64,000 nucleotides of DNA from SAR86 cluster bacterium (lineage in GTDB: Bacteria > Pseudomonadota > Gammaproteobacteria > Magnimaribacterales > Magnimaribacteraceae), in the NCBI GenBank assembly GCA_029268615.1, contig JAQWNM010000001.1, forward strand, positions 1 to 64,000, read 5' to 3'. This document shows, in pieces, positions 1-64,000 of the stretch (position 1 is the first letter of the stretch; the number at the start of each line of letters is the position of its first letter). The position numbers and the translations under genes are program-made. Below the pieces are notes generated by a model. The model was not told the origin of the DNA. It saw only the letters and a list, made by a program, of their open reading frames with translations, and made no database searches.

Positions 1-134
1 GTTGTAGATGTATGATATTAATATATAGAGGGTGGCATGGTCGTTCCTGCCCCGTACCCACAGACATGAAACTTCACGACCTCATAAAAGAAAAGTGGGA
101 AGATTTAAGAGAGCAAATAATAATGAAGAGATGA
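1..134 (+). CDS. possible C-terminal tail of a gene cut by the window edge
   Basis: One plus-strand frame is open from the window edge to a TGA at 132-134, giving about 44 residues that end in a charged, helix-like stretch (KLHDLIKEKWEDLREQ). I recognise no family in it. It lies beyond the 3' end of tRNA-Pro, a place where integrated elements often begin, but no recombinase motif is visible. A short minus-strand frame (start at 67, open to the edge) competes with it and looks less protein-like. The call is weak because most of any such gene lies outside the window. Confidence 0.22.
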   Translation, partial: CRCMILIYRGWHGRSCPVPTDMKLHDLIKEKWEDLREQIIMKR

Positions 135-163
135 ACTAAAAAAAGTTCACAATAGGTTCACAA
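132..163. repeat. small inverted repeat plus 8-bp direct repeat beside tRNA-Pro
   Basis: TGAACT, six A and AGTTCA (132-149) form a perfect 6-bp inverted repeat that begins on the stop codon of the left-edge frame. It overlaps a direct repeat, GTTCACAA-TAG-GTTCACAA (145-163), with an 11-bp period, about one helical turn. No function is known. It could be a weak terminator or a protein-binding site. The rest of 164-210 shows only AT-rich sequence. Confidence 0.4.
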
Positions 164-210
164 AATGAATTTCTTTCAATATCTCAATCTCCTGAAATCC
201 TTTAATATAT

Positions 211-287
211 TGGTCGGGACGGCAGGATTTGAACCTGCGACCACTTGACCCCCAGTCAAGTACGCTACCAGGCTGCGCTACGCCCCG
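211..287 (-). tRNA. tRNA-Pro (GGG)
   Basis: The minus strand folds as a full cloverleaf: 7-bp acceptor CGGGGCG/CGTCCCG, anticodon stem CTTGA/TCAAG with loop CTGGGGG (anticodon GGG, proline), and T loop TTCAAAT. The 3' CCA is encoded (TGG at 211-213). It lies 5 bases beyond the stop of the MerR gene on the same strand, so it may be processed from the end of the long thrS-to-merR transcript. The same gene order occurs in Pseudomonas. Confidence 0.95.
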
Positions 288-292
288 TTTTA

Positions 293-622
293 TTATTTTA
301 AAATCTTAAGAATTTCTTCTAGATCTTCTAGTATTTTATTATCTTCAGAATGGTCTATGGTGTTATTTTTAGCATTAAGAGCAACTTTTGCTCCTGCCAC
401 AGTTAACTTATTCTCATACAAAAGAGACTTAATTTTAAAAACTAATTCAATATCTTGTTTAGTGTAATATCTTCTATTTCCCTTTCTTGTTTCTGGATTA
501 AGGCCTTCAAACTCTTTTTCCCAAAATCTAAGAGTATGTGCTTTTATCCCTACTAGTTTTGAGACTTCACTTATCTGAAAAAATTTTTTTTCAGAAACAT
601 GAGTTAATTGAAAATCAGACAT
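293..622 (-). CDS. MerR-family transcriptional regulator (downstream of ihfA)
   Basis: Short MerR-type DNA-binding protein of 109 residues. The N-terminal winged helix-turn-helix carries the family pattern: [25 protein letters not shown] near residues 14-38, then the [10 protein letters not shown] wing. The C-terminal part is a short helix with no effector-binding domain, so any ligand is unknown. A TTG three bases upstream also keeps the frame, but the ATG at 622 is the better start. It overlaps the ihfA stop by 8 bases, implying translational coupling. A small MerR gene between ihfA and tRNA-Pro is conserved in gammaproteobacteria and its targets are unknown to me. Confidence 0.88.
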
Positions 623-911
623 CAACTTCTTGAAGATAATTCTTTAACTTCTTTCCTGCACGAAAAGAAACCACCTTTCTTTGACTTATGATTGCTTCTT
701 TACCTGTTTTAGGATTTCTACCGATTCTCTCTTTCTTATGTAAGATATCAAAATTTCCAAAACCAGCCAATTTTACAGACTCCCCTTTAGATAATGAAAT
801 CAAAATTTCATCGAAGAAATTTTCTACTAACTCTTTTGCCTCTGTCTTATTTATACCTACTGACTCGTGTAAATAATCTACAACATCTGCTTTCGTTAAT
901 GTCTTATTCAT
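615..911 (-). CDS. ihfA: integration host factor subunit alpha
   Basis: IHF alpha, 98 residues, the normal length. It pairs with IhfB to bend DNA sharply at promoters, recombination sites and origins. The sequence shows the two N-terminal helices, the EGES/VKLAGFGNF core (about 42-54) and the arm with the intercalating proline in GRNPKTGKEA (about 64-73), followed by VSFRAGKKLK. The ATG directly follows the pheT stop, as in other gammaproteobacteria where ihfA is the distal gene of the pheST operon. The partner ihfB is at 50124-50402. Confidence 0.97.
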   Translation of the reverse strand: MNKTLTKADVVDYLHESVGINKTEAKELVENFFDEILISLSKGESVKLAGFGNFDILHKKERIGRNPKTGKEAIISQRKVVSFRAGKKLKNYLQEVDV

Positions 912-2951
912 TTATTTTCTAATCTGCCATGTCTTGGTTTCACTTGATTTGATTATCTTTTCTATGACCTTATCCACTTCCGCATCATTTAGTGTACCTT
1001 TATTGGAACTTAATGTGAGAGCAAAACTTATACTCTTCTTCCCTGCCTCTATAGAAGTTCCTTCGTAAACATCAAATATACTTATCTCAATATTATATTT
1101 TAAAGAGCAATCTTTCATAAGTTCCAATAGTTCTTCGCTTTCTGTTTCCTTATCAACCACGAATGAAAGATCTCTCTGAGAGACTGGATATTTAGCAAAA
1201 TCCTTATAATTTATATTTAAATCATGAGAAAAATATTTTGTCTCTATTTGAAAGAAGATTACTTCATCTTTTATACTAAGTTTGCTTGAGACTTGAGGAC
1301 TGAGATGGCCTAAATATCCAATCTTCTTAGATGGTTTAGACTTAAGATGAATAGAGGCTGTCTTTCCTGGATGGAGACCTACTATCTTTTCTTTTTTAAA
1401 GATCACTTCTTGATTTATTATTTTAAAGATATTCTCTACTTCTCCCTTTAACTCAAAGAAATCAATTTCTATGCAGTCCTGATTCCACTGCATTTTCCTT
1501 AAGGTGCCTCCTATTAGACCTCCTAGTACATTCTGTTGATTCAATTGGCTTTTCAACCCTTTATTAAATACAGACCCTACTTCAAAGATTCTAATAATCT
1601 CTTGCCCTCTATTTTTATTAAATAAAAAAGTATCTACTAGATTTGTTAATAGAGAAGGTCTCATAATTGACATCGTTTCAGATATCGGATTTTCTAAAAC
1701 ATATTTCTTTTTTATCTCTTCTAATAAAACTGCTTTCTTTGGATCAATAAATGAGTAAGTTATTACTTCTGAGAAACCCTTGTAAACGAGGTACTTTCTA
1801 ATATCCTTCAAAGGATTATTTGCTTCCTTATGAACAGATATAGGCATTAAAGATTGATTTGATATCTTATCAAAGCCTTTTAATCTAGCTAATTCCTCTA
1901 CTAGATCAGCAGAAATCTCGAGATCAAAACGCCAAGAAGGAGGGGTCAGTTTAAAATTCTTTGAATCAGATATAAGTTTACATCCTATGTCAGTTAAAGA
2001 TTTCTTAGCTTCTCTTTTGGAAATATTAGTTCCTAAAAAATTGTTAGCCTCCTCTAAATTAATAGATATATTTTTAACTTTAGGAATGCTAGTTGTTTTA
2101 ATTTCTTTCTGAATTGGGCCTAAAGTCCCCCCTAGATTCATTTGTATTAGGTTACTGGCTCTCTCAATTGCATACTGCTGCAATCTAAAATCGACGCCTC
2201 TTTCAAATCTCATAGAGGCATCAGTTTGAATACCATACCTTCTAGCTCTACCTCTTATAAATTCAGGTTTAAAGAAAGCACTTTCCAAGAAACATGATGT
2301 TGTTGTTGAATCCACACAAGTTCTCAACCCTCCCATAATTCCTGCTAAAGCTATTGGACCCTCTTGATCAGCTATAATTAAACAATCTTTGGACAATGCT
2401 ATTTCATGCTCATCTAGTAAAACTATTTTTTCTCCATTTCGTGCAAATCTAACTGCTATGTCTCCTACTAATTTTTCTTCATCAAAAGCATGAAGAGGTT
2501 GCCCTGTTTCAAACAATATATAGTTTGTTATATCAACAATGGGGTCTATCAACCTTACTCCATTTAATTCAAGTCTTTCTTGGATGATGCCCTTAGAATT
2601 TTTAGTATTATTAAGCTCTTTCAACGATCTTCCAACATAAATTGGCGCTTCAGAAATTACATTTATCTTCCTTACAGGTTTAAAACTTGGTTTTATGTTT
2701 TCAATGAGAGGATCATTAAATTTAATATTATTAATGATTGATAATTCTCTAGCTATTCCTCTAACACTGAAACAATCTCCTCTATTAGGCGTTAAATCTA
2801 GTTTAATAATATAATCTTCACCTCGATCCTGACTTTTAATTGGTTTGTATTCATCTACTTCTAAACCGGCCATTGTAAGTTGATCACACATCTCACTAGC
2901 CGAAATATTCAGAGTGATAAATTCATTAAGCCAATTTGTGTTAAATTGCAT
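912..2951 (-). CDS. pheT: phenylalanine-tRNA ligase beta subunit, lacking the B2 OB-fold domain
   Basis: Beta subunit of the heterotetrameric class II phenylalanyl-tRNA synthetase, 679 residues against about 795 in E. coli. The deficit is one internal block: the B1 start WLNEFITL...MAGLEVDE (to about 34) is followed after a few residues by IKLDLTPNRGDCFSVRGIAREL (about 49-70), so the roughly 105-residue EMAP/tRNA-binding OB-fold (B2) is absent. B3/B4 with the editing site, B5, the catalytic-like core and the C-terminal anticodon-binding B8 domain (KYPVSQRDLSFVV onward) remain. The frame is intact and collinear, so it looks functional. Seven bases separate it from pheS. Confidence 0.96.
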   Translation of the reverse strand: MQFNTNWLNEFITLNISASEMCDQLTMAGLEVDEYKPIKSQDRGEDYIIKLDLTPNRGDCFSVRGIARELSIINNIKFNDPLIENIKPSFKPVRKINVISEAPIYVGRSLKELNNTKNSKGIIQERLELNGVRLIDPIVDITNYILFETGQPLHAFDEEKLVGDIAVRFARNGEKIVLLDEHEIALSKDCLIIADQEGPIALAGIMGGLRTCVDSTTTSCFLESAFFKPEFIRGRARRYGIQTDASMRFERGVDFRLQQYAIERASNLIQMNLGGTLGPIQKEIKTTSIPKVKNISINLEEANNFLGTNISKREAKKSLTDIGCKLISDSKNFKLTPPSWRFDLEISADLVEELARLKGFDKISNQSLMPISVHKEANNPLKDIRKYLVYKGFSEVITYSFIDPKKAVLLEEIKKKYVLENPISETMSIMRPSLLTNLVDTFLFNKNRGQEIIRIFEVGSVFNKGLKSQLNQQNVLGGLIGGTLRKMQWNQDCIEIDFFELKGEVENIFKIINQEVIFKKEKIVGLHPGKTASIHLKSKPSKKIGYLGHLSPQVSSKLSIKDEVIFFQIETKYFSHDLNINYKDFAKYPVSQRDLSFVVDKETESEELLELMKDCSLKYNIEISIFDVYEGTSIEAGKKSISFALTLSSNKGTLNDAEVDKVIEKIIKSSETKTWQIRK

Positions 2952-2958
2952 GATTTAC

Positions 2959-3948
2959 TTAAAATTGTTTTAAGAATCTAAAGTCATTGTCAAAAAATGT
3001 TCTTAGATCATCAATCCCATATTTCAGCATAGCCATTCTTTCGGGTCCCATCCCAAAAGCAAAAGCTGTGTGATGATTAGGATTAATTCCACAATTTCTT
3101 AAGACTCTAGGATGCACCATCCCGCAACCCATTACTTCGAGCCAACCACTCTTCCATTTTATATCTACTTCTGCAGAAGGCTCAGTAAATGGAAAGTATG
3201 AAGGTCTAAACCTTATATCCACATCAGAACCAAAATAATCTTCTAAAAAATCTTTAATTAACCCTTTAAGTATTGCAAAAGATGCACCCTTTTCTATAAC
3301 AAGACCTTCAATTTGATGAAACATGGGTGTATGGGTTATGTCCGAATCCTTTCTGTAAACTCTTCCAGGGCATATAATTCTTAAAGGGGGATCCTTCTTT
3401 TCCATAGCTCTTATTTGAACTGGTGAAGTATGAGTCCTCAATAAAGATCCATCGTTTAAATAGAAAGTATCATGCATGTCCTTTGCAGGATGATCTGATG
3501 GTACATTCAAAGCTTCAAAATTATAGTAATCCGATTCTATTTCCGGGCCAGACTCTATTTCAAAACCTAGGGCTAAAAAGAAACTACTGATACGATCAAT
3601 TGTTAAAGTAATAGGATGTTCAGACCCAATATCTCTATAACCTCCTGGTAAACTAATATCTAAACTCTCCTCTTGTAATTTAGACTCTAGAATTTTTTGA
3701 GTTAATGACTCCTTGTTAAAAATATAAATTTCCTGGATATCTTTTTTAGCTTTGTTAAGTAAAATACCTATTTCTTTCCTATCTTCTTTATCCAAAGAAG
3801 ATAGGGATTTAAGTGCATTATTAAGAGCACCTTTTTTACCTAAAAATAACTTTTGATTCTTTTCTAGAGCATCTAAAGTTTCTGATGAAGTGAGAAGACT
3901 TCTTGCGTCGCCTAGAAGTTTACTAATTGAGGAAGAGTCTAAATTCAT
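2959..3948 (-). CDS. pheS: phenylalanine-tRNA ligase alpha subunit
   Basis: Catalytic alpha subunit of PheRS, 329 residues (E. coli 327). An N-terminal helical hairpin of about 85 residues is followed by the class II core. Motif 2 is visible around LLRTHTSPVQIRAM and RVYRKDSDITH, the Phe-binding FHQIEGLVIE follows, and motif 3 is FAFGMGPERMAML near the C-terminus. It joins PheT to charge tRNA-Phe. The 56-base gap upstream contains no ATG-initiated Phe-rich leader, so the pheM attenuation of E. coli is not evident here. Confidence 0.97.
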   Translation of the reverse strand: MNLDSSSISKLLGDARSLLTSSETLDALEKNQKLFLGKKGALNNALKSLSSLDKEDRKEIGILLNKAKKDIQEIYIFNKESLTQKILESKLQEESLDISLPGGYRDIGSEHPITLTIDRISSFFLALGFEIESGPEIESDYYNFEALNVPSDHPAKDMHDTFYLNDGSLLRTHTSPVQIRAMEKKDPPLRIICPGRVYRKDSDITHTPMFHQIEGLVIEKGASFAILKGLIKDFLEDYFGSDVDIRFRPSYFPFTEPSAEVDIKWKSGWLEVMGCGMVHPRVLRNCGINPNHHTAFAFGMGPERMAMLKYGIDDLRTFFDNDFRFLKQF

Positions 3949-4004
3949 AAAAAGATTTTTAACTTATTATAGAATTAAAATTCTTTATCTAAAAGTTTTG
4001 GAAA

Positions 4005-4364
4005 TTATGCTGCTATAGAAGTTTTTACCTGATTAACTAAAGATCTAAACGCTTCTTTATCATTTACTGCCAAATTTGCTAACACTTTTCTATCAAGAGA
4101 AATATTAGCCTTCTTGAGTCCTGCAATAAAATTACTATAAGAAATACCTTCCTCTCTAACAGCTGCATTTATCCTGACAATCCAAAGTGATCTGAATGTC
4201 CTTTTTTTAACCCTTCTATCTCTGTAGGCATACTGACCAGCTTTCATAACTGCTTGTTTAGCAACTTTATATGTCTTACTTCTTGAACCTCTATATCCTT
4301 TAGCTAGCTTTAATACTTTTTTGTGCCTATTTCTAGCTTGGACACTCTTTTTTACTCTCGCCAT
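4005..4364 (-). CDS. rplT: 50S ribosomal protein L20
   Basis: L20, 119 residues, full length. The basic N-terminal extension ([19 protein letters not shown]) and the [28 protein letters not shown] block are characteristic, as is the C-terminal globular part with [16 protein letters not shown]. It binds 23S rRNA early in 50S assembly and in enterics also represses rpmI-rplT translation. It lies 17 bases after rpmI in the infC-rpmI-rplT order. Confidence 0.98.
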
Positions 4365-4381
4365 AATATTATTTAATATTT

Positions 4382-4579
4382 TTATGATTTAGTTCTTAAC
4401 ATTCTTCCTACAAGTCTTTCATCAGACTTATTGACACTTAAAGTTCCCCTCAATTGCCTTTTCCTTTTTGTCGTCATCTTAGTGAGGATATGGCTTTTAT
4501 AGGCTTTCTTTCTTTTCAAACCGCTTCCAGTAGATTTAAATCTTTTGGTAGCACCGCTGTGTATTTTTACTTTTGGCAT
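4382..4579 (-). CDS. rpmI: 50S ribosomal protein L35
   Basis: L35, 65 residues, a small basic protein of the large ribosomal subunit. The diagnostic [20 protein letters not shown] start and the [16 protein letters not shown] block are present. The ATG is two bases after the infC stop, indicating coupling with infC. The pair with L20 is the usual arrangement. Confidence 0.97.
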
Positions 4580-4581
4580 AA

Positions 4582-5124
4582 TTATTTCTTATTAGGAACC
4601 ATTAACATTATCAACTGCCTACCTTCTAAAGTAGGAAATTGCTCAACTTTTGCACATTCTGCTAAATCTAGTTCAACCCTTTTTAATAAATCCATTCCTA
4701 TATTTTGGTGTCTCATTTCTCTACCTCTGAATCTCAAAGAAATTTTAGCCTTATCACCGTTTTCTATAAAAGATTTAATCTTATTAACTTTTATCTGATA
4801 ATCATTTTGTTCTGTAACCGGCCTAAACTTGATTTCCTTTACTTGAACTTTCTTTTGTTTTTTCTTAGAAGCTGCCTTTTGTTTTTTTGCATCAAAAATA
4901 TGCTTCCCATGGTCCATCAGTCTGCAGACCAAAGGCTCTCCATCTTTTGCCATTTGAACAATATCTAGGGACTCTTTTTTAGCCATCTCTAAAGCTTCCT
5001 CTAAGAACATAACCCCAACTTGGTCTCCATTCTCAGCAATAAGCCTTACTTTTTCTGCTTTAATCTCTAAATTTATAGGAAGTCTTTTTACTGAGGACTT
5101 CTTCCACGAATTTTTTGCTGCTAT
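4582..5124 (-). CDS. infC: translation initiation factor IF-3, probable AUA start
   Basis: IF3 keeps the 30S subunit free and checks the start codon and initiator tRNA. Starting at the first ATG (5010) would give 142 residues and miss half of the N-terminal domain. The frame continues upstream with typical IF3 sequence ([16 protein letters not shown], then GDQVGVM) to an in-frame TAG at 5134-5136. The only start-like codon with a good ribosome site is ATA at 5122-5124, six bases after AGGAG, giving 180 residues, the E. coli length. Non-AUG starts on infC are known (AUU in enterics) and allow IF3 autoregulation. C-terminal domain: [18 protein letters not shown] and the [13 protein letters not shown] block. 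Confidence 0.93.
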
Positions 5125-5130
5125 ATCTAT

Positions 5131-5135
5131 CTCCT
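5131..5135 (-). promoter_or_regulatory. ribosome binding site deciding the infC start
   Basis: AGGAG on the minus strand lies six bases before the ATA at 5122-5124 and just after the in-frame TAG (5134-5136 overlaps it). No ATG, GTG or TTG occurs in frame between the TAG and the conserved IF3 N-terminal residues, so this site selects the ATA. An earlier ATA at 5128-5130 touches the site and is too close. Confidence 0.75.
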
Positions 5136-5146
5136 ATTTAATTAAA

Positions 5147-7054
5147 CTAATTATACTCTTTTATCTCTTGTTTGAGATTGCTGACAAAATCACCTAAAGA
5201 GGACTCACCTAAATCTTCTCCTTTTCTATTTCTAATAGAAATAGTTTCATCTTTCATTTCTTTATCTCCAACTATCAAAAGAAAAGGTGTCTTTTTCATA
5301 GAGTGGTCGCGAATTTTATAAGCGATCTTCTCTTTCCTCAAGTCACTTTCGACCCTAAATCCACTTTTTCTTAAGAAATCACGTATTTTAAGGCTATATT
5401 CTGCATGTTTATCAGTAATATTTAAAATAATTAGTTGGGAAGGAGCAAGCCAAAGAGGTAAAGCTCCACCATAATGCTCTATTAAAATACCTATAAATCT
5501 TTCAAATGATCCTAAAATAGCTCTACGAATCATAACCGGTACTAACCTTTCACCATTTTCTCCGACGTACTTTGCTCCCAATTTTTCTGGAATTGAAAAA
5601 TCTAATTGAATTGTTCCGCACTGCCAAACTCTTCCAATGGAGTCTCTAAGATGGAATTCTATCTTTGGTCCATAAAATGCTCCTTCTCCAGGCAATAATT
5701 CCCAATTAAGTTCTTTTGAATCTAAAACTCCAGCCAGAGCTGATTCTGAGTTATCCCATACCTTGTCTGATCCTACCCTTTTTTCTGGACGGGAAGCCAT
5801 CTTCACCTGAATATCTTTAAAACCAAATTCATTATAAACTTCAAATACCATATCTATGCAACTTGAGACCTCTGAAGCTACTTGCTCATGTGAACAAAAT
5901 ATATGGGCATCATCTTGCACAAAACTTCTTACCCTCATTAAGCCATGAAGTGTTCCGGAAGGTTCATCTCTAGTACAAGATCCAAATTCACTTAATCTTA
6001 AAGGTAATTCTTTATAGCTTCTAAGACCATGATTAAATATCTGGACATGACCTGGGCAATTCATTGGTTTGATTGCATATTCTCTAGATTCAGATTCTGT
6101 TGTGAACATTCCCTGATCAAATTTTTCAGTATGGCCAGACTTTTTCCAAAGAGAGATATCTAAAATGGAAGGTGTATGTATTTCTTGGTAACCATATTTA
6201 ATCTGCTTTTTTCTCATAAAAGATTCAATTTCATTATAAAGAATTTTTCCTTGAGGATGCCAAAAAGGCATTCCTGGAGCTTCTTCTTGAAAATGAAATA
6301 AATTTAATTGCTTACCAAGTTTCCTATGATCTCTTTTTTCAGCTTCAGTAAGTTGAGTTAAATGCTCCTCTAACTCCTTTTTATTTGGCCAAGCTGTTCC
6401 ATATATTCTCTGGAGCATTTCTTTATTAGAATCTCCTCTCCAATATGCTCCTGCTACCTTAATTAACTTAAATGCTCTTAAATGTTTTGTATTAGTTACG
6501 TGAGGACCTCGGCACATATCTAAATACTCTTCATGATGATATAAGGCTATGATTTCATTCTCTGGAATCTCTGAAATTATTTGCAACTTGTAAGATTCCT
6601 CTCTTTTTTTAAAGACAGACTCTGCACTCTTCCTATCCACTATCTCTCTAATAACTGAATAATCTTTATTGGCAAGTACAGTCATTCTATCTTCAATAGA
6701 AACCAAGTCATCATCACTTAATGGTATATCTAATAAAACATCATAATAAAAACCATTTTCTATAGTAGGACCTATTGCAAGTTTTATTTGTGGATATAGT
6801 TGTTTTAAAGCATGGGCTAAAAGATGAGCACAAGAATGCCGAATCACTTCTATACCTTCTGGGTCTTTAGAAGTAATTATTTCAATAGAACAATCTTTAG
6901 AAATAATTTCTGAAGCATCAACCAACTTTCCATTTATTTTACCTGCAACTGTAGCTTTAGCTAATCCTGGACCAATTTCTAAAGCAATATCCTCAATAGA
7001 AAGAGGATCTTTAAACGATTTTATGGAGTTATCTGGGAGTGTTATTTGAATCAT
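5147..7054 (-). CDS. thrS: threonine-tRNA ligase
   Basis: ThrRS, 635 residues (E. coli 642). Domains in order: TGS (about 1-60), editing domain with the [10 protein letters not shown] and CRGPHV zinc-like motifs (about 73-190) that clears Ser-tRNA-Thr, class II core with the zinc cysteine in MNCPGH, motif 2 near [12 protein letters not shown] and the zinc histidine in DDAHIF, motif 3 [11 protein letters not shown], and the C-terminal anticodon-binding domain from about 535. It heads the translation operon, 22 bases before the infC ATA. The 74-base gap upstream has no obvious Shine-Dalgarno; thrS autoregulation by an mRNA operator is known in E. coli but I cannot confirm it here. Confidence 0.97.
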
Positions 7055-7128
7055 AATCAGTGGTGGCCATTACTCTAGGACACTTGTAAGCTGAAGTTTA
7101 AGTATGTTTAACATGCAATGCAAGACAC

Positions 7129-7731
7129 TTATGGAGACAATAGAGTTTTTTTCCATCCATCAGTAGAAACAGTAAAGAGCTCTCTAGTATGAAGCCTATT
7201 AGGCTGATCTTGCCAAAATTCTATTCTAGAAGGCTTTATTAAAAAACCACCCCATTTCAAAGGTCTCTCTACCTCTGAACCTTTTAAATCATCTTTAAAT
7301 TCTTTTACTCTATTCTCAAGGGACAGATAACTCTCTATTTCTTCACTCTGATTTGAAACATAAGCAGAAATTCTTGATTCAATAGGTCGTGAATAAAAAT
7401 ATTCATCTGATTCTTTTTCTGACACCTTAGAACATAATCCTTCTACTCTTATAGCCTTATTCGTTCTAGCCCACCAAAAATTTACACTGGCACGACCATT
7501 ATCTATAATATTTTTTCCTTTCCTACTTGAATAATCTGTAAAGAAGACCAATCCTTGATCAGTTAAAGTCTTTAATAGCACCATTCTGGAAGATGGAAAT
7601 CCATATTTATCAACAGTAGCTATATTCATAGCATGCGGCAAAGGAACACCAGCATTAACAGCTTCAATAAGCCATGAATCAATTTTTTCTATTGGTTCAG
7701 AAGTTATATTGCTAGATGAGTAAAACTTCAT
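7129..7731 (-). CDS. pdxH: pyridoxamine 5'-phosphate oxidase
   Basis: FMN-dependent oxidase converting pyridoxine/pyridoxamine 5'-phosphate to pyridoxal 5'-phosphate, 200 residues. Family marks are PSSRMVLLKTL (FMN/PLP binding), FFTDYSSRKG, VNFWWARTNKAIRVEG, the YFYSRPIESRISAYVSNQS block and the C-terminal WQDQPNRLHTRELF, ending WKKTLLSP. The short N-terminus lacks the extra helix of the E. coli enzyme. Its ATG abuts the stop of the DoxX gene, so the two are probably co-transcribed. Confidence 0.95.
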   Translation of the reverse strand: MKFYSSSNITSEPIEKIDSWLIEAVNAGVPLPHAMNIATVDKYGFPSSRMVLLKTLTDQGLVFFTDYSSRKGKNIIDNGRASVNFWWARTNKAIRVEGLCSKVSEKESDEYFYSRPIESRISAYVSNQSEEIESYLSLENRVKEFKDDLKGSEVERPLKWGGFLIKPSRIEFWQDQPNRLHTRELFTVSTDGWKKTLLSP

Positions 7732-8166
7732 TTATTTCTGTGATACCCAGTAATCTAAACTTAAGAACCTACCTCCTCCTGAAAAGAATAATAAAAGAAG
7801 CATAGATAAGTAAGTAACCGATAATTCTATTCCATTATTTTCAAGAGACCATCCGTTCCCCCAAAGTACTATTATTTTGAAGCACATCAGTAAAATCATA
7901 GGAATAACTGCCCACCTAACAAATAACCCTACCAATAAAAGAGCAGCTCCACCTAATTCAATTCCTATAACTAAGAAAGAAAAAATATCTGGAAATAGAA
8001 CTCCTAAAGTTGAATAATATTTTGTTAACTCACCAATATTATTGTAGAAATCTGTACCTTCACTATAAAAAATAAAAAAAAGGTACAGTCTGAAAAAAAA
8101 AATAGCTAAAAAATCTACTCCTTGAAATTTTTTTAAAAAATTATTTATTGAAATAAAAATACTCAT
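7732..8166 (-). CDS. DoxX-family membrane protein
   Basis: Integral membrane protein of 144 residues with four predicted membrane segments (about 17-35, 58-80, 84-102, 115-131), the layout of the DoxX/DoxD family. Typical features are FFFRLYLFFIFYSEG in the first helix and the LVIGIELGGAALLLVGLFVRWAVIP segment. The family is linked in other bacteria to redox balance or terminal oxidases, but the role of this member is unknown. It is packed between the ketosynthase (5-base gap) and pdxH (no gap). Confidence 0.82.
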   Translation of the reverse strand: MSIFISINNFLKKFQGVDFLAIFFFRLYLFFIFYSEGTDFYNNIGELTKYYSTLGVLFPDIFSFLVIGIELGGAALLLVGLFVRWAVIPMILLMCFKIIVLWGNGWSLENNGIELSVTYLSMLLLLFFSGGGRFLSLDYWVSQK

Positions 8167-8171
8167 TTACT

Positions 8172-9290
8172 TCAAACCTTTTTAAGAATAATACTTCCTG
8201 CTGAATATCCTGCTCCAAAAGAACAAATAACTCCTAATTCACCAGATTTTAAATCATCTTTATAATTATGATGGGCAATAATAGAGCCTGCGGAACTAGT
8301 GTTAGCATAATCATTCAAGACTATTGGCAACTCTTTATCTTGCGGTTCTCTACCTAATAATCTTTTAGCTATTAATAGATTCATATTTACATTAGCCTGA
8401 TGAAGCCAGAGTCTTGATACCTCATCTGTTAATATATTATTTTTTTCTAAATGACTAGCTATCAATTCTGCTACCATTGGAACGACCTCTTTGAATACTT
8501 TTTTTCCTTGTTGAATGAATAATTTATCAGGATCATTTGGGTCATTATTTTCTGATGAATTTAAAAAACCAAAATTATTCCTTATATTATTTGAAAAAAC
8601 TGTTTTTAATTTAGTATCAATAACTTCAAATGCTATATCGCTATTACAGGTGCGATCTTTCTCTATTATTAAAGCTGTGCATACATCTCCAAAAATGAAA
8701 TGGCCATCTTTATCTGCAAAATTTAAATGGCCACTGCATATTTCAGGATTTACTACTAATACAACATCTGCGACACCAGCTCGAATGTCATTAATTGCAT
8801 TTTGTAAAGCAAAGGTAGATGAAGAACAGGCTACATTCATATCGTAAGCGTAACCTTCTATACCCAATAAATCTTGAACTTCTATAGCTATAGCAGGATA
8901 AGCTCTTTGTAAATTTGCACATGCACATATAACTGCGTCGATATCCTCTGCTTTTTTTCCTGATTCTTTTAGTGCTTCTTTTGCAGCAAAAAAAGCTATT
9001 TCTGCTTGCACAGAAGGCTCTTCATTCTTTCGTTTTTCTATAGAAGGTTTTAACCTTAAAGGATCTAAGATGCCTGATTTATTTATGACATGCCTTCTTT
9101 CTATACCTGAAACTTTCTTTATAAATGCTTCATCAGAATAGGTTAGTGCCTTGATTGTCTCTTTTTCTATCAGCTCATGGTTTTCAAGATTATATTTATC
9201 AACATATTTATTAAAGCTTTGCACAAGCTCCTTATTAGATATTACTTCTGGGGGTGTATATAACCCTGTTCCACTAACTACAACAGTCAT
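8172..9290 (-). CDS. beta-ketoacyl-ACP synthase III-type enzyme (FabH-like, long form)
   Basis: Thiolase-fold condensing enzyme, 372 residues, about 50 longer than E. coli FabH because of an N-terminal insert (about 25-95). The catalytic triad is visible: Cys155 in NVACSSSTFA, His297 in WLHQANVNMN and Asn330 in LNDYANTSSAG; the C-terminal GAGYSAGSIIL glycine loop is also typical. It should condense an acyl-CoA or acyl-ACP with malonyl-ACP to start or extend fatty-acid chains. The long form resembles the Pseudomonas enzymes that prime with medium-chain acyl-CoA, so the primer may not be acetyl-CoA; that is an inference from length and general similarity. Confidence 0.9.
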   Translation of the reverse strand: MTVVVSGTGLYTPPEVISNKELVQSFNKYVDKYNLENHELIEKETIKALTYSDEAFIKKVSGIERRHVINKSGILDPLRLKPSIEKRKNEEPSVQAEIAFFAAKEALKESGKKAEDIDAVICACANLQRAYPAIAIEVQDLLGIEGYAYDMNVACSSSTFALQNAINDIRAGVADVVLVVNPEICSGHLNFADKDGHFIFGDVCTALIIEKDRTCNSDIAFEVIDTKLKTVFSNNIRNNFGFLNSSENNDPNDPDKLFIQQGKKVFKEVVPMVAELIASHLEKNNILTDEVSRLWLHQANVNMNLLIAKRLLGREPQDKELPIVLNDYANTSSAGSIIAHHNYKDDLKSGELGVICSFGAGYSAGSIILKKV

Positions 9291-9333
9291 AAACTTAATT
9301 TAGTTTATCCATTTTTAACATATTCTGACCTTA

Positions 9334-10077
9334 TTATCCTTGTTTTTTCTCTATCTCCTCAAAAGCGTCTTGAATTTCTATAAATTTTTCTTTGGCTTTA
9401 TTTATTAATTCTTCCGGTAAGCCTTTAGAAATAAGAGTGTCAGGATGGAATTCTCTTCTTTTCTTTTGATAGACCTTTTTAATCTCTATAAAGGGAGACT
9501 CTCTATCTACGCCTAAGATCTTATATGGATCTTTTGATCCTGCAGAAAATTTATTAAGCATTTGTTCAAATAAGGAAAAGTCTAATTTAAAAATATTTGG
9601 AGTTTTCCTTAAAAGAGCCTCTTCAGATTCATCTAAAACTCCATCTGCCATTGCTAATTCAAATAATAATTCATAGAACATTATCAAGGCATTTGTGTTG
9701 TTACCCAAAAGACTAGCTAATTGTGCTGCATATTCTTCATAAGAAACCTGATCATCCTTAGCATGATTGAAGACATCGATAGCATATTGTCTATCATCTG
9801 AACTAAGTTTAAAACGATCTTTGATAAAGATTTCTACTTTATCTATCTCTTCTTTTGTAATAACTCCGTCAGATTTAGCTATTTTGGCCAAGCAAGCAAA
9901 TAAAGCAGCAAAAAAAGCTGCTTGTTGTTTTTGAGTATTGGTAAAATTTGATCTAGAGCTAGAATGAGCTTTTTGACCTCCTAACTTAGATCCAATTACG
10001 CCGCCTATAAGTCCACCTATTGGACCTCCTAAACTGAAACCTATCATGGCACCTAAAGCTGAATTCCAGAAGCTCAT
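9334..10077 (-). CDS. djlA: DjlA-like membrane-anchored DnaJ co-chaperone (TerB + J domain)
   Basis: 247 residues in the DjlA order. A glycine-rich membrane segment (GFSLGGPIGGLIGGVIGSKLGG, about 13-34, written here as its core) is followed by a TerB-like helical domain (about 52-175, with AKSDGVITKEEI and AMADGVLDESEE repeats) and a C-terminal J domain (about 183-245) containing the DnaK-stimulating HPD in REFHPDTL. It probably recruits DnaK at the inner membrane. It is divergent from the thiolase operon and 43 bases beyond the ketosynthase gene start. Confidence 0.9.
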   Translation of the reverse strand: MSFWNSALGAMIGFSLGGPIGGLIGGVIGSKLGGQKAHSSSRSNFTNTQKQQAAFFAALFACLAKIAKSDGVITKEEIDKVEIFIKDRFKLSSDDRQYAIDVFNHAKDDQVSYEEYAAQLASLLGNNTNALIMFYELLFELAMADGVLDESEEALLRKTPNIFKLDFSLFEQMLNKFSAGSKDPYKILGVDRESPFIEIKKVYQKKRREFHPDTLISKGLPEELINKAKEKFIEIQDAFEEIEKKQG

Positions 10078-10165
10078 ATATATAATTTATTAATATTATT
10101 ATTGTAAAGAAGTTAATTTTATATGAAACTGTCTAGATAGAATATCTAAATAATTTGGAGACAAA
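10078..10165. promoter_or_regulatory. divergent promoter region between djlA and the thiolase operon
   Basis: This 88-base AT-rich gap separates genes that diverge, so it must hold at least one promoter in each direction. No hexamer pair stands out enough to name. On the plus side TTGGAG ends six bases before the ATG at 10166 and serves as its ribosome site. Confidence 0.45.
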
Positions 10166-10573
10166 ATGGCTTTACCGGTTACTGAGTATATTAAGTTACC
10201 TGAAAATGAGGAACCTTATCTAGAAGGACATAAATGTAAAAAATGTGGGTCAATATTTTTAAAATCTAGAAAGGCTTGCTCTAAATGTTTTACAAGAGAT
10301 GAAATGGAACTTATAAGACTTTCTAAAACTGGCAAAGTATATTCGTTTTCAATTGTTTATAGATCTTTTCCAGGTATAGAAGTGCCTTATATTTCAACTA
10401 TTGTTGACCTAGATGGAGGCGGAACTATTAAAGGAAATCTAATAAACTGTGAGCCAGATCCAAAAAATATAAAGTTTGATATGTCGGTAGAGGTAGTTTT
10501 TGGTGATGCTTTAGGAAGAAAGGATGCTGATGGTAATTCTTATATAAGTTATTTTTTTCAACCAATTTCTTAA
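10166..10573 (+). CDS. DUF35-type Zn-ribbon/OB-fold protein, thiolase partner
   Basis: 135 residues. The N-terminal rubredoxin-like zinc ribbon has four cysteines (HKCKKCGSIF and KACSKC, about 22-40), followed by an OB-fold with the GKVYSFSIVYRSFPGIE...PYISTIVDLDGGG pattern of DUF35/ChsH2-like proteins. Such proteins assemble with SCP2-type thiolases or ketosynthases that act on CoA thioesters. It lies 10 bases before a thiolase gene, which supports an obligate pair. Substrate unknown. Confidence 0.88.
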   Translation: MALPVTEYIKLPENEEPYLEGHKCKKCGSIFLKSRKACSKCFTRDEMELIRLSKTGKVYSFSIVYRSFPGIEVPYISTIVDLDGGGTIKGNLINCEPDPKNIKFDMSVEVVFGDALGRKDADGNSYISYFFQPIS

Positions 10574-10583
10574 GGAGTAGATA

Positions 10584-11723
10584 ATGAGCGAAGTATATGT
10601 GCTTGGTGTAGATATGATAAAATTTGGAAGATTTCCAGATAGAACAGTTCCTGATCTTGGCTCTGAAGCTGCTTTATTAGCTCTTGATGATGCTAATTTA
10701 AGTATAAAAGATATGGATGCCCTGTATTGCGGAAATCTTTATCAAGCAAGTTCAATGGTTGGTCAGAAAATTTTACAAGAAATTGGTCAAACAGGAATTC
10801 CTGTAGTTAACTGTGCAAATGCTTGTGCAACTGGAGCTACTGCATTTAGAGAAGGATGGACTGCAATCAAAGCTGGTCTATATGATTGCGTCTTAGCAGT
10901 TGGGGTAGAGCAAATGGGAGCTGGATTGCTAGGCGGAGGTGTTCAATCATCAGGAATCTCTCATGAAGGCCTCTTAGGATCTGGAACTATGCCAGCCGTA
11001 TTTGCAGAAGCTGGATCAGAACATTCAAGAAAATATGGAACAACTTTTGAGCAATTCGCTAAGATTTCTGTTAAGAATCATCACCATTCAACAATGAATC
11101 CTAAAGCTAGATATCAAATAGAAACACCTCTTGAAGAAGTTATGAATGCCGAGATGATTTCTTACCCTAATACAAAATTAATGTGCTCTGTGAACGTAGA
11201 TGGAGCTGCAGCAGCGGTTTTAGTTTCAGAAAAAAAAGCCAAAGAACTAGGTATGAATAGAGCGATAAAAATAAAGGCCTCTGTTATGACAAGCGATCCT
11301 TATCAAGAAAGAGACCTGGTCATGCCTGATGTAAATACCTGTACAAAGAAAGCTGCTAAAGAGGCCTATGAAATGGCTGGCTTAGGGCCAGAAGATGTAG
11401 ATTTAGTAGAATTACATGATTGTTTTGCCACAGCAGAAATGCTGCATTATGGAAATTTAGGTCTATGTAAAGACGAAGATGCAGGAAAAATGTTAGATGA
11501 AGGAAAATTTGATTTGGGTGGAAAAACTCCAGTTAATGTTTCCGGAGGTTTACTTTCAAAAGGTCATCCTCTAGGAGCAACAGGAATTGCAAATATTTAT
11601 GAAGTTTGCACACATCTAAGAGGTGAAGCAGGCAAAAGGCAAGTAAAAGACGCAAAAATTGGACTTACCCATGTTATAGGATTAGGAAGTGCTTGTGGAA
11701 TCCATATTCTCGAAAAAATATAA
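10584..11723 (+). CDS. SCP2/SCPx-type thiolase (acetyl-CoA acetyltransferase family)
   Basis: 379 residues with the thiolase layout. The nucleophilic cysteine is in NCANACATGATAF (about 82-94), the histidine region is ELHDCFATAE, and the second catalytic region is GGLLSKGHPLGATG, ending GLGSACGIHIL. The replacement of the usual C-terminal CxG signature by this ending is typical of SCPx-like, often DUF35-dependent, thiolases. TAAGGAG precedes the start. A role in cleaving or forming a 3-ketoacyl-CoA is likely; sterol or branched-chain substrates are possible but not shown by the sequence. Confidence 0.9.
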   Translation: MSEVYVLGVDMIKFGRFPDRTVPDLGSEAALLALDDANLSIKDMDALYCGNLYQASSMVGQKILQEIGQTGIPVVNCANACATGATAFREGWTAIKAGLYDCVLAVGVEQMGAGLLGGGVQSSGISHEGLLGSGTMPAVFAEAGSEHSRKYGTTFEQFAKISVKNHHHSTMNPKARYQIETPLEEVMNAEMISYPNTKLMCSVNVDGAAAAVLVSEKKAKELGMNRAIKIKASVMTSDPYQERDLVMPDVNTCTKKAAKEAYEMAGLGPEDVDLVELHDCFATAEMLHYGNLGLCKDEDAGKMLDEGKFDLGGKTPVNVSGGLLSKGHPLGATGIANIYEVCTHLRGEAGKRQVKDAKIGLTHVIGLGSACGIHILEKI

Positions 11724-11726
11724 ATA

Positions 11727-12218
11727 ATGCTTATAGGTGTCATTAGTGACACACATAATAATTTTAAGAATATATCTAGAATTATAGAGATATTTAATGA
11801 TCTCAAAGTAGATCTAGTAATACATACTGGAGATATTACTAATACTAAGAGCTTAGAATTATTCACAAATTTGAAGTCTAAGTTTGTAGGTGTTTTTGGG
11901 AATAATGACAGAAAGGAACCTAATCTAAAAGAAAAATGCGAATCTTTAGGATTCAATTTTTATGAACCTCCATACACTATTGAAATTAATAAACTAAAAA
12001 TAGGAATCTTCCATGAACCTGAAAACATCGCGGAATTCATTTTTAGATATCCAGAAACATCCGTAATTTTCCATGGTCATACTCATAAGTACAGGAATGA
12101 AGTTATTAATTCAACCTTAGTAATAAACCCAGGAGAGTCTGCGGGAATGATCGAAGGTCTAAATGCTATAGGCCTTTTTAATACTACTTCAAAAGAATTC
12201 AAAAGAATAAGATTCTAG
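11727..12218 (+). CDS. YfcE/MJ0936-type metallophosphoesterase
   Basis: 163 residues with the calcineurin-like metal motifs in order: GVISDTHNN (about 4-12), HTGDIT (about 34-39), FGNNDRKE (about 58-65) and FHGHTHKY (about 112-119). This is the compact single-domain phosphodiesterase family that binds two metal ions and hydrolyses phosphodiesters in vitro; physiological substrates are not established. It starts three bases after the thiolase stop, so it is in the same operon, and ends two bases from the convergent gene at 12221. Confidence 0.92.
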   Translation: MLIGVISDTHNNFKNISRIIEIFNDLKVDLVIHTGDITNTKSLELFTNLKSKFVGVFGNNDRKEPNLKEKCESLGFNFYEPPYTIEINKLKIGIFHEPENIAEFIFRYPETSVIFHGHTHKYRNEVINSTLVINPGESAGMIEGLNAIGLFNTTSKEFKRIRF

Positions 12219-12220
12219 AT

Positions 12221-12529
12221 CTACTTATGTAATTTCTTTATAAATTTCGAAGTTACAAAGAATAAAATAGAAACTGATGTCATAGATAAGAAAATAGGTC
12301 TTAGCGCTCTAAGACTAAGCCTATTCTCTAAGATAAAATCAAGAATGAAAATTAGTATGGCCGGAACCAGAAGATCTTTCTCTGGATCGAGATACCATGG
12401 TGTAAAAAAAAATGTTGCTAATAGAATGAAAATGGGAATTCGTAATTTTTTAGAGAAAAGACTTGTGAATTGAATACAGAAAAAAGAAACACAAAATATA
12501 TATACTATCCAGGGTAGAAAATAATTCAT
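12221..12529 (-). CDS. small membrane protein of unknown function
   Basis: 102 residues that I cannot assign to a family. Three or four hydrophobic segments are visible (about 4-24, 30-46, 52-66, 78-95), separated by short basic loops, with a basic tail KFIKKLHK. The WYLDPEKDLLVPAILIF stretch suggests a re-entrant or third helix. It lies seven bases after the rnd start on the same strand and looks like the last gene of that transcript. Confidence 0.7.
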   Translation of the reverse strand: MNYFLPWIVYIFCVSFFCIQFTSLFSKKLRIPIFILLATFFFTPWYLDPEKDLLVPAILIFILDFILENRLSLRALRPIFLSMTSVSILFFVTSKFIKKLHK

Positions 12530-12536
12530 TAACCTT

Positions 12537-13373
12537 TCATTGAATAAAGAGATGCTTTAGATCTTCATAGAGTAAATGTTTTCGCCATGCACCTCTTAAG
12601 TCCATTGCTTCTTCTGCACCAAAGATAAAAGAATCCCTTAAGTAATCTTTTTGATTTTTCTTAGAAAATAGAAATGACTTGTTAATTCCGTAATTAACTG
12701 CATTTATTTCAATAACATTGTCCATTTTTTTTAAAATAATATTTTGTTGAGCTGACGAGATTGGAATCAAATATTCTTCTTCAGGAATTTGACTTATTTT
12801 ATTTAAAGCGTTTTTAGCCATGAGTGAGGTCTCTTCAAAAAGCCAGTCTTTTTTTCCTTGCTTACTTAAATCCAAGACTTGTTCTTCAAAGATATCTAAT
12901 AAATATTCAACATCCATAGCTGCATAATCTAATTGGGATGATCTTAAAGGACGTTTAATCCAATTGGACATAGTTTCTTCTTTTTTAATGGTAACACCAA
13001 AATTATTCTTAACTAAACCTTGATAACTAATAGAAAGTTCATTTCCAAGAAATGCATTTGCAATTTGAGTATCAAAGATATTATGTATGTTCTTATGAGT
13101 CCAAGAATAAAGTGCTTCAATATCTTCTCGACAAGAATGTATGATTTTATTAATATTTTTATCTTCAAATATTTTGGATATTTCCTCATTACTCTCTAAA
13201 GCAATACAATCTATTATATAAATTTCTTCTGAATCGTTAATTTGCACTAAAGATAACTTCATATTATCTTTAGTAGTTCTTCTAAATTCAGTATCAATAG
13301 CAATATTCTTGCGACAAGAAAGTTCCTTACCTAACAATATTAGATCTTCTTCTGAGGTAATTAGATTAAACAA
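12537..13373 (-). CDS. rnd: ribonuclease D, UUG start
   Basis: DEDD-type 3'-5' exoribonuclease that trims tRNA precursors, 278 residues against 375 in E. coli. Exo I is IDTEF (Asp27, Glu29), Exo II is IIHSCREDIEAL and Exo III is YAAMDVEYLLDIF with the DEDDy tyrosine. Only about 80 residues follow the nuclease fold, enough for one HRDC-like domain, not two. The start is TTG at 13371-13373 with an AGG nine bases upstream, and no ATG is available before the Exo I motif. E. coli rnd is also known to use UUG. It follows the wbpM-like gene by 10 bases. Confidence 0.93.
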   Translation of the reverse strand: MFNLITSEEDLILLGKELSCRKNIAIDTEFRRTTKDNMKLSLVQINDSEEIYIIDCIALESNEEISKIFEDKNINKIIHSCREDIEALYSWTHKNIHNIFDTQIANAFLGNELSISYQGLVKNNFGVTIKKEETMSNWIKRPLRSSQLDYAAMDVEYLLDIFEEQVLDLSKQGKKDWLFEETSLMAKNALNKISQIPEEEYLIPISSAQQNIILKKMDNVIEINAVNYGINKSFLFSKKNQKDYLRDSFIFGAEEAMDLRGAWRKHLLYEDLKHLFIQ

Positions 13374-13383
13374 ATCAATAAAC

Positions 13384-15288
13384 CTATTTCTCTACCTTTT
13401 GAGAATGCAATAAATCATGTATTTTTGGATCAGGAGTGTAGTCAGCTGAAGAATCTACCAAAATCTTTCTAATTAAATTTTGGTCATTAATTTGTATAGC
13501 CGAATTTAAATCTTCTATAAGAGAACTAATCTTTTCCCAAGAAATCTTATTCTCTTGAGCTTGAGATATTCTTTCAATCTTTGTTGGACTAGTTTTATTA
13601 CCTAACCAAAGTTCTTCATAAAGTTTTTCTCCATATCTAAGTCCAGTAATTTCTATTTCTATATCTCCATCAGGATGCTCTAAATCTTTAACTTCTAGTC
13701 CACTCAATCTGATCATCCTCTTTGCCAAGTCTATAATCTTTATCTGCTCTCCCATATCTAATACAAAAACCTCTCCGCCTTTTGCCATAGCTCCTGCCTG
13801 TATAACTAATTCAGCCGCTTCAGGAATTGACATAAAATATCTTGTCACCTCTTCATGAGTGACAGTTAAAGGTCCCCCATTTCGTAACTGTTGCCTAAAA
13901 AGAGGTACAACTGACCCAGCGGAATCTAAAACATTACCAAATCTCACCATAGTGATGAGGGTTTTTTTCTCTTTTGATTCAGTCTCGGCAGACAAAGCTT
14001 GTAGTATCAACTCAGAAATTCTTTTTGTAGCGCCCATGACATTAGTAGGCCTTACTGCTTTATCAGTAGAAATCAGAACAAATGTATCAACCTCGGCTTC
14101 TATTGCTGCTTGAACACAATTCATTGTTCCAAATATATTATTCTTAATGCCTTCTATTGTATTCATTTCAACTAAAGGAACATGTTTATATGCAGCTGCA
14201 TGATAAATGGTAGAAACTTTAAAAGTTGTAAAAACATCTATTAATCTATTCTTATCAACAACGCTTCCTATTATAGGAATAATAGGAATTCCTAATTTAA
14301 GATCTTTTAATTCCTTTTCGATAAGATATATTGAATACTCAGAAATTTCGAACAGAACTAAAACAGAGGGCTTATATTTTATAATTTGCCTTGATAGCTC
14401 TGAACCTATAGAGCCCCCGGCCCCTGTAACTAAAACTACTTTATTTTTTATATTCTCTTCAAGTAATTCTTTATTTGGTTTTGCCACCTCTCTTCCTAAT
14501 AAATCTTCTATCTCAACTTCCTTTAATTCAGATACTGAGACTTTTCCAAGAGCTAACTCTGCAACTCCCGGCAAAACCCTAACTTTTACAGGATATTTCT
14601 CAATATCCTTAAGTATTCTTTTTAATACGGAACGGCTAGCAGAAGGTATTGCTATAAGAACTTCTTGTACATTTTTTTTTGTTATCAACTCTTCTAGTTT
14701 ATTTGGGGAAAATACTTCTAATCCATTTACAAAGGTTCTTTGAGAAGAAAGATCCTCATCAATAAATCCTACTGGCTTCATTTCTTTGCTTAACTTTAAT
14801 GCTGTTGCTAATTGAAGTCCTGCTGAACCTGCTCCATAAATTATCACTCTAGATGATGGTAATAGCTGATTCGAGAATAAAGAACTAGCAAACATCCTTA
14901 TGGAAGAAGTTGCTAAAAGAGAAATGGCTAAATAAATAACCAATACAGATAAATCTAAAAAATTTAGATACTCAATCCATTGAGAAGTTATACCAATAAT
15001 AATTATAAAAAGTAATAGTGCTTTTACAATTTCCCAAAAAGCCCTAAAACTTATAAATCTTATAACACTTCTATATAAATCAAATTTGAGGAAAATAAAT
15101 AAAGCGAATAAAGGGACTATGAAAATGAAGCCTAGCTCACTTGAATATAAAACTTTATTAACTAAAGATAAGCTAATCCAAAGAGAGGCCACTAACGAAA
15201 AATAGTCTACAAAAGCTACAATAAGATTTTTTTGTAGCCTATTTAGTTGCAGAGCATACTTTGCCAAAGTCTTATAACTAAATTTCAT
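13384..15288 (-). CDS. WbpM/PglF-type membrane nucleoside-diphosphate-sugar 4,6-dehydratase
   Basis: 634 residues. Four or five N-terminal membrane helices (about 22-130), a first Rossmann fold with YGAGSAGLQL (about 151-160) and a second SDR domain with VTGAGGSIGSEL (about 287-298). The active site reads STDKA (407-411) with MGATKR (418-423), that is Met in place of the usual SDR tyrosine, as in WbpM. It should convert UDP-GlcNAc to the 4-keto-6-deoxy sugar, the first step to QuiNAc/FucNAc-type residues. It is the last polysaccharide gene and neighbours the WbpL-like transferase, as in Pseudomonas O-antigen loci. Confidence 0.92.
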   Translation of the reverse strand: MKFSYKTLAKYALQLNRLQKNLIVAFVDYFSLVASLWISLSLVNKVLYSSELGFIFIVPLFALFIFLKFDLYRSVIRFISFRAFWEIVKALLLFIIIIGITSQWIEYLNFLDLSVLVIYLAISLLATSSIRMFASSLFSNQLLPSSRVIIYGAGSAGLQLATALKLSKEMKPVGFIDEDLSSQRTFVNGLEVFSPNKLEELITKKNVQEVLIAIPSASRSVLKRILKDIEKYPVKVRVLPGVAELALGKVSVSELKEVEIEDLLGREVAKPNKELLEENIKNKVVLVTGAGGSIGSELSRQIIKYKPSVLVLFEISEYSIYLIEKELKDLKLGIPIIPIIGSVVDKNRLIDVFTTFKVSTIYHAAAYKHVPLVEMNTIEGIKNNIFGTMNCVQAAIEAEVDTFVLISTDKAVRPTNVMGATKRISELILQALSAETESKEKKTLITMVRFGNVLDSAGSVVPLFRQQLRNGGPLTVTHEEVTRYFMSIPEAAELVIQAGAMAKGGEVFVLDMGEQIKIIDLAKRMIRLSGLEVKDLEHPDGDIEIEITGLRYGEKLYEELWLGNKTSPTKIERISQAQENKISWEKISSLIEDLNSAIQINDQNLIRKILVDSSADYTPDPKIHDLLHSQKVEK

Positions 15289-15289
15289 A

Positions 15290-16300
15290 TTAATGACTTG
15301 GATTAAGTTTGAAATAAATACAGATGCATAACAATGGTATAAAAGCTATCAACAGACCAACTATACCTTGGATTTGGCCAAAAGCTGTAGCGAAAGCTAA
15401 TGGAGACAACCAAAATAAATTTATGGAGAGTACTAGAAGACTGATCTTTGCATGAGAACCAACTGCTCGGGCAGCATGTTGATATGCATGATTAGAATGT
15501 CCATGGTATAAAACCTCAAAATTAAGTAATCTTATTATTAAAGTAAAAGTAGCATCAACTATAAAGACTCCCATCAAAATCAAAAACGACCAAAATAATA
15601 CAGGTTCATGAAGTGACGCTTCTAGAGAAAAGAAAGCTAATATTATTCCCAAAAAACCACTTCCTGTATCTCCCAAGAACATTCTTGCAATAGGAAAATT
15701 CCAGAATAGAAAACCCGAACACGCCCCTGCTAATAAAACATGCATCTTCCAGATTTCTATTTCTGATAATCTAAAAAAACAAATTAATCCGAAAGATAAA
15801 CACACCGAAATCACTTGGATGGAAGCTATACCATCTATTCCATCCATAAAATTATATAAATTTAAGATCCATACTATATAAACCAACACTAAAAGGCTTC
15901 CTATGAATCCTAAATTAATAGTTTTATTAAATAGAATTATTTCATGAAAATTAAATTCTAATATATATAGTCCCAAAAGTGCTGCAACAAAATGAGATGT
16001 TAACCTTAACAGGGGATTTACCTCACTTACATCATCTATAAAACCGACAATCCCAACCAAACTTGCACAAAAGAATAATGATAAATAAATTCCAGAATCT
16101 AAAAATCCAAAAAGATTACCAAAAAAAAGAAAGGTCCCGAATGTAAGGATTATGACTAATCCGCCTCCTTCAATAGTTGGGGTCAAGTGGGCACTCCTTT
16201 TATTTGGAATAACAATCAAATCTGTTGAAGGTGGAAATCTAAGATAGATCCAACCAAGAATCATAGAGATGAAAAAAGAAGTTGCTACTAGTATGGTCAT
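15290..16300 (-). CDS. WecA/WbpL-type undecaprenyl-phosphate sugar-1-phosphate transferase
   Basis: 336 residues, about ten or eleven membrane helices. Motifs of the polyprenyl-phosphate HexNAc-1-P transferases are present: the early IPNKRSAH loop, IDDVSEVNP, NLYNFMDGIDGIAS (Mg-binding Asp pair), GDTGSGFLG and the cytoplasmic HGHSNHAYQHAAR loop that contributes to substrate choice. It would start each repeat unit by moving a sugar-1-phosphate from UDP to the lipid carrier. Position between WbpM-like and WbpV-like genes suggests a FucNAc or QuiNAc start sugar; that is inference. Confidence 0.92.
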   Translation of the reverse strand: MTILVATSFFISMILGWIYLRFPPSTDLIVIPNKRSAHLTPTIEGGGLVIILTFGTFLFFGNLFGFLDSGIYLSLFFCASLVGIVGFIDDVSEVNPLLRLTSHFVAALLGLYILEFNFHEIILFNKTINLGFIGSLLVLVYIVWILNLYNFMDGIDGIASIQVISVCLSFGLICFFRLSEIEIWKMHVLLAGACSGFLFWNFPIARMFLGDTGSGFLGIILAFFSLEASLHEPVLFWSFLILMGVFIVDATFTLIIRLLNFEVLYHGHSNHAYQHAARAVGSHAKISLLVLSINLFWLSPLAFATAFGQIQGIVGLLIAFIPLLCICIYFKLNPSH

Positions 16301-16323
16301 GTTTGAAATATCTATACCTATTT

Positions 16324-17283
16324 TTATAAAATTAAATCCTTATTGAAATGTTCAGCTGTCTTTTTTAGACCTTCAGCTATTGTGTATTTAGGTTGGAAAT
16401 TCAACAAAACTTTAGACTTATTAATATTTAAATGAAAAGAATCACATAACCTTCTTGTCCTCTCTTGTTGGCGAATTAATATCCCGAAGAATTGAATAAG
16501 ATTTGGAGGAAAAGGAATTAACCTATTTCTTTTTTTTAGAGCATCAGCTAGATGGACAACTAATTCTCCTATGGATAAATCTTTTCCGTCACTAATAAGA
16601 AAAGTTTGATTAATGGCAGATTGATTAAGTAAACACTCTAGAATGAATTCATGTAAGTTATATAAAGAAATAAAACTTCTATGATTCTTGATAGATCTTA
16701 ATGGAAGTGGTATTCCTCTTTGTATTAATTTCATTATAGATAAAAAATTTGCTCTGACTCCTGGGCCATAAATCAAAGCAGGCCTTATAATAGTTAAATC
16801 TAATCCTTCTCTTTCTGATAATTTTATAAGACCTTGTTCTGCTTTATATTTTGATATCGCATAATCACCCACAGGATTAGGTTTATCTTTTTCTGTAAAT
16901 GGCCTGTCGTATTGAGATGATTCGCCATTAACTTTAGCTGAACTAATATAAATGAAACGCTTAATACCGAACTCTAAAGCCTGAGAAGCTAAATTGAGCG
17001 TGCCATCTATATTAATTGAATCATATTCTTGTTTAGGATTTTTAGATTCATCGTGCATGACATGAGCGCGAGCTGCAGTATGCAAGATAACATTTATATT
17101 TTTGAAAGAGGAAGTCCAGTTTGTTTCTGAATCTATGTTGTTTATTATAGAAAAATCCTTTGCCCTGCCCATGGCTTGTTCTTCATTTCTATAAACTGCT
17201 CTAAATTGGATCTGACTATGAACAGCCTGGTTAACTAGAAAATTTCCTAAAAATCCTGAAGCCCCTGTCACTAATACCTTCAT
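16324..17283 (-). CDS. WbpV-like NAD-dependent sugar epimerase/reductase (extended SDR)
   Basis: 319 residues. The glycine-rich LVTGASGFLGNFLV is at the N-terminus. The catalytic region is YISSAKVNGES followed by DYAISKYKAEQGL (YxxxK), and the substrate domain contains RPALIYGPGVRANF. This pattern fits the WbpV/QnlA-like reductases and C4 epimerases that finish the product of WbpM-type dehydratases. It lies 23 bases from each neighbour, next to the initiating transferase, which supports a role in making the first sugar. Confidence 0.85.
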   Translation of the reverse strand: MKVLVTGASGFLGNFLVNQAVHSQIQFRAVYRNEEQAMGRAKDFSIINNIDSETNWTSSFKNINVILHTAARAHVMHDESKNPKQEYDSINIDGTLNLASQALEFGIKRFIYISSAKVNGESSQYDRPFTEKDKPNPVGDYAISKYKAEQGLIKLSEREGLDLTIIRPALIYGPGVRANFLSIMKLIQRGIPLPLRSIKNHRSFISLYNLHEFILECLLNQSAINQTFLISDGKDLSIGELVVHLADALKKRNRLIPFPPNLIQFFGILIRQQERTRRLCDSFHLNINKSKVLLNFQPKYTIAEGLKKTAEHFNKDLIL

Positions 17284-17306
17284 CTAGTTTATATTAATTT
17301 AATGGG

Positions 17307-18506
17307 TTAAGTTTTATTTAGCTCTTTCTTTGCTTTATTAAAAGGCATCATTAAGGCTCCAATTAGATATCCTGGAGCTTTTACTAAATCAAGTAAAAGA
17401 CCTAATGAGCCGACCTGAATCCATCGAAAAGGAAAAAGGAATTCTTTATTGACATTATGTCTTAAAGGAAAATATACTCCACGATACAACAGAGAAGCTA
17501 ACAATATTGACCCCAAATATAATTTAGTGATGTGAGGCACATACCAAACAGAAGTTTCTATCCATCCAGCTATTAAGCCATTCCATTTAAAGATTATTAA
17601 GAATAAAAAGATAAAAAATAATAACTTAAATATATTTTGTGAAAAACTACCTAAAGATTTTTTAAGAAAGAATCTATCTAAGATTAAAACTAACAAGAAA
17701 AAAGTAACCAGTACTAAAAGATAAATCTTCGTTACATTAGGCATATAAAAGTAACTCTTTTCCCACCCTACGATTGAATTCCATTTGGGTATGATAATAG
17801 CTGACATGAGAAGTGTTAAACCAAGATAAATATCTTTAACGGTATGTTGAATATCTACTTTCGAGCCATGAAGTTGATATATAAAAAACTTTTTTAAGGT
17901 GGGTATTAATTTATTAGGTAGTGAGTTGTAAGTTAAGAATATTTCAACAGGAGTAATACATTTAAAGTTCAAAGACTTAAGTCTACTCCTCCATTCAATA
18001 TCTCCACCGGAACGCACCCCTGACATTATTTTACCTGACATTAAAAAATTTTCTTTAGTAATAAATGTTCCTGGAGCAGTCTCATGCCCAGATCTTCCAT
18101 AGGTTGAATCTCTAAGTAGATTCTGAAAAGAACTATCAGCTAAATACTTAGTTACTCCAAAAACTATATCTATATTTTTTGTTTCAATAATTTTTTTATA
18201 CTCACATAGCCAATTGCTTTTAGGTATTGTCTTAGTATCTAGAAAGGCTAACCATTTTCCTTTTGCTATGCTAGCCCCTAAATTACTTGCTTCATATGGG
18301 TATAACTTATCTTCATGCAGGTAAGTTATTACAAAAGGTACATTTAACTTATTTAAAGAATTTTTAATCTCATCATTATCACTGGAGTCTACAATCACTA
18401 ATTCTTCAGGAAGATATGACTGATTTCTTATTGCTCCTATGGTTGAATCTAAAAGTTCTAAATCGTTATATGTTGGAATAATTATGCTGATATTAAATTC
18501 ATTCAT
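17307..18506 (-). CDS. family 2 glycosyltransferase with C-terminal membrane helices
   Basis: 399 residues. The N-terminal GT-A fold starts with ISIIIPTYNDLELLDSTI and continues to the metal-binding region DSSDND and WLAFLDTKTIP. The C-terminal half has about four hydrophobic helices (about 225-345), so the enzyme is anchored in the inner membrane. It should add a sugar to the lipid-linked repeat unit; donor and acceptor cannot be read from the sequence. It sits 44 bases beyond the Wzx gene start. Confidence 0.87.
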   Translation of the reverse strand: MNEFNISIIIPTYNDLELLDSTIGAIRNQSYLPEELVIVDSSDNDEIKNSLNKLNVPFVITYLHEDKLYPYEASNLGASIAKGKWLAFLDTKTIPKSNWLCEYKKIIETKNIDIVFGVTKYLADSSFQNLLRDSTYGRSGHETAPGTFITKENFLMSGKIMSGVRSGGDIEWRSRLKSLNFKCITPVEIFLTYNSLPNKLIPTLKKFFIYQLHGSKVDIQHTVKDIYLGLTLLMSAIIIPKWNSIVGWEKSYFYMPNVTKIYLLVLVTFFLLVLILDRFFLKKSLGSFSQNIFKLLFFIFLFLIIFKWNGLIAGWIETSVWYVPHITKLYLGSILLASLLYRGVYFPLRHNVNKEFLFPFRWIQVGSLGLLLDLVKAPGYLIGALMMPFNKAKKELNKT

Positions 18507-18550
18507 TTTTACTTTATTCTTTATCTAAGAATATAAATTAATAGTTAGTG

Positions 18551-19855
18551 CTATTTATTAAAAATAATCTTATCTACAAATCTAATATAAAGCAGTAAAA
18601 GAAATATTTCACAAATTAAAGTTGAAAAAGCAGCTCCATAAATTGAAAAAAGAGGTATTAGTATAATATTAAGACTAATATTCAAAATAGCAGCTAATCC
18701 TAAAGCTATTACATTCTTCTTCATACCATTTTCAGTATGGAGAGGGGCGCCCATACTTGTAGATAAAAATTTAAAAGGTACAGCAAAGGATAAGATTAAA
18801 AGGATATTAATAGCCTCTTTATAAGCTTCTCCAAAGAAATAAGAAATTAAAGAAGGGGATAACAAAAATAAGAGACATCCAATCATAATTCCCAAAATTA
18901 ACATATACTTATTACCAGAATGATGAAAGACTTGGAATTTATCTTTATCTAAATTAATCCATCTATGAATTTTAGGCATGAGAAATTGCTGATATATAAC
19001 ACCGGGTAATATATAAATTGCCATCATAACTACAAAAGCAATATTAAAAATTCCTGCAGACTCTGGACTATCTAGATAATCTAAAAAAATAACACTTGTC
19101 TGAAAAAAAATCAGATAAAAAATTGCACTTAAACCGAAAGGCCAAGTATTTTTTAAAATATCTTTAAATTCAATTGAAGATTCTTTTTGATATTCAGAAA
19201 TATTTGATTCGGGTTTAAGTCCATAACCAATCAATTCAATCTTTCCTAGAAAAAAGGATCTTAGATAGAAACATCCTATTGCCACCAAGATAATAGATGA
19301 AAAAGAAAAGAGAATACCTACTTCATTTAACTCAAAAGAAATAGCGGATAGTAAAAGAAATAATATTAAAAGAAATCTAAGAATATGAGGCAAAGGTGTC
19401 CATAGAGCTAAAAGCTTATAACGTTGCTCTAATTGGAATCTACTGATAGTAAGATTAAATACTGCCTGAGCAAAAATTAAAGGGATCATAATGAGAAGTA
19501 AATAAGAAAAGTTTTTTTCATGCGGACCGAGTAAGGCCCATAGGGATATCAGGAAACAGACTATGAAAGAATTTACTAAAGTGAATCTAAAACTTTGATA
19601 GAGCCATGCAGTTCCTTTCCACCCTTCTTCTCCAAAGACTTTTAACAAAAACTGATGAACTCCAAAGGTAGATAAAGAAGATATTACGGTTAAGGTCGCG
19701 AATGCAGATGCAAAAATTCCATACTCATAAGGACCGAAATTACGTGCTAAAATTATCTGAGTTAAGAATCCAAGAAGAGCTCCTAATAATGCTCCTATCC
19801 AAAGAAATGAAACTTCATGCAAGTACTTTAATACTAATGGGAATCTCTTAAACAT
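18551..19855 (-). CDS. wzx: Wzx-type O-unit flippase (MOP superfamily)
   Basis: 434 residues with about twelve membrane helices in the polysaccharide-translocase pattern. Indicators are the N-terminal GALLGALLGFLTQIILARNFGPYEYGIFA segment, summarised here by its core LARNFGPYEYG, and the repeat-like LGLAAILNISLNIILIP helix near the C-terminus. It should flip undecaprenyl-linked repeat units across the inner membrane. Together with the Wzy-like and Wzz-like genes in the same operon it argues for Wzx/Wzy-dependent assembly. Confidence 0.87.
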   Translation of the reverse strand: MFKRFPLVLKYLHEVSFLWIGALLGALLGFLTQIILARNFGPYEYGIFASAFATLTVISSLSTFGVHQFLLKVFGEEGWKGTAWLYQSFRFTLVNSFIVCFLISLWALLGPHEKNFSYLLLIMIPLIFAQAVFNLTISRFQLEQRYKLLALWTPLPHILRFLLILFLLLSAISFELNEVGILFSFSSIILVAIGCFYLRSFFLGKIELIGYGLKPESNISEYQKESSIEFKDILKNTWPFGLSAIFYLIFFQTSVIFLDYLDSPESAGIFNIAFVVMMAIYILPGVIYQQFLMPKIHRWINLDKDKFQVFHHSGNKYMLILGIMIGCLLFLLSPSLISYFFGEAYKEAINILLILSFAVPFKFLSTSMGAPLHTENGMKKNVIALGLAAILNISLNIILIPLFSIYGAAFSTLICEIFLLLLYIRFVDKIIFNK

Positions 19856-19881
19856 CTAATGTATAGGAAAAAAAATAGCGA

Positions 19882-21864
19882 TTAGATCTTATTTTCATAC
19901 CATTGATTAAATTGGATAATTGACCACAATTTATGCTCATGATTGAACTGACCAGAGAAATGTTCATCTTTTAATTTCTGAATCATAGGAAAATTAAACA
20001 ATCCATGCTTATCAGAGGCTTCCTGAGATAGAGTATCATTTACCCAATCTTTTAATTCATTCCTCATCCAGATACTAATTGGTATCCCAAAACCTTGCTT
20101 AGGTCTCTCGAATAAGTCCTCAGGCATATGCTGTGCTAATATTTTTCTTAAGACCCACTTAGTTTTTCCATCGCGAATTTTAAACTTTAAGGGCAAAGAA
20201 TAAGCATACTCTATAAGTTCTTTAGATAAGAAAGGTGCTCTTGTTTCTAAACTGTAAAACATTGAGGATCTATCCACTTTGCATAAGATGTCATCAGGTA
20301 AATATGTTTCAAAATCTGCATGCATCATTGCTTCCTCAAATGATAAATTAGAATTCTTAGCAAATAAATCGTGATGCTTAAAATTTTCTGCGTCCTCAAA
20401 CTTCATTATTTTTGAAGAATTCGTCCATTCTGTTGTCATAGATTCATAAAACGAAGCTGGATTATTAATTGACCTTAATTTTGTTATCACTTTCTCTAAT
20501 CTTACTTCAGGTGACCCTGATAGATTTTTACCTACTGGTGTAATCGAGAAAAGAAGAGATAGAAACTTTTTAGGAAAGATATTTAATAAATCAAGACTTC
20601 CTCGCTGAACCAAAGAAGGGACATATTTAAGGTATTTCCAATATTTATTAGCTAATAAATATCTGTTATAGCCTCCGAAAATTTCATCACCAGCATCTCC
20701 ACTTAATGCAACTTTTACTTCCTTCCTCGCCAAACTAGAAACCAGCATAGTAGGGATCTGTGAAGAATCTGCAAAAGGTTCATTAAAAGCTTCCGGTAAA
20801 GACGGGATAATATCTAAAACATCTTGCTTACTGCATTGATAAGTAGTGTGATTACAACCTAGATAGCTAGCAACTTTTTCTGCAAATACTGACTCATCAT
20901 AGTCTAAGAAATCAAAACCTACAGTATATGTCTTAACTTCTTTGCCGCTTTTCTTCATCATGGCCACTACTAAACTAGAGTCAATGCCACCAGAAAGGAA
21001 TGCCCCAAGCGGGACATCTGAGATTAATTGATTTTTAACAGATCTTTCCAATAAATTGCTCGTATGATCTATAACCTCTGCATCTTTAATAGAATCCCCT
21101 TTCATCTTATTAAGATACAGCTCGTCTAAGGACCACCATTTTGAATAAGTTACACCTTTTGTAGATATTAATTCCTCAAAAGAAGAAAAAGCCTTTGATT
21201 CAAAAATATTTAAGTCTACTGTCAAACAAGATCCTGGAGGCAATTTGAAACTATGATTAAAAATAGTGTGAGGTGAAGGAATATAGTTCTTTTGGAGATA
21301 TTTCTCTACTGACCTTTTATTTATAGATTGATTAAAAGATGGAACGCTCTTTAGAGCAGATAATTCAGAAGCAAAACCAAAAAAATTCTTTTCTGTTGAT
21401 ATATATAACGGTTTCTCTCCAGATTTATCTCTAGTTAGAGTTAAATGTTGTTTTTTTCTATCATAAATAGCAAAAGAAAACATGCCTTCAATCTTTTTTA
21501 AGACGTTATCTATGCTATCGAACTCAAATAAATTTACTAAAGTTTCAGTATCGCAATTACCATGCCATTTTATATCAAAATTCTTATTAAGTTCTTTCCT
21601 TAAAGAATTATGATTATAAATTTCTCCGTTGTAGATAATAGAGAATCTTTCTCCTAAGGAATTCATTGGTTGATTTCCTGATTCATCTATTCCTAAGATA
21701 CTCAACCTCCTGTGCCCAAATTTTAGTACATAATCATCAAGAATTTCTTCAGTTATGCCTGAAGAATCCGGACCTCTCTTGAATAATAAATTTGTTGCAG
21801 TCTTAAACTCTTCTGAAGAAAAAGATAAGTTTTTGCGATGCAAACAGCCATTAATTCCACACAT
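19882..21864 (-). CDS. asnB: glutamine-hydrolysing asparagine synthase
   Basis: 660 residues. The N-terminal Ntn glutaminase begins MCGINGC, so Cys2 is the nucleophile after Met removal; RGPDSSG and YNGEIYNH follow. The synthetase domain has the PP-loop LSGGIDSSLV and ALSGDAGDEIFGGYNRY. AsnB paralogs are frequent in surface-polysaccharide loci, where some may amidate uronic acids instead of aspartate. With a TviB-like dehydrogenase in this locus, such sugar amidation is possible but unproven; plain asparagine synthesis is the alternative. Confidence 0.93.
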   Translation of the reverse strand: MCGINGCLHRKNLSFSSEEFKTATNLLFKRGPDSSGITEEILDDYVLKFGHRRLSILGIDESGNQPMNSLGERFSIIYNGEIYNHNSLRKELNKNFDIKWHGNCDTETLVNLFEFDSIDNVLKKIEGMFSFAIYDRKKQHLTLTRDKSGEKPLYISTEKNFFGFASELSALKSVPSFNQSINKRSVEKYLQKNYIPSPHTIFNHSFKLPPGSCLTVDLNIFESKAFSSFEELISTKGVTYSKWWSLDELYLNKMKGDSIKDAEVIDHTSNLLERSVKNQLISDVPLGAFLSGGIDSSLVVAMMKKSGKEVKTYTVGFDFLDYDESVFAEKVASYLGCNHTTYQCSKQDVLDIIPSLPEAFNEPFADSSQIPTMLVSSLARKEVKVALSGDAGDEIFGGYNRYLLANKYWKYLKYVPSLVQRGSLDLLNIFPKKFLSLLFSITPVGKNLSGSPEVRLEKVITKLRSINNPASFYESMTTEWTNSSKIMKFEDAENFKHHDLFAKNSNLSFEEAMMHADFETYLPDDILCKVDRSSMFYSLETRAPFLSKELIEYAYSLPLKFKIRDGKTKWVLRKILAQHMPEDLFERPKQGFGIPISIWMRNELKDWVNDTLSQEASDKHGLFNFPMIQKLKDEHFSGQFNHEHKLWSIIQFNQWYENKI

Positions 21865-21904
21865 TTTTTTAAACCTAAAGTTTTAAGTAAATAATTTTCA
21901 GAAA

Positions 21905-23311
21905 TTACTTTCTGTCATATTTATCATGATATCTAACTATATCGTCTTCTCCCAAATAAGAACCTAGCTGTATTTCTATAAACTCTAAATTACTATTGCC
22001 CGTATTTTTAATATAGTGTTTTGATTTCTTTTGTATTTTTACAGATTCTCCTTCCCTTAGATTAGATAGCTGATCATCTAAAAATAATTCTGCAGACCCC
22101 TTAAGAATAGTCCACACCTCTTCTCGATGGTCGTGAGATTGAAGTGATATAGCTTCTCCTATCGAAACAGATATCTTCTTTACTTTATAAAAACTAGTTT
22201 CTTCTAAAGTTTTATACCACCCCCAAGGTCTATAATTTGTATGATCAGATAGCTCTGAGATAGTGAACTTATTTTTTGCATGATTTTGAAAACCTTCTAA
22301 ATCTCCTAAATGATCTTTAGTGGAAATAAATAAGTTATCTTCATTCTCTATCAAAAGAATATTATCCAAGCCTTTTATGCTCACAAATTTATCTTGGGAC
22401 CACACTAAAGTATTTTTTGAATCTTCTACAAAAGAATCCTTCGAAAAAATATGATTATCTGAAACGTCTTTTCCTGTTTTTGTGATGAGCTGACTATATT
22501 CACTGAAGGAACCTATGTCAGTCCAATCTGAGTCAAAAGCAAAAAAATGATGATTTTCTATCTTCTCAAATAAAGCTTTATCTATTGAAATAGATTCAAT
22601 TTCTGAAAAAATTTTATAATCTAGCAAATCTGAATCTTTATCTAAAGCATTCTTGATGCCCTCACAAAGCTTTGGGCTTAACCGAACCATTTCATTATTA
22701 AGATACTTAAGGTTTGTTATAAAAATTCCAGTATTAACATAAGCATTTTTATCTAAAAAGATCTTTTCTATTTGCTTTTTATTAGGTTTTTCTAAAAATT
22801 TTGAGGTTCTAAATAGTGAATTATCTAATTCATGACCCAGCATGTAACCATAAATTTGTGAAGGATTTTTATCTAATTTAGCCATAGAAATAATTGGGAC
22901 TTTGAAGAAATCTTCGCTAAATAATTTTTTTAATTTTTGAATATGTTGATAATCATTAATAAAACAATCGGAAGGAAATATCATTAAATTAATATTTTTA
23001 CCAAGACGTCTTTCAATTAATTCTGAGGCAAACATTATCGAAGGCGCTGTATTCTTTTGTATTGGTTCAATAATTAATTCTAGATTACTGATATTCAATT
23101 CTAAAACTTCTTTTTTAACTTCTTGGAATGCATGATGAGAGGTTACTATATATATAAGATCAAAATTTAATTCACTTATCTTTTGAAGATGCCTTCCAAG
23201 AATAGACTGAGAATTATTTAAAGGTAGCAGATACTTAGGTTTTGATTCTGTGGATAAAGGCCAAAGCCTTGAACCTACACCGCCTGCTAGAACTATAGCG
23301 ACACTTTTCAT
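21905..23311 (-). CDS. manC: mannose-1-phosphate guanylyltransferase / mannose-6-phosphate isomerase
   Basis: 468 residues, the bifunctional type II family. The N-terminal nucleotidyltransferase carries VLAGGVGSRLWPLS followed by KPKYLLPL (about 8-29) and FLEKPNKKQ. The C-terminal cupin (about 350-465) has RPWGWYKTL, SLQSHDHREEVWTIL with metal-binding His/Glu residues and GESVKIQKKSKHYIKN. It makes GDP-mannose. No gmd or fcl gene is present in the window, so mannose itself, or a sugar finished elsewhere, is the likely end use. Confidence 0.93.
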   Translation of the reverse strand: MKSVAIVLAGGVGSRLWPLSTESKPKYLLPLNNSQSILGRHLQKISELNFDLIYIVTSHHAFQEVKKEVLELNISNLELIIEPIQKNTAPSIMFASELIERRLGKNINLMIFPSDCFINDYQHIQKLKKLFSEDFFKVPIISMAKLDKNPSQIYGYMLGHELDNSLFRTSKFLEKPNKKQIEKIFLDKNAYVNTGIFITNLKYLNNEMVRLSPKLCEGIKNALDKDSDLLDYKIFSEIESISIDKALFEKIENHHFFAFDSDWTDIGSFSEYSQLITKTGKDVSDNHIFSKDSFVEDSKNTLVWSQDKFVSIKGLDNILLIENEDNLFISTKDHLGDLEGFQNHAKNKFTISELSDHTNYRPWGWYKTLEETSFYKVKKISVSIGEAISLQSHDHREEVWTILKGSAELFLDDQLSNLREGESVKIQKKSKHYIKNTGNSNLEFIEIQLGSYLGEDDIVRYHDKYDRK

Positions 23312-23371
23312 TTCAATTTTAATTTTATATTAACTTTAAGAAAAAAATATAATGCGATAAAAACATAATTA

Positions 23372-24520
23372 TCAATCCTTATAAAGATTTAAAAATTTAT
23401 TATGAATTATATCTTCCGAAAAATTATTCAAAACATATTGACGAGATTTTTTGCCCATCAAATTAACTTGATCTTGATTATTTATAAAAAAATTCATTTT
23501 CTCTACCAAGCCTTGATGATTATGGGATTCCACTAGGAAACCATTTTCTCCTTCTATTACACAATCCCTGCATCCATTCACGTCAGTCAATATAAGAGGT
23601 AAAGAACATGCGGCTGCTTCCAAAGCAACTTGAGGCAAACCTTCCCTATAAGATGGCAAAACAAAGACACTTGCCTTCTGAAATACATCTGACATCAACT
23701 TATGGTTAACCTTACCTAGACATGTTAAAGCATTGTTTGATTTTAAATGCTCTAAGTCTTTTGAGCTCAAACTTTTTGGATTGCTAGGATCTATTCCACC
23801 TACTACTAAAAAATTGGCTCTTTCTGGTCCAATTTTCTCTGCAGCCGTAACATATTCATTAATACCTTTGTCGATTAAAAGTCTGCTGGAAAATAAAAAA
23901 GTAATTTTTTTTGGATATTCATCTTTTCTTAAGAATTTAGAAGTATTTATTCCATTTCCTTGAATAACTTTAATCTTATTTTTTTTGACAATGGACTCAT
24001 TGATAAATAAATCTTTGTCGTCTAAATTTTGAAAGATTATCCTGACATTTTTTTTATAAAAAATTATTTTATACAGATAAATTATAATTTTTTGTAAAAT
24101 GTATGCTTTTAAAGACTTATCTATAAAAACATAACCCATACCGCTAATCGTACAATATACTTTTTCTATTTTTAGAAAAAAAGAAACAATGCCACCAAAA
24201 ATAATTGGCTTAGGGGAAATTAAGCTTAACTTTCTTGGTTTCAAATTTTTAATGATATAGAAAAGTTTAAATAAACTTAAAATATTTGAAAATATATTTA
24301 TTGAAGACCTTTTATCTCTAAAATCTACAAGGTTTATTGATGAACTCTCTATTTTTTTAATTTCTTCCAATGAACAGTCAACTAAATTTGTAGCAACAGA
24401 AATCTTTAAGCCATTTTCACTTAAATGCTTAATTAAATTTAATCTATGACTCTCTAAAAACCTAAAGTCATTGACTACAAATAATATGTCAGGCTTCAAG
24501 TTCTTTTCTTGAATATTCAT
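23372..24520 (-). CDS. family 4 glycosyltransferase
   Basis: 382 residues, GT-B fold. The N-terminal half binds the acceptor; the C-terminal half has FSSRLLIDKGINEYV, the sugar-nucleotide region PSYREGLPQVALEAAACSLP with the E-x7-E type signature, and ILTDVNGCRDCV. It transfers a hexose or similar sugar in repeat-unit synthesis; specificity is unknown. Its ATG lies 32 bases inside the 3' end of the Wzy-like gene, so translation is coupled. Confidence 0.9.
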   Translation of the reverse strand: MNIQEKNLKPDILFVVNDFRFLESHRLNLIKHLSENGLKISVATNLVDCSLEEIKKIESSSINLVDFRDKRSSINIFSNILSLFKLFYIIKNLKPRKLSLISPKPIIFGGIVSFFLKIEKVYCTISGMGYVFIDKSLKAYILQKIIIYLYKIIFYKKNVRIIFQNLDDKDLFINESIVKKNKIKVIQGNGINTSKFLRKDEYPKKITFLFSSRLLIDKGINEYVTAAEKIGPERANFLVVGGIDPSNPKSLSSKDLEHLKSNNALTCLGKVNHKLMSDVFQKASVFVLPSYREGLPQVALEAAACSLPLILTDVNGCRDCVIEGENGFLVESHNHQGLVEKMNFFINNQDQVNLMGKKSRQYVLNNFSEDIIHNKFLNLYKD

Positions 24521-25679
24521 TCCTTTTTGATGCGTAATAGAAGGCTATTAAAAAAGGCCATAATATTTCAAACCTATAACGACTAAGAGTTCCTATATTA
24601 AAAGCTGTTATTGCCAATAAAGAGAAGGTCACAAAAAATCCAGTGAGCACTATCCAAAAATTATTTTGCAAGTAAACCTTTCTGCTAAATATAAAAAATG
24701 CTAAAGCTATAGATAATATCAATGACTCAACAAATATTAAAAGCTTAAAAATTCCAGATATTTCCCAAGGCAAAGGTCTCAACATAAACTCTGGAAGAGA
24801 TATAATTGACAGCCATATTAATTCTAAACCACTAGATATCTTTAACTCATTTGGATCTACATCTTTACAGGCAAGATATCCTCCATAACAGTCCTCAATA
24901 GCAAAAGCTAAACGATAAATATTTAAATACTCGGCATAGACATCAAAGAAAATAACTACTCCAAAGACGCCCACAATAGTGCTCAATAAATATCTTTTAA
25001 AAGATAAATCTGCTCTGACTAAAAACATCAATAACCAAGCTATTATTAAACCTGGTGCAAATTGAAGTTTAATAACGCTAACAAATACAAGAAAAATTAA
25101 AGAAAGGATTATTTTTCTTTCTAACAAAGATACTAGTGCCACAGTCGCACATGAAATTATTAAACAATCCCTTAACCCCACTGAAGAATAAAGGATAAAA
25201 CTAGGAACTAAGAAAAAATATATTAATTTTTTTGGATCTATTCTTCTACTTAGATATACAAAAAGGAGTAAAGCTATCAGCTTATTTATAAAAGCTATAG
25301 AGGTAACAGACAAGTAAGAAAACATAGGAATTGAAGACAGAGCTAAAGATGCAATTCTTACCTTATATGCAATTATAGAACTAAGATTTGTTACTTCTAA
25401 ACCATCAAGAATACCAAAACCTAAGGAAATAGATTTATTAATTTCTTCCAAATAACTGGCCTGATCCCCCATATATGCGGGTTGAAAAATTATATAATTT
25501 ATGAAAAGAGGAGTGGATAAATAAAATAACCAAAAAACAAATAACTGCCTATCAAGAAAGTTAAAATGAGTTAGCATCATTAAAATCAAAACTACAAAAA
25601 TATAGTTAGTGATCTCTGATAGGATATAAACAGAATTAAAATCTGTTAATAAAAACCCTACTGTTTCTAGACTAAACAA
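24489..25679 (-). CDS. Wzy/EpsG-like polysaccharide polymerase candidate
   Basis: 396 residues and about ten to twelve membrane helices with few conserved soluble motifs, as expected for Wzy polymerases. A long periplasmic-type loop near residues 245-290 includes a Cys-containing stretch (AIEDCYGGYLACKD). It resembles the EpsG branch in its early YMGDQASYLEEI loop. The frame starts at TTG (25677-25679) with a weak ribosome site, and the next Met lies over 30 residues in. Context between a Wzz-like protein and a glycosyltransferase supports polymerase; the sequence alone does not prove it. Confidence 0.72.
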   Translation of the reverse strand: MFSLETVGFLLTDFNSVYILSEITNYIFVVLILMMLTHFNFLDRQLFVFWLFYLSTPLFINYIIFQPAYMGDQASYLEEINKSISLGFGILDGLEVTNLSSIIAYKVRIASLALSSIPMFSYLSVTSIAFINKLIALLLFVYLSRRIDPKKLIYFFLVPSFILYSSVGLRDCLIISCATVALVSLLERKIILSLIFLVFVSVIKLQFAPGLIIAWLLMFLVRADLSFKRYLLSTIVGVFGVVIFFDVYAEYLNIYRLAFAIEDCYGGYLACKDVDPNELKISSGLELIWLSIISLPEFMLRPLPWEISGIFKLLIFVESLILSIALAFFIFSRKVYLQNNFWIVLTGFFVTFSLLAITAFNIGTLSRYRFEILWPFLIAFYYASKRNEYSRKELEA

Positions 25680-25696
25680 TCTTTAAAGAATGCAGT

Positions 25697-26605
25697 TTAA
25701 GAAGAATCTTTATGGAGGAGACTCCTTATATAAAGGAAAATTATAGATATAACAAAACCCAAGAAACTAAATGCGTAATAAATAAACTGCAAGTTAGGCG
25801 AAACAAAAGTAGGGGAACTCTGAGGAGGTTCAACTATTCTCATAGAATAAGGTAAATCAGAGGAAGCCAATGCTATCTCTAAGTATTGTTTTTTCATAGA
25901 ATCAATAAGAGAACGCCTAACTTCAACCTCATTTACTGTCTCAAGTTTGCTCTTTATAAAATTGATCTGACTTTCTGCATAGATAATTCTTTCATCCTTT
26001 AATGTCTGATCTGCGGCCATAAGTAAATCAACTATAACTTTTTTAGCCAATTCTGGATTACTTGTAAGCGAATAAACTAGAGCTTTACGAGTTTTTCCTC
26101 TAGGTATCTTCAGCATTATATAACCATCTAAAGTACCTTTTAAATCTGTTGGGGTAAGTTCTTCATTCAAAATACTTAAGTCATACCCAAGGACCCATGA
26201 ACTAAAAATATCCGAAAAAGTAGGTTCGCCAATTAAAAATTTATCCTTCTCTGGATCATAATTATCTCCAAAGAAGATTTTATCGTAACCTGCCTCCCAA
26301 AGTATCTTAGCTGTAGGATATGTAAATATTACATCAAAAAGAGGGTCAAGACCCTGAGGATTAGAAGACCCTGTAAGGGTTTTTACCATTTGTCCAACTC
26401 CTACAGGGCTAGCATTGGTATTAGTTAACTCATTGGGGGCTATCACAGCTGTAACCTGAAATCTGGGAGTTAGAGTAGTGGAGTAAATTATTCCTAAAAG
26501 TAATCCAACTAAAGTAGATGCTAAAATAAACTTGTAGGATTTAAGTGCTAACTTGATTGGATCTGATATTAATTTTATTAAATTTGAATTTTCAAGAATA
26601 TTCAT
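25697..26605 (-). CDS. Wzz-like chain-length determinant
   Basis: 302 residues with the Wzz layout: an N-terminal membrane helix (about 27-47, FILASTLVGLLLGIIYS core), the TPRFQVTAVIAPNE region at the start of the periplasmic domain, a helical middle with LKDERIIYAESQINFIKSKLE, and a C-terminal helix (about 276-296) preceded by the Pro-rich VEPPQSSPTFVSPN. Wzz proteins set polymer length together with Wzy, encoded next. No kinase domain is present, so this is not a tyrosine autokinase. Confidence 0.88.
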   Translation of the reverse strand: MNILENSNLIKLISDPIKLALKSYKFILASTLVGLLLGIIYSTTLTPRFQVTAVIAPNELTNTNASPVGVGQMVKTLTGSSNPQGLDPLFDVIFTYPTAKILWEAGYDKIFFGDNYDPEKDKFLIGEPTFSDIFSSWVLGYDLSILNEELTPTDLKGTLDGYIMLKIPRGKTRKALVYSLTSNPELAKKVIVDLLMAADQTLKDERIIYAESQINFIKSKLETVNEVEVRRSLIDSMKKQYLEIALASSDLPYSMRIVEPPQSSPTFVSPNLQFIYYAFSFLGFVISIIFLYIRSLLHKDSS

Positions 26606-26657
26606 GATTTTGTTTTTATGATTAAAAATTTAAGTTTATAAATATTTTAGTTACACA

Positions 26658-27704
26658 CTAAAATCTATCAATAGCTTCTTTATATTCCGACCATTGCCCC
26701 ACATCTGTCCAATCCTGCTCTCCTATAGGATAAACTCCAATTTTTTTATCCATATTTCGTGACATTTCGAGCAACTCAGGAAAATCAAAAAAAGAATCTT
26801 TAGGGATTAAGTCTATCATATCTGGATTTATCACATACAAACCAGTGTTCACTAAGAAATCGAATACAGGTTTTTCATCAATTGAACTAAGAGACCCTTC
26901 AGAGTTTAGTTTACAAGTCCCATAAGGAATTACATATTCTTTGGCTGAAGCAACTAAAGTAATATCATATTGATTCTTTATATGAAAAGAATATAGATCA
27001 TTATAATCAGCCTTGATTATAATATCGCAGTTGGTCATAAAAAAAGGAATGTCTATTCTTGAAGGCAATAAACTTAAACTTCCTGCTGTACCTAAGGGTT
27101 TATCTTCTTCTATGAAAGAGACATTATAATTAGGATTAAGCTCTTGAAAAAAAGCTTTTAAGATTTTACTTTTATAATTTACGCTCATATAAAATTCGTC
27201 AATTCCTATATTCGTAAATTCGGTAATTATATGCTCAATTATTGTCTTATTATTAACAGGCAGAAGTGGCTTAGGAAGAACATCTGTAAAAGGTTCCAAA
27301 CGCGTACCCTTTCCACCAGCCATAATAACTACAGGGACTTTTAATTCCTTGTTAGGTGTTTGTTTATCCTCAAATATATCAGCCCATAACAAAACTTTGA
27401 CAACTTTTGACTCACTATCTACTATTGGTATCAGATCATATCTATTAGTAATAAATATATCTTTTGCCCTTTCAGGATTGAAAGCTCCATCTTGTAAATA
27501 AGTTGAATTAGGATTGTAATATTTATTAATAGAAGAATTTAAGTCCTCCTCTTTGATAATAGCTTTTCTAACATCTCCATCTGACAGAGTCCCCAAAAGA
27601 AAATTATTATTATCAACAACGACTAAACATTTCTGGCCTGCTTTATGTATTCTTTTTAAAGATTCTTTTATGGAGGCATCAGGATTTATAAGAAATTGTT
27701 TCAT
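26658..27704 (-). CDS. CBS-domain sugar-1-phosphate nucleotidyltransferase (PtmE-like)
   Basis: 348 residues. Two CBS motifs fill the first 115 residues (GTLSDGDVRKAI is in the first). The nucleotidyltransferase domain starts with VVIMAGGKGTRLEPFTD and LPKPLLPVNNK (about 125-152), then FMTNCDIIIKADY. This fusion is known from enzymes such as Campylobacter PtmE, which makes GDP-glucosamine, and catalytic domains of this type also make GDP-heptose (HddC). With a SIS isomerase 68 bases upstream, a GDP-sugar is plausible. Substrate not established. Confidence 0.87.
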   Translation of the reverse strand: MKQFLINPDASIKESLKRIHKAGQKCLVVVDNNNFLLGTLSDGDVRKAIIKEEDLNSSINKYYNPNSTYLQDGAFNPERAKDIFITNRYDLIPIVDSESKVVKVLLWADIFEDKQTPNKELKVPVVIMAGGKGTRLEPFTDVLPKPLLPVNNKTIIEHIITEFTNIGIDEFYMSVNYKSKILKAFFQELNPNYNVSFIEEDKPLGTAGSLSLLPSRIDIPFFMTNCDIIIKADYNDLYSFHIKNQYDITLVASAKEYVIPYGTCKLNSEGSLSSIDEKPVFDFLVNTGLYVINPDMIDLIPKDSFFDFPELLEMSRNMDKKIGVYPIGEQDWTDVGQWSEYKEAIDRF

Positions 27705-27772
27705 GATTATTAAAAGTTACTTAAATAAGAATTTATTTATTACCCCGTTCCTTATAAATAAATTTTTTATAC

Positions 27773-28336
27773 TTAAGCTGAATAATGAGCATCTCCAATA
27801 ATGAGATCAACCAAAGAAAGAAGCCACATTTGATGGATATTCTCAACATAATTATAAGCTGTGCTATCTACCCAAATATTTATATCTCCAGACTTTCTCA
27901 AAGGGTTATCTGATAAAAAACCTGAAAAAGTAGCTACGCCAGAAAAATTTTGTGACTTAGCAGTTTCAGCGGCATTCAACATATTCACAGAATTACCACT
28001 TGAAGAAATTAGGATGAGTAAATCTCCAGGATCTCCGTAAAACTCTATAGCCTTTGCAATCCAATTCTCAAAGCCATAGTCATTTGCAAAGCAAGTAATT
28101 AAATCTGCTTCGTTAAAATTTGAGCATCTCACGCCAGCATTCTTTGTTAGATCGACACTAAAATGACTAGCCATTGCAGCACTGCCTCCATTGCCAAAAA
28201 TTAATGTTTTACATCCTTTATTTTGAGTTTCTATGATTTTCTCTTTCAACAACAGTAAATTATTCATCATATCTTCATTCGGCTCTACTAGTTGAGAAAA
28301 ACCTTTGAAATAGTCTTTTAAAAAGTCCTTATCCAT
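27773..28336 (-). CDS. SIS-domain isomerase, GmhA-like
   Basis: 187 residues forming one SIS domain. The FGNGGSAAMASHFSVDL loop (about 47-63) and LISSSGNSVNML (about 109-120) are the phosphosugar-binding elements of GmhA-type sedoheptulose-7-phosphate isomerases, and IHQMWLLSLVDLI is the usual C-terminal helix. It could form D-glycero-D-manno-heptose 7-phosphate or isomerise another ketose phosphate. The transketolase pair at 34636-36406 would provide sedoheptulose 7-phosphate, which makes the heptose reading attractive. Confidence 0.85.
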   Translation of the reverse strand: MDKDFLKDYFKGFSQLVEPNEDMMNNLLLLKEKIIETQNKGCKTLIFGNGGSAAMASHFSVDLTKNAGVRCSNFNEADLITCFANDYGFENWIAKAIEFYGDPGDLLILISSSGNSVNMLNAAETAKSQNFSGVATFSGFLSDNPLRKSGDINIWVDSTAYNYVENIHQMWLLSLVDLIIGDAHYSA

Positions 28337-28437
28337 AAATGTTATAGTGTTTTTTTATAATTTTTAATCCTTAATAAGATAAGTTTACTTTGTATTTAAT
28401 CTTGCTTGGTAATTTTTAATTAAAAAGTACTAATTTT
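28337..28437. other. AT-rich gap with a 14-bp palindrome
   Basis: The largest gap in the polysaccharide block (101 bases). It contains TTTTTAATTAAAAA at 28413-28426, a perfect palindrome, and otherwise only AT-rich sequence. An internal promoter for the genes to the left is possible but I see no convincing hexamers. Confidence 0.35.
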
Positions 28438-30201
28438 TTATAGCCCTTGTAATGCTGAAGATTCCTTAAATAAACCTTTATCTTTTGCAATTAATTCATC
28501 AAAAGATCCCCTTTCTCTTATTCTACCTTTTTCCATGTAATATATTGTATTTGCTTTTTTAATAGTGGAAAGACGATGAGCTACTGAAATTATAGTTGTT
28601 TTTCCTGATAAATATTCAATAGAATTTTGAATCATCTTTTCAGAATGACTATCTAAAGAACTAGTTGCTTCATCTAAGATTAAGATCTGTGGTTTTTTAA
28701 CTAAGGCTCTTGCAAGACACAATCGTTGAGCCTGTCCTCCTGATATATTGACACCTCTTTCACCTAAAATGGTATCAAATCCATCTTCAAGACCTGATAT
28801 AAACTCTGATGCATTAGCTAAGTCGCAGGCATTTTTGATGTCTTCATCGGTGAGATTTTCTTTAGCCCATTTTAAGTTATCTCTTAATGATAAATTAAAT
28901 AAAAAGGGTTCTTGAGGTATATAACCTATTAAACTTCTCCAATCATGCAAATTTAAATCTTTTAACTCTTGACCATCTATTATTATTTTGCCTGATTCGG
29001 CATTCTGAAAACCCATAAGTAAATCTACCAAAGTAGATTTACCAGAACCAGAGGGGCCAACAATAGCTATCATCTCTCCTTTTGAGATATTCATTGATAA
29101 TTTATCTATGGTCAACTCTTTATCTGAATAACTAAAAGTTAAATCTTCAATGGTTATTTTTGATTTAAAGTCAAAAAACTTATTCTGTCCAGAATACTCC
29201 TTCTTTTCTAGAGCTTCATTTTTTAATGCCTCTATCTGTTCAAAAGAAGGAAGACACGCAGAAAACTCATTTCTTTTAGCTATAACTAACTGTCCTTGCC
29301 AGACTATTCTATTTACTGCATATAAAAACCCAAACAAAGCTCCTAAAGATAAACCAAAATAATTAATTCCTAAAGTAACTGATCCAATGACAGCAATAAT
29401 AGTTAAAGGTTCTGAAATAAGGCCTATAAGGACCCTAACCATCACATATTTTACTCCTGTATCAACTATTACTTCAGTGGTGGGTCTTAGTTTTTCTATA
29501 GATTTTTGTCTATTACTAAAACCAACAATAATTTTTAGTGCATTTAATGTGTCATAGACAATTGATTGGAAATGGTTGTACGCCTTTGTATGTCTTTGTC
29601 TTATTTTATAGACATATTTATCCAGATAAAGAACGGGAGAGGAAATGACCAATAAAGCTAGTAAAACTATGACTGTCAATTTCCATGAAATGATTAATGC
29701 TAGAGCTACATAAAAAATTAACCCTATAGATGATGCTGCCATCACGGCTAAAGCTTCATAAGCAATAATAGCCTTTTGAGTTTCTCCTACTACAGTATTT
29801 GCTAAAGTCCCATATTCTTTAGTGCCAAAGAAGCTCCAAGAAGCCTCAAGAAAAGCACTATATTCATTCTGTATCATCTCTTTCATTTTGCCTTGAAGGA
29901 AATTAGCAGTTACGTACTCTTGGTATAAAAGAATGGAACTTTTCACCAATACTATAACTAAATACACCAATCCTAAAGTGGCAACATTAATAGGTAAATT
30001 AATGCCGGATATAAAATTGGAAATAAATAAAGTTATTGGAGTAGCATCATCTAAATTCTCATTTAAAACAAAATCTACAATGGGCATAATCCCAACAACA
30101 GAAGTTGCCTGTAATAAGCCAACTAAAATCATCAAAAAGATGATATACAAAAATAAGGATCCATTATTTTTGTATAAATTGTAAATAATACTTTTTAACA
30201 T
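28438..30201 (-). CDS. MsbA-like ABC exporter (fused membrane and ATPase domains)
   Basis: 587 residues, a half-transporter that would dimerise. Six membrane helices occupy about 1-325. The ATPase domain has Walker A GPSGSGKSTLVD, Q-loop IPQEPFLF, signature NISGGQAQRLCLARAL, Walker B ILILDEATSSLD and the H-loop VAHRLST. Similar exporters flip lipid-linked glycans (PglK type) or lipid A. Wzx is also present, so two flippases would exist in one locus; this one may act on a different lipid-linked glycan or a modified lipid. Confidence 0.93.
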   Translation of the reverse strand: MLKSIIYNLYKNNGSLFLYIIFLMILVGLLQATSVVGIMPIVDFVLNENLDDATPITLFISNFISGINLPINVATLGLVYLVIVLVKSSILLYQEYVTANFLQGKMKEMIQNEYSAFLEASWSFFGTKEYGTLANTVVGETQKAIIAYEALAVMAASSIGLIFYVALALIISWKLTVIVLLALLVISSPVLYLDKYVYKIRQRHTKAYNHFQSIVYDTLNALKIIVGFSNRQKSIEKLRPTTEVIVDTGVKYVMVRVLIGLISEPLTIIAVIGSVTLGINYFGLSLGALFGFLYAVNRIVWQGQLVIAKRNEFSACLPSFEQIEALKNEALEKKEYSGQNKFFDFKSKITIEDLTFSYSDKELTIDKLSMNISKGEMIAIVGPSGSGKSTLVDLLMGFQNAESGKIIIDGQELKDLNLHDWRSLIGYIPQEPFLFNLSLRDNLKWAKENLTDEDIKNACDLANASEFISGLEDGFDTILGERGVNISGGQAQRLCLARALVKKPQILILDEATSSLDSHSEKMIQNSIEYLSGKTTIISVAHRLSTIKKANTIYYMEKGRIRERGSFDELIAKDKGLFKESSALQGL

Positions 30202-30226
30202 AATTGTATTTAAGAAAAGTTGGCCT

Positions 30227-31423
30227 TTAAGTTAAATAATCCTCATCCATCTTGCTTAGCCAATCAGCGCCTACCCTTGATTTAGGATGAATCCAGTTAT
30301 GCTTTGTATCTTTTAATACAGATACAGATTTCGTTTCCTCTGTCCTCATAATTTCCCAAAACTTAGTTCTATCATTTTCAGTCAAAACTTTTTCATTAGG
30401 CCTTCCTTTAATTGCATTCCAACTTTCCTTTACAGAAGCTAAGATCTCATTAGCAGACAAGCTAACTACTTCTATTCCATGATCTTTATATAATTGAGAC
30501 TGTAAATGATTGTTATTTATGCTTTCCCTAAGAGTCAATTTCTTTCTAGAAGATTTCCAAATTAAGTTTTTTGGTACATTAATTGCATCACTCCAAGAAA
30601 TAGCATCTACCACTGGTAAATAATTTAAAATAAGTAGAGGTCTTCTGAAGGTATCGCTTACGTAATCTACTCCTGCAAGTGATGAGATGCATAAATCACA
30701 AGTTCCAAAAAGCCATATATCAAGAAAGTCACTTTTATCTTCTAAAAAAGCATAGTCTATAAATTTATTATTTTTTATTAAAAGAGGTTCTTTCATTTTT
30801 TTCCCCATTCTAAGAACCCAAACTCCTTGAGAGGTTAACCATTCAACAGCTAATCTATAATCTTCAATATTAGAATCTCTATAACCATGATATTGCCAAT
30901 CCACATTCTCATGAGATTCTAAACTGTCTAAATATGCTGAATCTCGAACTAAAAGACAAACATATGGTGAAACTCCATCCCATCCTTTACTTTTCAGCCA
31001 TGCCTCACCTTTCTGATTATCTTGCTCATCTAAAGTGAATTTAAATTTACTGTTTTCTAAATTCCCATGTTTATCTCTTGACCAAAGACTATTCTCTTTA
31101 ATATGAGATAAACCGCCTGGAATTTTAGTATTCCAATAATATATATATCTTGCAAACGAAGCACTCTTTAAGAACCTACTTATGTAAATTGACCAGAAAG
31201 AATTAATACTTGGTTCCTGCCATGAAGTCAAAAATACTCTCTTTGGATCATTATTCTTTTTATGAAGAACTTGCTGAACAGTGTCTGCAACAAAATGACC
31301 AATTCTGTCTGAGTTTATTGAAAGCATCTCAATCTTATAAAATGGGGCTAAGATTCTAATGGCTAAAACAATTGGTATAGCCCAAAATGAATTTATAAGT
31401 TTATAAATTTTATACTTATTCAA
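30227..31423 (-). CDS. TIGR04372-like putative glycosyltransferase
   Basis: 398 residues. The block YHGYRDSNIEDYRLAVEWL, followed by GVWVLRMGKKMKEPL and then FLDIWLFGTCDLCISSLAGVD, matches the TIGR04372 glycosyltransferase family of polysaccharide loci as I know it; biochemical data are scarce. The start is TTG, overlapping the stop of the upstream gene (31420-31423, TTGA), so it relies on coupled translation. An N-terminal hydrophobic helix (about 13-27) suggests membrane association. Confidence 0.75.
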   Translation of the reverse strand: MNKYKIYKLINSFWAIPIVLAIRILAPFYKIEMLSINSDRIGHFVADTVQQVLHKKNNDPKRVFLTSWQEPSINSFWSIYISRFLKSASFARYIYYWNTKIPGGLSHIKENSLWSRDKHGNLENSKFKFTLDEQDNQKGEAWLKSKGWDGVSPYVCLLVRDSAYLDSLESHENVDWQYHGYRDSNIEDYRLAVEWLTSQGVWVLRMGKKMKEPLLIKNNKFIDYAFLEDKSDFLDIWLFGTCDLCISSLAGVDYVSDTFRRPLLILNYLPVVDAISWSDAINVPKNLIWKSSRKKLTLRESINNNHLQSQLYKDHGIEVVSLSANEILASVKESWNAIKGRPNEKVLTENDRTKFWEIMRTEETKSVSVLKDTKHNWIHPKSRVGADWLSKMDEDYLT

Positions 31424-32199
31424 TTATCAATAGATAAGCTTGTATACAAAGGAACATGAAAACTTATATTATTTTTATTATGTTGATCTTCTTCAACTAA
31501 CTGGATGGGATATCCATGCTCCAAAGCTAAGTTTTGAGCAAATTTAAAATAAGAAATATCATTTTTACCTGAGCAATGATGAATACCTTCAACTTTATTT
31601 TTTAATAAATTATCTATCTTACTTATAGCCTCATGAAGAGATAGTGGAGATAAAGACATGTCAATAAAAGCTTTTATTTTTTGATTATTTTTCAATTGAG
31701 TTAACCAATCTGCAAATAAGCCATCATCATAATTTATAACTTTTGTTATTCTTAGAATTGAAATATTCTCAAGTCGGGTTAGTAAATCTTCAAGTTCTGC
31801 TTTTTGCTTTCCATATTGATTTATGGGAGTTTTTTTATCTGTAGTTTTACTGAGAGGTTTATTTCCAGAAAAAACTTGGTTGGACGAGATAAAAAGTACA
31901 AATACTCCAATAGAAGTAAGGTGTTTTGCTATCCTGAATAAAGCCTCTACATTAATTTTTCTTGTTGATAAAGGGTCATTCTCACAAGCTTGAAGAGAAG
32001 TATTTCCAGCTAATAAAACTGCAGAGCTATAATCAGAATTAAAATCTAATCCTTCTAAGTTGGCTAAATCAAGAAAAGGTTTCTTAGCTTGAACTGAAGA
32101 CTGTTGTCGGGTGGAAGCATGATATGCAATTTTGTTTTTATCCCATAAATAAGATAAATTTTTTCCAAGAAAACTATCTCCCCCTATAATTAGTTTCAT
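31420..32199 (-). CDS. RmlD-like sugar-nucleotide reductase (SDR)
   Basis: 259 residues. It starts with KLIIGGDSFLGKNL, a variant of the SDR nucleotide loop (GGDSFLG), and has VLFISSNQVFSGNKP followed by NQYGKQKAELE, giving the serine and YxxxK catalytic residues. RmlD proteins reduce 4-keto sugars such as dTDP-4-keto-rhamnose; here no rmlA/B/C genes are present, so the substrate must differ. The HHCSGKND element near the C-terminus is typical of the RmlD fold. Confidence 0.8.
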   Translation of the reverse strand: MKLIIGGDSFLGKNLSYLWDKNKIAYHASTRQQSSVQAKKPFLDLANLEGLDFNSDYSSAVLLAGNTSLQACENDPLSTRKINVEALFRIAKHLTSIGVFVLFISSNQVFSGNKPLSKTTDKKTPINQYGKQKAELEDLLTRLENISILRITKVINYDDGLFADWLTQLKNNQKIKAFIDMSLSPLSLHEAISKIDNLLKNKVEGIHHCSGKNDISYFKFAQNLALEHGYPIQLVEEDQHNKNNISFHVPLYTSLSIDN

Positions 32200-32211
32200 C
32201 CTAAAAGATTT

Positions 32212-32889
32212 TTAAACTTTTTTAATTCCTGAACCAATCGCAATTATATAATGTGCCATCTTTTCAAATCCTGTGTGGACTAATTCATCATTCATTGAAA
32301 ATAGAAACACATTCTCAAAGTACCTGCTCATAAATTCTTTAAGACCTCTTCCTGATTTACAATTTATGTGTCCTTCTTTACTAGCTGGTGATGCGTAATC
32401 CTGGGATTCAATACTTGGCATGCCAATTATAAGAACTGAATTATCATAGAGTGATGAAATTATATTTTTCATATAAATATTTTCTTGGGAAGGCGGTATA
32501 TGTTCAAGAACATCTAAAGAATAAATAGCTTCATATTTCTTCTCTAACGGTCCTTCGAGAATATTATGCGTTTTAGATTCTATTGGCCAATCTTCTGAAT
32601 TTATTTCTTTAAATTTTTCAATAAAATATGGATCATAATCAGTGATTAAGAGACTTTGAACTGTTTGCTTAACTATTCTAGAACAGAAACCATCTCCACA
32701 ACCTATTTCAGCCACAGTTTTTTTGCCTTCTAACATCTTAGAAACAAACTTATACCTAGCAAGAGTAAAAGATAGCCTTTTAGGATCTTGATGCCATACA
32801 TTGCTATTCATTAAGCCTAACTTTTGAAGACCTTTATTATTTTCTTGCTCTATTAATTCTTGATTTACTGGATCTTTAGTTTTTGTCAT
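32212..32889 (-). CDS. class I SAM-dependent methyltransferase
   Basis: 225 residues. The SAM-binding motif I is VAEIGCGDGFCSRI (about 57-70), with motif II LITDYDPYF and a post-motif YSLDVLEHIPPSQ. It probably O- or N-methylates a sugar of the repeat unit or an intermediate. The second methyltransferase at 33960 is of another subfamily, so two modifications are possible. Gaps of 12 and 17 bases to the neighbours place it in the operon. Confidence 0.87.
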   Translation of the reverse strand: MTKTKDPVNQELIEQENNKGLQKLGLMNSNVWHQDPKRLSFTLARYKFVSKMLEGKKTVAEIGCGDGFCSRIVKQTVQSLLITDYDPYFIEKFKEINSEDWPIESKTHNILEGPLEKKYEAIYSLDVLEHIPPSQENIYMKNIISSLYDNSVLIIGMPSIESQDYASPASKEGHINCKSGRGLKEFMSRYFENVFLFSMNDELVHTGFEKMAHYIIAIGSGIKKV

Positions 32890-32906
32890 TTTATTTTTAT
32901 AATTAA

Positions 32907-33944
32907 TTATTTATTCTGCATATTAATTAAAATCCTTCCAGCACTTCCGCTCCTAAATAATTCAAGAGCATCATTAATCTCATCTAGACGAAACTCATGG
33001 GTAATTAAGCCATCTAAAGTCATTTTATTCGATTGCATAAGATTGATGTATCTTGGTATATCTACATCTGGAATACAACTTCCTCCTTCTGATCCTTTAA
33101 GAATTTTCTTAAAATGAAGTGGTAAAGAATATATTGAGATGTTATCTCCTTTTTTAGGAACACCTACAAGTATAGTCTTACCATTTCCATTTGTAATATC
33201 ATAGGCCTGTTCTATTACTCTAGAATTCCCAGTGGTCTCTATTACTACATCAGCACCCTTTTCACCTATTATTTTGATTATCTCTTTCTTTACCTTAACT
33301 GAATTACCTACAATACCGTGAGTAAGTCCATACCTCTTAGCCATTTCAATTTTATTCTCCTGTAAGTCAATTCCGATTATTGGGTTAGCAGAAACCATAG
33401 ATGCAGCCTGTATTATATTTAAACCTACTCCTCCTAATCCAAATACAACTAGAGATTGCCCTATCTTAAGTTCAGCGTCATTATTTACGACTCCAAAAGC
33501 TGTTGTAACAGCGCATCCAAAAAGAGGTGCTAGTCTCATATCAAATTCCTTAGGAATAGATGTTAATCTATTTTCTGAAATAATAGCCTCTTCATTAAAA
33601 GTAGTTACCCAGCCAGCATTCACCTCTTTACCTTTCCATTTATATTTAGGAGTAGCACTTTGAATTCCAGAACTAGGTCTCCAATGAAGAACAACATGAT
33701 CACCTGTTTTAACAGTTGTGACTCCTTCAGCAACCTCTAATACCTGACCGGATGCTTCATGACCTAATAAATGGGGAAGAAACTTATCAGGTCCCTTTAC
33801 AGCATCTATTTCATTTATTTGGGCACCACAAATTCCACTATAAAGAATCTTGACTTTAACTTGACCATATTCAAGACGATCTGGAAGATTTATGTCATCT
33901 ACCTGCAGTGGTTTTCCACTTTCAACTAATACTGCTGCTTTCAT
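32907..33944 (-). CDS. medium-chain dehydrogenase, zinc-type, without structural-zinc cysteines
   Basis: 345 residues of the alcohol dehydrogenase superfamily. Catalytic zinc ligands appear as Cys in SGICGAQ, His-Glu in LLGHEASG and Cys in LFGCAVTTAF; the coenzyme loop is GLGGVGLNIIQAAS. The usual four-cysteine structural-zinc lobe is replaced by a loop (LHWRPSSGIQSATPKYKWKG), with no cysteine. It likely oxidises or reduces a sugar or polyol linked to the locus; substrate unknown. Between the two methyltransferases and beside transketolase genes. Confidence 0.85.
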   Translation of the reverse strand: MKAAVLVESGKPLQVDDINLPDRLEYGQVKVKILYSGICGAQINEIDAVKGPDKFLPHLLGHEASGQVLEVAEGVTTVKTGDHVVLHWRPSSGIQSATPKYKWKGKEVNAGWVTTFNEEAIISENRLTSIPKEFDMRLAPLFGCAVTTAFGVVNNDAELKIGQSLVVFGLGGVGLNIIQAASMVSANPIIGIDLQENKIEMAKRYGLTHGIVGNSVKVKKEIIKIIGEKGADVVIETTGNSRVIEQAYDITNGNGKTILVGVPKKGDNISIYSLPLHFKKILKGSEGGSCIPDVDIPRYINLMQSNKMTLDGLITHEFRLDEINDALELFRSGSAGRILINMQNK

Positions 33945-33959
33945 CTTTTTATTTCTAAA

Positions 33960-34625
33960 TTATTCAAAGTAAATAAATTCATAGTCTCCTGTATAGCCAA
34001 AATTCTCATATAACCAAACCCATTCCTCTTCATCAAAGAAAGATTCACAAGTAAGTGCCCAACATTGGAGATTAAATTGCTCCAATTCGTTTCTATAACT
34101 TTCTAACATGACATATCCCTGCTTCCCAACCCTTTCAATCTCACCTAGAGCAGATTTTAGTTCAAATAATCTTAAATTATGCAAGCAACCTAATGAAATT
34201 ACTAAATCAAAGCTATGATCTTCAAAGGGAAATGGATCTTGAGCTTTATGTATAAATAAATTTTCTCTTATATCACCCATAGCTTCGGATAGACCATGTT
34301 CAGAAATATCAAAACCAACTATCTTAAGATCTGGCAGAATTAACTTCATTTCATGAAGTAAAAATGCTTTGCCACAACCTACATCTAAGATTTTAGAAGA
34401 GTTAGTTAATTTATATTCTTTAATAAGTGCTTCAGCTACTGGTTTCCATCTTCCAGGAAGGAATTTATAACCTCCATATCCAAACCTCCTATCTCCATCC
34501 CAATAATCAAACTCATACTCTTTTGCTTTTAACATACAAACAACTTTTTCATCCACCATTCTATCGATATATTTTCTAGGTGTAGACTGATGAAGGGATG
34601 TAACATAATTAACTAATTTACCCAT
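33960..34625 (-). CDS. class I SAM-dependent methyltransferase, second type
   Basis: 221 residues. The SAM motif is SKILDVGCGKAFLLHEM (about 78-94), then KIVGFDISEHGL and the FDLVISLGCLHNL post-motif. An N-terminal extension of about 70 residues, with YWDGDRRFGYGGYKFLPGRW, marks a polysaccharide-associated subfamily I have seen described only generically. It is 10 bases after the transketolase C-terminal subunit gene, which may hint at a methylated heptose or other C-methyl sugar. Confidence 0.85.
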   Translation of the reverse strand: MGKLVNYVTSLHQSTPRKYIDRMVDEKVVCMLKAKEYEFDYWDGDRRFGYGGYKFLPGRWKPVAEALIKEYKLTNSSKILDVGCGKAFLLHEMKLILPDLKIVGFDISEHGLSEAMGDIRENLFIHKAQDPFPFEDHSFDLVISLGCLHNLRLFELKSALGEIERVGKQGYVMLESYRNELEQFNLQCWALTCESFFDEEEWVWLYENFGYTGDYEFIYFE

Positions 34626-34635
34626 AATTTTTTTC

Positions 34636-35565
34636 CTAATGGTTTTTTAATAATTCTAAAGTTTCAGAAACAACATGTGGAGCTGAAATACCATTTCTTG
34701 CCATCATATCCTTTTGATTTCCATAGCCAGAAGGAAATACATCAGGTATACCAATTCTTTTAAAAGATTTTTTTTCATTAAAATTCTCTTCAATAAGAAT
34801 TTCAGCGCAAGCACTCCCTAGACCACCAATTATATTATGCTCTTCTAAAGAAATAATAGCAGGCACTTTTTCTGCCATATTTATCAGCATTTCTTTATCT
34901 AGTGGTTTAATTGTATGTAAATGCAATACTGACGCATCAATCTTCTTTTCTAAAAGAATTTCTGCTGCTTCTAATGCGATGCCTAAACATATACCTGTAG
35001 TTACTATTAAAATGTCTTTTCCTTCTTTCATAGGAATTCCTTTACCTATTGCAAAAGGAATATCATCTGTTGTGACTATAGGGTCATATCCTTTTCCAAG
35101 CCTTATGTATATAGGTCCTTCATGATCTAAAGTTTGCATCATAAAACGCCTCATCTCATCTGCGTCTGCTGGAGAAACAATAGTCATATTTGGTATAGTT
35201 CTCATAATAGCTATGTCATCTATTGCAAGATGAGTTGGGCCTAATGGAGCGTAAACTGTTCCTCCACCATTAGAAATTAACCTTACATTTGTATTATGTA
35301 GGCCTAGGTCTAATACATTCTGTTCAAAACATCTTCTTGTAAGAAATGTTGCTATAGTATTCACATAAGGTATGAAACCTTCTAAAGCAAGGCCTGCAGC
35401 CATTCCAACAATATGTTGCTCGGCAACTCCTTCCATAAAATACCTGTCTGGTAAATTAGTTTTGAAATCTTCTAATAATCCAGGACCCAAATCAGAACCA
35501 ATAAAAACTACCCTTTCATCTTTAAGAGCTAACTCATAAACGCAATTTAAACTTGTTGGTCTCAT
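34636..35565 (-). CDS. transketolase, C-terminal subunit
   Basis: 309 residues containing the pyrimidine-binding domain of ThDP enzymes and the C-terminal domain. GSDLGPGLLEDF, the catalytic glutamate region FMEGVAEQHIVGMAAGLA and VRLISNGGG are visible. Together with the gene four bases away it makes a split transketolase. Such split enzymes occur in polysaccharide and secondary pathways beside the full-length housekeeping tkt. It could supply sedoheptulose 7-phosphate or move two-carbon units onto a nucleotide sugar to make branched sugars. Confidence 0.93.
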   Translation of the reverse strand: MRPTSLNCVYELALKDERVVFIGSDLGPGLLEDFKTNLPDRYFMEGVAEQHIVGMAAGLALEGFIPYVNTIATFLTRRCFEQNVLDLGLHNTNVRLISNGGGTVYAPLGPTHLAIDDIAIMRTIPNMTIVSPADADEMRRFMMQTLDHEGPIYIRLGKGYDPIVTTDDIPFAIGKGIPMKEGKDILIVTTGICLGIALEAAEILLEKKIDASVLHLHTIKPLDKEMLINMAEKVPAIISLEEHNIIGGLGSACAEILIEENFNEKKSFKRIGIPDVFPSGYGNQKDMMARNGISAPHVVSETLELLKNH

Positions 35566-35569
35566 AATA

Positions 35570-36406
35570 TTAAGAATTTATAGTTAAACATTTTTTCATT
35601 TCTTCAATATCTTCATCTTTTAAAGAAGATTTGTGATGCCATTCAGGTTTATTTTCAGCAAAGGTAAAACCTTTTCCTTTTATGGTATGGCAAATTATGG
35701 CGCTGGGTTTTCCTTTAGAATTGGGTAAACTAGCCAAAGTGTCTTTTAAACTATCTACATTATGACCATCTACCTCCTTGACACCAAAGCCAAAAGAATC
35801 CCACTTATCTTTTAAGGGTTCTAAATCTGCAACCTCTTTAGTAAATCCATAAGATTGAATCTTATTGTAATCAATCATTACTATTAGATTTTCTAGAGTA
35901 TGGTTACCAGCACACATAGCAGCTTCCCATACGGAACCCTCATTTATTTCACCATCTCCAGTAACAACGACTGTTTTTGTATCTTTATTCTTAATTCTTT
36001 GGGCCATTGCAATCCCTACTCCTATAGATAAACCATGACCTAAAGCGCCTGTAGAGGCTTCAATACCAGGAACTTCACCCCTTTCTGGATGCCCTCCCAA
36101 GATACCATCATTATGACAAAATGAATCTAGAGTTACTGGATCTATAAAACCTTTATCTGCTAATAAAGCATAATGTGCAAGACAACCATGACCCTTGCTC
36201 AAAATAAATCGATCCCTTTCTTCCCATAAAGGTTTCTGTGAATCAAAATTTAGAAAATCGTCATATAAGACCCTTATAATTTCTATAAGAGATAATGACG
36301 ATCCTATATGACCTCTTCCACCACCAATGAGCCCTCTTAGAACCAAGCTCCTTAAATACATTGATCTTTCGTCTAATTCAGGGGTATTAAATATTGGATA
36401 ACTCAT
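35570..36406 (-). CDS. transketolase, N-terminal subunit
   Basis: 278 residues, the ThDP pyrophosphate-binding half. GHIGSSLSLIEIIRVLYDDF, RDRFILSKGHGCLAHYAL and the GDGEINEGSVWEAAMCAG motif (GDG followed by N at the usual distance) bind ThDP and magnesium. It works only with the C-terminal half encoded next. Three bases separate it from the HAD-kinase gene. Housekeeping transketolase is a single long chain, so this pair is a specialised copy. Confidence 0.93.
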   Translation of the reverse strand: MSYPIFNTPELDERSMYLRSLVLRGLIGGGRGHIGSSLSLIEIIRVLYDDFLNFDSQKPLWEERDRFILSKGHGCLAHYALLADKGFIDPVTLDSFCHNDGILGGHPERGEVPGIEASTGALGHGLSIGVGIAMAQRIKNKDTKTVVVTGDGEINEGSVWEAAMCAGNHTLENLIVMIDYNKIQSYGFTKEVADLEPLKDKWDSFGFGVKEVDGHNVDSLKDTLASLPNSKGKPSAIICHTIKGKGFTFAENKPEWHHKSSLKDEDIEEMKKCLTINS

Positions 36407-36409
36407 ACG

Positions 36410-38026
36410 TCAACAAACCTCCATTACGTTTATTATAGAGAATAAGGCAATAGCTTTATTGAGCTGTTGCTTTTCTTTTTTCTTCCAATTAAAAGATGCG
36501 TTAAATTTAGCGTGCATCCTTCGTTTTCTATGATTAAGATTAAACTCATTCAAAATAATCAGGACCCACCTTAATCCATATAAGGGTAAGGATAAATCTA
36601 ATCTATCTTTAAAATTAATATCAGATCCTGAAAAGAGATCCTTCATACTTTCAAGCCATTTATTTTTTTGTAAATTGGAAAGCTTCATAGCTGGATGCCA
36701 ATAAAAATCAGAAGTTAACTTTACAGGATCATCCCATCCAAAATAATCAAAATCTAAAAAATTTATTTCTTCTTCTGAATTTATCAATGCATTATGAAAG
36801 CCAAAATCTGAAGGGCTTAAAATTTGTAGATTTTTATCTAAGTCATCTTCAATAAAGTAATTAGCGTAGCTCTTATTTATTAGCTGCAATAAACTTGTAA
36901 ACTTAGGCTCAAAGTGATTATTTAAAAAATCTAAAAGTTCTTTCTCTGTATTATTTTCTACAAAATTATCTAATCTTCCTTGAATTTGATTAATTAATTC
37001 TTTTATGGAGAAGCATGCTTCTGAAGCATCTAAAGTAAAACTTATAGATTTTTTTTTAGATAACTCCTTGAGGTTAACTACAAATTCAAGACATTTATCA
37101 ATATGATTATCTTCAATCAAATCAAATGAGTTGCCGCCTAGCCAAGAATATATTCCTATATTTAAGTCAGTATCTCTAGCTTCCGGTTTTGGTAAATTTT
37201 TGATTGAATTATCATGAAGAAGGCTTAAAGCATTAAATTCAGTTTCTAATCTTGGCCTTGGGTCATTTAGTAGATCAGGATATCTCTTTAAGGCGTAACT
37301 AGACTCCTTAAAATTGAGTCTATAAACCCTACTATTACCTTGTCCTTTTACTCGTATAACTGAATCTGGAACCAGATTTAACATATTTGTAGTTATACTC
37401 TTAATGTCATTAAAGGTTTCTTCTCCTAGAATATAAGCATCTATGTCAGGCCAATTATCGAATGCAATCATTCCATTTTTGGCTTGTTTTTCTTTATTAA
37501 ATAAAATTTTCTCTACATGCTTTGGAAAATCTTTTTCATTAAATACCTCTACAAGATCATCTACAAAGAAGTCAAAATTTAATTCTTTTATTTTATCAAT
37601 CTTTTCTTGTCTAGTTTCTGCAAAATAAATTTTATCTAAACTTAAAGGTATTGAATCATTATTAAAAAAATTTAATTTAGTCATCCAAGCCAACGCTTCC
37701 TTTCTTAAAGATATATTTTCATCATCAAAATGCCCATATTCAGTTTTATGAGAAACTATGCACACGTCTATTTTTCTTAACTTGCATCTTAAAAGAAAGT
37801 TTTTGATTCCAGGCATCAATTTAGCCCTATGCATATATCTCCCATAGACTTGTCCTTGCAACTTCATCCATAATTCTTCTCCGTCAGATAATTCCTTTAT
37901 AAAGTCTCGTAATTCAGTCTTGTTTAGTTTTGAATTTTTTTCTACAAGGCCTAACTCAGAAGCAACAAAAATAAACAAGGCGTCATAGCTTGCTATTGTA
38001 TTGTCAAAATCTAAGCCTATATGCAT
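36410..38026 (-). CDS. HAD hydrolase fused to an APH/choline-kinase-like domain
   Basis: 538 residues with two parts. Residues 1-200 form a HAD-like phosphatase: the nucleophile motif is GLDFDNTIASYD (Asp6, Asp8), with VSHKTEYG and FFVDDLVEV as later motifs. Residues about 220-520 resemble aminoglycoside/choline kinases, with YALKRYP (Lys247), SPSDFGFHNAL (Asp407, Asn412) and NFLDFDYFGWDDP. The usual HxD of the kinase loop is replaced by SD. A phosphatase and a kinase in one chain suggest phosphate removal and addition on a sugar intermediate; no product is established. Confidence 0.83.
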   Translation of the reverse strand: MHIGLDFDNTIASYDALFIFVASELGLVEKNSKLNKTELRDFIKELSDGEELWMKLQGQVYGRYMHRAKLMPGIKNFLLRCKLRKIDVCIVSHKTEYGHFDDENISLRKEALAWMTKLNFFNNDSIPLSLDKIYFAETRQEKIDKIKELNFDFFVDDLVEVFNEKDFPKHVEKILFNKEKQAKNGMIAFDNWPDIDAYILGEETFNDIKSITTNMLNLVPDSVIRVKGQGNSRVYRLNFKESSYALKRYPDLLNDPRPRLETEFNALSLLHDNSIKNLPKPEARDTDLNIGIYSWLGGNSFDLIEDNHIDKCLEFVVNLKELSKKKSISFTLDASEACFSIKELINQIQGRLDNFVENNTEKELLDFLNNHFEPKFTSLLQLINKSYANYFIEDDLDKNLQILSPSDFGFHNALINSEEEINFLDFDYFGWDDPVKLTSDFYWHPAMKLSNLQKNKWLESMKDLFSGSDINFKDRLDLSLPLYGLRWVLIILNEFNLNHRKRRMHAKFNASFNWKKKEKQQLNKAIALFSIINVMEVC

Positions 38027-38029
38027 AAG

Positions 38030-39007
38030 CTATTGAAGATTTATGGATTGCATTCTCTTTATATTAAAATATTTTTCATTCTCAAGAGAATCATCAAGTA
38101 GTCCTTTCTCGAAAGCTTCTTTTAAACTTTCTATTGCGTCTTTTATAGAATGCTGAGGGTTAAAACCTAATTCTTCCTTAATCTTTTGAGAAGATATATG
38201 GTAAGACCTATTGTCATCACTCTCTGAAGTTATAAGTTTTACATCATCACCAATAACATTCCTTGCAGTTTTGGCAAGTTCTAATACTGTTTTATTCTCG
38301 TACCCTGCATTGAATACTTTTCCTGCAACTTTTTTCTTAGAACTTTCCAGTAGCATTATGTAAGCTTCTGCCATATCTTTTATATGTATATTTGGTCTTA
38401 GTTGATTGCCTCCAAATACAGATATTTCTCTTTTATGGTATGCAAGATTAGTAAGTATATTTACAACTACATCAAGTCTCTGACGAGGAGAGTATCCACA
38501 AACTGTAGCTGGCCTAATAGTAACGGTAGTAAATTGTTCAGATTGATATTCTGTCAATATTTTTTCACAATCTGCTTTGAACCTTGAATAATCGGTTAAA
38601 GGCTCTAAAGCCATCTCTTCATTCACATCTTTTTCTTCTTTAACTCCATAAACGCTCGATGAAGAAGCATAAATAAACCTTTTAACAAGAGACTCTTTAC
38701 AAATTTCCAACATCGGTCTAAAAGAGTCTAAATTTATTGATTTACCTAAATCTGGATTCAACTCAAAGCTAGGATCATTTGAAATACATGCTAAATGTAT
38801 TACTGAATCATGACCTGGAATAATTTTTTTTAGAAGACTTTCATCTCTTATATCTCCCTTTACACAAGTCAAGTTTTCATGATCTTCTAGGACATCCTCC
38901 CCATAAATCATCAAGTCTAAAACTGTCACTTTGTAACCTTTCTTCAATAGGGTAGGTACTAAAACAGCACCTACGTATCCTGCTCCACCTGTTATGAATA
39001 TATTCAT
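38030..39007 (-). CDS. NAD-dependent sugar-nucleotide epimerase/dehydratase (extended SDR)
   Basis: 325 residues. IFITGGAGYVGAVLVP binds NAD. The catalytic serine and YxxxK are in FIYASSSSVYGVKEE and LTDYSRFKADCEKI. The substrate domain has RPATVCGYSPRQRLDVVVN and the HIKDMAEAYI block. Relatives next to HldE-like and transketolase genes act on GDP- or CDP-activated heptoses and related sugars, but substrate cannot be fixed here. It lies 44 bases after the fused kinase gene start and three bases before the HAD-kinase. Confidence 0.87.
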   Translation of the reverse strand: MNIFITGGAGYVGAVLVPTLLKKGYKVTVLDLMIYGEDVLEDHENLTCVKGDIRDESLLKKIIPGHDSVIHLACISNDPSFELNPDLGKSINLDSFRPMLEICKESLVKRFIYASSSSVYGVKEEKDVNEEMALEPLTDYSRFKADCEKILTEYQSEQFTTVTIRPATVCGYSPRQRLDVVVNILTNLAYHKREISVFGGNQLRPNIHIKDMAEAYIMLLESSKKKVAGKVFNAGYENKTVLELAKTARNVIGDDVKLITSESDDNRSYHISSQKIKEELGFNPQHSIKDAIESLKEAFEKGLLDDSLENEKYFNIKRMQSINLQ

Positions 39008-39051
39008 TGAGTTTCCTTTTGATTTAATTAAAAGATATTGTAAAAAAGAAA

Positions 39052-40572
39052 TTAAATAATAGCATGCTGTATGACTTTCAAAATCTCATTCTTATTTACT
39101 GATTTACTATTCCCTATCGTCTCAACTGATTGAGCTGCTGCTAAAGATGCCAAAAATAAAGCTAGTTCCATGTCGCAGTCTTGCTTTAAAAGAAGAGACA
39201 AGATAGCTAGCATAGCGTCTCCCGAACCTATTTTATCTACAATATTAGAGGCAAATGCTGGAGATCTAGAGTAGATCTCAGAGCCTGTATTATAAATTAC
39301 AGCTCCAGTACTGCCTTGAGTTACGACTATATATTTAGCTTTCAAATTATCGGCTAACTTCTTCATAATCGATTCTATATTCCCATTACGATCTCTAAGC
39401 TCATAACGAAGTTCAGATTCATTAATAATAATACAATCAACATCAGTATAATTATCCATTGTATGAAAGCCTATATTAGAAGCATTTATCTGAGCATTTA
39501 AAGATAAAAAATTGGCACTGCCAGACATTAAACTTGAAGAGTTTTTTGAAATTAAACCATGACCATAATCAGCAACAATTACTAAATCATGTAAAGGTAT
39601 TAGTTTTGTTAGCTTATCTTGGAATTCCTTTTCATTGTTTCTTTCTAAAGGATCATCATTAATAGAATAGACTCCTAGAGTCTTACTTTTACTCACATTA
39701 TCTAGGTATCTTCGTTTAACAATAGTAGGTGAATCATTTTTATAAATAAAACTTGGAAAAATATTTGAAGCTAAACCTTCAGATATAAAATCTTCATGCT
39801 CCTTATTTTCTCCTAACATTGATAATAATGAGACTTCTTTACAAAATCCAGAAAGATGATTTGCTATAGCAGCAGTTCCCCCTACATATTGTTCAGTATT
39901 TATATTTCTCAATGCTAGAACTGGTTCTTTTCCTGATTTGCCTAAAGCTTCACAAAACACATATTGGTCGACTATTGTTTCGCCAACCACTAGAACTTTT
40001 AGTTTTGAAAGTTCTTCTATTTTTTTTGAAATATTATCAAAACTATGTTGTTTTGAAATCTTAGAAACAAAAGATTTTTGCGTTTCAGAAAATACATTTC
40101 CAAATTTATTTAATAAATTACTTGAACTGAAAGTAATATCAGAAGTATATATAATTTTGCCTCCATTACTTTCTACTGCCTCTACTTCGTCTTTTATTTT
40201 TCCAGTAATGTCTTTGCTATTATCTTTGTAATCTGGTCCTTTTATATAAGCCTTGGGTTTAATTACTTCTATTATTTCAATAGCTGTAGGCTTATCATTG
40301 ATAACAACATAATCTACGAACTCTAATGAGGCAATAGCTTCAGCTCTTAATTCTGCAGTAAAGGCAGGTCTATTTGATCCCTTATTTACATAAATATCTG
40401 GGGTTAAAGATACTATTAAAATATCTCCAAATTCTTTAGCTTCTTTAAAATGTCTAATATGCCCAATATGAAGTAAATCAAAAACCCCATGGCAATGGGC
40501 TATACTCTGGTTTTTAGAATTCAAACCATCAATAATGTCTGTGAGTGATTTTAAGGAAATAATTTTTTTCAT
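39052..40572 (-). CDS. cytidylyltransferase-PfkB kinase fusion (HldE domains in reversed order)
   Basis: 506 residues from the ATG at 40572; a TTG six bases upstream is also in frame. The N-terminal nucleotidyltransferase (about 25-165) has CHGVFDLLHIGHIRHFKEA, with HxGH, and IKGPDYKDNSKD. The C-terminal ribokinase-like domain (about 190-500) has VLVVGETIVDQYVF, a GGTAAIANHLSG sugar loop and the IGSGDAMLAIL anion hole with catalytic Asp. Both domains match HldE (heptose-7-P kinase and heptose-1-P adenylyltransferase), but HldE has kinase first. It likely activates a heptose-like sugar. Confidence 0.87.
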   Translation of the reverse strand: MKKIISLKSLTDIIDGLNSKNQSIAHCHGVFDLLHIGHIRHFKEAKEFGDILIVSLTPDIYVNKGSNRPAFTAELRAEAIASLEFVDYVVINDKPTAIEIIEVIKPKAYIKGPDYKDNSKDITGKIKDEVEAVESNGGKIIYTSDITFSSSNLLNKFGNVFSETQKSFVSKISKQHSFDNISKKIEELSKLKVLVVGETIVDQYVFCEALGKSGKEPVLALRNINTEQYVGGTAAIANHLSGFCKEVSLLSMLGENKEHEDFISEGLASNIFPSFIYKNDSPTIVKRRYLDNVSKSKTLGVYSINDDPLERNNEKEFQDKLTKLIPLHDLVIVADYGHGLISKNSSSLMSGSANFLSLNAQINASNIGFHTMDNYTDVDCIIINESELRYELRDRNGNIESIMKKLADNLKAKYIVVTQGSTGAVIYNTGSEIYSRSPAFASNIVDKIGSGDAMLAILSLLLKQDCDMELALFLASLAAAQSVETIGNSKSVNKNEILKVIQHAII

Positions 40573-40578
40573 ATTCAA

Positions 40579-41556
40579 TTAACCTAAATATTCAAACCAT
40601 TTTTCTGTAGCTTTAGATATAGAATTTTTATCCCAAACAGGAGCTTCAGCCCAGTAATCAATATTTTCTAATAATCTAATAACTCCCTTTTCTAGAGATA
40701 TTTCAGGTCTCCAGTCTAGTAATTTTTTTGCTTTGCTTATGTCGGCCCAAGTGCACTCTGGCTCTCCAGGTCTTTTTGGAATATAGACAACATTCCCTCC
40801 TAGTAATTCCACTAGCCTGTTCACACTATAAGTATTATCAGAACCAATGTTAATAATATCGCCACTAACTTCGCTTATAGATGCTGATATTATTGCATTT
40901 ACAACATCACTTACATAAGTAAAATCTCTAGTCTGAGTGCCGTCTCCTACAACCGTAAAAGGCTTGTCATTTAATTTTTGAGCTAAAAAAACTCCAAATA
41001 CAGCTCCATAAGTACCTGATGTTCTCGACCTAGGACCATACACATTAAAGAACCTTAATGAAATAGCGGGTACTTTATAAACATGACTCCAGTGCATGAC
41101 AATCTGCTCTCCTAAATACTTGGTCAAGGCATAAGGGTATTGAGGAGAAATATCTGATATTTCAGGTGTGGGGGTGATTTCAGGAATACCGTAACAAGAA
41201 GAGGAAGCAGAATACACAATCTTTTTAATACTATTTTCTTTACAAGCTTCCATGACATTAAAAGTTCCGTTAACATTTGATTTATAATAATCATTTGGAT
41301 TTTCTATTGAAGGCACAATATCTGCTAACGCTGCCAAATGAAAAACATTTGTTACATCTTTAAACTTTTTTTTCCATTTTTCAGTTAAGGATATATCGGC
41401 TTCAACTAGATCTATTTGTCTCGCGACATGTTTGAGATTCTCAGGTCTACCAGTACTAAAGTTATCTATGACAATAACTTCATCTCCCCTCTCTAGAAGT
41501 TTATCGACTAAATGACTTCCAATGAAGCCTGCTCCTCCAGTTACTAATGACTTCAT
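40579..41556 (-). CDS. UDP-sugar 4-epimerase-like extended SDR
   Basis: 325 residues. KSLVTGGAGFIGSHLVDKLLE and IDNFSTGRPENL bind NAD; catalytic residues are in YSASSSCYGIPE and YPYALTKYLGEQIV; RFFNVYGPRSRTSGTYG is the substrate region. It belongs with UDP-Glc/GlcNAc 4-epimerase relatives (GalE/WbpP-like). It would supply a galacto-configured UDP-sugar. The last C-terminal residues end six bases before the ATG of the cytidylyltransferase-kinase fusion. Confidence 0.88.
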   Translation of the reverse strand: MKSLVTGGAGFIGSHLVDKLLERGDEVIVIDNFSTGRPENLKHVARQIDLVEADISLTEKWKKKFKDVTNVFHLAALADIVPSIENPNDYYKSNVNGTFNVMEACKENSIKKIVYSASSSCYGIPEITPTPEISDISPQYPYALTKYLGEQIVMHWSHVYKVPAISLRFFNVYGPRSRTSGTYGAVFGVFLAQKLNDKPFTVVGDGTQTRDFTYVSDVVNAIISASISEVSGDIINIGSDNTYSVNRLVELLGGNVVYIPKRPGEPECTWADISKAKKLLDWRPEISLEKGVIRLLENIDYWAEAPVWDKNSISKATEKWFEYLG

Positions 41557-41568
41557 TAATGCACCTGT

Positions 41569-42603
41569 TTAAGTATTATAAAATTTTCTGTACCAAGCTA
41601 CAAAGTTCCTTACTCCCTCATTGACGGATGTTTTAGGTTTGTATCCAACCGCTTTCTCTAATTCACTTACATCTGCAAATGTATCTGGTACGTCCCCGGG
41701 CTGAATAGGCATGAGTTCCCTTTTTGCCTCTATTCCAAGTTCTAATTCAATTGCTGATATATACTCTGAAAGCTTTACTGGATTATTATTTCCTATATTT
41801 AAAATTCTAAATGGCGAATTACTTGAAGCAGGATCAGGATAATCACTATTCCAATCCATATTTGAACTTGCAGGAAGATCACTCACAGCAATTACTCCCT
41901 TTACAATATCATCAATATAAGTGAAGTCTCTCGTGTGATTTCCATGATTGAATACTTTTATAGGTTCTCCTTTCAAAATACTTTTTGTGAAGAGGAAAAG
42001 AGCCATATCTGGCCTTCCCCAAGGGCCGTATACAGTAAAGAAACGAAGCCCTGAAGAAGGTAAATTAAATAAATTACTATAGCTATGAGCCAAAAGTTCA
42101 TTTGCTCTTTTTGTAGCAGCATACATTTGCAAAGGATGATCTACTCCCTTGTGTTCACTAAAAGGTAAATCTGTGTTCGCACCATATACACTGCTAGTGC
42201 TTGCATATGTAAGATGTTTTACATCATTATGTCTGCAAGCCTCTAATATATTAGTAAATCCTACTACATTACTTTGAATATAAGCATGAGGATTCTCTAA
42301 ACTATAGCGGACTCCCGCTTGAGCTGCTAAATTTATTACATAGTCTATTTGGTTACTCTCAAAACATTTATTAATAGATTCTAAATCTTCTAAATTACCT
42401 TTGATGAATTCATACTTATTATCATGAAATTGTTTACTTGATTCAGCAGTTAGTTTTAGTTGCTTTAATCTTGCCTCTTTGAGACTTACATCATAATAAG
42501 AATTAACAGAATCAAAACCTACTACATCATCTCCCCTCTCCAAAAGTTTTTTTGCTACATGGAAACCTATAAATCCAGCATTGCCAGTTACTAAAATCTT
42601 CAC
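41569..42603 (-). CDS. UDP-glucuronate 4-epimerase-like enzyme, GTG start
   Basis: 344 residues. [20 protein letters not shown] and [17 protein letters not shown] at the N-terminus, [36 protein letters not shown] and [19 protein letters not shown] are the signature of UDP-glucuronate epimerases (Cap1J/GAE type), which interconvert UDP-GlcA and UDP-GalA. Its GTG overlaps the stop of the upstream dehydrogenase by one base (TAGTG), so the oxidation and epimerisation steps are translated together. Confidence 0.92.
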
Positions 42604-43880
42604 TAGACCCTTCCATTTACTTCTGATAGTGGCAAAACAGACTTAATATCAAATATAATACACTCCTTTTTCATAAAAGGTTTTAATTGCTCCTTGTTCA
42701 AATTTATAAATTCTTTATGTGCTACAGCAAGGACAATTCCATGATATTCTTTAGGTTTGTCTATTTCTTCAAGACAATCCAAACCATACTCTGTCTTAGC
42801 TAATAGCTTATCCACCCAAGGATCAAAAATATCTACTTTAATTCCATCTTCTTCTAAGGAAGAAATGAGATCCACTACTTTCGTATTTCTAATGTCTGGA
42901 CAATTTTCTTTAAAACTTAATCCTAAGACTAGAACTTTGGTTTTAGACAAGTCTTTATAATTTTCTTTAATTTTGTCCTTGATTTGATTTCCAATATGTT
43001 GAGACATTTCGTCATTTATATTTCTCCCCGATAGAATAACTTTTGGCTCATAACCTACTTTCTGAGCTTTATAAGTTAAGTAATATGGATCAACTCCAAT
43101 ACAATGCCCTCCAACTAGACCAGGAGTAAATGGAAGAAAGTTCCATTTAGTATTGGCTGCTTCCAAAACTTCACTGGTGTCAATTCCTAATTTATTAAAA
43201 ATAAGAGCTAATTCATTCATTAGGGCTATATTTAGATCTCTTTGAGTATTTTCAATAACCTTAGCTGCCTCTGCTACTTTAATACTTCTTACTTTGAAAG
43301 TTCCAGCATTAATAATTGAAGAATATAAGTCATTGACTTTATTTGCAGCTATTTCATCCGAACCGCTGGTTACTTTTACTATATTGGTTAATGTATGTTC
43401 TTTATCTCCAGGATTTATCCTTTCAGGACTATATCCACAAGAGAAATCCTTATTTAATTTCAAACCCGAACAATTCTGTAATATTGGTATACATATCTCA
43501 TCTGTGGCTCCCGGATAAACTGTAGATTCATATATAACTAAATCTCCTTTGTTTAAAATTTTTCCAATAAGTTCACTGGCCTTCTCTAACAAAGAAAGGT
43601 CTGGATCATTATTCATATCTATAGGGGTAGGAACTGTAATGATATAAATTTCACACTGTTTAAGATCATTAATATCATTCGTAAATTTTAGATGTTTAGC
43701 TTCTTGAATTTCCTTAGAAACGATCTCAAAAGTTGAATCATTCCCTTGTCTAAGTTCTTCAATCCTAAGTGGATTAATATCATAACCAATAACTGTTCGT
43801 TTTTTACCAAACTCAACGGATAAAGGAAGACCAACATAACCAAGGCCAACTATTCCTATTTTTTCTAAAGATTTATTCAT
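42603..43880 (-). CDS. UDP-sugar 6-dehydrogenase (TviB/WbpO-like)
   Basis: 425 residues, a UDP-glucose/GDP-mannose dehydrogenase family enzyme. [19 protein letters not shown] binds NAD, and the catalytic cysteine is in [40 protein letters not shown], split here by its core [11 protein letters not shown], and [17 protein letters not shown] are typical of the Vi-antigen TviB branch, which oxidises UDP-GlcNAc or UDP-GalNAc to the uronic acid. It is the first gene of the polysaccharide block, 21 bases beyond tRNA-Leu. Confidence 0.93.
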
Positions 43881-43901
43881 TTAGTTGCATTTAATTAAGA
43901 T

Positions 43902-43988
43902 TGGTGCCCGGGGCCGGACTCGAACCGGCACGAAGTTTCCTTCGAGGGATTTTAAGTCCCTTGTGTCTACCAATTCCACCACCCGGGC
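43902..43988 (-). tRNA. tRNA-Leu (TAA)
   Basis: The minus strand has an acceptor stem GCCCGGG/CCCGGGC, the long variable arm CGAAGGAAACTTCG expected of class II tRNAs, anticodon stem AGGGA/TCCCT with loop CTTAAAA (anticodon TAA) and the TTCGAGT T loop. CCA is encoded at 43902-43904. It follows tRNA-Cys by 39 bases. Its 3' end faces the polysaccharide block. Confidence 0.96.
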
Positions 43989-44027
43989 ATTTAATTTGCT
44001 AAAGCAGACAAAAAAATTAATACCTTG

Positions 44028-44098
44028 AGGCTGGGGTCGGAATTGAACCGGCGTTGACGGATTTGCAATCCGCTGCATTACCACTCTGCCACCCAGCC
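44028..44098 (-). tRNA. tRNA-Cys (GCA)
   Basis: Acceptor GGCTGGG/CCCAGCC, anticodon stem GCGGA/TCCGT with loop TTGCAAA (anticodon GCA), T loop TTCAATT, and discriminator base U73, an identity element of tRNA-Cys. The CCA is not encoded here (TCAAGG follows the acceptor), unlike the other two tRNAs of the window, so CCA addition by the nucleotidyltransferase is required. The uvrC-pgsA-tRNA-Cys-tRNA-Leu neighbourhood is also found in Pseudomonas. Confidence 0.96.
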
Positions 44099-44106
44099 AT
44101 TTTGCT

Positions 44107-44137
44107 ATTCTATTAAAAATTTGATTGTTTTACTCAA
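44107..44137 (-). promoter_or_regulatory. possible sigma-70 promoter for tRNA-Cys/tRNA-Leu
   Basis: TTGAGT (44132-44137) and TAGAAT (44107-44112) on the minus strand are 19 bases apart, longer than ideal, and TAGAAT ends eight bases before the tRNA-Cys 5' end. Both hexamers have reasonable matches. If active it would also drive the polysaccharide genes beyond the tRNAs. Confidence 0.38.
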
Positions 44138-44172
44138 AGAATATTTATATTTGTTGACGAATTTCCTATTGA

Positions 44173-44508
44173 CTAATTGTCTGATTTTTGAAGCTGCTTA
44201 CACATCTTTTCTAAATCTTTAATTTCTTGAGTAAGATTTCTATGCTCTTCTAACTTAATTTTTAAGAATTCAAGAGTTAGTCTAGATTTTTCATCTATTC
44301 CTTTTGGGGTAAAAAGATAGTGATAGGCAAGTTTATTCTTATTATTTTTAAAGTTATTTATTTTTATAAAACCCTTATCTATCAATGATTTAATACAGTA
44401 GTTTACCTTGCCCAAACTGATACCTAATAGCCTAGCAAGATCTCTTTGAGTTATATCAGGGTGATCTGCTATAGAGTTAATGACCTTTAATTCTATTTCT
44501 TCTTTCAT
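44173..44508 (-). CDS. MarR-family EPS-associated transcriptional regulator
   Basis: 111 residues. The winged helix-turn-helix is seen in HPDITQRDLARLLGISLGKVNYCIKSLIDKGFIK (core QRDLARLLGISLGKVNYC, about 21-38), followed by the wing with KNKLAYHYLFTPKG and a C-terminal coiled-coil helix (about 80-108) for dimerisation. This matches the short MarR-type regulators found next to exopolysaccharide loci (TIGR04176). AGGA precedes the ATG. Three palindromes in the upstream gap are obvious candidates for its binding sites. Confidence 0.88.
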   Translation of the reverse strand: MKEEIELKVINSIADHPDITQRDLARLLGISLGKVNYCIKSLIDKGFIKINNFKNNKNKLAYHYLFTPKGIDEKSRLTLEFLKIKLEEHRNLTQEIKDLEKMCKQLQKSDN

Positions 44509-44530
44509 TTTCCTACGTCTCTTAATAAAT

Positions 44531-44542
44531 AGCTACCGCACT
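44531..44542 (-). promoter_or_regulatory. ops-like element for RfaH-type antitermination
   Basis: The minus strand reads GTGCGGTAGCTA around 44531-44542, containing GCGGTAGC (44532-44539), eight consecutive bases of the E. coli ops element GGCGGTAGCGTG. It lies 24 bases before the MarR ATG, in the probable leader of the polysaccharide transcript, and the RfaH-like gene is the next gene upstream. A small inverted repeat ACTAC-N7-GTAGT (44540-44556) precedes and touches it. The position fits recruitment of the RfaH-like factor to the elongating polymerase. Confidence 0.6.
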
Positions 44543-44575
44543 ACATAAAAAGTAGTCAGAATTATTTCTATTTAC

Positions 44576-44590
44576 GTTCATCAATTGTAC
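44576..44590. promoter_or_regulatory. operator-like palindrome, copy 1 (imperfect)
   Basis: GTTCATCAATTGTAC fits GTTCA-N5-TGAAC with one mismatch in the right arm. It is the copy nearest the MarR gene and is spaced 40 bp from the next copy. Confidence 0.5.
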
Positions 44591-44615
44591 GTATTTATGA
44601 ATCTAATCTAATTAT

Positions 44616-44630
44616 GTTCATAATATGAAC
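44616..44630. promoter_or_regulatory. operator-like palindrome, copy 2 (perfect)
   Basis: GTTCATAATATGAAC has perfect 6-bp arms (GTTCAT/ATGAAC) around three bases. It is 40 bp from copy 1 and 42 bp from copy 3, close to four helical turns each, so bound proteins would lie on one DNA face. Confidence 0.65.
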
Positions 44631-44657
44631 ACAAAAAAATGAATTATGGACCATAAC

Positions 44658-44672
44658 GTTCATAAAGTGAAC
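44658..44672. promoter_or_regulatory. operator-like palindrome, copy 3 (perfect arms)
   Basis: GTTCATAAAGTGAAC has perfect 5-bp arms around five bases. It lies 18 bases beyond the stop of the RfaH-like gene and farthest from the MarR gene. A local MarR-type regulator is the simplest candidate ligand. Confidence 0.6.
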
Positions 44673-44689
44673 ATAAATTTAACTTAGAT

Positions 44690-45202
44690 CTAAATGAGAT
44701 CCTTTGAATGCATTGTTACCTTGGCATATTGGCTTGCGAAATTGATTAACAACTCTACCCTATCTTTGCCCAGTTCTTTTTGAAATATAGCTTCACTACC
44801 TACAAAAGATCCTCCAGAAATATTCACTACATCTCCTTTCACATACTGAGGATTATTATCATAAGTGCCAATAGATTCACTATCACAATTATCTTTGATG
44901 TATTTTATAAACTCCCCAGATATCTTTGCAGGTTTTCCACCAAATTCAACTATCTTATTAACTCCTTTAGTTGAACGTATTTTTAACCAATTTTCTTCTT
45001 CTAAATCTAATGAAATAAAAATATAGCCTGGAAACATAGGTTCTATTCTTTCTTTTAATTTCTGATTTATCCTCTTTAATACTTTTAATTTTGGAAAAAA
45101 AATATTAAATCCCTGATTTATTAGATTGTTTTCAGCTATATCTTCTTGTCTTGGTTTTGCAAAAATAACAAACCAATGAGAAGTGTCTTTAGTTTTCGTC
45201 AC
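44690..45202 (-). CDS. rfaH: RfaH/NusG-type transcription antiterminator, GTG start
   Basis: 170 residues. The N-terminal NGN domain has HWFVIFAKPRQEDIAENNL (about 9-27), FFPKLKVLKR and RIEPMFPGYIFISLDLEE, all typical of RfaH. The KOW-type C-terminus is KGDVVNISGGSFVGSEAIFQ. Such specialised NusG paralogs load on polymerase at ops sites and suppress pausing and termination in long cell-surface operons. The start is GTG with AGGGG ten bases upstream, and 14 bases overlap the pgsA end. The adjacent ops-like element and polysaccharide locus support the role. Confidence 0.9.
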   Translation of the reverse strand: MTKTKDTSHWFVIFAKPRQEDIAENNLINQGFNIFFPKLKVLKRINQKLKERIEPMFPGYIFISLDLEEENWLKIRSTKGVNKIVEFGGKPAKISGEFIKYIKDNCDSESIGTYDNNPQYVKGDVVNISGGSFVGSEAIFQKELGKDRVELLINFASQYAKVTMHSKDLI

Positions 45203-45743
45203 TTATATTCAGCCCCTTTAAATAAGCTAACATAGAAAAAATACTTAAAATAGAAGTGATCCAAAGAAGAAAAATTCCTATTTCTTTTAGTGTGCTTTCA
45301 ATTCCAAGAGTAAAGAAAAGAATGGAAGTGGAAACCATTTGAAAACCAGTTTTAATTTTACCTAACTTATTTACTTTTAAACGGTTACTTAAATTAAGCC
45401 TCGCAAGATACTCTCTGATGGAACTTATAACTAACTCTCTTGAAATAATTATAATTACTGGGAGTAGGATATTAAATTCATTATGCGCACTAGCAAGCCA
45501 AATAAGACAACATGTAATTAGAAGTTTATCTGCTAATAAATCTAACAAGCCTCCTAATCTAGAAGTTAAGCTTAGCTTTCTAGCTAAATAACCATCAAGA
45601 TAATCACTGAGGCTTGCTAATAAGAATAAAAAAGTAGCCATATAATTTGCGTATATCCAATTCAAACTACTTATATAAATTATGATAGGTATCACAAGGA
45701 TCCTAAATATGGATAATGTATTTGGGATTCTACTTAAAGACAT
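45189..45743 (-). CDS. pgsA: CDP-diacylglycerol-glycerol-3-phosphate 3-phosphatidyltransferase
   Basis: 184 residues, membrane enzyme of phosphatidylglycerol synthesis. The CDP-alcohol phosphotransferase motif DG-x2-AR-x8-G-x3-D-x3-D is present as DGYLARKLSLTSRLGGLLDL followed by LADK (about 48-71). Four or more hydrophobic helices are visible. It follows uvrC by one base, the conserved uvrC-pgsA pair, and overlaps the RfaH-like gene. Confidence 0.95.
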   Translation of the reverse strand: MSLSRIPNTLSIFRILVIPIIIYISSLNWIYANYMATFLFLLASLSDYLDGYLARKLSLTSRLGGLLDLLADKLLITCCLIWLASAHNEFNILLPVIIIISRELVISSIREYLARLNLSNRLKVNKLGKIKTGFQMVSTSILFFTLGIESTLKEIGIFLLWITSILSIFSMLAYLKGLNISDEN

Positions 45744-45744
45744 A

Positions 45745-47565
45745 TTATTTTTTAAATGTATTATAGATATTAAGAGCTATTTCTTCCCCTATATTTGGAA
45801 CTTCTCCTAATTCTGAAGGTGAAGCATTTTTAATCCTTTCAATACTTCCAAAATATCTTAAAAGGGCATTCTTCCTAGATAAACCAATCCCTCCTATTAA
45901 TTCTAAAGATGAATACTTAAGTCCCTTTTTCCTCTTTAGTCTTATATTCTCAACGGCAAATCTATGTGCCTCATCCCTGATGCTCTGAAGGAACTTATGG
46001 ACTTTAGAAGAGCTATTTACCAATATAGGCGACTTATTTTGAATATGCAAAATATCATTTTCTGCTTTTCTATTTTTACCTTTAGATATACCTAATGTAA
46101 CAATTGAACTCAAAGACATGGAATTTAGAATAGTCTTGACAGCATTCAGTTGAGCTTTACCTCCATCTACAATTATTAAGTCTGGATTTAATAAATTACT
46201 ATTTTTATTCTTAAATCTTCTCCTCACCAACTCTTTCATAGAAGCTATATCATTTCCTCCTAACGACTTAGAAATATTATATAACCTATAATCTGATTTT
46301 ATTTTCCCCCCTTCCCCAAATACCACACAAGATCCTACAGGAGTATTCCCAGATGAATGACTAATATCATAACATTCAATTCTTGCTATCTTATTTTTTA
46401 TACCTAATTCCAAAGGAAGTTTATTAAATAAAGGGCCTAAATTAGTTATATTTTTTTGATTAGTTTTATTTAATTTTGTATTACTTTTAGATATCTCTAG
46501 TAGCCCTTTATCTTTTTTACCTAATTTGTAAATAACTTCTATTTTCTTTTTATGATGAATGGAAAGAGCTTTTTTTAAAGCTGCTAAATTTTGGGTTTTA
46601 TGCTCCAAAATTATCTTTGAAGGACAATAATCTAAATTAAGATAATGATGCATCATAAAACCTTCTATGATATCTTCTTCAAAAGAACTATTTTCTTCTA
46701 TATAAAATGAATGATGAGAAGTTATCCAACCACCTCTGACTTGCGTAACTCCAATATATTTTTTTTTAAGACCTTCAAAAATAACTACAGCATCTCTATC
46801 TTCTTTAAAACCAGTAATGCTTTGTTTTCTTTGAATATCCCTTAAAGAATTTATTTGATCTCTGCACAAAGCTGCTTTTTCATACTCTTTTAAATCTGAA
46901 GATGCGTCCATTAAGTCATAAAGTTCTTGAATAACTATATTTCCTTTTCCTTCTAATAGCTGAGTCGCTAATTGAACTGAAGATCTATAATCATCTCTTG
47001 AAATTCTATTATCACAAGGTGCAGAACATCTGCCTATCTCATATTGCAAACATGGACGAGATCTAGTGTTAAAAAAGTTATCTGAGCAATTCCTTAATTT
47101 AAAAGTTTTTTGGATCAATAAGAGTGATTCTCTAACTGATGACCTGCTTGGAAAAGGTCCATATAAAGTATCATCTTTATTTTTCTTACCCAAATAGTAA
47201 TTTGCAGAAGGATAATCCTTCTTCAATTCCAGTTTTATCCAAGGATAGCCCTTATCATCCTTAAATTGTACATTAAACTTAGGCTTATTAGTTCTAATTA
47301 AATGTTGTTCTAGAATGAGAGCTTCTTCTTCAGAGTTAGTTATTGCTAGATCTAAATACTTAACTTCAGACATCAGAGCTGATAATTTCTTATTAGCTTC
47401 TAAGTCTTTTCTCAAAAAATAAGAACTCACTCTATTTTTAATATTTTTTGCTTTGCCTATGTATATTTGGACCTTAGATTTGTTTAAGAACTTATAAACT
47501 CCAGGATTAGAAGGCAAAGATTTAAGATCTTTAGAGAAGTCTTGATCTAATTTAATTATCTTCAT
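45745..47565 (-). CDS. uvrC: UvrABC system protein C
   Basis: 606 residues, the dual-incision nuclease of nucleotide excision repair. The GIY-YIG domain is at the N-terminus (NPGVYKFLNKSKVQIYIGKA, about 20-39), a cysteine-rich segment and UVR motif (YEKAALCRDQINSLRDI) follow, the RNase H-like second nuclease starts at RIECYDISHSSGNTPVGS, and two helix-hairpin-helix motifs end the protein (LIGGIGLSRKNALLRYFGS; EVPNIGEEIA). Length and order are normal. Confidence 0.97.
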   Translation of the reverse strand: MKIIKLDQDFSKDLKSLPSNPGVYKFLNKSKVQIYIGKAKNIKNRVSSYFLRKDLEANKKLSALMSEVKYLDLAITNSEEEALILEQHLIRTNKPKFNVQFKDDKGYPWIKLELKKDYPSANYYLGKKNKDDTLYGPFPSRSSVRESLLLIQKTFKLRNCSDNFFNTRSRPCLQYEIGRCSAPCDNRISRDDYRSSVQLATQLLEGKGNIVIQELYDLMDASSDLKEYEKAALCRDQINSLRDIQRKQSITGFKEDRDAVVIFEGLKKKYIGVTQVRGGWITSHHSFYIEENSSFEEDIIEGFMMHHYLNLDYCPSKIILEHKTQNLAALKKALSIHHKKKIEVIYKLGKKDKGLLEISKSNTKLNKTNQKNITNLGPLFNKLPLELGIKNKIARIECYDISHSSGNTPVGSCVVFGEGGKIKSDYRLYNISKSLGGNDIASMKELVRRRFKNKNSNLLNPDLIIVDGGKAQLNAVKTILNSMSLSSIVTLGISKGKNRKAENDILHIQNKSPILVNSSSKVHKFLQSIRDEAHRFAVENIRLKRKKGLKYSSLELIGGIGLSRKNALLRYFGSIERIKNASPSELGEVPNIGEEIALNIYNTFKK

Positions 47566-47596
47566 GAAATAAGTAAGAAGGTTAAACTGCCAAATA

Positions 47597-49108
47597 CTAC
47601 TTTTTTGATTCTGAAAACATTCTTTTACTAAAATATTTATGCATTAAGTCTGGATCAGATCTAGATCTTTTAAGTAAATGTTTTCCAAGTTCTACTCCCC
47701 ATTGATCAAAAGAATTTATACCATAAATAATACCTTCTACAAAAACTTTATGTTCATAACAAGCTAGTAAAAATCCTAAGCATTTTGGACTCAAATCGTT
47801 AAGCTGTATAAGTGAAGTAGGATTATTTCCTTCAATAGACCTATACTTTAAGTCTTCATCGTTTTCTCCAATAGTTAATGCAGTTATTTGAGCTAAAAGC
47901 ATTTTGTAAGAATCTGATATTCCCTTTTCTTCTTTTATCCCAATAAAATCACAAGCGGAATAACCTTTTCCTTGAAGTAGCCATTGGAAAACAGAATGTT
48001 GGGCATCAGGACCGTACCCTCCCCATATCAAAGGGCAAGTAGAGAAATCTATTTTATTATTATCAAAATTATATGTTTTACCATTACTTTCCATGCCCAT
48101 TTGAGCAAGATACTTAGTCAAAGATCTAATCTTATAATCATAAGAAAAAATACCCAGATTATTAATATTCAAACAATTTAAGTTCCAAACACTAAAAAGG
48201 GCCATTAAAACTGGGATATTACTATCCCAAGGGCTATTTCTGAAATGCTCGTCTGCTTCATAAGCTCCTTCTAAGAACTCTTTGTATTTAGTCCAACCCA
48301 TATCTACTATTGCTGGCAAACTTATAGAAGACCAAATAGAATATCTCCCTCCTATCGAGTCTAATACCTCAAATTGGTTTACATCTTTAATTCCAAATTC
48401 TTGCATTGCTTCTTTATTAGAAGATATACCTAATATCTGATCCCAACAGAGTTCTCCTAAAGAATTTTTTAACCAATCTTTTGCCTTATTTGCATTTTGC
48501 AATACTTCAGGTGTTTTGAATGATTTAGAAGAAATAACAACTATAGTTCTTGAGGGATTTAGTTTAGACATGACCTCCTCTAGTTCAATAAAATCATAAC
48601 TTGAGCAGTAATAAACTTTAATTTCAGAATAAGCATTACCGTAAACTTCTGAAAGTAATTCAGGACCTAAACGTGATCCACCTATACTAATTGATATAAC
48701 TGCATCAATATTGCCTTCTGAAACTTCTTTTAGACTGTTTATAAAATCTCTTAATTTTTGCCTTTGGTTAGATATTTCTTTTGACTCAGCTGTATTATTA
48801 GAAATACTTATATCTCGATATAGCATATGCGAGACTGGCCTATCTTCCGTCAGGTTTTTAAAATCTCCCTTGGAAATATCTAGAATAGCTTTTTTAAGAT
48901 TTATCTTTTCTGGAATCTCTAACAGCTTATCTAAAGACTTTTTAGTAATCCTTTGCTTAGAATAATCATAGGCAAAGAAAGGTAATTCTACTTTAAAATT
49001 TAAGAGCCTTTCATGACTTAGAAGATCTTTTATGCCTTCTGGGGGAGCAGAAAGAGCATAATCTTTGATAGATCTTAATATTTTTAGATTAATGTTTTCT
49101 TGAGTCAC
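47597..49108 (-). CDS. pgi: glucose-6-phosphate isomerase, GTG start
   Basis: 503 residues, slightly shorter than the E. coli enzyme (549). Interconverts glucose 6-phosphate and fructose 6-phosphate. ISIGGSRLGPELL, VVISSKSFKTPEVLQNA, GGRYSIWSSISLPAI, MGMESNGKTYNF, the DAQHSVFQWLLQGKG histidine region and FDQWGVELGKHL are the recognised sites. The start codon is GTG. Fructose 6-phosphate also feeds the GDP-mannose and transketolase steps of the polysaccharide block. Confidence 0.95.
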   Translation of the reverse strand: MTQENINLKILRSIKDYALSAPPEGIKDLLSHERLLNFKVELPFFAYDYSKQRITKKSLDKLLEIPEKINLKKAILDISKGDFKNLTEDRPVSHMLYRDISISNNTAESKEISNQRQKLRDFINSLKEVSEGNIDAVISISIGGSRLGPELLSEVYGNAYSEIKVYYCSSYDFIELEEVMSKLNPSRTIVVISSKSFKTPEVLQNANKAKDWLKNSLGELCWDQILGISSNKEAMQEFGIKDVNQFEVLDSIGGRYSIWSSISLPAIVDMGWTKYKEFLEGAYEADEHFRNSPWDSNIPVLMALFSVWNLNCLNINNLGIFSYDYKIRSLTKYLAQMGMESNGKTYNFDNNKIDFSTCPLIWGGYGPDAQHSVFQWLLQGKGYSACDFIGIKEEKGISDSYKMLLAQITALTIGENDEDLKYRSIEGNNPTSLIQLNDLSPKCLGFLLACYEHKVFVEGIIYGINSFDQWGVELGKHLLKRSRSDPDLMHKYFSKRMFSESKK

Positions 49109-49116
49109 TTTTAGTA

Positions 49117-49809
49117 TTAATTTAATTCTTCAACTATCGACTCAAGGGTAGCTATTGGATTCTTACTTCTTGTAATTGATCTTCCTATAACTAAATAGTC
49201 AGCTCCATTGCGTGCCGCCTCTAATGGAGTAGCTATCCTACTCTGATCATGGCTTTCATCAGATGGAATTCTGATTCCGGGAGAAATAACTAAAAAATCT
49301 TTTCCAAATTCTTTTTTTATTTTTTTTATTTCTCTCGGAGAACAGACCACTCCGTCCAAGCCGCTAAGCTTAACTAAATTAGCTAATGACATTACTCTTT
49401 CATCTACACTTTTTATACCTAATTGATTTGCATCTTCATGAGAAAAACTGGTTAAAAGTGTTACTCCAATTAAAATAGGAACTTCACCTTTAGCATTCCT
49501 TAAAGCTTCTTTAGCTGAAATCATCATTTGAGTTCCTCCTGATGCATGAACATTTAACATCCAAACTCCCATCTGAATAGCAGATCTTACTGATCCATAA
49601 ACAGTATTCGGTATATCATAAAATTTTAAATCTAAAAAAATGTCAAAACCTAAAGACTTTAATTTCTCTATGATAACGGGTCCAGAAGATGTAAAAAGCT
49701 GGCTTCCAACTTTAAGATTACACAAAGAAGGATCTAAACCGCTAGCAAAATGCATAGCTTCATTTTGAGTTTCAAAATCTAGAGCAATAATTATTTTCTT
49801 TTTGCTCAT
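49117..49809 (-). CDS. pyrF: orotidine 5'-phosphate decarboxylase
   Basis: 230 residues, TIM barrel, last step of UMP synthesis. The catalytic lysine/aspartate array is in IFLDLKFYDIPNTV (about 56-69), with the first aspartate in ALDFETQNEA and the phosphate loop near the C-terminus (GADYLVIGRSITRSKNP). ATG overlaps the lapA stop by four bases (ATGA), as in other gammaproteobacteria where pyrF follows lapA. Confidence 0.97.
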   Translation of the reverse strand: MSKKKIIIALDFETQNEAMHFASGLDPSLCNLKVGSQLFTSSGPVIIEKLKSLGFDIFLDLKFYDIPNTVYGSVRSAIQMGVWMLNVHASGGTQMMISAKEALRNAKGEVPILIGVTLLTSFSHEDANQLGIKSVDERVMSLANLVKLSGLDGVVCSPREIKKIKKEFGKDFLVISPGIRIPSDESHDQSRIATPLEAARNGADYLVIGRSITRSKNPIATLESIVEELN

Positions 49810-50033
49810 TCTACTTCCTTATTTCGACCAATCTTCAACAATAATTCTATTAAGAAAGTTATTCCAGATCCTAATAAAAAGGCATACAAAATAACTTTAC
49901 CTAAGCTCACATCTTCAAACGAATAAAATAAAAGATCAACTTTTATAAAAGAATCATTTAAATATATTAAAGAAAGAGATAATACTATTCCGATAAAGAA
50001 TATAAGAATTAATAGAACAGTTTTTAACTTCAT
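49806..50033 (-). CDS. lapA: LapA-domain (DUF1049) membrane protein
   Basis: 75 residues with two membrane helices (about 4-24 and 43-64), the DUF1049/LapA layout. In E. coli LapA works with LapB in control of LpxC and LPS amounts. Here the soluble tail is very short and no lapB gene follows in the window; pyrF comes next. Position after ihfB agrees with the Pseudomonas and enteric order rpsA-ihfB-lapA. Confidence 0.8.
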   Translation of the reverse strand: MKLKTVLLILIFFIGIVLSLSLIYLNDSFIKVDLLFYSFEDVSLGKVILYAFLLGSGITFLIELLLKIGRNKEVE

Positions 50034-50123
50034 AAGACTAAATATAATATCTTATAATCTGAGTTAAGAATATAAAGTATGGGAACTTGGGCAATAAAGA
50101 AAACTAATAAATAAAAATTATAA

Positions 50124-50402
50124 CTAATTATTAACTTTCGACCTCATATTAATAGACGCTTTAAAAACTGGAAATAATTTCTCTTCCACTAAAACTTTTT
50201 CTAAATTTGAAGGGTTATTTGCGTAATGCTTTGATCTGCGTTTAGAAGAAAAAGATCCAAAACCACGAATCTCTATTCGATCCTCTTTTTTTAATGAACT
50301 AGAAATTAAAGATATTATAGAATCTACACAGATCTTTATATCCGTTGGTTTTAAAAAATTATCCTTATTTGATAGCTTATTTAAAAGATCTGATTTATTC
50401 AT
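50124..50402 (-). CDS. ihfB: integration host factor subunit beta, divergent arm
   Basis: 92 residues. MNKSDLLNKLSNKDN, KEDRIEIRGFGSFSSKRR and the C-terminal FKASINMRSKVNN place it as IhfB, directly downstream of rpsA. The DNA-binding arm, normally RTGRNPKTG, reads KHYANNPSNLEKV; the intercalating proline remains but most basic/Gly residues have changed. IhfA in this window keeps the standard arm, so the heterodimer may contact DNA differently on one side. The 90-base gap to lapA holds no clear signal. Confidence 0.9.
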   Translation of the reverse strand: MNKSDLLNKLSNKDNFLKPTDIKICVDSIISLISSSLKKEDRIEIRGFGSFSSKRRSKHYANNPSNLEKVLVEEKLFPVFKASINMRSKVNN

Positions 50403-50410
50403 ATGAAAAT

Positions 50411-52084
50411 CTAATCATCTAATTCTTCTTGAATTAATTTTCCAATTGTTGTCTTAGAGGCATTTTCTATTTCCTCATTTTTAAGTTGATTATCTATTAA
50501 AGCCTCATTCTCCTCTTTCTTTTCTAGAGCCCTCACAGATAAAATTATCTCTCTCCTATTTGAATCTAATTTAGCAACAATAGCTACAATATTTGAACCA
50601 ACTTTCAAATCAGTGGTTTCTAAATTATTAGCTCTTTTTAGGTCTTTAGTTTGTAGGATCCCATGAACAGAATCAGATAACTCCACTTCTATTACCTCTT
50701 CAGTGATAGCCTTAATAGTACCGTCAACTTTTGTTCCTTTGGGATTAGATTCTGCAAAACTGCTAAAAGGATCGTTTCTAAGTTGTTTTATACCTAAAGA
50801 AACTCTTTCTCTATCTGGCGTAATAGATAATATAACAGCTTCTAATTCTTGATCCTTAACAAGGGCATGCAGAAAATCTTCTTCATCTGACCAAGCTAAG
50901 TCTGATACATGAATTAATCCGTCTATATCATTATCAAGACCTATAAATACTCCAAATTCCGTTATAGACTTTATTTTTCCTTTAACTTTATCTCCTTCTG
51001 AGAAATCTTTACTAAAAGCTTCCCATGGGTTAGTTTCTAATTGTTTCATTCCTAATGAAATTCTTCTTTTTTCACTATCTAAATCTAAAATTATTACTTC
51101 CACTTCTTGCCCTAGCTCCACCACTTTGGAAGGGTGTATGTTTTTATTTCGCCAATCTATTTCGGAGACATGCACTAATCCTTCTACCCCAGGAAATATT
51201 TCTGCAAAAAACCCATAATCAGCTATATTAGTTACTACTGATTTTAACCTATCTCCTGATGAAAATTTACTTGTGATGTCATCCCAAGGATTGGCTTGCA
51301 GTTGTTTTAAGCCTAGAGATACTCTCCCTTTCTCTCGATCGAACTTAATAACCTTCACTTCCATAGAATCTCCAATATTCAGAGCTTCTGAAGGATGACT
51401 TATCCTACTCCAAGAAATATCTGTAATGTGAAGTAAGCCATCTAGTCCTCCTAGATCTATAAAAGCGCCATAGTCGGTTAAATTTTTAACAACTCCGGTC
51501 ATAATAGAACCTTCTTCAATTGAGGCCAAAAGATCTTCTCTATCTTTAGAATTTAGCCCCTCTAAAACAGCTTTTCTAGATAAAACTATATTTGTTTTTT
51601 CCTTATCTATTTTTATAACTTTGAATTCCTCATAATTACCTTCTAGATGCGTTAGATCCTTTGAAGGTATAACATCAGCTAAAGATCCAGGTAAAAAAGC
51701 TCTTATCCCTCTTAAATCTACTGTCATGCCTCCTTTGACTGAAGCTGTAATTAAGCCTTTTACAGTAGTATTTTCCTCAAAGCTTTTTGTTAACATCTCC
51801 CACATTTGCTGTTTGATAGCTTTTTCTCTAGATACTCGAGTATATCCATAACCATCTTCAACTGCTTCCAAAGTAAGTTGGATTTCATCTCCTATGTTTA
51901 CATCTAATTCTCCCGAATCATTTAAAAATTCTGAAGAAGGTACAATTGCTTCCGATTTAAGCCCTAGGTGTAGAATAATAAAATTATCTTCAATGGAAAT
52001 TATTATTCCGGTAACTAGACTTCCAACCTTCATGTTCACATGACTAAGGTTTTCATCTAAAAGTTGTTCAAAATTTAAGGCCAT
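50411..52084 (-). CDS. rpsA: 30S ribosomal protein S1
   Basis: 557 residues, the same length as E. coli S1, with six S1/OB repeats (about 20-85, 105-170, 190-258, 275-345, 362-432, 449-515). The strongest repeats read GVVKNLTDYGAFIDLGGLDGLLH and SVVTNIADYGFFAEIFPGVEGLVH (shown here by their cores NLTDYGAFIDLGG and NIADYGFFAEIFPG). It binds mRNA leaders and aids initiation, especially where Shine-Dalgarno sites are weak. cmk is five bases upstream, ihfB eight bases downstream. Confidence 0.98.
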   Translation of the reverse strand: MALNFEQLLDENLSHVNMKVGSLVTGIIISIEDNFIILHLGLKSEAIVPSSEFLNDSGELDVNIGDEIQLTLEAVEDGYGYTRVSREKAIKQQMWEMLTKSFEENTTVKGLITASVKGGMTVDLRGIRAFLPGSLADVIPSKDLTHLEGNYEEFKVIKIDKEKTNIVLSRKAVLEGLNSKDREDLLASIEEGSIMTGVVKNLTDYGAFIDLGGLDGLLHITDISWSRISHPSEALNIGDSMEVKVIKFDREKGRVSLGLKQLQANPWDDITSKFSSGDRLKSVVTNIADYGFFAEIFPGVEGLVHVSEIDWRNKNIHPSKVVELGQEVEVIILDLDSEKRRISLGMKQLETNPWEAFSKDFSEGDKVKGKIKSITEFGVFIGLDNDIDGLIHVSDLAWSDEEDFLHALVKDQELEAVILSITPDRERVSLGIKQLRNDPFSSFAESNPKGTKVDGTIKAITEEVIEVELSDSVHGILQTKDLKRANNLETTDLKVGSNIVAIVAKLDSNRREIILSVRALEKKEENEALIDNQLKNEEIENASKTTIGKLIQEELDD

Positions 52085-52088
52085 ATTT

Positions 52089-52766
52089 TTATGTTTTATT
52101 AATTAATTTTACTATCTTGGTAATTACATTTTCAGGTTTTAAGTCAGTTGTATCTATAATTATCGCCTCGTCTGAAGCACTTAACGGTGAATTCTTTCTA
52201 TTACTGTCTTTTTGATCTCTTTTTTCCATATCTTTTGAAAGGGAGCGCATATTAACCTTTGTACCTTCAGTTTTCAACTGAGAGTATCTTCTTTTCGCCC
52301 TTTCGTCATGCGAAGCTGTTAAATAAATTTTTAATAAAGCTTTAGGAAAAATTACTGTCCCCATATCTCTTCCATCTGCAATCAACCCTGGGGGAGCTAA
52401 AAAAGCCCGCTGACAAGGCTTAATAAAGTTTCTTATTTTTTGTGATGAAGCTATATCTGAAGTTTTTTTAGCTACTTCTTCTGTTCGAATTTTAGATGTT
52501 ACATCCTTAGAATTAAGAATCACTCTTACTGGTTCGGTTGAATTATTTGAAATAAACTCAACATTAAAATCTTTATTCAGTTTTTCTATATTTTCTTGGA
52601 AATTGCTTAAATTAATTTGATTAATTTCCATAAAATAAGCCAGAGATCTATAAAGAGCTCCACTATCTAAAATATTCCAACCCAACTCCCTAGCCAATAA
52701 TTGCGAAATAGTTCCTTTTCCAGAGCCGCTTGGGCCATCAATTGTAATTACAGGTAAATTTTTCAT
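52089..52766 (-). CDS. cmk: cytidylate kinase
   Basis: 225 residues, phosphorylates CMP and dCMP. P-loop ITIDGPSGSGKGTIS at the N-terminus, substrate region NILDSGALYRSLAY, and the GLIADGRDMGTVIFPKA and LTASHDERAKRR blocks. The cmk-rpsA pair is conserved in gammaproteobacteria. Confidence 0.97.
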   Translation of the reverse strand: MKNLPVITIDGPSGSGKGTISQLLARELGWNILDSGALYRSLAYFMEINQINLSNFQENIEKLNKDFNVEFISNNSTEPVRVILNSKDVTSKIRTEEVAKKTSDIASSQKIRNFIKPCQRAFLAPPGLIADGRDMGTVIFPKALLKIYLTASHDERAKRRYSQLKTEGTKVNMRSLSKDMEKRDQKDSNRKNSPLSASDEAIIIDTTDLKPENVITKIVKLINKT

Positions 52767-52771
52767 TTCAA

Positions 52772-54106
52772 TTATGTAGTAATTTCCATTCCAACTTTTT
52801 TACAAACATCTAAGAAGTTTGGAAAAGAAGTTGCTACATTTTGTGTATTCTCAATATATGACTGACCACCCGACCTTGTACAAGCTATAGCAGATGCCAT
52901 TGCAATTCTGTGATCTCCGTATGAATTAATTGAGGCTTTCTGGAAAGGTAAATTTGAATTATGATCATATATCTCTTGATTTAAACCTTTAATTTTTATC
53001 CCATTTTTTTGTTGAGAGAATTTAACACCTAAGTTGCTCAAAGATTCAGCCATCGCTTTCAGCCGATCAGATTCTTTCGTTCTTAATTCTTCTAATCCAT
53101 TAAAAATAGAAAAGCCATCCGCCAAGGAAGCGGCAATAAACAAAACTGGCAACTCATCAATAAGATTAGGGATAATTTTTGGATTCAGTTTAATACTTTT
53201 TAATTTTGAAGTTTTGACTGTTATATCTCCAGAAGGCTCATACTCTTTTCTTTTATTTGATTGAGTTATATTAGCTCCCATTTCTAATAAAGCATCAATT
53301 AATGCTGTTCTAGTAGGATTTAAACCGATATTTTTAAGAGTTAAATTTGAATTAGGGGTAATAAGGGCTGCTAAGATTAAAAAAGCAGCTGAAGAAAAAT
53401 CTGAAGGTATATTAATTTCTACTCCTCTATAAGATTTTGGTGGAAAAACAGTTATCTGGTTAACATCACCGGAGGTATGAGAATTGACCTCGATTCCAAA
53501 TTTTTTAAACATTAATTCTGTATGATTCCTAGTTTGGGTTTTTTCTACTATGGTGACCGGGGTATCAGAATAAAGTGCAGCGAACATGATACTTGATTTC
53601 ACTTGAGCACTTGCTATTGGAAGATCGTATAAAATTCCTTTAAGTTTTTTTGAAGGATTAATAGATAATGGCGGTGTGCCTTCTTCCCCTGTCAGAATAT
53701 TTGCTCCCATTAAAGTAAGAGGATCCACAACTCTTCTCATAGGTCTAATGGATAATGATTTATCACCTGTCAAAGTTGCGGAAAAATTTTGACCCGATAA
53801 TAATCCGCTCATTAACCTCATCGAAGTTCCAGAATTACCTAAATAAAGTTCAGAAACTGGCTTCTTTAATCCATAAAGACCAACTCCATGAACAATTACC
53901 TTGTCTTCAAATTTTTCTATCTTAACTCCCATATTGGTAAATGCATCTATGGTATTAAGACAATCTTCTGCCATTAAAAAACCATTTATTATTGTTTTGC
54001 CTTCTGCAAGAGCTGCGCACATTATAGACCGATGAGAAATTGATTTATCTCCGGGCAAAGTTACATCGCCCGTTAAACCTTTACCCTTATTTATTTTAAA
54101 CTGCAT
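52772..54106 (-). CDS. aroA: 3-phosphoshikimate 1-carboxyvinyltransferase (EPSP synthase)
   Basis: 444 residues from the ATG at 54106; a TTG two codons upstream is also open. Makes EPSP in the shikimate pathway. PGDKSISHRSIMCAALAEG (about 17-35), LGNSGTSMRLMSGLL (about 88-102), SAQVKSSIMFAAL and LRTKESDRLKAMAESL near the C-terminus are active-site segments. In Pseudomonas the neighbouring tyrA is fused to aroA; here the genes are separate, with the tyrA stop ahead of this start. Confidence 0.96.
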   Translation of the reverse strand: MQFKINKGKGLTGDVTLPGDKSISHRSIMCAALAEGKTIINGFLMAEDCLNTIDAFTNMGVKIEKFEDKVIVHGVGLYGLKKPVSELYLGNSGTSMRLMSGLLSGQNFSATLTGDKSLSIRPMRRVVDPLTLMGANILTGEEGTPPLSINPSKKLKGILYDLPIASAQVKSSIMFAALYSDTPVTIVEKTQTRNHTELMFKKFGIEVNSHTSGDVNQITVFPPKSYRGVEINIPSDFSSAAFLILAALITPNSNLTLKNIGLNPTRTALIDALLEMGANITQSNKRKEYEPSGDITVKTSKLKSIKLNPKIIPNLIDELPVLFIAASLADGFSIFNGLEELRTKESDRLKAMAESLSNLGVKFSQQKNGIKIKGLNQEIYDHNSNLPFQKASINSYGDHRIAMASAIACTRSGGQSYIENTQNVATSFPNFLDVCKKVGMEITT

Positions 54107-54121
54107 TGGCAATAAGTCTGA

Positions 54122-54988
54122 TTAAAGAAGACTATCTCTAGATTTTTTAACAGATGAAAAGAAGCTTAAAAGTTCTTTATCATCTTTATCCTTGATTAGA
54201 AATAAAAGCCTTTCCAAACTATCTTTAAACATTTCGATTGACTCTATAATGTGCTTTTCATTTGCCATCATGATATCTTTCCACATCAAAGGATCACTTG
54301 ACGCTATCCTCGTATAATCCTCTAAACTTCCTCCTGAATATAAAAAAGTTTTCACACCTAAATTTTTGAAGAGTGCATCCATTAATGTAAAAGAAATGAC
54401 ATGAGGTAAATGACTTGTCTTTGCAAAAATATCATCATGATAATCTGATGGCACTCTTTTAGTTAAAGATTTTAATTCATTCCAAAAGCACTCAACTTTC
54501 TTAAGATCTGAGTCTCTATTATCTTTATGGGGACAAATTATAGTCAGCTTCTTTTCAAATAAATTAGGTAAGGATGAAGCTAAACCATTTTTTTCAGATC
54601 CTGCTATAGGATGAGAAAGAACAAAATTGCTTAATAGTTCTGGATTCTCTTTTTTTAGACTTTCTAAGACTGAAGATTTTACACTACATGTGTCGGTAAA
54701 TAATGGATCGATTAAGTTTGAATACCTTTTTAACTCCTTAATTGCTTTATTAATTGACAATGTAGGTATAGAAAAGATTACTAAGGTTTTTTTCAGTTCG
54801 TGAGTAATTTTTGTATCTTGATTCTTAATTAATCCAAGTTTGTGGGCTTTAGTAATAATCTTATGATCACTATCCAGACCGTAAACATCTCCTCCAAAAG
54901 AATAATATTTTAAAGATTTAAGAATAGATCCCCCAACTAAACCTAATCCAACTACTAAGATATTATCAAAGGCTTTCTCTAGCTTCAT
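54122..54988 (-). CDS. tyrA: prephenate dehydrogenase (TyrA)
   Basis: 288 residues, oxidises prephenate (or arogenate) toward tyrosine. NILVVGLGLVGGSILKSL binds NAD(P), SHPIAGSEKNGLASS is the prephenate site and SHLPHVISFTLMDAL the helix with the catalytic-site histidine. No chorismate mutase domain is attached; that activity is on PheA. Overlaps hisC by four bases (ATGA). Separate from aroA, unlike the fusion known in Pseudomonas. Confidence 0.93.
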   Translation of the reverse strand: MKLEKAFDNILVVGLGLVGGSILKSLKYYSFGGDVYGLDSDHKIITKAHKLGLIKNQDTKITHELKKTLVIFSIPTLSINKAIKELKRYSNLIDPLFTDTCSVKSSVLESLKKENPELLSNFVLSHPIAGSEKNGLASSLPNLFEKKLTIICPHKDNRDSDLKKVECFWNELKSLTKRVPSDYHDDIFAKTSHLPHVISFTLMDALFKNLGVKTFLYSGGSLEDYTRIASSDPLMWKDIMMANEKHIIESIEMFKDSLERLLFLIKDKDDKELLSFFSSVKKSRDSLL

Positions 54989-56091
54989 AGTGGGTCTGTA
55001 ATCTTATTTAATTTTTTGAGAAAGAAGGAGTTTTCTTCTGGAAGACCAATAGTAACTCTTAAGTGATTTGGCATTTTATAGACTCCCATTGCCCTAACTA
55101 TCACACCTTCTTTAAGAAGATCCATAAACCTTTCATTGGCATCATGCTTGCAATCAAAACAAATAAAGTTGGCCAGGGTTGGAATATATTGATACCCGAG
55201 ACCTTCAAGACCTTTATATAATTGGATTTTTTGTTCTAAGTTCATTTTTAGTGATTTTTGCATGTGGTCCTTATCAGAAATTGCTGCCTTTGCTGCAGCT
55301 AATCCTAAAGAATTTGCATTAAAAGGCTGCCTAACTCTATTCAAGTAGTCAGCAATCTCTGGTGAAGATACAGAATAACCAACTCTAAAACCAGCTAATC
55401 CGTAAGCCTTAGAAAAACTTCTACTTATGATAAGATTTGGGAATTTTTCAACCAGACCAAAATTAACATCTTTTTCTTCAAACGAGGAGTAATCAAAATA
55501 AGCTTGATCTAAAAATACCAACACATCTTTTCTCACTCTTTTTAAGAAATTAACTATCTCAGTATGGGATAGGAATGTACCTGTCGGATTATTAGGGTTA
55601 GCGATAAAAACTATTTTAGTATTTTCTTTTATAGCCTTGTTCATTTCCAATAAATCATGTCCCCAATTTTTTGCAGTTACTTCAATCCCCTCAGCTCCTG
55701 AAATCTGAACTGCTAGAGGGTAAACTGCAAAAGCATGCTTTGAAAAAACAGCACTATCATTAGAAGAAAGAAAACTTCTAACAACAAATTCAATGATGTC
55801 ATTAGAACCATTTCCAATTGTAATTTGGTTTTCATTTACTCCATACTCAATACTTATAGATTTCTTCAATTCCAGAGCATTCCCATCTGGATATCTATTT
55901 AACCCTTTTAAGATATGATTTATAGCCTCTAAGGCTAAAGGACTTGGACCTAAAGGATTTTCATTACTTGCAAGCTTAATAACGTTTGTTATGCCAAATT
56001 CCCTTTCCAGATCTTGAATAGGCTTACCCGGAACATAAGGTTTCAAATCTTTAATCCCTTGATTTAATAATTTTTTAAAATTAACAGTCAT
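54985..56091 (-). CDS. hisC: histidinol-phosphate aminotransferase (HisC2-type)
   Basis: 368 residues, PLP-dependent class II aminotransferase. The PLP lysine is in SRSFSKAYGLAGFRVGYS; NPNNPTGTFLS and the QPFNANSLGLAAA region are typical of HisC. Placed between tyrA and pheA, it may also transaminate aromatic keto acids, as proposed for the copy in the same place in Pseudomonas; histidine synthesis is the other possibility. Overlaps or abuts both neighbours. Confidence 0.93.
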   Translation of the reverse strand: MTVNFKKLLNQGIKDLKPYVPGKPIQDLEREFGITNVIKLASNENPLGPSPLALEAINHILKGLNRYPDGNALELKKSISIEYGVNENQITIGNGSNDIIEFVVRSFLSSNDSAVFSKHAFAVYPLAVQISGAEGIEVTAKNWGHDLLEMNKAIKENTKIVFIANPNNPTGTFLSHTEIVNFLKRVRKDVLVFLDQAYFDYSSFEEKDVNFGLVEKFPNLIISRSFSKAYGLAGFRVGYSVSSPEIADYLNRVRQPFNANSLGLAAAKAAISDKDHMQKSLKMNLEQKIQLYKGLEGLGYQYIPTLANFICFDCKHDANERFMDLLKEGVIVRAMGVYKMPNHLRVTIGLPEENSFFLKKLNKITDPL

Positions 56092-56092
56092 T

Positions 56093-57169
56093 TCATCCTA
56101 GCGCTCTGGGATAAGAACCTAAAACTCTTACTTCAATATCCAAATTTTTTAGATCTTTAAATAAAGATTTAAATTCATCATCATCTTTGTGCCCTTCGAG
56201 ATCTAAGAAAAAGATATACTGCCAATTATTAATTTTTGAAGGCCTATAGGTTATGTGAGTTAAATTTAATTTATTTTTATATATAGGATTTAAAACTTTG
56301 AATAAAGCTCCTGTCTCATTTTTAGTTTTTATCATCAAAGAAGTCTTGTCTCTGCCAGTAGATCCAACTTCATGAAGACCCAGAGAAATAAATCTTGTTG
56401 TATTGCCTGAGTAATCTTCTATATTTTTTTGTATAAGCTCTAACCCATATTTATTAGATGCTAATTCTCCGGCTATTGCATAAATAGTCTCAGATTCAGC
56501 TGCTGAAATTGCTGCTTTAGCATTACTAGATACCGGTACTCTCAGTACATTTGGGCAATGCGAGTCTAGCCATAATTTACACTGAGCAAAAGTTTGTTGA
56601 TGAGCATGTATTTCATAACCTTCTTGAGGTAAGGATTTATTATACCCAATTAGATTATGATGAATTTCCATCTTAATCTCACCACAAATAAGTATATTAC
56701 TTGAAGCTAAACAATCTAAAGTTATATTTACAGTGCCTTCTGTAGAATTCTCAATAGGGACTATTCCATAATCGCTTGATGAATCTTGAACCTTTATAAA
56801 AACATCTTCTATGGTATCTGAGGGACTTGTATTTACAGAAGAACCAAATTGGTTTTTAAGAGCAGAGTCTGAGTAGGTTCCTTCGGGGCCTAAAAATGCA
56901 ATCTCTAAATCATCTTCAGTTGCTCTACAGCTAGATATTAGCTCCTTAAATACACTTATGATCTGATCATTGGAAAGGGGGCCTAAATTATTCTCAATTA
57001 ATCTATTTAAAATTAAAGATTCTCTATCAGGCTTGTATTTTTCTTTTGTTGATTTAAAGTCACCCGCTTTCTTAGCTAAAGACGCTCTTCTGTTAATTAG
57101 AATTAAAATTTCTTCATCTATCTCATCAATCGATTCTCTGATAGATTTAAGATCTTTTTCCTCAGCCAT
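56093..57169 (-). CDS. pheA: chorismate mutase / prephenate dehydratase (P-protein)
   Basis: 358 residues with three parts: an AroQ-type chorismate mutase helix domain (about 5-85, IRESIDEIDEEILILINRRA with DRESLILNRL), prephenate dehydratase (about 92-270, FLGPEGTYSDSALK, IVPIENSTEGTVN, and the catalytic TRFISLG), and a C-terminal ACT domain (about 275-355, KTSLMIKTKNETGALF, HITYRPSK) for phenylalanine feedback. It overlaps serC by eight bases. Confidence 0.96.
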   Translation of the reverse strand: MAEEKDLKSIRESIDEIDEEILILINRRASLAKKAGDFKSTKEKYKPDRESLILNRLIENNLGPLSNDQIISVFKELISSCRATEDDLEIAFLGPEGTYSDSALKNQFGSSVNTSPSDTIEDVFIKVQDSSSDYGIVPIENSTEGTVNITLDCLASSNILICGEIKMEIHHNLIGYNKSLPQEGYEIHAHQQTFAQCKLWLDSHCPNVLRVPVSSNAKAAISAAESETIYAIAGELASNKYGLELIQKNIEDYSGNTTRFISLGLHEVGSTGRDKTSLMIKTKNETGALFKVLNPIYKNKLNLTHITYRPSKINNWQYIFFLDLEGHKDDDEFKSLFKDLKNLDIEVRVLGSYPRALG

Positions 57170-58256
57170 TAGTTAAATTTTGATTCCTTTTTTCAAAAGA
57201 CTCCATGAAGTTTATTAGTTTATCTACTCCTTCCTCTGGCATTGCATTATAGATGCTAGCTCTCATCCCACCAACTGACCTATGACCCTTTAGAGCAAGT
57301 AATCCTGCTTCTGAAGATTCTTGTAAAAATGTCATATTCATATCATCATTTTTTAATTGAAAAGGTATATTCATAATCGAACGACTGGATTCAAGGATAT
57401 TATTTGAATAAAATTCAGAATCATCTATAAAAGAATAAAGTTTCTTAGCTTTTCTTCGATTAATCTTTCCAATCTCACCTATTCCACCGATAGATTTTAA
57501 CCATTTAAATACTTTGCCGGCAACATACCATGCAAAAGTTGGAGGGGTGTTATACATAGATTCTCCTTCATACATCTTAGTGTAATTTAACATTGTGGGA
57601 GTATTTTCTTGTGCTTTATGTAGTATCACTTTTTTTATTATCGCAAAACCAAGACCTGCGGGACCAATATTTTTTTGGGCACCTCCATAAATTAATGAAA
57701 ATTTAGTTACGTCTAACTCCTCAGAGAGGATTCCTGAAGAATAATCTGCAACTATTGGTATTTTTTCATGTTCAATATTTCTTAGAGATATACCGCCTAT
57801 AGTCTCATTAGGTGTTATATGAATATAACTTGAATTATCTGATATCTTCCAATTATCTTGAGGAGGAAAAAATCTAAAACTATCATCTTCACTTGATGCT
57901 GAAATATTGACATTGATATATCTTTGAGCTTCTTTAATTGCCCTTAAAGCCCAATGGCCAGTATATACATAATCTGCGGTTCCGCCTTGAGGACAAAAAT
58001 TCATTGGTATCATTGGGCATTGGAGAGTAGCTCCTCCATGAAGAAATAAGACTGCATAATCTTCAGGAATCTTTAGTAGATCTCTGAAATCTGACTCAGC
58101 TGTTTTAGCTATTTCAATGAAGTCTTGACTTCTATGACTAATCTCCATTACTGAAAGGCCCAAGCCTCTCCAATCTAATAGCTCTTCTTTAACCTCTTCT
58201 AAAACTTCTACAGGAATTGTTGCAGGCCCAGCTCCAAAATTATACTTCCTTGTCAT
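57162..58256 (-). CDS. serC: phosphoserine aminotransferase
   Basis: 364 residues from ATG 58256; an ATG five codons upstream (58271) is also open. The downstream start begins [12 protein letters not shown] like the family and has GAAGGAAAG just before it, so I prefer it. PLP enzyme of serine synthesis; also acts in pyridoxal phosphate synthesis. The PLP lysine is in [12 protein letters not shown]. The start overlaps the last codons of gyrA by 17 bases, making gyrA-serC a coupled pair as in Pseudomonas. Confidence 0.95.
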
Positions 58257-60819
58257 CTTGCTTTCCTTCATCTACTACTTCGTCAGATATAAAAACTTCG
58301 TCTATGGAGGCTAAACTAATAAGCTCCTCTCCCTGTTTCAATCTAATAACTGTTACTCCTTGAGTATTTCTACCAATAACATTTATTTCAGAAACCTTTG
58401 TTCTTACCAACATTCCTTTATTTGTTATTAACATAACTTCGTCATCATTCTTTACTTGAGCGGCTCCTATTAACTGACCATTTCTCTCGGAAGTTTGCAT
58501 GGCAATAACCCCTTTCGCACCTCTTCTTGTTCTTCTAAAATCTTTTGAATCAGACCTCTTTCCATAACCATTTTCACTTACTGTAAGAATAGAAGCCTCT
58601 TCATCTGGAATAATTAAAGAAATGACAAAATGGCTTTTTCCTAGATTTATTCCTCTAACTCCTTGAGCAGTTCTTCCCATAGAGCGAACTTCGGTCTCAG
58701 AAAAATGAGCAGCTTTACCTGCATTTGATACAAGCATCACATGCATATTTCCATCTGTTACGGCTGTACCTACAAGCTCATCTCCTTCTGATAGAGTAAT
58801 AGCTCTTTTACCTCCTTTTCTTTGATTTGAAAATTCTACAAGAGAAGTTTTTTTCACTGTTCCCATCTTAGTAGCCATAAAAATGAAATTTTCTTCATCA
58901 TAAGTCTCAACTGTAACCATACTAGTAATCCTTTCTCCTTCCCTTAATTGAATTAGATTAACCAGAGGTCTTCCTTTAGCTGCTCTACTCGCTGAAGGAA
59001 TTTCATATACTTTTAACCAATACACTTGCCCTAGATTTGAAAAACAAAGTAACGTTGTATGAGTATTTGCAACTAACATTTGCTCTACAAAATCTTCTTC
59101 TTTTACTGAAGCTGCTGTCTTACCTGTACCTCCTCTTCTTTGAGCTCGGTATTCATCAAGAGGTTGGGTCTTAGCGTAACCTTCATGAGATAGAGTAACA
59201 ACTCTATCTTCCGGTGTAATTAGGTCCGCAGTAGAAAAATCAGCAATAGAATCTTGAATTTCACTTCTTCTAGTATCTGAATATCTTTCTTGTACTTCTA
59301 ATAATTCTTCTTTTACAACAATTACTAATTTTTTTGTGTCAGAGAGGATCTCTAAAAGAGAAGAGATATGGTCAATTATTTGTTCATACTCCTCAATCAA
59401 CTTATCTTGTTCTAAACCAGTAAGTCTTTGCAACCTCATGTCCAGAATAGCTTGCGCTTGGTTTTCTGAGAGCTGATAATTTGTACCTGTTAGCCCAACA
59501 TCTTTTGGTAAGTTATCTGGTTTACAGGCATCTGGTCCTGCCTTTTTTAATAATTTTGAGATTCCTCCAGGCTTCCATTTCTTTGATAACAATTTTGATT
59601 TAGCTTCCGCCCCATCTTTAGATTTTTTAATAAGACTAATAACCAAATCAATATTTGCTAATGCAACTGTCAATCCTTCTAGAATATGACCTCTGTCTTT
59701 AGCCTTTTTAAGATCAAAAATTGTACGCCTAGAAACAACTTCTTTTCTGTGTTTAATAAATACATCCAATAGATCTTTCAAGCATAATAATCTTGGCTCT
59801 CCATCTACTAAAGCAACATTATTTATTCCAAAAACTGTCTGCATTTGAGTTTGAGAATATAAATTATTCAAGACCACATCTGGGACTTGTCCGCTTTTAA
59901 GCTCTATAACCACTCTAACCCCATCCTTATCAGACTCATCCCTTAACTCTCTTATGCCTTCAAGCTTTTTATCTCTTACTAATTCTGCCATTTTTTCAAT
60001 AAGTCTTGCTTTATTGACCTGATAAGGCATTTCAGTAATTATTATGGATGGGTTATTGGTTTCCTCGTCTTCTATCTCTGTCTTAGCACGAATCTTAACT
60101 TTGCCTTTTCCAGTTTTATATGCATCAACAATTCCGGACCTTCCATTTATAATCCCTCCTGTAGGGAAATCTGGACCTGGCATTAATTTGATTAGATCTT
60201 CAACAATGATCTCTGGATCGTCTATTTGAGCTAAACAAGCATCTATTACTTCATTAAGATTATGCGGAGGCATATTTGTTGCCATCCCAACTGCAATCCC
60301 TGAAGAGCCATTTGCTAATAAATTAGGTATCCTTGACGGCAATACTTCAGGAATTGTCTCTGTATTATCGTAATTATCATAAAAATCTACTGTCTCTTTA
60401 TCTAAATCTATTAGTAAATCATGAGCTATCCTTGACATACGTATCTCTGTATATCTCATTGCAGCTGCAGAATCCCCATCCATAGAACCAAAATTTCCTT
60501 GCCCGTCAACCAACGGATAACGTAATGAGAAATCTTGTGCCATTCTTACAATAGTTTCATAGACGGCACTATCACCATGTGGATGATACTTACCTATGAC
60601 ATCTCCGACTATCCGTGCAGATTTTTTATACCCCCTATTCCATTCATTTCCAAGAGAATGCATGGCATACAAACTTCTTCTATGTACCGGCTTCAATCCA
60701 TCTCGAGCATCCGGTAGCGCTCTTCCTACAATGACGCTCATTGCGTAATCTAAATAGGACTGTTTTAACTCCTTTTCAATGTTAATAGGAACTATCTCTT
60801 TTGCGGCCATCTCTTCCAT
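58240..60819 (-). CDS. gyrA: DNA gyrase subunit A
   Basis: 859 residues (E. coli 875). The catalytic tyrosine is in [11 protein letters not shown] (about 123). The quinolone-determining region reads [17 protein letters not shown], with Ser at position 83-equivalent and Glu where E. coli has Asp87. The GyrA box QRRGGTGKT and the six-bladed pinwheel C-terminal domain follow, ending in an acidic tail. GAGG lies six bases before the ATG at 60819, which fixes the start. Confidence 0.98.
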
Positions 60820-61002
60820 AAAAAACCTCTTTTTTCCAATAAAGAACTGCTAAAAAAGCTTAATTTAGCAAGTTTTTTTAAATAAATTGTGGATAAAAAA
60901 AAACATAAAAATCATTAAGAATTTTATCATAAATTAAGCACTAAAAGGGCTTAATTTAAAGGTAAATTAACGAAGAAATTAAGGAAGAAATTAAGGAAGA
61001 AA
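60820..61002. promoter_or_regulatory. gyrA upstream region with repeated GCTTAATTT
   Basis: This 183-base gap holds the gyrA promoter and the 3' end of the pntB transcript. A hairpin-capable inverted repeat AAATTAAGC-N9-GCTTAATTT is at 60931-60957, and GCTTAATTT occurs again near 60858-60866 inside a second inverted repeat GCTAAA...TTTAGC (60850-60870), which is followed on the plus strand by a T run. No promoter hexamers are clear enough to name; TATGAT with AAAAT on the minus strand near 60925 is the best -10 candidate. Confidence 0.45.
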
Positions 61003-61007
61003 TTAAG
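60972..61007. repeat. three tandem copies of a 12-bp unit at the pntB stop
   Basis: GAAGAAATTAAG is repeated three times without gaps (60972-60983, 60984-60995, 60996-61007). On the minus strand the unit contains TTAA in the pntB frame, so each copy supplies an in-frame TAA after the pntB stop at 61003-61005. It looks like a small replication-slippage expansion, with no function I can name. Confidence 0.8.
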
Positions 61008-62409
61008 ATTTAAACTCTGAAACTACCTCAGAAATACTTTCCTTTGCATCTCCGAAGAGCATTCTTGTATTTGATTTAAAGAATAAAGGATTTTGTATCC
61101 CTGCAAACCCTGAAGCCATTGATCTTTTTAAGACAAAAACTGTTTTTGCTCTATCTACCTCTATTATAGGCATTCCATAAATTGGACTTCCTTCATTATC
61201 CTTAGCATCAGGATTCACAACATCATTTGCTCCAATAACTAGACAAATATCTACTGTTTCCATAACAGGATTCACATCATCTGGTTCTACCAAAGCATCA
61301 TATGAAACATTAGCTTCTGCAAGTAAGACATTCATGTGGCCAGGCATCCTGCCAGCTACTGGATGAATTCCATACTTAACTTCTGCACCGTTATCTTCTA
61401 GAAGTTCGCCTAATTCCCTCACTGTATGTTGGGCCTGAGCAACGGCCATCCCATAACCTGGAACTATTAAAACAGAAGTGGCTGCCTCCAATATCAAATA
61501 AGCATCTTGACTTGAAATAGGATTCACTTCTCCTTGATCTTCTGCCGAAGAAGAGGATGAACTATCTCCGGATCCAAAACCGCTGAAAAGAACATTAGCT
61601 AAAGATCTATTCATTGCCTTACACATTATGTTTGTCAAAATTAACCCGCTGGCACCAACTAGGGCTCCAGCTACAATCAAAACATTATTTTGAATAACAA
61701 AGCCAGCAGCACAGGCAGCTAATCCAGAATAGCTATTAAGAAGAGCTATCACAACAGGCATATCAGCACCGCCTATTGGAATAACCAATAAAATCCCTAA
61801 AATAAATGCTAAAAGCGTTAAAGCTAAAATTAGGTGTGAAATTTCATAACTATAAGTGTCCTGTAACCAGATTAATTCTATACCTACACCCAAAAGAATT
61901 AAAAGTAATATGCCATTAACAATCTGCTGCCCCCTATAAAGTAAAGGACTACCAGAGATAATCTCCGAAAGTTTTCCATAAGCCACTAAACTTCCGGTAA
62001 AAGTAACTCCACCTATCAATAAAGTTAAATATATTGCAAATAAGGTAGCTGAATTATGTAAATCTCCACTAAGATATTCGCCTGATCCAACTAGTAAGCT
62101 AGCAAGACCTCCAAAACCATTAAAAACAGCAACCATTTCTGGCATTGAAGTCATTTTTACTAAGATTGCAGTCGCCGAACCTATAATTGCGCCTAAAATT
62201 GCTGCTAAAGTTATAAACTGCCAACTAACTATATCTTTGTTTAATAAAGTTATAACTACAGCTAAAAGCATCCCTAAAGCTGATAGAAGATTTCCTCTTC
62301 TAGCGGTTGCAGGTGAACCAAGCATCTTTAATCCAAATATAAATAAGATGGATGCCCCTATATACGCTAAAGAAATAATTCCTGATCCAGAACTTTGCAA
62401 AATATCCAT
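61003..62409 (-). CDS. pntB: NAD(P) transhydrogenase beta subunit
   Basis: 468 residues from the ATG at 62409; the longer open frame upstream overlaps pntA2 and is not protein-like. About nine membrane helices cover residues 1-265, and the C-terminal NADP-binding domain has the IVPGYGMAVAQAQHTVREL loop, GIHPVAGRMPGHMNVLLAEA and VIGANDVVNPDAKD. With PntAA and PntAB it couples proton entry to NADPH formation from NADH. Four bases after the pntA2 stop. Confidence 0.96.
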   Translation of the reverse strand: MDILQSSGSGIISLAYIGASILFIFGLKMLGSPATARRGNLLSALGMLLAVVITLLNKDIVSWQFITLAAILGAIIGSATAILVKMTSMPEMVAVFNGFGGLASLLVGSGEYLSGDLHNSATLFAIYLTLLIGGVTFTGSLVAYGKLSEIISGSPLLYRGQQIVNGILLLILLGVGIELIWLQDTYSYEISHLILALTLLAFILGILLVIPIGGADMPVVIALLNSYSGLAACAAGFVIQNNVLIVAGALVGASGLILTNIMCKAMNRSLANVLFSGFGSGDSSSSSSAEDQGEVNPISSQDAYLILEAATSVLIVPGYGMAVAQAQHTVRELGELLEDNGAEVKYGIHPVAGRMPGHMNVLLAEANVSYDALVEPDDVNPVMETVDICLVIGANDVVNPDAKDNEGSPIYGMPIIEVDRAKTVFVLKRSMASGFAGIQNPLFFKSNTRMLFGDAKESISEVVSEFKS

Positions 62410-62413
62410 AGGT

Positions 62414-62704
62414 TTATTTTTTCTTGAACATTGATAGCATCCTATTCGTAACCAGATAACCACCAACCACATTAATTGTTGCAAAAAAGACTGCGGCAGT
62501 CCCAAGTATCACAGTAATGGTTATAGGTTGATCAAAACTTACCGAGCCTGAGGAGAGTAAAGCTCCAACTAAAGTAATGCCTGATATAGCATTCGCTCCT
62601 GACATAAGAGGTGTGTGCAAAGTAGACGGAACCTTAGAAATAAGCTCTATTCCTAAAAATATTGACAGAACTAAAACAAATAATAGGAGAACTGTAGATT
62701 CCAT
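62414..62704 (-). CDS. pntAB: NAD(P) transhydrogenase subunit alpha part 2 (membrane part)
   Basis: 96 residues with three membrane helices (about 4-22, 41-55, 62-86). VPSTLHTPLMSGANAISGI is the conserved start of the helix that joins the proton channel. In E. coli this segment is fused to PntA; here it is a separate gene as in Rhodospirillum and other alphaproteobacteria. Three bases from pntAA. Confidence 0.93.
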   Translation of the reverse strand: MESTVLLLFVLVLSIFLGIELISKVPSTLHTPLMSGANAISGITLVGALLSSGSVSFDQPITITVILGTAAVFFATINVVGGYLVTNRMLSMFKKK

Positions 62705-62707
62705 ATG

Positions 62708-63832
62708 TTATGACTCCAATAAAATTTTATTAATTATATTGCCTTCATGAGTGACTATGCAGCCTGCAAGGATTTCATCTTCTAAATCTAAATTAAAAGA
62801 TTTATTCTCAGAATCCCAGAATTCATCAATCATATTATAGATATTTGTGCCATATACCTGAGAAGCATGATATGCAACTTCTCCTGGTAAATTAGCCATC
62901 CCCACAATCTTAATACCATTAATATCAACTGTTGATCCTGATACAGATCCTTCAACATTTCCTCCCGAACCTACAGCCATATCTACAATAACACTTCCAG
63001 GATTCATTGCTTTCACCATTTCTTGAGTAATTATCCTTGGTGCTGGACGACCAAATACTTGAGCTGTAGTTATTACAACATCTGATTGACTACATATCTT
63101 TTTCATGCCCTCTTGTTGCAATTGTATTTGTTCCGCAGTTAATTCTTTTGCATAACCTTGATCAGTCTGGCCAGTTTCCCCAATATCTATCTTTACGAAT
63201 TTTGCTCCTAAAGATTTAACCTGCTCTTCCACAACTGGTCTAGTATCAAAAGCATCAACTCTAGCGCCTAATCTCTTCGCTGTAGCAATTGCTTGAAGTC
63301 CTGCAACTCCAACTCCCACTACAAAAACTCTACTAGGAGAAATAGTTCCTGCCGCAGTCATCATCATTGGGAAGACCTTGGCTAAATTTCTTGACGCTTC
63401 TATAACTGCAGAATATCCCCCTAGATTTGCTTGCGAGCTTAGAGCATCCATTTTTTGTGCTCTTGTGATTCTTGGAACTAATTCCATACTAATTGAAGTC
63501 ACTTTTGAAGAAACAAATGCAGTCACTAAATCACTTTCATTAAAAGGATCAAAAAAGCTAATATGAATAGCTCTATCTTTTAATTCAGATATTTGTTCTG
63601 AGGATGGTTTATTTATTCTGCAAACAATATCCGCTTGAGAAAGAAAACTCTTTTCGGGCTTTACTAAATTAGCCCCTGCTTCTTTGTAAAGGTCATCTGA
63701 AAGATTTATATTTCTGCCTAGACCTGACTCTACAAAAACATTTAATCCTGAATCACTAATTCTTTTTATAGTATCAGGTAAAATAGTTGCTCTTAACTCT
63801 TCATCAGACTCAATTGGAAAAAAAATATCCAT
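62708..63832 (-). CDS. pntAA: NAD(P) transhydrogenase subunit alpha part 1 (NAD-binding)
   Basis: 374 residues, the soluble dI domain, related to alanine dehydrogenase. The NAD site is VVGVGVAGLQAIATAKRLGA followed by FDTRPVVEEQV; the mobile loop region KIDIGETGQTDQGYAKEL and ITTAQVFGRPAPRI are diagnostic. It has no membrane helices. First gene of the pntAA-pntAB-pntB operon, divergent from ubiG across 103 bases. Confidence 0.96.
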   Translation of the reverse strand: MDIFFPIESDEELRATILPDTIKRISDSGLNVFVESGLGRNINLSDDLYKEAGANLVKPEKSFLSQADIVCRINKPSSEQISELKDRAIHISFFDPFNESDLVTAFVSSKVTSISMELVPRITRAQKMDALSSQANLGGYSAVIEASRNLAKVFPMMMTAAGTISPSRVFVVGVGVAGLQAIATAKRLGARVDAFDTRPVVEEQVKSLGAKFVKIDIGETGQTDQGYAKELTAEQIQLQQEGMKKICSQSDVVITTAQVFGRPAPRIITQEMVKAMNPGSVIVDMAVGSGGNVEGSVSGSTVDINGIKIVGMANLPGEVAYHASQVYGTNIYNMIDEFWDSENKSFNLDLEDEILAGCIVTHEGNIINKILLES

Positions 63833-63855
63833 AAAGTTTTAATTTTGCGAGAATA

Positions 63856-63883
63856 TTGACTTAAATGAGAAAGAGGTTATTTT
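63856..63883 (+). promoter_or_regulatory. possible sigma-70 promoter for ubiG
   Basis: TTGACT (63856-63861) and TATTTT (63878-63883) are 16 bases apart on the plus strand and lie about 50 bases before the ubiG ATG. The -35 matches five of six consensus bases; the -10 is weak. Confidence 0.38.
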
Positions 63884-63935
63884 ATATCATTTACGCACTT
63901 TTAAAATATTTTTTCTGTATATTTATAAAAAAATT

Positions 63936-64000
63936 ATGACTAATCTAGACGAAGAAGAAATTAATAAATTCAATTCATTAGCTGACAAGTGGTGGGATAT
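63936..64000 (+). CDS. ubiG: ubiquinone biosynthesis O-methyltransferase, N-terminus only
   Basis: The first 21 codons read MTNLDEEEINKFNSLADKWWD, where EEINKFNSLADKWW matches the N-terminus of UbiG (EEIAKFEAVASRWWD in E. coli). UbiG methylates two hydroxyls during ubiquinone synthesis. The rest lies beyond the window. In E. coli ubiG is divergent from gyrA; here the pnt operon sits between. No Shine-Dalgarno is obvious. Confidence 0.78.
   Translation, partial: MTNLDEEEINKFNSLADKWWD

Follow-up and report, generated by a model that had tools for sequence, protein, structure and literature searches.

The three GTTCA-N5-TGAAC palindromes that precede a MarR-type regulator gene in the window (the whole stretch of 64,000 nucleotides that we analyzed) are most likely the cognate operators of that regulator, MarR_EPS, which would use them to repress its own gene, marR, and a polysaccharide cluster before an RfaH-like factor is loaded at an ops element in the same leader. 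Because the palindrome precedes nearly every copy of the regulator that we examined, in several phyla, the window copies are very probably landing sites of the adjacent protein. The features involved, from the cluster to the neighboring rfaH-like gene, are the following.

13384-43880, minus strand: co-directional polysaccharide cluster of ~30 kb, the presumed regulated operon, recognized by gene content
43902-43988, minus strand: tRNA-Leu (TAA), after marR and before the polysaccharide genes
44027-44098, minus strand: tRNA-Cys (GCA), in the same interval
44173-44508, minus strand: MarR_EPS regulator gene marR (TIGR04176), 111 aa, recognized by profile and structure matches
44529-44539, minus strand: ops element GCGGTAGCTAT, present once in the genome and the expected recruitment site of the RfaH-like factor
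44540-44556, minus strand: short hairpin with ACTAC/GTAGT arms, immediately preceding the ops element
44576-44590, minus strand: operator 3, one mismatch; GTTCATCAATTGTAC on the forward strand, GTACAATTGATGAAC on the minus strand
44616-44630, minus strand: operator 2, exact; GTTCATAATATGAAC on the forward strand, GTTCATATTATGAAC on the minus strand
44643-44671, minus strand: weak candidate sigma70 promoter TTCACT-17-CATAAT, by itself no better than shuffled background
44658-44672, minus strand: operator 1, exact and farthest from marR; GTTCATAAAGTGAAC on the forward strand, GTTCACTTTATGAAC on the minus strand
44690-45202, minus strand: rfaH-like gene encoding a NusG paralog of 170 aa

A pattern search of the window recovered the palindromes as the initial annotation had described them, with starts at 44576, 44616 and 44658, the first having one mismatch and the other two being exact, and with start-to-start distances of 40 and 42 bp, or 3.8 and 4.0 turns at 10.5 bp per turn. 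They sit in the 181-base gap between the start of marR (44508, minus strand) and the stop of the rfaH-like gene (44690), and all the genes around them (marR, the rfaH-like gene, pgsA and uvrC) are carried on the minus strand. The GTACA variant seen in operator 3 recurs in Turneriella (L135). When up to two mismatches were allowed, the window held 28 matches against 27.9 expected; this is the background frequency, so the count alone proves nothing and would suit palindromes that arose by chance in AT-rich DNA. With at most one mismatch, five sites were found in the 64 kb, three of which are the palindromes. Scored with a matrix derived from other genomes, the window excluded, the three palindromes reached 18.5, 16.1 and 15.9, while the next-best site (26873, within a CDS) scored 10.4 and the top scores of ten shuffled windows ranged from 6.1 to 12.8. 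These scores, well over those of shuffled sequence, and the conservation of the palindrome in more than 100 loci already refute chance or AT-richness as its source, an origin that the initial annotation had also thought unlikely and to which we assign a negligible probability.

The 111-aa product of marR matched NCBIfam TIGR04176, titled “MarR family EPS-associated” transcriptional regulator, with 140.4 bits (curated cut-off of 88; model positions 2-102 of 105) and also passed the Pfam MarR models PF01047 (30.2 versus 24.6 bits) and PF12802 (34.7 versus 27 bits). AlphaFold modeled the protein as a winged helix (mean pLDDT of 87; 51 sequences). MarR-family dimers are built from helices on both the N- and the C-terminal side of the winged helix; the monomer model has one long C-terminal helix (residues 68-110) and lacks a helix on the N-terminal side. 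The best Foldseek matches to the model were MarR-family structures, including FabT-DNA and SlyA-DNA. Five residues of the presumed recognition helix (S31, G33, K34, N36 and Y37) were invariant in the 51 sequences, as fits one conserved DNA target. Further, the association of TIGR04176 with polysaccharide biosynthesis genes holds here, where the ~30-kb co-directional cluster lies beyond the two tRNA genes.

The initial annotation had proposed a scan of the genome and its relatives for GTTCA-N5-TGAAC, with a lack of conservation counting against its reading; the scan placed the palindrome upstream of nearly all family genes. Among the 40 loci obtained from relatives and class searches, 37 carried an exact copy within 500 bp upstream. 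Another 79 loci, 78 of them in named public genomes and one on a viral contig, had an exact copy within 1 kb upstream in 70 cases and within 1 kb downstream in none. These further loci include members of the Leptospiraceae and other Spirochaetota, a deltaproteobacterium and Syntrophobacterales, some of them from metagenome bins in which the contig may be misassigned. Pooled, 108 of the 119 loci that encode a TIGR04176 relative have the exact palindrome within 1 kb upstream. The 11 exceptions comprise three whose exact site is farther upstream (1.1-1.7 kb), apparently where the operon begins, three with one mismatch, one with a 4-base spacer, three cut by the contig end, and one (L006) without a site. 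In two genomes (G408 and G201; L092 and L093) a distance of 1-1.6 kb and an intervening gene separate marR from the upstream operator, rfaH and ops, and in L132 other genes likewise stand between the operator and marR. This arrangement suggests that the operator marks the promoter of the operon rather than the marR gene itself. The exception without a site (L006 / L090, genome G020) has an intact marR_EPS after an amidotransferase-like gene, with polysaccharide genes following and no operator, ops or rfaH within reach; it is the sole relative of this kind. The contig from a viral collection (L180, IMGVR_UViG_3300008735_000095) carries marR_EPS with an exact operator and ops, and is perhaps a misassigned bacterial contig or cargo.

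Alignment of 104 non-redundant sites gave the consensus YGTTCAAYNRTTGAACR, written Y-GTTCA-A-Y-N-R-T-TGAAC-R. The outer Y is present in 95% of the sites and the outer R in 97%; neither was part of the search pattern, and they thus provide an independent check on the operator. All three window sites obey both. The centers of the half-sites are 10 bp apart, one helical turn, as expected of a winged-helix dimer. A good sigma70-like promoter was predicted in 77 loci; in 60 of them (9 expected) the -10 hexamer begins 5-18 bases ahead of the operator, so that the operator covers the predicted transcription start, which is the position of a repressor. Across the family, then, the element is by predicted position a repressor operator on the transcription start. 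Loci L012-L014, from the same taxonomic order as the window, show the geometry plainly, as in the TTGACT-17-TACAAT-A-GTTCAAATGTTGAAC of L013. The candidate promoter of the window places the -35 within operator 1 and the -10 between operators 1 and 2. We looked for an intrinsic terminator in the 181-base gap and found none.

Site counts tied the palindrome to genomes that bear the gene. In 51 such genomes we counted 132 exact sites versus 56 sites of the reversed pattern, whereas 50 genomes without the gene had 102 exact and 104 reversed-pattern sites, which is no excess. The initial annotation had regarded binding by a global regulator with many sites elsewhere as evidence against its reading; the whole 1.77-Mb genome holds four exact copies, two of them in this gap. 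As the other two fall in the T-arm of a tRNA-Arg gene and in the interior of a CDS, the MarR_EPS regulator looks, from the placement of its sites, dedicated to one promoter in this genome. We rejected a genome-wide regulon here on the same grounds, the near-match at 26873 also lying inside a CDS.

A single site is the rule. Of 104 loci, 6 had further sites close by: the window, with spacings of 42 and 40 bp, four genomes belonging to the same family, with 33 bp in each case, and Aestuariicella, with 43 bp. An evenly phased tandem array was thus discarded as a general architecture. Exact tandem pairs occur in 5 of 369 genomes of the class and 5 of 203 genomes of the order, the window genome being counted in both, and nearly all are at these regulator genes. 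Pairs from the class and order genomes that precede genes of a sister family of ~200-aa homologs are spaced by 30, 30 and 34 bp, and one exact pair (G371, 33 bp) has neither a MarR_EPS nor a sister-family gene in view. Overall, pair spacings are mostly 30-34 bp, with some of 40-43 bp. Where the pairs are 33 bp apart, the first operator overlaps the -35, the space between the two operators holds the -10, and the second operator starts ~12 bp downstream of the first base of the -10. With one operator on the -35 and one on +1, the near-integral helical spacing may reflect promoter geometry, cooperativity, or both. Thus, the helical phasing from which the initial annotation predicted cooperative binding holds for the spacing in the window but does not generalize, since most loci have one site and promoter geometry fits equally well.

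The ops element, with its GGTAGC core, lies between the operators and marR. Such elements combine a pause and a DNA hairpin that load RfaH onto long operons (PMC7593976), and the window has one at 44529-44539 in the leader of the presumed target operon, as an RfaH-controlled operon should. Of 104 family leaders, 31 have the octamer GCGGTAGC (or GGCGGTAG) in the stretch from operator to gene. Permuted octamers averaged 0.2 in the same leaders, and the highest permutation (21) is probably explained by overlap with the wider ops consensus. The neighboring 170-aa protein scored below the RfaH cut-offs (141.1 versus 144.5 bits for TIGR01955 and 110.7 versus 124 bits for PRK09014), yet these were its best family match and we call it RfaH-like. 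Its gene adjoins the marR leader in the window and in most loci of the same order, and an rfaH relative is present within ~6 kb in 17 of the 52 named loci that are longer than 9 kb.

The cluster at 13384-43880 encodes nucleotide-sugar enzymes, glycosyltransferases, a Wzz-like protein, a flippase and an asparagine synthase. Relatives have the gene order uvrC-pgsA-tRNA-Cys-tRNA-Leu-rfaH-operator-ops-marR-polysaccharide genes. The tRNA genes lie between pgsA and rfaH in L082-L085, L088 and L089, versus after marR in the window. Because two tRNA genes separate marR from the polysaccharide genes, it is not certain that one transcript covers both: the window tRNAs could be transcribed either from a promoter of their own or as part of the regulated transcript, in which case the presumably essential tRNA-Cys and tRNA-Leu may be inside a regulated transcript. 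The ops element, the rfaH-like neighbor and the displaced tRNAs had all escaped the initial annotation.

From these arrangements we infer a two-step control of the ~30-kb cluster, at initiation and then at elongation. A MarR_EPS dimer would read one GTTCA half with each recognition helix and occupy the promoter and transcription start in the operon leader, repressing initiation for its own gene and for the polysaccharide cluster. A signal, perhaps a polysaccharide intermediate, would release the repressor. The escaping RNA polymerase would then meet the ops element (44529-44539) and load the neighboring RfaH-like factor to finish the long co-directional cluster, reading through the two tRNA genes on the way. 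The initial annotation had already named the adjacent MarR-type protein as the probable binder, controlling its own gene and the polysaccharide genes, and this proposal is now strongly supported at the sequence level by family-wide conservation, the placement of the operator over the predicted transcription start and the lack of excess sites in genomes without the gene. Points against repression followed by RfaH-like loading are the weak promoter prediction in the window, the imperfect operator 3, the gene without a site in L006 (G020), the two intervening tRNAs and the rfaH-like protein that falls under the RfaH cut-offs.

Other readings of the palindromes account for less of this evidence. 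MarR_EPS could activate transcription, or act both ways depending on which operator is filled, if operators 1 and 2 were upstream of a start near operator 3; the three sites do span ~100 bp and the window promoter cannot be placed with confidence, but the family operator is just after the -10 and over the start, where binding blocks the polymerase, and we consider activation unlikely. Palindromic operators of about this size serve many regulator families, which is what would recommend an unlinked regulator as the binder. The motif, however, follows marR_EPS across phyla, shows no excess in genomes that lack it, and has too few copies per genome to suit a global regulator, all of which make a second, unlinked protein quite improbable. 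Less probable still is that the palindromes work as RNA or DNA hairpins, for instance by terminating the rfaH transcript or structuring the leader, instead of as protein sites. They are inverted repeats downstream of rfaH in the window, but the gap yielded no terminator-like site, rfaH is not upstream in many loci, and the 5-bp arms of fixed sequence, the constant spacer length and the unselected flanks speak for contacts with a protein. Repression by the cognate regulator thus agrees best with the family-wide pattern.

The window protein is a member of TIGR04176 above the cut-off, encoded at the head of a polysaccharide cluster. In the literature that we searched, mostly outside subscription journals, no operator or target of this family is described. 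Its arrangement resembles that of autoregulated MarR-family repressors (MarR, SlyA, FabT and MexR) in the winged helix, the palindromic operator over the promoter and the inclusion of its own gene in the regulated unit. Unlike them, proteins of the window family are shorter (~105-111 aa) with one long C-terminal helix, the model of the window protein has no extra N-terminal helix, the operator sequence is different and the system is coupled to ops. The leader likewise resembles those of E. coli-type RfaH/ops operons, with a GGTAGC core in a long polysaccharide-operon leader, a hairpin before it and a NusG paralog nearby; in contrast to these, a local MarR operator shares the leader, the RfaH-like protein is just below cut-offs, and the ops of the order to which the window belongs is GCGGTAGCTAT rather than GGCGGTAGCGTGC. 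An E. coli capsule for which SlyA, a MarR protein, is combined with RfaH is an analogue. Autoregulation through MarR operators and control by RfaH/ops are both familiar; the operator of TIGR04176 and the way in which it is paired with ops appear to be new. Phage sensitivity, grazing and biofilm formation are determined by surface polysaccharides, and it is now possible to name the probable DNA target of a little-studied family that regulates such sugar coats. With a named operator, the regulated promoter can be found in hundreds of genomes, transcription starts can be predicted and the signal can be searched for, while the coupling to ops and RfaH makes the control of initiation and elongation of one operon jointly testable.

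The operator code extends, as far as upstream sequences tell, past the named family. Homologs under the TIGR04176 cut-off, of ~200 aa, combine the winged helix with a C-terminal part that has no Pfam match. These homologs (L184-L201, in genomes such as G271, G409 and G087), with the winged helix ALGLANSYLKRC, also have GTTCA-N5-TGAAC upstream; we had chosen them to control for specificity, expecting another site, but they turned out to share the motif and so do not serve that purpose. The spacers differ at their ends: sister-family spacers have T or C as the first base and A as the last, versus A first and T last in TIGR04176 sites, and T...A ends were present in 7 of 20 sister-family versus 4 of 116 sites (Fisher p = 0.0001). 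We consider it somewhat more probable than the contrary that TIGR04176 and its ~200-aa sister family use one code, YGTTCAAYNRTTGAACR, in several phyla, with about a third of the loci under a two-step RfaH/ops lock and one surface-polysaccharide cluster controlled per genome. One locus (L183, 2095-4155) encodes a 687-aa protein in which a MarR_EPS-like winged helix is fused to ATP sulfurylase and APS kinase, with an operator upstream, in a genome that also encodes a normal MarR_EPS. The fusion hints at a link to sulfated polysaccharide.
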